From a virus: DNA of 25,062 nt. Position 1 is the stretch's first letter; every line of letters starts with the position of its first letter. The notes below the pieces were generated by a model, which had not been told where the DNA came from, made no database searches, and was given only the letters and a program-made list of their open reading frames with translations. The stretch is from IMG/VR virus record IMGVR_UViG_3300027782_004642, positions 1-25,062 of that record; one strand, 5' to 3'. Positions 1 through 25,062 of the stretch are shown one piece after another. The position numbers were made by a program, and so were the translations under genes.

Positions 1-192
1 ATAATTACTGCTTCCGCATTGGAAAGAGAAATAGAACAGACAATAAGCAACTTTGAACCTAGAGTTAGAGTAACTAGCGTTAGAGCTAAACCAGATTTCA
101 ACAATAATGGTTTCTCGATTCAGATGGAATTTTACATTATTAATCAGACTTCACCGGTTTCAATAAGTTTCTTATTAGAGAGATTACGATAA
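1..192 (+). CDS. 25: Baseplate wedge protein gp25, C-terminal part (5' end outside window)
   Basis: The first 63 codons of the window are open in frame 1 and end in TAA at 190-192, directly before the gp6 start codon. The translation carries the C-terminal signature of the gp25/lysozyme-like baseplate wedge family: a helix ending in FEPRVRV, then beta strands around DFNNNGFSIQMEFYI and a terminal LLERLR. In T4, gp25 sits in the wedge with gp6 and gp53 and helps trigger sheath polymerisation. Direct contact with gene 6 is the usual arrangement in marine T4-like phages. The start lies upstream of the window, so length and RBS cannot be judged. The family call rests on the C-terminal half only. 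Confidence 0.85.
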   Translation: MITASALEREIEQTISNFEPRVRVTSVRAKPDFNNNGFSIQMEFYIINQTSPVSISFLLERLR

Positions 193-2238
193 ATGGCAAC
201 AAATAGACTACAAGTTACTGACCTTGATTTTGATACAATCAAGAACAACTTAAAAACATTTTTAAGAAGTCAATCTGAGTTTTCAGACTATGACTTTGAA
301 GGTTCAGGCTTAAGTGTCTTGATGGACCTTTTGGCATATAACACTCATTATAATGCCTACTATCTAAACATGGTTGCTAACGAATCGTTTTTAGACACAG
401 CAGTTCTTCGTAATTCTGTTGTATCACATGCAAAGTTATTAGGATACGTTCCATTGTCCGTTACTGCTTCTAGAGCTTCTATTAACCTGACTATTCCTAG
501 TGGCAATAGCACTCCAGATACATTCACACTTACTAAAGGTTTTAGTTTCAAATCCAACATTATTGATAATAGTGTTTTTAATTTTGTACTTTTGGAAGAT
601 GTTACTGTAAACAAAACTGGTCAAGATTTTATATTCTTAAACTTACCTGTTTATGAAGGCCAGTTGGTAAGTTACGATTTCACGTATAATTTGGATTCCA
701 ATCCAAAAGGTATATTTACAATTCCTGATTTAAATGTTGACACAAAAACTTTAATTGTTTCTGTTCAAGCATCAAGTGCTAATTTAAGCACTCAAATTTA
801 TACCCAATCGACAGATGTATTATCTGCAACAAATGAGTCAGCTGTCTACTTCTTACAAGAAGGTCAAGATGGTAAATTCCAAATTTATTTTGGTAATGGA
901 GTTATTGGTAAAGCTTTGAATGATGGTTGTATTGTCAATTTGGATTACCTTGTAACTTCTGGTGATGCTGCAAACAAGTCATCTTCTTTTGTTGTTAGTA
1001 CACCTATCGCTAACGTTTCAAACTATTTTGTAACGGTTGCTAGTGCAGCAGCTGGAGGAACGCAAAGAGAATCTGCCGATAAAATCAAATTAAATTCTAC
1101 ATTACAGTACACTACTCAAAATAGATTAGTTACAACAAAAGACTATGAATCTTATGTAACAAAAAATTATCCTGCGGTTGAATCAATTTCTGTTTGGGGT
1201 GGAGAAGAAGAAGTGCCGCCAGTTTACGGTAAAGTTTATATCTGTATTAAACCAAAAGATAACTACTATCTTTCAACGGCAGAAAAAGAAAGAATTATTT
1301 CTGAAATCGTTCAACCAAAATCTATCATTTCTATTAAATCTGAAATACGTGATCCGGAATATCTGTATTTAAAATTGGTAAATCTTGTCAAGTACGATAA
1401 AAAGAAAACTTCATTAACAGAAGACCAGATAAAAAATGCTATTAAATCTTCCATCTATCTTTACAATGACCAGTATTTAAACAAGTTTGGTTCAACGTTT
1501 GTTTTGTCTAAAGTACAAGATAATATTGATGGTGTTGATTTGTCTTCTATTATTGGTTCTGAAACATCTCTGCGTTTGGAAAAACGTTTCTTGCCATCGT
1601 TAAGTGAAACAAAAACTTACAACATTAACTTCAACGTACCACTATATCGTGGTACAATTCTGAACCGATTAACTTCTTCAGAGTTTACTATTAATGACAG
1701 TACTGGCATAACAAGAAATGCTATTCTAGAAGAAGTGCCAGAATCATACACAGGTATTTCAGAAATTAGAATTCTAAATGCAGGTTACAAATATACATCA
1801 GCACCAACTGTAACTATTACCGGTGATGGTTATGGCGCTGAAGCTAAAGCAATTATTGTAAATGGAAAAGTTCAGTCTATTGCAATCACAAATCGTGGTA
1901 TCAATTATACCAAAGCCGTTATATCTTTCTCTGGTGGAGATGGATACGGTGCTGAAGCTGTGGCAGTTTTAAATGCACGTTACGGCACTTTAAGAACCGT
2001 TTATTTTAATGCTAATGCTGAACGCCAAATTATTGAATCTAATGCCGGTACTATTGACTATAGTACTGGTGCAATTTCAATCACAAATATTAGATTTTTG
2101 ACAGTCAGTACTTCGGATGGATACATTAGATTGAATATTGAGTCTGAAGATGGTATCATTTCTTCAAATAGAAACACAGTTATTGTTATAGATAAGACCG
2201 ATTCAACTGCAATCATTACAGACTTAATTAGCAATTAA
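193..2238 (+). CDS. 6: Baseplate wedge subunit gp6 (baseplate J-like)
   Basis: 681 residues, close to the 660 of T4 gp6. The N-terminal ~90 residues have the family pattern: a helix running into FEGSGLSVLMDLLAYNTHY, then a NESFLDTAVLR segment and a LLGYVP motif. Residues ~285-355 carry the baseplate-J core, with GGTQRESADKIK, a KDYESYV segment and a VWGGEE loop. gp6 forms the ring that ties the baseplate wedges together and rearranges on contraction. Residues ~522-598 hold two copies of a glycine-rich beta repeat (NAGYKYTSAPTVTITGDGYG, then ITNRGINYTKAVISFSGGDG) that T4 gp6 is not known to have and that recurs in the next three large genes. The start abuts the gene 25 stop with no clear Shine-Dalgarno, so translational coupling is likely. 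Confidence 0.92.
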   Translation: MATNRLQVTDLDFDTIKNNLKTFLRSQSEFSDYDFEGSGLSVLMDLLAYNTHYNAYYLNMVANESFLDTAVLRNSVVSHAKLLGYVPLSVTASRASINLTIPSGNSTPDTFTLTKGFSFKSNIIDNSVFNFVLLEDVTVNKTGQDFIFLNLPVYEGQLVSYDFTYNLDSNPKGIFTIPDLNVDTKTLIVSVQASSANLSTQIYTQSTDVLSATNESAVYFLQEGQDGKFQIYFGNGVIGKALNDGCIVNLDYLVTSGDAANKSSSFVVSTPIANVSNYFVTVASAAAGGTQRESADKIKLNSTLQYTTQNRLVTTKDYESYVTKNYPAVESISVWGGEEEVPPVYGKVYICIKPKDNYYLSTAEKERIISEIVQPKSIISIKSEIRDPEYLYLKLVNLVKYDKKKTSLTEDQIKNAIKSSIYLYNDQYLNKFGSTFVLSKVQDNIDGVDLSSIIGSETSLRLEKRFLPSLSETKTYNINFNVPLYRGTILNRLTSSEFTINDSTGITRNAILEEVPESYTGISEIRILNAGYKYTSAPTVTITGDGYGAEAKAIIVNGKVQSIAITNRGINYTKAVISFSGGDGYGAEAVAVLNARYGTLRTVYFNANAERQIIESNAGTIDYSTGAISITNIRFLTVSTSDGYIRLNIESEDGIISSNRNTVIVIDKTDSTAIITDLISN

Positions 2239-2240
2239 TT

Positions 2241-4544
2241 ATGGATCAAAAAACTTCTCTTTTAGTTAAACGTCAGGTACCAGAATATGTACGTGAGGAG
2301 TATCCTTTATTCCTTAGTTTTTTGGAAGCATATTATGAGTTTTTGGAAACTAAACAAACTGGTAAAAATAACGACCTAACAACCAAACTTAAAAATTTAA
2401 AAACAGTTTCCGATATTGATTCTTCTCTAAACGAATTTGAGTCTCATTTTTTTAATACGTTTGGTTCTTTAGTTCCTATCGATTCTGTTGCTGATAAAAC
2501 ATTTTTAATAAAAAACGCTTTGCCTTTATACCAGGCTAAAGGTTCAGAAAATTCTTTTAAATTTCTTTTTAGGTTATTGTATGGGCAAGAAGCCACATTA
2601 TCATTTCCTAGAAACAATATTTTACGAGCTTCTGATGGCAAATGGCAAATTGATAAAGTTTTAAAAATTTCTACAGACATTTCTTCTGTTTACACAGCTG
2701 ACGGTAATACAAAAGAATTTAAATTATTGTCTAAGTTGAGTAAAGACCAAGTTACGGTTTATGTAAATGGTATATTGGTTACTACAGGTTTTACTGTATA
2801 TCAAGACTATAAAAAAATTGTTTTTAATACGAATTTGAGTCAAGGCGCTAATTTAGAAATTTTTCATACTTCAGTAGATAAAAATATTTTGGTTAACCGC
2901 AAAATTACCGGTTTACTTTCCGGTGCTTATGCTCTTGTTGAAAAAGACTTCGCTTCTGTTTTAAATAACAGAAATATATTGGAATTGTATATTGACAATA
3001 AAACATTAGTTGGTGAATTTGTTATTGGTGAAACTTTAAAAACTGACGCTTTTATTGATGATGTTTTGGTTGATGTGCGGGTACGTTCAGTTTCGGAACT
3101 AAAAGAAATTACAGTTACTTCAAGCGGCGGCAGCTATAATGTTGGCGACCCTGTTTTGATTGTTGCGCCTCTTTCTCAAATAACTCCTACTGCTATCGTT
3201 TCTAAAGTATTTAAAGGTATCATCGATACTGTAAACATTATTAATGGTGGCGCCGGTTATCAAGTGGGTTCTAAAATAACTGCTGATGGTTATGCAGCTC
3301 CCTTTGTTGACATTGAAGTTAACTCTGTTACTACAGTATCCGCAAACTCGCCAAATTCTTTTATAGTTTTCTCTGATATTATTACTGACATTGACCCAGC
3401 AAATACAACCATTGGTAATACAACGTATGGACTTTCTGGTTTAACAGGTAATGTTAATACTGTTATTGGTCGAACGTTTTCAAATGTTGCCTTTACAAAT
3501 ATTGGCGAAATTATCGGTACTCAAATTAATGAGGTTCAAGTTGTGTTTAATACACAACCAAATTTTGATGCTGAACCTGCAAAGGTTACTGTTCCAAAAA
3601 GAGGTTTCACTGCCGCTAATACTGTGTTATCGATTAGAAGTTATGGTTCATTAGGTAAATTTGACATTAAAAATCCTGGCACAGGTTATCAAATTGGTGA
3701 TGAATTAACTTTCATAAATGTTCCTAAAACTTTTGGATTTGGAGCCGCGGCCGAAGTGGCCAATGTTTCTGCTAATGGTGCAATTACACAATTAAGATTT
3801 ATACCGGACAGAATTACTGGAACCGCCAACATAAAGTCATCTAATGTGGTCGTTGTTGGTACAAACACCACATTTACAAATGACTTGTTTGTGGGGTATA
3901 AAATTAGAATTAATGGTGAAGATAGAACTGTTGTTAGTGTTGCTTCAGACACTTCTTTTAATGTAAACTCTGGATTCTCAAATACTGCCAACGGAAAATT
4001 GGTTAGATCCTATGCAAAGCATCCATTTGGTGGTCTTGCATATGAACAAGAAAATTTACCTTCAGTCATAGTAACATCTTCTACTGGTTCTAATGCTAAT
4101 GTAATTGTAACTGCTATTTTGGGTGATGGAGAAAGTTTGTCTGCTACTTTCGGAGATAAGAAGTTTGGCGGTATTGAAAAGATTACAATTGTTGACGCAG
4201 GCAAATCATTACGTGCAATTCCTGAAATTGTGTTGACCGGTCTTGGTGATGGTTTAGCCACGGCAACATCTTCATTGGTTCCATCGTTCGAAACTTTTCC
4301 TGGTAAATTTAAAAATTCTGATGGTATCATTTCTTCATCATACACACGCCTTCAAGGTTTAGATTATTACATTGATTATTCATATGTTCTTTCTTCATCT
4401 ATTGAGTTTAAAAAATATAAAGATGTTTTAAAAGGATTATTGCATCCTGCAGGATCAATTGCCTATTCAGAGTTGGTGAGACAAGATTCCGTACAAAGTG
4501 TGCGTGTAACTGGCTCATCGGAAATCGTCCAACAACCAGTATAA
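2241..4544 (+). CDS. Large baseplate wedge-position structural protein (gp7 position)
   Basis: 767 residues, two bases after gp6. The N-terminal ~135 residues are helical and belong to a family I recognise from marine T4-like phages annotated only as virion structural protein: VPEYVREEYPLFLSFLEAYY, a LYQAKGSENSFKFLFRLLYG motif, then FPRNNILRASDGKW. The rest is beta-rich with GY-type repeats near residues ~284, ~328, ~471 and ~645 (for example INGGAGYQVGSKI and IKNPGTGYQIGDEL). Its place between genes 6 and 8 is that of T4 gene 7, a peripheral wedge protein of 1,032 residues. I see no direct motif match to T4 gp7, so the equivalence is positional. No strong RBS precedes the ATG; coupling to gp6 is likely. 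Confidence 0.75.
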   Translation: MDQKTSLLVKRQVPEYVREEYPLFLSFLEAYYEFLETKQTGKNNDLTTKLKNLKTVSDIDSSLNEFESHFFNTFGSLVPIDSVADKTFLIKNALPLYQAKGSENSFKFLFRLLYGQEATLSFPRNNILRASDGKWQIDKVLKISTDISSVYTADGNTKEFKLLSKLSKDQVTVYVNGILVTTGFTVYQDYKKIVFNTNLSQGANLEIFHTSVDKNILVNRKITGLLSGAYALVEKDFASVLNNRNILELYIDNKTLVGEFVIGETLKTDAFIDDVLVDVRVRSVSELKEITVTSSGGSYNVGDPVLIVAPLSQITPTAIVSKVFKGIIDTVNIINGGAGYQVGSKITADGYAAPFVDIEVNSVTTVSANSPNSFIVFSDIITDIDPANTTIGNTTYGLSGLTGNVNTVIGRTFSNVAFTNIGEIIGTQINEVQVVFNTQPNFDAEPAKVTVPKRGFTAANTVLSIRSYGSLGKFDIKNPGTGYQIGDELTFINVPKTFGFGAAAEVANVSANGAITQLRFIPDRITGTANIKSSNVVVVGTNTTFTNDLFVGYKIRINGEDRTVVSVASDTSFNVNSGFSNTANGKLVRSYAKHPFGGLAYEQENLPSVIVTSSTGSNANVIVTAILGDGESLSATFGDKKFGGIEKITIVDAGKSLRAIPEIVLTGLGDGLATATSSLVPSFETFPGKFKNSDGIISSSYTRLQGLDYYIDYSYVLSSSIEFKKYKDVLKGLLHPAGSIAYSELVRQDSVQSVRVTGSSEIVQQPV

Positions 4545-4547
4545 ATA
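4540..4547 (+). promoter_or_regulatory. Possible T4-type late promoter TATAAATA
   Basis: A perfect match to the T4 late-promoter element, overlapping the TAA stop of the upstream gene. The gp8-like ATG is only 8 bases after the element, so a transcript started here would be nearly leaderless. The match may be chance in AT-rich DNA, but the absence of any Shine-Dalgarno before 4555 leaves room for it. Confidence 0.3.
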
Positions 4548-4554
4548 ATAAATT

Positions 4555-6135
4555 ATGCCATCATACTCATACGTAGCTCAAAAATTAAGACACAAAACAG
4601 CCCAAAAATATAAAGAGGCTTTTTCTGCTAACGAAGCTCCATTCATATCATACATCTTTATTGGTGACCATATGCCTTGGGCCAATGATGCAGCACCCGA
4701 CATAATAATAGACACAGTTAGCACAGAAAAATCATTATGGAATAACATGATTGCTGCTAAGAAAATTACTGGCAATGATGTTCAATTAGTTACTGAACGA
4801 GTAAACTGGGTTGCAAATACCGTTTATCAACAATATGATGATACTATTGAGCTTGAAGATTTATTGTATGCTAATAATGCCACAGGTTATGAAGCGATGT
4901 ATGCTATCAATTCTGAGGGTAATGTATACAAGTGTTTGTTTAACAATAATAATGCTCAGTCCACTATTGAGCCATTAGGACAAAACTTAAACAATAATGG
5001 CAATATATTAACCGCAGACTTATATTTGTGGAAATACATGTATAATGTTCAGGCAAATAATAAATTTTTATCCAATATTTGGGTCCCTATTCCTATTACT
5101 GTCTCAACTGTTGAATATGGTGCTAGTGCATTGACAACAATTGATGGTGAATTGACCACTATTGCAATGAAAAATGTCGGTTTAGGTTACATAAACAGCA
5201 CAATTAAGGTTAGTGCTTTTGCTACAGCTTGCACAATTTTAACAGTTAATGCTTCTGTTGATATGGTAAATACAGTTTTTGCTAATATGGCAGTTTCTGG
5301 TACAGGTATCATTGGCGGAACATATATTACTGCTGTAGATCCAATTCTTCGAAAAATAACTCTTGTTTATCCAACTACGGCCGCTGGCGGCGGCACCTCA
5401 AATGCTAACAACATAACAATTTCTACCAGAGTAGTTATTAGAGGTGACGGCGAGGGCGCTCAAGCCTCAGCTAACGTTAGTAATAGTAGAATTAATAAAA
5501 TCACAGTAACGAGTTTTGGTGCAGGATATAGTTATGCAAATGTATTGATTTATGGTACTGCAACTGGCGCTAATGTAGCTAATGCTCGTGCTATTCTTCC
5601 TCCAAAATTTGGCCACGGATTCAATGCGGCTGAAGAATTAGGTGGTCATAATGTTATGATAACCACAAAAATTGGTGATGTTGATACAACTGAGGGTGGA
5701 ATTATTTCTGCCAACACATCATTCCGCCAATACGGTTTACTTAAAAACCCGTATAAATATGGCCAATCAGTAGAAATGAGCTCTGCAAATGCTAATACAG
5801 TTATCTCACAAACAACAGATATATCTTTGATTGCAGGTAGCGCATATACACCTAACGAATTTGTTTATCAAGGTCCTTTATCTAATCCAACATTTAGTGG
5901 TTACGTGAACACACAAGTACCACTTACTGTTAAATTAACAAATGTCAAAGGTGATATTGCAATCGGTTCAGTTCTCAAAGGAACACTAAGTAATCTAACA
6001 GGTAGAACAGTTTTTGGTATTAAATATCCAGAATTTGAACCTTACACTGGCGACATTGAATATGCCGAAAATTTCGCACCAATTGAAAGACAAAATGGCC
6101 AAGCAGAAAATATTAAATTTATCATTAAATTCTAG
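4555..6135 (+). CDS. 8: Baseplate wedge protein gp8 with a repeat-bearing insertion
   Basis: 526 residues against 334 in T4 gp8. The ends match gp8: an N-terminal FISYIFIGDHMPW segment (T4 has IFITFGRSEPW), NVYKCLFNNN (T4 LVYRCL), DLYLWKYMYNV (T4 DGYVWEYLFEI), and a C-terminus with IEYAENFAPI ... ENIKFIIKF that lines up with T4 IYMENRPPI ... EINILFTF. gp8 is a dimeric wedge component bound by gp10, gp7 and gp6. The extra length is in the middle, about residues 180-400, and contains GY repeats (MKNVGLGYINS near 200, VTSFGAGYSYANVLIYG near 315) like those in the neighbouring wedge proteins. No Shine-Dalgarno is visible before the ATG. Confidence 0.85.
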   Translation: MPSYSYVAQKLRHKTAQKYKEAFSANEAPFISYIFIGDHMPWANDAAPDIIIDTVSTEKSLWNNMIAAKKITGNDVQLVTERVNWVANTVYQQYDDTIELEDLLYANNATGYEAMYAINSEGNVYKCLFNNNNAQSTIEPLGQNLNNNGNILTADLYLWKYMYNVQANNKFLSNIWVPIPITVSTVEYGASALTTIDGELTTIAMKNVGLGYINSTIKVSAFATACTILTVNASVDMVNTVFANMAVSGTGIIGGTYITAVDPILRKITLVYPTTAAGGGTSNANNITISTRVVIRGDGEGAQASANVSNSRINKITVTSFGAGYSYANVLIYGTATGANVANARAILPPKFGHGFNAAEELGGHNVMITTKIGDVDTTEGGIISANTSFRQYGLLKNPYKYGQSVEMSSANANTVISQTTDISLIAGSAYTPNEFVYQGPLSNPTFSGYVNTQVPLTVKLTNVKGDIAIGSVLKGTLSNLTGRTVFGIKYPEFEPYTGDIEYAENFAPIERQNGQAENIKFIIKF

Positions 6136-6143
6136 AGGAACAC

Positions 6144-9100
6144 ATGGCTCTTGATACCAACTTTAATTTAAATCCATACTATGACGACTTTGATGAAGCT
6201 AAAAAGTATCTTCGTCTATTGTTCAAACCAGGCTATGCTGTTCAAGCTCGTGAATTAACTCAAATACAATCTTTATTACAAAACCAAGTTGAGAGATTTG
6301 GTAGCCATGTGTTTAAAAATGGTTCTGTTGTTTCTGGTGGACAATTCTTCATACAAGATGCAATATATTTAAAACTTGATGCTGCATATAATTCTATAGA
6401 TATTGATGTAACCGATTTTTCAAACAAAACAATTTTATCGGCTGACAACTCAAAGCGTGGAGAAGTAATTGTTTCTTTTGATGCTAATGCCGGCACAGGT
6501 GATCCTAAGACCTTGATGGTCAAACAAATTTACGGTGCTTCTTTTGTAGCTGGTGAAACTATTCATACCAGTGAAGCTGTTCCTGTTTATGCAACTATTT
6601 CTACTTCAGGCGTTGGCACAGGACAAATCTTCTCCGTTAGTGAAGGTGTTTTCTATTATGATGGATTCTTCATCCAAAATGATGCACAAACTGTAGCTAC
6701 ATCAAAGTATAACAATACAACAGCAACTGCACGTATTGGTTTTGAGATTCAAGAAAATATTGTAACAAACAATTCTGATACTTCATTATTAGATCCAGCA
6801 CAAGATGCTTCAAATTATCAAGCACCAGGTTCTGACCGCTATAATGTAGAATTGGTTCTTGCTACAAGAGCATTAGATTCTATTGACGACACTAAATTTA
6901 TTGAATTAGCTCGTGTAGAAAATGGTTACATTGTTAAATCCAATAAGTATCCACTATATGCGGTACTAGAAGAAACATTAGCTCGTAGAACCTATGATGA
7001 ATCTGGTAACTATACTGTAAAACCTTTTAATATTACCTTAGAAGAAAACAGTTCAAATACTGCACAAACAAATGTTATTTTGTCTCCAGGCAAAGCCTAT
7101 GTTTATGGTTATGAATATGAAACAAATTCTCCAACAACTTTAGTCATTGATAAACCAAGGACTACTGCTTCTTTTAATAATAAAAAAGTGACAGCAGATT
7201 ATGGTAACTTTGTTTATACAACAAACCATTTTGGTTCATTCCCAATTAACAGTTTAGTTACTATTGATTTGCATTGTGTTAACACCGCATCTATCAATAC
7301 ATCGACTACTGGCACAATTGCCAACACAAAGATTGGCACTGCACGTATTAAATCTATTGCTTATGATAGTGCTTCTAATACATCAAATGCACAAACATAT
7401 CAATATAAATCTTTCTTGTTTGATGTTAATGTAAATAATTCTATTACAGGTAATGCTAACTCAACAACAACCAACACAACTCAAGTTCAACTTTTTGGTA
7501 CAAGTTACAGTAAAGTTGATAATGCTTATGCTGGTGCAAAACTTAGAATTACTTCTGGCGCAGGTTCTATTGATGGAACAAAATCTATTGTAAGTTACAA
7601 TGGTGTTAATCAAATTGTTGTTGTTTCTAGTCCTTTCACACAAACTCCTAATGGTTCTTCATTGTTCTCTATTGACTTTGAATTTAATGATACCGAATCT
7701 TTAGTTAATTATTCTTCAACAACTCGGGTGGTTGGCGCAGATATTGCTGCCCGTTCGAAAGATGCTAATTTTAATAATGATGTGTTTATTACAGAACCAT
7801 CTTATGAACCGCTAATCTTTAAATTAGGTCAGGAATATGTTTCTCAAAATAGTATTGCTGATTTATCTTTTTCATACCGAAAATTATATCAAACTCAATC
7901 ATTTGGTTCTTCCCTATCACCGTCATTAACATTAGGTTCTGGCGAAGCCTTGGCTTCAGGAACTTCTACATCAACACGAGCTACCAATTATTACATTACT
8001 GTAACAACACAAGGCACATCACCGTATACCGTTGGTAGTGTGATTCCTGCTGATAAGTTTACAGTAGATGTTGGAACAAATCGTATTAATGTTGTTAATG
8101 GTAATAACATGGTTGCTAACATTATTAGCACAATCGATGTTTCCACTATCAGTCAAAAGAATAAAACTTTTGTAACTGGTAATACTATCATTCAAACTAC
8201 TGGTGGAATAGACGTATTTGGAAATAGTGCTGTAATCTCTTACTCTACTAATGGTCAATGTCATATTGCTTCTAGTTTTATAGAAAAAACGCCTGGTACT
8301 GCTCAATCTCTTTTCGTAACGGATGTTACCGCAATAACTAACATTTTAGATTTCAATGGTAAAGCAATTACTACAGCTAATGCTGCAATTGCTACAAATA
8401 TTACAGACAGATACACATTAGATAACGGTCAAAGAGATTCTTATTATGACCATGCTTCTATTAAACTGAACACAAAGTCTACTCCGCCAGTTGGACCAAT
8501 TGTTGTATATTATAGTCGTTTTCTATCCTCTGGTGCTGGCTTTTTCACAGTAGACTCTTATAATGGTATCAATTATGGAGATATTCCAGTCTATCAGTCT
8601 TTTAAAAAATCTGAAAGATTTAAGTTGAGAGACTGTTTAGACTTTAGAGTTGAAAGAGCGGATGCTACAGCTGGTTCAGGTTCCACAGTAACGTTTGACG
8701 TAGATTCGTCAACCACCGGTCCTAAAGTGCCGGAGAATGGTTCAGATATAACTTTAGATTACTCATATTACTTAGCTCGTATTGATAAAGTTATTTTAGA
8801 TAAAACAAAACAATTGCAAGTTGTCAAAGGTATTCCATCTTTGTCTCCTGAAATGCCTTCAGATACAAGTACAGGAATGACTTTATATGTTCTAACATAT
8901 CCACCTTACGTTTCTTATTATAGTGATATTACTACTAAACAAATTAACCATAAACGCTATACTATGCGTGATATTGGTCAAATTGAAAAACGTGTTGAAA
9001 ATTTAGAATACTATACAGCTTTATCTTTGTTAGAACAAGATACTTTAAGTAAATCCGATTTAACAATTTTAGACACGCAAAATTTACCACGATTTAAAAA

Positions 9101-12100
9101 TGGCATTCTTGTTGATGCGTTTAAAGGCCACTCTGTCGCTGACGTATCTAATGATGACTATGCAGCTTCTATTGATCCTAAAAATAAAGAATTAAGACCT
9201 TCATTTAATATTGAAGTTTCTAAATTAAAATTTGATGCAGCTAATTCAACAAATTATGCGTTGACAGGTTCTTTATTGTCTGCAAATACAACTACTGTTC
9301 TTGCAATCGACCAACCTAAAGCTTCAAAATCAACGAACGTTAACCCATTTAATATTGTTAACTTTCTTGGTAAAATTAAATTAAGTCCACAATCCGACAT
9401 ATGGGTTGATACAGATAGAAAACCCGATGTTCTTGTAAACATTGGTGGTGACAGAGATGCTTGGGATGTAATTCTTAAAAAAGTTGGAGTTAGCAACTGG
9501 AATTACGAATGGAATTCATGGAACACGGTATGGACTGGTAATGAACAAACTACAGGCGCTACAGCAGTTACTTTACCTAACTGGGGCGGCGGTGTTCCAC
9601 AACCTCTGTGGGCAACACAACTCACTACTGTGCAACAAGGACAAACAAGATCCGGTACTGCTACGTCTGTTGGAGTTGGCGCAATTACACAATCGATTGG
9701 TGATAGAGTAGTTGACGTATCTATTGTTCCATTTATGCGAGACATTAACGTTCTGTTTGTTGGTACAGATTTTAAACCAAGAACAACATTATATCCATTC
9801 TTTGATAATACTTCTGTTGAAAAATATGTTGGCGACCGTGTTAATCGTTTCTATCTTGCCAATAACAACATTAGATTGAATACAAACCTAAGCAATCCAG
9901 AAATTGCTAATGTTATTAATAGAGACACAAATACTTCTATTGGTAATGCTTTAATTGCTCACGTTTCTAACAATATTGTTCATGTGACCAACGTTACTGC
10001 AAATGCAACTTTTAACGTTGCAAATTTGAAAATTGTTGGTTCACAAACTGGCCTATCTTACAACGTAACTTCTTATGAACATGTTGGTGGTATTTGTCGA
10101 GGCGCTACATCAAACACTATTACTTTAACAGTAGATGCAGCTGGTGTTGGCCAATCTAATACCTATGTTGGTACAACAATCTTTATTCCCGAAGGAACAG
10201 GTGTAGGCCAGTCTGCAACCATTACTGCTTATAACCCTTCTACAAAGGTAGCAACTGTTACTCCAAATTGGACAAAAATTCCACTTGCAGGTGACACTGC
10301 TTATGCTATTGGTAGAATTAAGTCTGATGCTTCTGGTTCCGTTGTTAGTTTGTTCTCTATCCCAGCGGGCACTTTCCGTGTTGGTGAAAAACTATTCCGT
10401 TTAAATGATAATAGTGTTGGAGACATTCCAAGTTCATCTACAAACGGTGATGCGTCATTCTTTGCTCAAGGTATTTTACAAACTGTCGAAGAAACTATCG
10501 TTTCTACAGTTCAACCAACAATTCAACGTGTTAACGTAAATGAATCCCGAGTGGTTACTACGACCGTTTCACAGCGTCAAGTTGTTGTTGGTTGGTATGA
10601 CCCATTAGCGCAAACATACTTGATTAGTCCAGAACAATATCCTGAAGGTGTTTACCTATCTAAGTTGCGTTTCTGTTTCAAGTCAAAAGATGAAACAGTA
10701 CCAATTACGTTACAAATTCGTCCAACAGTTAACGGCTATCCTTCAGCGTCTGTAATTTATCCGTTCTCTACTGTTTCTTTAACACCAGATAAAGTTAAAG
10801 TAACCGCTTCTCCAGATTTGGATGATGCAACAAAGTACACAGAATTTGTGTTTGATTCTCCTGTTTATATTCAACCAGGCGAACACGCATTTGTTCTATG
10901 GTCTAACTCCAACAAGTATGAAGTTTATACTGCTGAAATGGGTAAACTAGATTTGGTCACAAGTCGTCAAATCTCAGAACAACCTTATGGTGGTTCTCTA
11001 TTCTTGTCACAAAACGGCTCAACATGGACTGCTGACCAGAATTTGGATATGATGTTTAGAATTTATAGAAGCGATTTTGATACTGACGAAGTAGTTGCTT
11101 CGTTTGAATTGGCAAAACCTGCGGCAAACTCTTTTAACTATAGCGTTATTCAATTGATGACTTCTGGAATTCAATTACCTAATACTTCTATAAATCACCA
11201 ATACAAATCGGAAATTGCTTCTGGAGGTTTTGCTGGTTATAAGTCAATTAGCCCATTCTTTGATTATGATATTATTGATAATAGTGGTGAGAGAGAATTG
11301 AATCCTGCTACTGGAAATTCAACGTTTACCTTACGTAGTACTTTACAATCTAATTCATCTTTGATTTCTCCTATACTTGACGTTTCAAGAATGGGTATTA
11401 TTACAGTTGGAAATAAAATTAATAATTTACCATTGTTAAACGCCGACATTACGATTGCAAATACGGGTTCAGGCTATGCTAATGCTTCTGACGTTATTGT
11501 AACTATTACTGGTGGAAATGGTTCGGGCGCATCTGCGGTCGCTAACGTTGTTTCTAACACAATCGATGCAATCTATATTGTTGATGGTGGATTCGGTTAT
11601 ACTACATCTCCAACAATCACCATAACAAGAGGTTCTGGCGGCGGCAACAATGCTTCAGCAATATATAACGGTGAAGATAAGAAGACAGGTGGTAATGCTA
11701 CTGCTCGATACATCACACGCCGAGTAACTTTGGCAGACGGTTTTGATTCTGGTGACCTTCGTGTTTATATGACTGCTTACAAACCAACAGGCACCAACAT
11801 TCTTGTATATTACAAAGTATTGTCTGCTTCGGATGCTGAAGCACTTGAAGATAAGAATTGGACATTGATGACTCAAGTTGGTAATTCCAATTTTGTGTCT
11901 CTAAATAATATAGACTATCGTGAATTATTATTTGCGCCTGGCTCTGATGGTGTTCCAAGCAATGCTTTAAGTTATGTTGCCGGTAATACATTATTCTCAA
12001 CATTTAGAACGTTTGCAATTAAAATTGTTATGACAAGTTTGGAACCTTCTGTGATTCCAAAGATTAGAGACTTCAGAACAATTGCTCTACCAGCAGGTTA

Positions 12101-12101
12101 A
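6144..12101 (+). CDS. Very large DUF4815-type virion structural protein
   Basis: 1,985 residues. The N-terminus (FNLNPYYDDFDEAKKYLRLL, then FKPGYAVQARELTQIQSLLQ) is the start of the DUF4815 family found in marine T4-like phage tail loci. The family's DNGQRDSYYDH motif is near residue 758 and a conserved helix MRDIGQIEKRVENLEYYT lies near residue 940. A conserved C-terminal beta domain begins at about residue 1486 with DPLAQTYLI and includes FVLWSNSNKYEVY. Two GY repeats occupy ~1766-1842 (GSGYANASDVIVTITGGNGS, then DGGFGYTTSPTITITRGSGG). A GAGG Shine-Dalgarno lies 5-8 bases before the ATG. It follows gp8, where T4 has genes 9 to 12, so it may replace several peripheral baseplate or fibre-attachment proteins. 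That replacement is inferred from position. Confidence 0.8.
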   Translation: MALDTNFNLNPYYDDFDEAKKYLRLLFKPGYAVQARELTQIQSLLQNQVERFGSHVFKNGSVVSGGQFFIQDAIYLKLDAAYNSIDIDVTDFSNKTILSADNSKRGEVIVSFDANAGTGDPKTLMVKQIYGASFVAGETIHTSEAVPVYATISTSGVGTGQIFSVSEGVFYYDGFFIQNDAQTVATSKYNNTTATARIGFEIQENIVTNNSDTSLLDPAQDASNYQAPGSDRYNVELVLATRALDSIDDTKFIELARVENGYIVKSNKYPLYAVLEETLARRTYDESGNYTVKPFNITLEENSSNTAQTNVILSPGKAYVYGYEYETNSPTTLVIDKPRTTASFNNKKVTADYGNFVYTTNHFGSFPINSLVTIDLHCVNTASINTSTTGTIANTKIGTARIKSIAYDSASNTSNAQTYQYKSFLFDVNVNNSITGNANSTTTNTTQVQLFGTSYSKVDNAYAGAKLRITSGAGSIDGTKSIVSYNGVNQIVVVSSPFTQTPNGSSLFSIDFEFNDTESLVNYSSTTRVVGADIAARSKDANFNNDVFITEPSYEPLIFKLGQEYVSQNSIADLSFSYRKLYQTQSFGSSLSPSLTLGSGEALASGTSTSTRATNYYITVTTQGTSPYTVGSVIPADKFTVDVGTNRINVVNGNNMVANIISTIDVSTISQKNKTFVTGNTIIQTTGGIDVFGNSAVISYSTNGQCHIASSFIEKTPGTAQSLFVTDVTAITNILDFNGKAITTANAAIATNITDRYTLDNGQRDSYYDHASIKLNTKSTPPVGPIVVYYSRFLSSGAGFFTVDSYNGINYGDIPVYQSFKKSERFKLRDCLDFRVERADATAGSGSTVTFDVDSSTTGPKVPENGSDITLDYSYYLARIDKVILDKTKQLQVVKGIPSLSPEMPSDTSTGMTLYVLTYPPYVSYYSDITTKQINHKRYTMRDIGQIEKRVENLEYYTALSLLEQDTLSKSDLTILDTQNLPRFKNGILVDAFKGHSVADVSNDDYAASIDPKNKELRPSFNIEVSKLKFDAANSTNYALTGSLLSANTTTVLAIDQPKASKSTNVNPFNIVNFLGKIKLSPQSDIWVDTDRKPDVLVNIGGDRDAWDVILKKVGVSNWNYEWNSWNTVWTGNEQTTGATAVTLPNWGGGVPQPLWATQLTTVQQGQTRSGTATSVGVGAITQSIGDRVVDVSIVPFMRDINVLFVGTDFKPRTTLYPFFDNTSVEKYVGDRVNRFYLANNNIRLNTNLSNPEIANVINRDTNTSIGNALIAHVSNNIVHVTNVTANATFNVANLKIVGSQTGLSYNVTSYEHVGGICRGATSNTITLTVDAAGVGQSNTYVGTTIFIPEGTGVGQSATITAYNPSTKVATVTPNWTKIPLAGDTAYAIGRIKSDASGSVVSLFSIPAGTFRVGEKLFRLNDNSVGDIPSSSTNGDASFFAQGILQTVEETIVSTVQPTIQRVNVNESRVVTTTVSQRQVVVGWYDPLAQTYLISPEQYPEGVYLSKLRFCFKSKDETVPITLQIRPTVNGYPSASVIYPFSTVSLTPDKVKVTASPDLDDATKYTEFVFDSPVYIQPGEHAFVLWSNSNKYEVYTAEMGKLDLVTSRQISEQPYGGSLFLSQNGSTWTADQNLDMMFRIYRSDFDTDEVVASFELAKPAANSFNYSVIQLMTSGIQLPNTSINHQYKSEIASGGFAGYKSISPFFDYDIIDNSGERELNPATGNSTFTLRSTLQSNSSLISPILDVSRMGIITVGNKINNLPLLNADITIANTGSGYANASDVIVTITGGNGSGASAVANVVSNTIDAIYIVDGGFGYTTSPTITITRGSGGGNNASAIYNGEDKKTGGNATARYITRRVTLADGFDSGDLRVYMTAYKPTGTNILVYYKVLSASDAEALEDKNWTLMTQVGNSNFVSLNNIDYRELLFAPGSDGVPSNALSYVAGNTLFSTFRTFAIKIVMTSLEPSVIPKIRDFRTIALPAG

Positions 12102-12102
12102 T

Positions 12103-12339
12103 ATGGACACAGTACAAGTAACCGATTCAACTTTTGTGAGAGATATTCATTCTAAGGCTATTCTAAATACAGATAGAAAGGGCCTAAATGAATATCTTAT
12201 GAAAAAAGAAATTGCAAAAAAACAAAACGTTGAGGCCGAAGAAACGAAAAACCGATTGACGGCAATAGAACAAGATATGCAAGACATTAAACGATTGCTT
12301 GTAGAACTAAATTCGATGAGAACAATAAATGGCAATTAA
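12103..12339 (+). CDS. Small coiled-coil protein of the baseplate operon
   Basis: 78 residues; the ATG at 12103 is one base after the preceding stop. An upstream in-frame start at 12082 would overlap the end of the large gene and is less likely. The protein has a short N-terminal segment (VTDSTFVRDIHSKAILNTD) followed by a charged, predicted coiled coil from about residue 25 (EYLMKKEIAKKQN, then TAIEQDMQDIKRLLVEL). Small proteins of this layout recur between wedge and fibre genes in marine T4-like phages, but I know no assigned function. Its end overlaps the next gene by 11 bases, which suggests coupling. A fibre attachment or assembly role is only a guess from position. Confidence 0.65.
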   Translation: MDTVQVTDSTFVRDIHSKAILNTDRKGLNEYLMKKEIAKKQNVEAEETKNRLTAIEQDMQDIKRLLVELNSMRTINGN

Positions 12340-13417
12340 TCAATTAAGTACCTCAAACACATTCCAGCAATGGTTAAGTGCTACTCAAGTTTTGATTGAA
12401 AAATCAAATTACTTTGAGGGCGTTTCTAATGCTGTTTTTTCTACTGCTAATACGGTCTATCAAACTGCAAATAATGTTTCTAATACAGCTAATGCTTTTT
12501 ACATATACAATACAATAGCATATGCACAATCTAACGTTTCTTTTAACGTAGCAAATCAAGTTTACATAATTGCTAACAATGCTGCAAACACAGCTAATTT
12601 AGCCTTTGTATATTCAAATAATTCATATACTTCTGCAAATTTATCATTTATCTATTCAGCTTCTGCTTCAAATACTGCTAATGCCGCATACGCTGTTGTT
12701 AATACAGCTTTTACTTCTGCTAATGCTGCGTTTAATCATGCAAATAATGCTTTTGTTTATGCTAATTCGGCTTTCACAACATCCAATCTAGCATACACAT
12801 ATTCAAACGTAGCAGTTGCAAACGTTAATAGTGCTGCAGCTAACGCATTAGCAGTTGTTCAATCAGCAAATGCAACGATTAACGCAGCAACAATACTGAT
12901 TCAAAGTTCATACAATTCAGCTAATTTGTTTTTAGGCTACATTGCCAATAATTCAAATTTGGCTCTACTAACGAATGATGTGGATACTGATAATAATTTA
13001 AGATACATCTTATTTACCGATACTGTTCCACTTTCAAATAATGGTGTTCTAACACAAACTTTTGTTTCAAATACAAAACTATATTATAATCCTTTATCTG
13101 GACAATTAAACGCTTCAAATTTCAACTCTCTTTCTGATGAGAGATTTAAAAAAGATGTTATCTATATTGAAGATGCTGTTGCAACATTGAAGAATATTGA
13201 TGGTGTTAAATTTGCATGGATAGAAAATGATAACCATTCATATGGTGTTATTGCTCAACAACTCGAAAAAATATTGCCGGAGTTGGTAAATGGGACAGAA
13301 CAAAAGACTGTCAATTACTCAGGTTTAATAGCTTTCTTGATAAATGCGGTAAAAGAATTGGACACTCGTGTTTTAGAGCTAGAAAAGATTATAAATAACA
13401 AGAACGCCGAGTTCTAA
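12329..13417 (+). CDS. Tail fibre with heptad stalk and C-terminal S74 intramolecular chaperone
   Basis: 362 residues. Residues 34-194 are 23 consecutive heptads in one register, 19 starting with Asn and usually carrying Phe or Tyr at the fourth place (NLAFVYS, NNSYTSA, NTAFTSA, NAAFNHA). This fits a thin trimeric coiled-coil stalk. The C-terminal ~95 residues are a peptidase S74 (endosialidase-type) chaperone: LSDERFKKDV gives the Ser268/Lys273 dyad with the five-residue spacing of the family, followed by the GVIAQQLEKILPELV and NYSGLIAFLINAVKEL helices. In known members the domain trimerises the fibre, then cuts itself off before the serine. The mature fibre would end near residue 267 with a small beta head (~200-267). 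The start overlaps the previous gene. Confidence 0.88.
   Translation: MAINQLSTSNTFQQWLSATQVLIEKSNYFEGVSNAVFSTANTVYQTANNVSNTANAFYIYNTIAYAQSNVSFNVANQVYIIANNAANTANLAFVYSNNSYTSANLSFIYSASASNTANAAYAVVNTAFTSANAAFNHANNAFVYANSAFTTSNLAYTYSNVAVANVNSAAANALAVVQSANATINAATILIQSSYNSANLFLGYIANNSNLALLTNDVDTDNNLRYILFTDTVPLSNNGVLTQTFVSNTKLYYNPLSGQLNASNFNSLSDERFKKDVIYIEDAVATLKNIDGVKFAWIENDNHSYGVIAQQLEKILPELVNGTEQKTVNYSGLIAFLINAVKELDTRVLELEKIINNKNAEF
13390..13397 (+). promoter_or_regulatory. T4-type late promoter TATAAATA before the small fibre genes
   Basis: An exact TATAAATA lies in the last codons of the S74 fibre gene, 32 bases before the next ATG at 13430. Initiation a few bases downstream would give a leader that contains the GGGAGCG ribosome site at about 13420. 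This spacing is typical of T4-like late genes, and it would let the adhesin module be transcribed independently of the baseplate operon. Confidence 0.5.
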
Positions 13418-13429
13418 AAGGGAGCGAAG

Positions 13430-13699
13430 ATGGCCATCAAAGTAAGCGGTACAGTCGTTGTCGATGACAACCGCAACATCATAAATGCTAATTCAGCATC
13501 ATTTACTGGAAACACTGGTATTGAATTACCGGTGGGAACCACTGCTCAGCGTTCGGCCAGTCCTAAGATTGGTACTTTGCGATTTAATACTCAAGACGAT
13601 AAGTTAGAAATATATAAGGCTGGTGGTTGGGCCTCAGCTGGGCCTAAAATTGGTTCAATATTATTTGGCGCAGGTTTTCGTAGTGATGGAAGTGGTTAA
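13430..13699 (+). CDS. Mini tail-fibre protein (89 residues)
   Basis: The sequence reads like a segment of a long marine phage fibre made as its own protein. The N-terminus MAIKVSGTVVVDDNRNIINA and the block GNTGIELPVGTTAQR ... IGTLRFNTQDDKLEIYKAGG match the modules found near the ends of many long tail fibres, where the RFNT/LEIY strand pair precedes the tip. A strong GGGAGCG Shine-Dalgarno precedes the ATG. It is followed within 15 bases by the next gene. It could be a small fibre tip or collar, or a fragment left by recombination in a fibre gene. The clean start, RBS and stop favour a functional gene. Confidence 0.7.
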   Translation: MAIKVSGTVVVDDNRNIINANSASFTGNTGIELPVGTTAQRSASPKIGTLRFNTQDDKLEIYKAGGWASAGPKIGSILFGAGFRSDGSG

Positions 13700-13713
13700 A
13701 AAAGGTTTTTAAT

Positions 13714-14436
13714 ATGAGTGATGAGATTATTGTTTATTGGGGGTTTTCAGGATTTGATGTTGGTGGAGAAACACAATATAGGTTTGATGACCCAAAAAGA
13801 ATTAAGTTGGATAGTAAAGAGTTAGATAAGGAAAATGGATTAAGTTTACAGTTTACAAAATGCCCAGCATATAAAGATGTAATTGAATCAACTTTTACCC
13901 TAAATAGCCCTTTCGATTTTACAATTAGAAGTAGCAATGGACAGTTTATGTTTGATGCTCCTTATGCAAATCAGGAATTTTTGAATAAGTATTTTCTTAT
14001 TCGTGACGTTAAAAGTAAGTTTTTTACTTTTAAAACACCGTTTTTGTTCTTTTGTGAAGAATCTTTACATATGCAACAGACTGGTGCTTTTTTTAACCAG
14101 AATGGTTTTATTGATAAGACTTTAATTATTCCTGGAAAGTATGATATAGGTAAATGGTTTAGGCCTTTAGAGACACCATTTATCTTTAAAAATGATATTG
14201 AAAGTGTGAGTGTGTCGGAAAATGATGTTTTGACTTATGTTAATTTTTTAACAGACAAAAAGGTAATTTTAAAACGTTTTCATTACACACAAGAAATGGA
14301 ACAATTAGTCCGAGAAATGTCAGGACTAAAAAGATTTAAGACAGAGTTTAAACCTTTGTCTTGGTTTTATAAAAAATTTTCTTCGAATGGAATAAAAAAG
14401 AAAGTTTTAAAATTAATTAAAGAAAATTTGGTGTAA
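13714..14436 (+). CDS. Unknown protein (240 residues) in the adhesin module
   Basis: I do not recognise a characterised function. Visible features are a tryptophan/glycine-containing start (IIVYWGFSGFDVGGE), a QFTKCPAYKDV segment with TFTLNSPFDFTI shortly after, and a basic, lysine-rich C-terminus (KKFSSNGIKKKVLKLIKE). The CPA/SPFD pair resembles an uncharacterised family I recall from marine T4-like phages, but I cannot check this. There is no signal peptide or obvious membrane segment. The gene looks more AT-rich than its fibre neighbours (15 G+C in the line 14341-14400). It lies between two small structural genes, so a tail-associated or fibre-modifying role is possible but unsupported. 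AAAGG at 13700-13705 may be its RBS. Confidence 0.6.
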   Translation: MSDEIIVYWGFSGFDVGGETQYRFDDPKRIKLDSKELDKENGLSLQFTKCPAYKDVIESTFTLNSPFDFTIRSSNGQFMFDAPYANQEFLNKYFLIRDVKSKFFTFKTPFLFFCEESLHMQQTGAFFNQNGFIDKTLIIPGKYDIGKWFRPLETPFIFKNDIESVSVSENDVLTYVNFLTDKKVILKRFHYTQEMEQLVREMSGLKRFKTEFKPLSWFYKKFSSNGIKKKVLKLIKENLV

Positions 14437-14449
14437 CTAGGAGAAAAAT

Positions 14450-14773
14450 ATGGCATCAGGAATTTTAGGGCAATCAGATATAACCGTTGCTTCGACATGG
14501 ACGACAGTTTATACCGTCCCTGCTGGAAAACTTGCTACAGTAAACGTAAACTCATTAAATTATGGTGCGTCAACTATTAGGGTTGATATAGCTTTGTCAA
14601 CACAAGCAAGTACTCCAACAACATCAGAATATATAGAGTTTTCTGCTGCGGTTTCGGGTTATGAAGTTTTGGAACGTGGCGGCTTTGTTTTGGAAGCTGG
14701 AAGAAAAGTGTTTGTACGAAGCACAACACCAAGTCCAACTTTAGCAATAACAGTAACAGGATATGAGGAATAA
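14450..14773 (+). CDS. Small beta-rich virion protein
   Basis: 107 residues of alternating polar and hydrophobic strands, with a family-like pattern: a start around ILGQSDITVASTWTTVYTVP, then AGKLATVNVNSLNYG, and near the end GGFVLEAGRKVFVRS before a final ITVTGYEE. Proteins of this kind occur beside fibre genes in many marine phages and look like single-domain beta sandwiches that decorate fibres or other virion parts. No function is known to me. An AGGAGA Shine-Dalgarno precedes the ATG at good spacing, and the next gene starts three bases after the stop, so it is probably co-translated with the cysteine-rich adhesin. Confidence 0.65.
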   Translation: MASGILGQSDITVASTWTTVYTVPAGKLATVNVNSLNYGASTIRVDIALSTQASTPTTSEYIEFSAAVSGYEVLERGGFVLEAGRKVFVRSTTPSPTLAITVTGYEE

Positions 14774-14776
14774 AAA

Positions 14777-15955
14777 ATGTCTAGATATTTAAAAACAGCT
14801 ACAGCTGCGGTTTATAGAAACAAGAAAACATATCTTGTTGCTGGAAATTATACATTCTCCGTGCCTTTTACTTCTAATGAAGTGAAGGTTATGGTTTTTG
14901 GCGGCGGTGGCAACGCTTGTTTTACATGTATTAACGCAGCAGGTAGTGCTTACAATTGTGGTTTTGTTCTGGGTGCTGCAAGTGGGCCAGGCGGTGGATT
15001 CTCAGAAAAACTTTATACCGGTGTTGCAGGATCTTCAGCTTGTATCGTTTTAGGTTCGGCTACTTCCAACTCAAGTTTTTGCATTTCTGGCGCTGGCACG
15101 GTTGCTGCCACAGGCGGCCGCCTTCTAGGTGGAAATGGCACGCCTTGGTGTCATTGTTATGGAATAGGATCCGGAGGTGACATTAATCGTTGTGGATCAG
15201 CAGGCCAAACTCAATGTTTGTGTTATGCCATTTCATGTAGTGCCCCAAATGTTTGTTGTTATGTGACCGTTGGAGCATTGATTGGTGGCGGAAGTCCAGG
15301 TAACTCGGTTAATAACGGTATTGTAGATACTCTAAGTACCGGCTCTCAATCGACAAATTGTGTTATATTCCAGTGTACTACCGGAAATTATTATGGATAC
15401 GGATGTTGCAAATGTTGTAGTGTCAGATATTGGAGCCAAAATGCAGGTTTTACTAGAGGATATGGATGTTGTCCAGTTTCTTCTGCCACATATTACGGCT
15501 TTGATTGGGACGTTGTAGGTGGTGACTCATGTGCTACATCCAATTTTACACTTCCCTCAGGATGTGCGTTTTGTTCAGTACCTTGTAATACGGATCCAGC
15601 ATATTGTGGTTGCTATTGTTGTGCATCAGGTCCTGGCGGCGGATGTTACGGTACACCTTGTTGCGGAGGCTCAATGCCTGGTTACATTGGTGATTCTTGC
15701 TGCTACTTTATTTTTACTCAACGATTACTTCAATGTGTGTGTGGATCATTAGGCGGCCAAGCTGGTGTAACTGGTTCTGGTGGTCCAGGTGCCGCAGGCG
15801 GTGTAGGCGGAGGCGGAGGCGGAGTATTTTTAAATCCAGCTCTGCCTTCAGGATGTGCTCATTGGCAGGCACCGTGCATTGTTACTCCAGGCTCCCACCC
15901 TGCAGGATGTTGCCTTGCTACTGGCGGCAATGGACTTGTTATTGTTTACTATTAA
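14777..15955 (+). CDS. Glycine- and cysteine-rich adhesin-like protein (40 Cys in 392 residues)
   Basis: The first ~45 residues are a conventional beta segment (TYLVAGNYTFSVPF, then NEVKVMVFGGGG) with no cysteine. From Cys48 onward I count 40 cysteines, including eight CC pairs and clusters such as GYGCCKCCS and YCGCYCCASG, mixed with glycine tracts (GSGGPGAAGGVGGGGGG). The end, GGNGLVIVYY, is the usual closing strand of glycine-rich phage adhesins. Their best-known analogue is the T2-type gp38 receptor-binding tip, with variable loops between polyglycine helices. A GAGGAA RBS and clean ends argue against a frame error. The cysteines could form disulfides after release, bind metal or form a cross-linked tip. 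A receptor-binding role is inferred from layout and location. Confidence 0.7.
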   Translation: MSRYLKTATAAVYRNKKTYLVAGNYTFSVPFTSNEVKVMVFGGGGNACFTCINAAGSAYNCGFVLGAASGPGGGFSEKLYTGVAGSSACIVLGSATSNSSFCISGAGTVAATGGRLLGGNGTPWCHCYGIGSGGDINRCGSAGQTQCLCYAISCSAPNVCCYVTVGALIGGGSPGNSVNNGIVDTLSTGSQSTNCVIFQCTTGNYYGYGCCKCCSVRYWSQNAGFTRGYGCCPVSSATYYGFDWDVVGGDSCATSNFTLPSGCAFCSVPCNTDPAYCGCYCCASGPGGGCYGTPCCGGSMPGYIGDSCCYFIFTQRLLQCVCGSLGGQAGVTGSGGPGAAGGVGGGGGGVFLNPALPSGCAHWQAPCIVTPGSHPAGCCLATGGNGLVIVYY

Positions 15956-15969
15956 AAAAGGACAAAAAA

Positions 15970-16251
15970 ATGACTAAAGAAGAACTACAAGGAAAAATTT
16001 CAGAAGCTGAATCAAGAATTACTGCTTATAATGCTTTTCTTGAAATTTTAACAACTAAATTGGAAAAAGTAAACGCTGGACAACCAGTGACTTTTAGGCC
16101 AGAAGCTCCAATTAATGAAGCTTCAACAAAGGAAGAAAAGGTAACTCATCTTGAAACGTCTATCAAAAACCATCAAGATGCGATAACTCACGAACAACAA
16201 GTTATTACTGATTGTACAACTGAGTTACGTAAACGAGATCCTGGCGTTTAA
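15970..16251 (+). CDS. Small coiled-coil protein after the adhesin
   Basis: 93 residues, starting at 15970 behind an AAAGGAC Shine-Dalgarno. A longer in-frame reading exists upstream but runs antagonistically through the adhesin gene and is rejected. Two helical stretches (residues ~1-34, KISEAESRITAYNAFLEILT; and ~58-90, with VTHLETSIKNHQDAITHEQQ) flank a proline-containing hinge (QPVTFRPEAP). This hairpin layout and the position just after an adhesin suggest a fibre-assembly chaperone, like T4 gene 38 or Tfa proteins, but there is no motif match. It is the last gene before the accessory cassette. Confidence 0.55.
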   Translation: MTKEELQGKISEAESRITAYNAFLEILTTKLEKVNAGQPVTFRPEAPINEASTKEEKVTHLETSIKNHQDAITHEQQVITDCTTELRKRDPGV

Positions 16252-16275
16252 AGGGATTTAATATTTTATAATGAT

Positions 16276-17070
16276 ATGATTGAAACAAATATAGCATTAC
16301 TCACAGGAATGCCTAGAAGTGGAACGACTTACCTTCAGAAACTTCTAGGCACCAATCCTTCAATTAAAACAGACACAAGAACTTGTCATATACCTGAATA
16401 TATTTCAGGTCTTAAAAAAGTTTTTGAGCCCGGTCAAGATGCTTCTTCCACTACGATAGAACAAACACAAAAAGAATTTGAAACTTTTGTGAAGGGTGGA
16501 ATTTTAGCTAATTGCCAAGAAGAAAAAATAAACCTTTTTAAATCAAGATATTATTTAATACATTTTAATTTAATTAAAGAATTGTTTAAAGACACAAAAT
16601 ATATTTTTGTAGCTCGAGATTTAAAGGATATTGTTTTATCAATATATCATTCAACAAAAAAATACAATTATAGAGAAGGTTATGATGGGTTAACTAAACG
16701 AGATGCCATTGGTTGCGTTTTAAATAATTCTTTTTTATCACAATCTTTAAAATTATTACCTTACACTTTTGATATTATAAATGATAATACAGATAATTTT
16801 TTGACTTTAAAATATGAAGATTTATGCCTACAAACAGAAGATAGTTTAAATAACATTTCACAATTTTTAAATGTAAAAAACGAATACAATTTTGATTTAT
16901 TGGACACTAAAAATTACCACATAGATACCTTCTATAAACATACAGTATCACATGAGGTTACTGACAAAAATATATGTTTTAAACAATATGAACAAAATGA
17001 ATTTACAAAAGAACTTGATTTTAATTTGAGAAAAATGTTTCCTGATTACTATAGTTTTTTTAAATATTGA
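16276..17070 (+). CDS. PAPS-dependent sulfotransferase
   Basis: 264 residues. Sulfotransferases move sulfate from PAPS to a hydroxyl or amine on a sugar, lipid, peptide or small molecule. The 5'-phosphosulfate loop is at residues 11-20 (GMPRSGTTYL). The 3'-phosphate motif is at 114-125 (RDLKDIVLSIYH, with Arg114 and Ser122). The common YEDL helix follows at 180-183 before SLNNISQFLNV. The C-terminus FPDYYSFFKY fits the usual end. All cofactor motifs are intact, so activity is likely; the substrate is unknown. AAAGGGA at about 16250 is rather distant as an RBS. A competing ATG at 16271 runs into a stop after two codons. The gene is very AT-rich (10 G+C in the line 16741-16800), unlike the structural genes, which suggests recent acquisition. 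Confidence 0.85.
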   Translation: MIETNIALLTGMPRSGTTYLQKLLGTNPSIKTDTRTCHIPEYISGLKKVFEPGQDASSTTIEQTQKEFETFVKGGILANCQEEKINLFKSRYYLIHFNLIKELFKDTKYIFVARDLKDIVLSIYHSTKKYNYREGYDGLTKRDAIGCVLNNSFLSQSLKLLPYTFDIINDNTDNFLTLKYEDLCLQTEDSLNNISQFLNVKNEYNFDLLDTKNYHIDTFYKHTVSHEVTDKNICFKQYEQNEFTKELDFNLRKMFPDYYSFFKY

Positions 17071-17077
17071 GGATAAA

Positions 17078-18394
17078 ATGAACGATACCGAAGAAAAAAT
17101 TACCAAACATTTATTTTTATTAAGTCCAAATAATTGTGGATCTTCTTACATAAATGAATGTTTTAAAAATTCAAAAGATATTGCTGCGCTTGAAAATGAA
17201 GGACAAGATGAATCTTATTTTTTTGGGAAAAAAACAGCAGATTTTGAAGAAAATATATCTTTCATCTTTACAAAAAAAGCAAGAGATTTTGAAGATGATG
17301 ATTACGTTCAATGGGTAAGAACTGAAGCTGCGTGGACCGAAAAATGGGAATTAGTTAATCCAAATGCTCAATGGAGATTTCAAAAAAGTCCTCCTGATAT
17401 TTTAAGGCCACATATATTACTTGACGTTTTTGTTAATCTTTCCTTTTTAATAATGGCAAGAAACCCATATGCTATGGCCGAAAGTATTATCAGGTCTAAT
17501 CCTACAGCTACTTTAGAAGATATTGCTAACCATTGCATAGACTGTTTAATAGCTCAAAGAAAAAATAACTACTTGATGGGTAATAATTTCTGTTTCACAT
17601 ATGAAGATATGTGTGACCGGCCAGAATGGGTTGAAAAGAACATTAAAGAAAAATATAATATTGAAGACTTTTCTTTAACGTTACCTAAAAAACATAAAAT
17701 TAAAAACAAATATGATAGTATTCTTGTTAATAAAAATGAAGAACAAATTAACAGATTGAAAAAACATCAAATTGAATTTTTAAATTCCGTATTTAAAAAA
17801 TATATGGACACTATGGATTATTGGGGCTATACACTTTTGGATGAAAAAGAAAGTGGTTTTTATGTTAATCAAATTTTAGAAATTGATAACTCAAAATTAA
17901 AAGAAAAAGTTTTATCTATTGAAGATTCTTATTGGTCCAAACAAACTGATAGACAAGAATATTTTGTAGAGCATGATAAAACAGAATCTATAATTCTGTT
18001 TAGTAAGCCAGAAGGCACAGAAGATCCAATTTATGGAAAAGAACAAATTGTTGATAAAGAATTGATGCTTTTGTTTAAAGAAGATTTCTCAGATTTATTC
18101 ATTAAATTAAAAACTCACTTTTTTAATTCTGGTGAAATTGGAAGAATTTTGTTGGCAAAATTAAAACCAAACTGTACAATACCTCCACACCAAGACCACG
18201 GTCCTCATTTGGAAAAATGTAGAAGATTACACATTCCGCTAATCACAAATGATAATGTTGATTTTATTGTGGATGATAAGTCACACAATCTAAAAGAAGG
18301 ATTTGTGTATGAATTTGATAACACTAGAACTCATCATGTTACAAACAATTCAGATGAGGAAAGAATTCATTTGATTGTTGATTGGATATACTAA
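17078..18394 (+). CDS. Fusion: sulfotransferase-like domain plus aspartyl/asparaginyl beta-hydroxylase domain
   Basis: 438 residues. Residues ~10-260 follow a sulfotransferase fold: a degenerate loop LSPNNCGSSYI (15-25), a KSPPDILRP segment, a 3'-phosphate motif ARNPYAMAESIIR with Arg128 and Ser136 at the canonical spacing, and YEDM at 175-178. Residues ~270-438 look like an Asp_Arg_Hydrox (PF05118-type) 2-oxoglutarate/Fe(II) domain: HQD at 371-373 supplies His and Asp, THHVTNN provides the distal His (419) and Asn, and Arg429 in ERIHLIVDW would bind 2-oxoglutarate. Known relatives hydroxylate Asp, Asn or related side chains. GAGGATAA is a good RBS. The two domains may act in turn on one substrate. 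The loop lacks the usual PRSGTT, so sulfotransfer is less certain than hydroxylation. Confidence 0.75.
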   Translation: MNDTEEKITKHLFLLSPNNCGSSYINECFKNSKDIAALENEGQDESYFFGKKTADFEENISFIFTKKARDFEDDDYVQWVRTEAAWTEKWELVNPNAQWRFQKSPPDILRPHILLDVFVNLSFLIMARNPYAMAESIIRSNPTATLEDIANHCIDCLIAQRKNNYLMGNNFCFTYEDMCDRPEWVEKNIKEKYNIEDFSLTLPKKHKIKNKYDSILVNKNEEQINRLKKHQIEFLNSVFKKYMDTMDYWGYTLLDEKESGFYVNQILEIDNSKLKEKVLSIEDSYWSKQTDRQEYFVEHDKTESIILFSKPEGTEDPIYGKEQIVDKELMLLFKEDFSDLFIKLKTHFFNSGEIGRILLAKLKPNCTIPPHQDHGPHLEKCRRLHIPLITNDNVDFIVDDKSHNLKEGFVYEFDNTRTHHVTNNSDEERIHLIVDWIY

Positions 18395-19038
18395 TGTCTG
18401 ATTTTAAAATTCATAAAAATTTTGTTGAGGAAGAACATTGCCTTTCTTTTTTGAAAGACGTTGAAGAAAACCTTCATAATTTTATTGAAAATACTAATGG
18501 TCCTTTCAGAAAATTTTTAAGATTGGATAATACTCCTATTTTTAATGAGTTACATAATTTATATTTGAATAAAATCGTTGATGTTTTAGGATTGAATAAC
18601 GTTACAATTGATCCTATGCTTGGAATATTATACAGTAATATTTCAAAAGGCGGATTCATACACCTTCATATAGATTCGTATCCTCCTTACAACACCAAAG
18701 AATATGTTAATTACAGATTTAATTTGATGCTAAATAGAGGTACAGGTGAAGAATATAATCCAATAGTGGAAAATGTTGATTATCAGGTAAATGCTGGAGA
18801 TGCTTGGTCATTTTCAGCTTCCTCATATGAACATGAGACTAAACCTTTATGTGAAGACACACCTAGAATTGTATTACAATATGGTTTTATGTTGAACAAA
18901 CAACAATATGAAAATCTTAGTGGTATCAACCTTACTGATAGAATGAAAGAATATTATGCAAAAAATTCTCGTAATGGGATTGCCAGGAGCCGGAAAGACT
19001 TTTTTAGCCAAAGCGCTGAAATCTTACCTGGAATCTAA
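18394..19038 (+). CDS. 2-oxoglutarate/Fe(II)-dependent oxygenase
   Basis: 214 residues from the ATG at 18394, which shares one base with the preceding TAA. An in-frame TTG at 18382 is possible but less likely. The double-stranded beta-helix core shows HLHID with the HxD pair His92/Asp94, a distal His147 in SYEHETKP, and Arg158 in TPRIVLQYGF. These complete a 2-His-1-Asp iron site plus the 2-oxoglutarate arginine. The core resembles the short oxygenases common in marine myoviruses, where substrates are mostly unknown. After GFMLNKQQ there is a ~40-residue tail. Its last 27 residues lie in the 83-base overlap with the next gene and read as basic filler (SRNGIARSRKDFF), so the natural C-terminus may have been altered at this junction. 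Confidence 0.8.
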   Translation: MSDFKIHKNFVEEEHCLSFLKDVEENLHNFIENTNGPFRKFLRLDNTPIFNELHNLYLNKIVDVLGLNNVTIDPMLGILYSNISKGGFIHLHIDSYPPYNTKEYVNYRFNLMLNRGTGEEYNPIVENVDYQVNAGDAWSFSASSYEHETKPLCEDTPRIVLQYGFMLNKQQYENLSGINLTDRMKEYYAKNSRNGIARSRKDFFSQSAEILPGI

Positions 19039-19807
19039 CTCAAACGTACACAACATGCCATTGCACAGAATGGCTGAACATGAAATGATGCCATTTTCTT
19101 GGCAAGCTAAAGTTGATTGGTTCAACGCAGATGAAATAAGAAAACGATTCAATGATTGGGATTTCAGTAAAGAAGGACGTATTCGTCAGTCTTTGCGAAT
19201 GGCGGAGTTTGCATTTAAAAGTACTGGTGATTTTGTCATCTGTGATTTTGTTGCACCATTACCTGAGATGAGACATAACTTCAAAGCTGATTGGGTTATT
19301 TGGGTAGACACGATTGAAGCTGGTCGATATGAAGACACCAATAAAGCATTTGTTCCTCCTGATGTGTATGATTTCAGAGTGACAGAACAGAACGCTGAAA
19401 AATGGGCTGAGTTTATTGGCCACCACATTTTAGAAAACAAACGTAGGCCGGTGTTCAATTGGCAAAAAGAAACGGTACAAATGCTAGGCCGTTGGCAACC
19501 ATGGCATGAAGGTCATCGTAAGTTGTTTGAACGTGCTATTGCTAAAACTGGTCAAGTGGTTATTCAAATTAGAGACTGCCAAGGTTGGCAAGGAAGCAAT
19601 CCATTTGCCATTGAGCAAGTTAAGAATTTTATCAAGCGAGATTTAGAGCCTATATATCAGGGACAGTTTGAAATACAAGTTGTACCAAATGTGGTAAACA
19701 TTACATATGGTCGTGACGTTGGATACAAAATTGAACAGGAAGTTTTTGATGAGGCAACACACAGTATAAGTGCCACTAAAATCAGAAAACAAATGGGAAT
19801 TGAGTGA
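18956..19807 (+). CDS. Bifunctional APS-kinase-like P-loop kinase / HxGH nucleotidyltransferase
   Basis: 283 residues. The N-terminal half is P-loop kinase-like: Walker A GLPGAGKT at 8-15, then WFNADEIRKRFNDWDFS and R-rich helix QSLRMAEFA, a layout closest to adenylylsulfate (APS) kinase. Its lid region (FVAPLPEMR) is only loosely like the APS-kinase FISP motif. The C-terminal half is a short nucleotidyltransferase: GRWQPWHEGHRKLF with HEGH at 184-187, and SISATKIRK at 271-278, as in cytidylyl- and adenylyltransferases. Such fusions occur in T4-like marine phages. The substrate is uncertain: PAPS supply for the adjacent sulfotransferases, or activation of a sugar or polyol phosphate. The gene is clearly richer in G+C than the three before it (30 of 60 in the line 19441-19500). 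Confidence 0.78.
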   Translation: MQKILVMGLPGAGKTFLAKALKSYLESNSNVHNMPLHRMAEHEMMPFSWQAKVDWFNADEIRKRFNDWDFSKEGRIRQSLRMAEFAFKSTGDFVICDFVAPLPEMRHNFKADWVIWVDTIEAGRYEDTNKAFVPPDVYDFRVTEQNAEKWAEFIGHHILENKRRPVFNWQKETVQMLGRWQPWHEGHRKLFERAIAKTGQVVIQIRDCQGWQGSNPFAIEQVKNFIKRDLEPIYQGQFEIQVVPNVVNITYGRDVGYKIEQEVFDEATHSISATKIRKQMGIE

Positions 19808-20003
19808 TACCAATAAAAGAAGTTTGGCAAAAGCGGTCAGTTGGCGCTTGACAGGAACTATAGATACGTTTATAATATCTTGGTTAATAACAGGTCAACT
19901 GTTGCTTGCCAGCAGTATAGCATTTACTGAGGTGATAACAAAAGTGATTTTATTTTGGGCACATGAACGTGTTTGGAATAAAGTATCGTGGGGTAAAGAA
20001 TAA
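19770..20003 (+). CDS. DUF2061 small membrane protein
   Basis: Up to 77 residues. The core SLAKAVSWRLTGTIDTFIIS ... EVITKVILFWAHERVWNKVSWG matches the DUF2061 family: a conserved K-x2-SWR start, two membrane segments and the HERVW end. Function is unknown; it would sit in the inner membrane. No ATG start is available. GTG at 19770 overlaps the preceding gene by 38 bases and has GAGG 15 bases upstream. TTG at 19800 overlaps by 8 bases and gives a 67-residue protein closer to the family start. I keep the longer bound but find the TTG start plausible. The position directly after the APS-kinase-like gene suggests that they work together. Confidence 0.75.
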   Translation: MPLKSENKWELSDTNKRSLAKAVSWRLTGTIDTFIISWLITGQLLLASSIAFTEVITKVILFWAHERVWNKVSWGKE

Positions 20004-20011
20004 GGAATATT

Positions 20012-20944
20012 ATGACATATACAGTCTTTCATATTGATGGTGGTGCCGGCAGAGTAATTGCTGCTATACCCGCACTAATCAAATATAACAAATTAAATCC
20101 GGACGACAATTTTAAAATCTTAGTCCATGGTTGGGATACTTTACTTTGGGGCATTCCAGAATTGCAAGATAGGGTTTTTAATCCTGATAATAAGGGTACC
20201 TTCGAAAATATTGTTTATGGATGTTCCAGAATAGTAGCTCCAGAACCTTATAGAGAACCTGCCTACTTTAAACAACAGATTTCTTTAGTGCAAGCTTTTG
20301 ATGCTTGTATCAATAATACAACCGACCATAGTGATTTAGGACCACCTAGAATGGTTTTGAACAAACTGGAAGAAAAATACGCAGCTAATATTATTGAAGA
20401 TGTTAAGAACCAGCAGAAAAAGAATATTACCGTAGTTATTCAACCATATGGTCGTGGTGCTAAAATAGATAGAGGCCATTTGATTGATGATGCCTCAAGG
20501 TCATTGGACGTTTCTGCGTATTTACTGTTAATTAAAAAACTATCCGTAAAATATAATTTAATTTATTTTGGTGATAAAGAAATGGCAGTAAATGAAGATA
20601 CTTACACTTTAAAGGTACAAGCCGATTTGAGAGGTTGGGCATCAATTATTGAATCTGCTGATTATTTTGTTGGATGTGATTCTGTTGGCCAACATATGGC
20701 TCGAGCATTTGATAAACCAGGAACAGTAATTTTTGGTTCAACTTTTCCAGTTAACACTTCTTATCCGGAGCATTTTCAGATTATTGAAAAAGAAGGAAAT
20801 AAGAAGTACTCTCCTATTAGAATAACGAATCTAGACTGCCATTTGGCGGATAGGTATAATGATAAACTTATGGAATTTTCTGAAGAAGAAATACATGAAA
20901 TTTTTATGCAAATTGTTAAAGATATTGAAAAGAAGGTAAAGTGA
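20012..20944 (+). CDS. GT9-like glycosyltransferase (heptosyltransferase fold)
   Basis: 310 residues with two Rossmann-like halves, as in GT-B enzymes. The N-terminus FHIDGGAGRVIAAIPALIKY parallels the glycine loop of ADP-heptose:LPS heptosyltransferases. The C-terminal donor half has ADYFVGCDSVGQHMARAFDK followed by PGTVIFGST, matching the family's D-S-G-x-x-H-L-A pattern with Asp223, Ser224 and His228. The glycine after Asp-Ser is replaced by Val-Gly, a minor change. Members transfer heptose or other sugars to cell-surface glycans in the cytoplasm. AAGGAATAT is a good RBS. With the nucleotidyltransferase upstream and carbamoyltransferase downstream it suggests surface-glycan or virion-glycan modification; donor and acceptor are unknown. 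Confidence 0.75.
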   Translation: MTYTVFHIDGGAGRVIAAIPALIKYNKLNPDDNFKILVHGWDTLLWGIPELQDRVFNPDNKGTFENIVYGCSRIVAPEPYREPAYFKQQISLVQAFDACINNTTDHSDLGPPRMVLNKLEEKYAANIIEDVKNQQKKNITVVIQPYGRGAKIDRGHLIDDASRSLDVSAYLLLIKKLSVKYNLIYFGDKEMAVNEDTYTLKVQADLRGWASIIESADYFVGCDSVGQHMARAFDKPGTVIFGSTFPVNTSYPEHFQIIEKEGNKKYSPIRITNLDCHLADRYNDKLMEFSEEEIHEIFMQIVKDIEKKVK

Positions 20945-22641
20945 TGAGTTTAAATATATTAGCCGTTAATCCTGGCCACAATGGTTCTGCTGCATTGGTA
21001 TCGGATGGAAAATTAATTTCCTATATTGAAGAAGAAAGGTTGACCCGTGAAAAATATGATGGCAATCCTTTTATGGGTATGTTGCATATTATGAAAGAAC
21101 ATCCTATTGATATTTTAGTTATTGGTGGAGTTTCAATACATAATTTAGGAAGTTTGCCATGGACTGGTGAAAATGCTTATGAAGCTTTAGTTAGAAAGCA
21201 TTATCCCAAAGCTAAAATTATTAAAGCATCCGATAACCATCACATGGGCCATGTTGGATGTACATTCTACAATTCAGGTTTTGATGAAGCTATCGTAATC
21301 GTTATTGATGGTTCTGGTAGTTTTAGTAGTCATACTATGTCTAATGGTCAAACAGCTATGGGTTGGGAAACTGATACTGCTTTCGTTTGTAAATATCCAG
21401 ACGATTACACTTTGTTGTTCAAGAGATATGGAAATGAGTCTACTGCTCAATATAGTGATGGTGTGCATGAATTTGACGATTCTGTTCCTACAGTAAAAGC
21501 TTATGAAGGTGTTTCAAATTACCTTGGATTTGAATACATCGAAGGCGGCAAAACAATGGGATTAGCTCCTTATGGAAAAGAAGATCCAAATATTCCAGAA
21601 CTTCTTATTAATTCTAGAGGAAATAAGAATGTTTTCCGACCACATTTTCCTGCTGGTTCAATCATAGACCAATTTAAAAATCCATATCTAAGACAGAAAG
21701 ATAACCCAAAAGAATGGCATAGAGACTTCAGTAAATGTCCTGATGTTGCTAAAAATTTGGCTTATAAGATGCAAAAACAAAGCCAACAGGCTGTTTTGGA
21801 TTTGATTAAAACAACTATCGAAAAAACTGGAATTAAAAATGTTTGTATTGCTGGTGGTTATGGTTTAAATTGTACAGCAAACTATTTCTATAGAAAGAAT
21901 TTGCCTGCTGACGTACAACTTTTTTGCGATCCGGTTTCACATGATGGAGGCACATCTATTGGTCTGGCAAAAATTGTATGGTATCAAGAGACTAAATCAA
22001 CAGATAAGTTTCCTTTAGATACTGTTTATTTGGGACCAAAGTATGATCCTGAAACCTACTTGAGTGATGTGGATACTGAAAAATTTGATGTTGTAGAAAC
22101 AACCGCAAAAGATGTGGCTAAACTAATTTCAGAAAGAAATATTGTTTCTATCTTCCAAGGTTGTAGTGAAGCTGGTCCACGAGCTTTAGGAAACAGGTCT
22201 ATTCTTTATGACCCAACTGACCCGAACGGCAAAGATTATGTCAATATCGTAAAAGGTCGTGAGTGGTTTAGGCCTTTTGCCGGAACAATCCTAAAAGAAC
22301 ATGCAAACGAATGGTTTGATATGGCTGGTATGGAAGAATCGCCTTATATGATGTATGCTATTGACGTTCAATCTGACAAGCAACATATTATTCCATCCAT
22401 TAACCACGTTGATGACACATGTAGAATTCAAACTGTCACAAAAGAACAGAATAAACACTACTATGAATTGATTACTGAGTTTAAAGAAATCTCTGGAGTC
22501 CCTATTCTGTTTAATACATCTTTCAACTTAGCAGGTGATCCTTTAGTTGAAACGATAAAAGACGCCTTAGAAACATTAGAGAAATCGGAAATGAAGTACT
22601 TGTACTTGCCAGAAATCTCAAAGTTGTTGATTAAGAAATAA
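20944..22641 (+). CDS. Carbamoyltransferase, NodU/CmcH family
   Basis: 565 residues from the ATG at 20944, which shares one base with the preceding TGA. GAAGG at about 20931 fits this start better than the GTG at 20941. Members use carbamoyl phosphate and ATP to make a carbamoyl-adenylate and then carbamoylate a hydroxyl, for example on Nod factors, antibiotics or sugars. The Kae1-like N-terminal domain has NPGHNGSAALV near the start, the metal-binding DNHHMGH at 97-103, VIDGSG and GGKTMGLAPYG. The C-terminal domain has FQGCSEAGPRALGNRSIL at 404-421, GREWFRPFAGTIL and NTSFNLAGDP. All key motifs are intact and length is normal. It is last in the + strand cassette before a hairpin terminator. 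The likely acceptor is the product of the adjacent glycosyltransferase. Confidence 0.9.
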   Translation: MSLNILAVNPGHNGSAALVSDGKLISYIEEERLTREKYDGNPFMGMLHIMKEHPIDILVIGGVSIHNLGSLPWTGENAYEALVRKHYPKAKIIKASDNHHMGHVGCTFYNSGFDEAIVIVIDGSGSFSSHTMSNGQTAMGWETDTAFVCKYPDDYTLLFKRYGNESTAQYSDGVHEFDDSVPTVKAYEGVSNYLGFEYIEGGKTMGLAPYGKEDPNIPELLINSRGNKNVFRPHFPAGSIIDQFKNPYLRQKDNPKEWHRDFSKCPDVAKNLAYKMQKQSQQAVLDLIKTTIEKTGIKNVCIAGGYGLNCTANYFYRKNLPADVQLFCDPVSHDGGTSIGLAKIVWYQETKSTDKFPLDTVYLGPKYDPETYLSDVDTEKFDVVETTAKDVAKLISERNIVSIFQGCSEAGPRALGNRSILYDPTDPNGKDYVNIVKGREWFRPFAGTILKEHANEWFDMAGMEESPYMMYAIDVQSDKQHIIPSINHVDDTCRIQTVTKEQNKHYYELITEFKEISGVPILFNTSFNLAGDPLVETIKDALETLEKSEMKYLYLPEISKLLIKK

Positions 22642-22667
22642 AAATAAGGGGCTTGTCCCCTTATTTT
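22641..22667. terminator. Bidirectional intrinsic terminator between convergent genes
   Basis: A perfect 11-bp stem (AAAATAAGGGG / CCCCTTATTTT) with loop CTTGT. It begins at the last base of the carbamoyltransferase stop, and its right arm contains the stop codon of the opposite-strand HAD-fold gene. Each strand ends in a T-rich tract, so it can stop transcription from both sides. Confidence 0.85.
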
Positions 22668-23272
22668 AATGAGTTTGCAAATTCAAGTAGATTAGAAAAC
22701 TCTCTAGTCTTTTCTTTAAGTTTCCTATTGGCAAAAGTATTCAATTTGTCTTTAGTCTCATTGTACATGCCCTGCTTTAACAGTATGGGTTTACAATGAA
22801 CGGAGTCTCCCACTTTCAAGTCGTGGAGTTTATCTCCAACAAAATAACCACCTTTAAATTTCAATCTTAAATCGTTTTCGGCCTTTTTTAACATGCCATT
22901 GTTTGGCATAGAATAAAGGTCTTCTTTTAGATTTGATGTTGAATAGAATAAGCCCGTAATGGATTGTATTCCATGATTACCAAAAGCATCAAGCATTATT
23001 TTATTTGATTGTTCTACTTTTTCTATAGTTATTTTGTTTTGTGTAATATCTGGTTCATTGAAAAAGATAACAACATTGTATCCTTTTAACCTCATTATTT
23101 TTATGGCTTCCAAAGATTCGGGTATAAATCTCATAAATAAGTCAGAAGGTGTATTTTGGTTTTCTATAATTACACCATTTCTTTCTATTCCTATAGTCTC
23201 TTTGGTAAAAGTTGTTGGCCAAAGCGGCAGGTCAATCGTTGAAAAAGAATTTTTTGAAGAAAATCTTCCCAT
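22661..23272 (-). CDS. HAD-fold protein related to GmhB-type phosphatases, catalytic residues lost
   Basis: 203 residues on the minus strand, ATG at 23272-23270 with GGAG eight bases upstream. It aligns by eye with D,D-heptose bisphosphate phosphatase (GmhB): IGIERNGVII matches IFLDRDGTIN, NEPDITQNKIT matches NQSGIARGKFT, PNNGMLKKAENDL matches PHPGMLLSARDYL, and GGYFVGDKLHDLKVG matches the GDK-x2-D metal motif. The DxD nucleophile pair is Glu30/Asn32. The motif II Thr is Phe71, and the motif III Arg-Lys is Ser121/Met122. The zinc-binding cysteines are absent. Only Asp147 and Asp151 remain, so phosphatase activity is unlikely. It may be a scaffold or regulatory protein, or use different chemistry. 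It is the only minus-strand gene here. Its strand, and the location after a heptosyltransferase-like operon, are notable. Confidence 0.7.
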   Translation of the reverse strand: MGRFSSKNSFSTIDLPLWPTTFTKETIGIERNGVIIENQNTPSDLFMRFIPESLEAIKIMRLKGYNVVIFFNEPDITQNKITIEKVEQSNKIMLDAFGNHGIQSITGLFYSTSNLKEDLYSMPNNGMLKKAENDLRLKFKGGYFVGDKLHDLKVGDSVHCKPILLKQGMYNETKDKLNTFANRKLKEKTREFSNLLEFANSLK

Positions 23273-23329
23273 TTTTAAATCTCCATAATGATATAAAATA
23301 TATAGGCTGGTTTTGAATACTTGTTTTGA

Positions 23330-23336
23330 CTAAATA
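23330..23336 (+). promoter_or_regulatory. Late-promoter-like CTAAATA before the tail-fibre genes
   Basis: CTAAATA is the variant of the T4 late element reported for T4-like cyanophages. It lies 31 bases from the TTG start of the next gene. Initiation about six bases downstream would keep the AAAAAGGGGAG ribosome site in the leader. Location in a true intergenic region raises its likelihood over the several in-gene copies. Confidence 0.55.
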
Positions 23337-23344
23337 GGCATACA

Positions 23345-23354
23345 AAAAGGGGAG
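23345..23354 (+). promoter_or_regulatory. Strong Shine-Dalgarno that fixes a TTG start
   Basis: AAAAAGGGGAG spans this site, with GGAG six bases before TTG at 23361. No in-frame ATG exists nearby: the first is near 23444, inside the conserved body of the protein. The match therefore decides the start. Confidence 0.7.
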
Positions 23355-23360
23355 TCCATT

Positions 23361-23693
23361 TTGGCAGCTTATACCGAAATCTATATAGAACAATATACCG
23401 ATTTTTCTACCAAGATAAATCTATCCGATGACCAAGGAGATTCAATGAACCTCGTTGGTTATTCTGCTTCCTCACAAATGAGAAAGTCGTATTATTCTTC
23501 TTCTGTGGAAACATTCACCGTCAACTTTACCAACCGAGCGGCTGGTGAAATTGAAGTTACAATGACTTCCGCAAACACAGCAAACGTTTCTCCAGGTAGA
23601 TATATGTTTGACGTAGTAATAACAGACCCAACAGCAAAGCGCAGCCGTGTTGTTGAAGGTATCGTTAACGTTCTTGCTGGAGTTACACGATAA
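23361..23693 (+). CDS. Small tail/fibre-associated beta protein
   Basis: 110 residues from a TTG start chosen by its strong Shine-Dalgarno. The sequence is beta-rich: YTEIYIEQYTDFSTKINLSD, then YSASSQMRKSYYSS, RAAGEIEVTMTS, and SPGRYMFDVVITD before a closing EGIVNVLAGVTR. This pattern resembles the N-terminal sandwich of baseplate upper proteins and small fibre-associated proteins in marine phages, whose RYMFDV-type strand is shared. It may anchor a fibre to the baseplate or neck, but no function is assigned. It is first in a late unit with the next gene and the long fibre, which supports a fibre-linked role. Confidence 0.7.
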   Translation: MAAYTEIYIEQYTDFSTKINLSDDQGDSMNLVGYSASSQMRKSYYSSSVETFTVNFTNRAAGEIEVTMTSANTANVSPGRYMFDVVITDPTAKRSRVVEGIVNVLAGVTR

Positions 23694-23953
23694 TGGCTGG
23701 CATTAATGTAGTTGTTACACCTGGTCGTCAGATTGGTTCAGTATCAGTCAAAAAGACCGTTCCAACTACTGTATCGGATCCCAATTTCAAACCTGAAGTG
23801 TCGGTTTCCACATCGACAATTTCAGACATTGAAACGGCTGGTGTAGAAAATGGATATACATTTATTTACAATTCTACTACTCAGAAATACCAAGCTTCTC
23901 CAATCAACTTAGCAGACGTTAATGTTGAGAGGATTCAAGGTGGTAAATTCTAA
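23693..23953 (+). CDS. Small fibre-associated protein (86 residues)
   Basis: Starts on the last base of the previous stop (TAATG), so the two are translationally coupled. The sequence has an N-terminal strand pair (INVVVTPGRQIGSVSV), a Thr/Ser/Val-rich middle, and a C-terminal segment NGYTFIYNSTTQKYQASPIN. The last resembles the short strand motif that precedes the tip or anchoring part in marine phage fibres. No enzymatic motif is present. It is probably a fibre linker or attachment protein for the following long fibre; this is inferred from order and composition. The stop codon overlaps the next late-promoter-like element. Confidence 0.6.
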   Translation: MAGINVVVTPGRQIGSVSVKKTVPTTVSDPNFKPEVSVSTSTISDIETAGVENGYTFIYNSTTQKYQASPINLADVNVERIQGGKF

Positions 23954-23956
23954 ATA
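23950..23956 (+). promoter_or_regulatory. Late-promoter-like CTAAATA before the long fibre
   Basis: CTAAATAAATA covers the stop of the 86-residue gene and precedes the fibre ATG at 23993 by 37 bases. AAAGGG at 23980-23985 is the likely ribosome site. The gap is only 39 bases, so the element fits an individually transcribed fibre gene. Confidence 0.5.
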
Positions 23957-23992
23957 AATAAGAAATAATTATAATAATAAAAGGGCTATAAA

Positions 23993-25062
23993 ATGGCAAA
24001 TACAGTTATTCAACTAAAGTATTCTACCGTAACGTCTACGCCAACTACGCTAAACGTAGCTGAACCAGCGTATTCGTTTACGTCAGATAAACTTTTCATC
24101 GGTAATAATACCGGCACCGTTCTAACAATCGGCGGTAAATATTATGTTGACATTATTGATGCTGCAACCGCATCGTCTACTGTAAATACGGTAGTTAAAC
24201 GTGATGCACAAGGCAATGCGGCTTTCAACGGTGTTACTGCAAACTTCTTTACTGGTGCTCACATCGGTAACTCGACAACTGCAACCACTTGGCAGACTGC
24301 AAGACTAATTGGTGTTTCTGGTGATGCAACTGGTCAAGTTTCAGTTGACGGTTCTGCAAACGCAAACGTTCCATTAACACTATCAAATTCAGGTGTTGCT
24401 GCTGGTACATATGGTGGTGCGACACAGATTCCTACTTTTGCAGTTGACGCAAAAGGTCGTGTTACTTCTGCTGCTAACGTAGCAATTGCAACCACTCTTA
24501 ACATTGCTGGCGATACAGGTACAGATGCGCTTTCTCTATTAACAGATACAGTAACTTTCTATGGCCGTGACGGTTTAACATCTAACGTTATTGCAAGTAA
24601 CAATGCAGTTATTTTTGACGTTGACAATACTGTTATTCGTACAACAGGTAACCAAGGTATTACCGGCGACCTTACTGTTACTGGTAACTTGAACGTTTCT
24701 GGTACTCAAGTAATTGTTAATACAACTACTGTACAAACCAACGACTCATTAATTAAACTTGCTAATAACAACATTTCTGGTGATGTATTAGACATTGGTT
24801 TCTACGGTTCATCAAATACGGGTTCTGCTGTTGCTTATCACGGTCTTATTCGTGAAGGTTCAGGCGGCGGTGCTAACGCAGGTAAGTTCTATCTATTCAA
24901 GAACTTAAACGTAGACCCAACATCAAACGTTGTTGTTTATGCTAACACCACACGTGCTGACTTGATTACCAACATCACTGGTGGTACAGTTTCAGGTCTT
25001 ACTGCTGCTGTTGTAGTTGCTGACGGTGGTACCGGTGCAACATCATTCACTAACGGTGCTAT
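23993..25062 (+). CDS. Long tail fibre, N-terminal 356 residues (3' end outside window)
   Basis: Open from ATG at 23993 to the window end with no stop. The reading begins MANTVIQLKYSTVTSTPTTL and is rich in Ala, Thr, Asn and Gly. It carries blocks typical of long fibres in marine T4-like phages: a TLNIAGDTGTDALSLLTDTV repeat, GITGDLTVTGNLNVSG strands, a TNDSLIKLANNN segment, and DVLDIGFYGSSN followed by HGLIREGSGG. The last visible part, VVADGGTGATSFTNGA, is the common fibre motif GGTGAT. Such fibres bind host receptors through a C-terminal tip that lies outside this window. AAAGGG precedes the start. The nature of the tip, and whether it has a chaperone domain, cannot be seen. Confidence 0.85.
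   Translation, partial: MANTVIQLKYSTVTSTPTTLNVAEPAYSFTSDKLFIGNNTGTVLTIGGKYYVDIIDAATASSTVNTVVKRDAQGNAAFNGVTANFFTGAHIGNSTTATTWQTARLIGVSGDATGQVSVDGSANANVPLTLSNSGVAAGTYGGATQIPTFAVDAKGRVTSAANVAIATTLNIAGDTGTDALSLLTDTVTFYGRDGLTSNVIASNNAVIFDVDNTVIRTTGNQGITGDLTVTGNLNVSGTQVIVNTTTVQTNDSLIKLANNNISGDVLDIGFYGSSNTGSAVAYHGLIREGSGGGANAGKFYLFKNLNVDPTSNVVVYANTTRADLITNITGGTVSGLTAAVVVADGGTGATSFTNGA

Follow-up and report, generated by a model that had tools for sequence, protein, structure and literature searches.

A cysteine-loaded, glycine-rich putative phage tail adhesin and its GT9-like partner gene

Introduction

BAHT autotransporter heptosyltransferases (TibC/AAH) are dedicated enzymes that place many heptoses, derived from ADP-heptose, on exposed sites of an autotransporter adhesin in the cytoplasm (PMC4358343). 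Their acceptor residue is serine, and they contain a Cys4 iron finger. S-linked sugars on cysteine are a known bacterial modification, as seen in the glycocins (PMC9877059), in which sublancin-type S-glycosyltransferases modify few sites in small peptides. Among phage proteins, the gp24 fibre of cyanophage Pam3 (PDB 7YPX), which is made of TNF-like and glycine-rich domains, provides a glycine-rich receptor-binding tip; the Pam3 paper does not mention cysteines or disulfides. In Agrobacterium phage Milano, virion proteins are enriched in cysteine, and intersubunit disulfides form a network in the tail sheath and baseplate (PMC10811340). Here, we analyse a 25,062-base T4-like tail region (the window) of a marine bacterial virus, which encodes a glycine-rich putative adhesin with 10% cysteine, compared with 2.1% in the structural proteins of Milano.

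Layout of the locus

The order of the genes is gp6-like, gp8-like, a large protein of 1985 aa, an S74-chaperone fibre, small genes, the cysteine-rich ORF, sulfotransferases, a GT9-like gene and a carbamoyltransferase (Table 1). The closest relatives of the gp6-like protein are found in Pelagibacter phage HTVC008M and in Methylophilales phages (Kyanoviridae). The cysteine-rich ORF lies within a tail-fibre operon, 3' of the gp6, gp8 and S74 fibre genes, and occupies a slot that is homologous in cyanophages. Its product is probably a phage tail adhesin, which would reside in the virion and bind a receptor.

Table 1 Features of the window, with positions counted from its first base.
Feature	Position	Strand	Evidence or remark
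gp6-like	193-2238		
gp8-like	4555-6135		
S74-chaperone fibre	12329-13417		
Small beta-rich conserved protein, 107 aa	14450..14773	+	Marker of the adhesin slot
Cysteine-rich (40 Cys), glycine-rich putative receptor-binding adhesin, 392 aa	14777..15955	+	ORF and homologues
Cysteine-bearing part of the adhesin, residues 48-379	14918..15913	+	Low pLDDT over most of its length
Coiled-coil protein, 93 aa, immediately 3' of the adhesin	15970..16251	+	Possibly a fibre chaperone
Sulfotransferase	16276..17070	+	PF00685 E 1.3e-15
Sulfotransferase-like domain fused to Asp/Asn beta-hydroxylase	17078..18394	+	PF05118 E 1e-15
P-loop kinase and adenylyl/cytidylyltransferase-like protein	18956..19807	+	88-89% identical in L096/L097
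GT9-like glycosyltransferase, heptosyltransferase superfamily	20012..20944	+	PF01075 22.1 bits (cut-off 22)
Carbamoyltransferase, NodU/CmcH type	20941..22641	+	PF16861 E 1.2e-59, PF02543 E 1e-22; usually directly 3' of GT9
GmhB-like heptose-1,7-bisphosphate phosphatase (HAD)	22661..23272	-	NCBIfam NF006506 E 1.8e-17, 63.5 bits (under cut-off 178)

The cysteine-rich ORF and its relatives

The ORF runs from ATG to TAA and encodes 77 glycine and 40 cysteine residues, the first cysteine being residue 48; eight CC pairs are present, and TGT and TGC codons occur in a 32:8 ratio. Cysteine accounts for 0-1.9% of residues in the remaining genes of the window and for 0-0.8% in those read as structural, in agreement with an earlier note, made from the sequence alone, that had singled out the 40 cysteines, the eight CC pairs and the cysteine-poor neighbours. 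The cysteine content of 930 ORFs is strongly bimodal, falling either at 0-3% or at 6-13%, and not one of 648 genes from 80 unrelated T4-like tail-region loci is cysteine-rich (at least 6% Cys and at least 10 Cys). Because homologues from independent contigs are read in the same frame, the cysteine richness is neither chance nor artefact, and a sequencing error, which the note had named as fatal to its reading, is ruled out. Cysteine codons are moreover under purifying selection while synonymous change is normal; no point in favour of a sequencing or frame artefact was found, and the chance of one is practically nil.

Direct homology searches, with the whole protein in annotated phages and with its peptides in viral contigs, returned nothing because of low complexity and divergence, and no relative was found in Pfam, PHROG or PDB. 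Homologues were reached instead by synteny, through the 107-aa upstream neighbour. Relatives of this gene are found in S-CAM1, S-CAM3, P-SSM2, P-SSM5 and single-cell phage contigs, and most have one to three cysteine-rich proteins directly downstream. A scan with the family yielded 80 contigs, 64 of which carry a cysteine-rich ORF in the slot. The window protein has true homologues (31-44% identity) in L096 (44%), L097 (38%), L103 and L117 (31-32%), each directly 3' of the same 107-aa gene, and in L177. All start with MSRYLK, and 9 of the 40 cysteines are invariant in five homologues. L167, L119 and L126 encode more distant relatives, and the slot occupant of AG-345-P14, which has 26 cysteines, bears no detectable similarity to the window protein.

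In P-SSM2, S-CAM1, S-CAM3, S-SSM7 and many contigs, the same slot is filled by glycine-rich proteins with 8-13% cysteine. These proteins (for instance PSSM2_304 and PSSM2_306) resemble the window protein in composition and operon position, and GT9 and carbamoyltransferase genes lie downstream. They differ from it in that two to three tandem copies are often present, and they do not align with it end to end. Since a profile search with the cyanophage family was not significant for the window protein (hhalign probability 1.6%), the two are tied by slot and composition, not by sequence. The tandem paralogues, two or three per phage (L010:8708-11526, L011:8703-11503, L012:8613-11479), are possibly subunits of one hetero-oligomeric tip. 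In AG-345-O18, a 758-residue protein with 73 cysteines (L182:10016-12292) starts with MASGRLG and ends with NVQVWGFEGS, and both termini recall those of the 107-aa family; it looks as if a cysteine-rich part had been inserted into the slot marker. The window ORF belongs to a large set of cysteine-studded tail proteins, which were nowhere described in the literature searched (few subscription journals were covered).

Fold of the putative adhesin

For the window protein, AlphaFold2 gave a model with a mean pLDDT of 39.6 and no significant match; it is reliable only at about residues 12-44, 72-114 and the C-terminus, and is too poor for loops to be located. The N-terminal strands and the GGNGLVIVYY end, which had been likened to a normal adhesin, correspond to the only confidently modelled parts. 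The model of a relative, built from 84 aligned sequences, reaches a pLDDT of 75.7. In the PDB, this model is most similar to the fibre of cyanophage Pam3 and the tail tip of Bxb1, and more weakly to the glycine-rich domain of ALK/LTK. The best match, Pam3 gp24 (7YPX), was found with a Foldseek E of 8.9e-4 and low TM-scores (0.36/0.43). Among its matches in viruses are S-CAM3 and P-SSM2, Gp38 of Syn9 and many "glycine-rich domain" proteins. The Pfam family Gly_rich_2 (PF21722) is represented among occupants of the slot. The cysteine-poor L142 and L100 proteins pass its cut-off, and 4 of 10 cysteine-rich relatives match it (best E 4.3e-10); in contrast, the window protein fails to match even at E<=1. 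The glycine-rich, adhesin-like architecture proposed in the earlier note is supported by same-slot relatives and by the resemblance of one relative's model to the Pam3 fibre.

A GT9-like gene accompanies cysteine-rich tail proteins

Comparison of neighbourhoods revealed that a GT9-like gene and a carbamoyltransferase accompany cysteine-loaded slots and are absent from cysteine-poor ones. In whole records, GT9 is present in 39/39 with a cysteine-loaded slot (4.8-13% Cys; 36 records at 6.8% or more, and 3 at 4.8-4.9%, just under the 5% class cut) and in 0/11 with a cysteine-poor one; the naive Fisher probability, 1/C(50,11) or about 3e-11, is optimistic, as many records share ancestry. Carbamoyltransferases are found in 9/9 cysteine-loaded and 0/11 cysteine-poor records.

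The association also holds when loci are selected by the enzyme. All cyanophage GT9 records examined (GT9 37-55% identity) encode cysteine-rich proteins. AG-345-O18, chosen by GT9 alone, features two such proteins (73 and 31 Cys) immediately upstream, neither of which is glycine-rich. In Vibrio D505, K479 and SBP1 and in Aeromonas HJ05, genes for more distant GT9s (26-28%) lie directly next to those for tail-type proteins, whose cysteines (39-41 and 23) are located in helix-like repeats or in the C-terminal region; PF01075 scores are 25.4 bits for SBP1, 24.5 for D505 and 16.8, under the cut-off, for HJ05. Among viral contigs, a gene with at least 6% cysteine is present in 54/80 loci selected by GT9 only, compared with 0/80 control loci selected by gp6 (the 648 genes mentioned above). 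The other 26 GT9 loci lack a cysteine-rich gene within 6 kb, and several of them start at a contig end. Together with representatives of the earlier set, the cysteine-rich proteins of GT9 loci (86 in total) form 32 BLAST clusters, ranging from 149 to 1985 aa and carrying up to 148 cysteines; clusters are called unrelated when sequence similarity goes undetected, and some glycine-rich ones may be distant kin. The GT9-like gene is shown to be a constant genomic partner of cysteine-rich tail proteins across unrelated sequence families. This tie is strong, and our limited literature searches turned up no description of it.

Cellular genome contigs yielded nothing with the HJ05 GT9 as query. A search with a GT9 alignment (A9) retrieved two MAG contigs, both of which have an adjacent cysteine-rich ORF. 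In a Woesearchaeota MAG contig (L350:6043-7818), a 591-aa protein with 52 cysteines and a Tat-like N-terminus (KREFIKKGLLAIGLGGAAALL) is encoded directly upstream of GT9 and carbamoyltransferase genes. This locus may represent a cellular copy of the module, as opposed to a phage one, or else a mis-binned contig.

GT9 enzymes usually act on LPS, and further sugar genes are found in the same operons. The enzyme pair might accordingly modify a host or phage glycan, which the cysteine-rich adhesin would recognise, or with which it would merely be co-inherited in a tail-fibre cassette. We hold this to be improbable, as the tie between cysteines and GT9 persists over T4-like phages, Schitoviridae, Aeromonas phages and unrelated proteins while other cassette content changes, and glycine-rich proteins of the same slot that lack GT9 remain cysteine-poor.

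Evolution and pairing of the cysteines

The earlier note had asked whether the cysteine positions are conserved, and they strongly are. In 76 independent close pairs, cysteine is the least mutable residue (0.15x the mean; glycine and tryptophan 0.37). As the synonymous rate is ordinary, each cysteine site must be under strong selection. Across long distances, cysteine positions turn over (retention 0.53). Residues replacing cysteine are enriched in His (2.8x), Arg, Gln, Asp, Glu and Tyr. Because these are polar surface types, the cysteines may well occupy exposed positions. Exposure is shown in one repeat fibre, a 1985-aa protein with an S74 domain, about 75-80 17-residue NNxAIGxxAL repeats and 100 cysteines (L239:2-5959), in which cysteines are found at variable positions of the repeat only, and at none of the conserved ones. 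A glycosylation sequon was looked for around the cysteines and none was found.

The main rival of S-glycosylation is a disulfide-hardened adhesin, in which thiols kept reduced in the cytoplasm would cross-link in oxic seawater and stiffen hypervariable loops within or between trimer subunits. Unprotected thiols at such density should oxidise in seawater. The low mutability of cysteine and the enrichment of CC (1.67x) suit this explanation, and the Milano tail and baseplate provide a real precedent. Pairing, however, left no trace. Co-change of cysteines was seen in 0/1485 column pairs at p<1e-3, a test with limited power in gappy loops. Exactly one cysteine differs in 16/76 close pairs; counts follow no even-number rule (even in 64/120 and in 20/31), and their variance, 14.3, fits independent sites (15.2 expected). 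The L239 fibre likewise shows no ladder pairing from repeat to repeat (8 seen, 9.5 expected). Disulfides leave unexplained the tie to GT9 as well as cysteines in helix-like tracts such as AACVCACAYADG. These results count against disulfides, although gappy loops restrict how much the tests can detect; we consider the disulfide explanation unlikely, and rank independent modification of the cysteines above a disulfide switch. Of the interpretation given in the earlier note, the adhesin-like architecture is supported, while locking by disulfides is so far unsupported.

A thiolate adhesin binding Zn, Cu or Fe, which might for example exploit metal-uptake receptors, would fit the enrichment of CC and CxC (1.21x) and the preference for histidine among replacements. 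CxxC is not enriched (1.01x), Arg, Gln and Tyr also replace cysteine, sites are scattered in repeat fibres and a link to GT9 would not be expected, which makes metal binding very improbable.

Enzymes and possible sugar donor

The window GT9-like protein just passes the PF01075 cut-off and falls far below that of the LPS heptosyltransferase equivalog TIGR02201 (22.5 vs 170.2 bits). Compared with BAHT enzymes, it is smaller, its putative acceptor is cysteine rather than serine, and its sequence contains no CxxC motif that could correspond to the iron finger. It also differs from glycocin S-glycosyltransferases in matching GT9. The downstream gene product is a member of the NodU/CmcH carbamoyltransferases by both Pfam domains. 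The GmhB-like phosphatase of the window, together with HldE-I, HldE-II and HldD homologues in L014 (AG-345-P14), suggests that ADP-heptose may be the donor. In P-SSM2, PSSM2_311 (L012:15664-16008) is annotated as a phosphoheptose isomerase; its profile match, below cut-off, is the capsule-biosynthesis HAD phosphatase EcbF/BcbF.

Proposed function

Abundant cysteines and GT9 are constant while the protein varies, so the simplest account is that the thiols are the acceptor. As tail proteins of many unrelated shapes adjoin one sugar-attaching enzyme, the cysteines are probably sugar-attachment sites rather than simple disulfides. We propose, with a probability of about 0.5 and a chemistry that is hypothetical, that the window protein is a tail-fibre-tip adhesin whose cysteines are individually S-glycosylated in the cytoplasm. 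Built on a glycine-rich scaffold, it would be one of a wider class of cysteine-loaded phage tail proteins, and its cysteines, mostly in loops, would be used one by one as acceptor sites. Inside the reducing host cytoplasm, the dedicated GT9-like enzyme would put a sugar, most likely heptose from ADP-heptose, on the thiols, and the carbamoyltransferase would then carbamoylate the thiol-bound sugar. The outcome would be a densely S-glycosylated, oxidation-proof receptor-binding tip. Such a scheme would resemble the heptosylation of autotransporter adhesins by BAHT enzymes, with cysteine taking the role of serine. We infer the enzyme-substrate relation, the identity of the sugar and the S-linkage, as well as the location in the virion and receptor binding. 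Several points weigh against S-glycosylation. Known S-glycosyltransferases target one or two cysteines of small peptides, the GT9 match is marginal and far under heptosyltransferase equivalog cut-offs, both enzymes could act on host glycans or on other residues, shared ancestry and the 26 GT9 loci without a nearby cysteine-rich gene weaken the association, and the enrichment of CC and CxC also suits disulfides or metal.

More tentatively, cysteine hyper-S-glycosylation may occur in many tailed phages, and perhaps in some DPANN archaea, on unrelated fibres that bear dozens and up to about 150 exposed cysteines, a dedicated GT9-like enzyme capping each of them with a carbamoylated heptose. If so, host recognition would be shaped by a hitherto unknown kind of protein glycosylation, with sugars on cysteine sulfur at the receptor-binding tips of phages abundant in sea and fresh water; a modification so far seen mainly in a handful of small bacteriocins would be used at as many as about 150 sites in one protein. 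This would also explain a compositional class of hypothetical proteins in the well-studied cyanophages P-SSM2, S-SSM7 and S-CAM1/3, would give the heptose and carbamoyltransferase genes linked to tail genes a function, and would open the glycosylation of fibres to testing. Even if the thiols were disulfide-linked, the exclusive tie of cysteine-loaded fibres to one glycosyltransferase would still call for explanation.

Accessory genes

Downstream of the adhesin, the region 16276-19807 encodes two sulfotransferase-type proteins, another protein and the P-loop/nucleotidyltransferase protein; these might modify the adhesin further, by Tyr sulfation and Asp hydroxylation. The stand-alone sulfotransferase is found alongside window-like adhesins only, and the fusion to beta-hydroxylase occurs in all of the window-like loci (5/5) but in none of the cysteine-poor ones (0/11). 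No homologue of the 93-aa coiled-coil protein was retrieved by blastp. Proteins of 158-170 aa take its place in L096 (7410-7922) and L177 (3939-4415), and the small post-adhesin protein may be a fibre chaperone of the Pam3 gp25/Tfa type. It consists of an N-terminal domain and a coiled C-terminus in L096 and L177, and of the coil only in the window.
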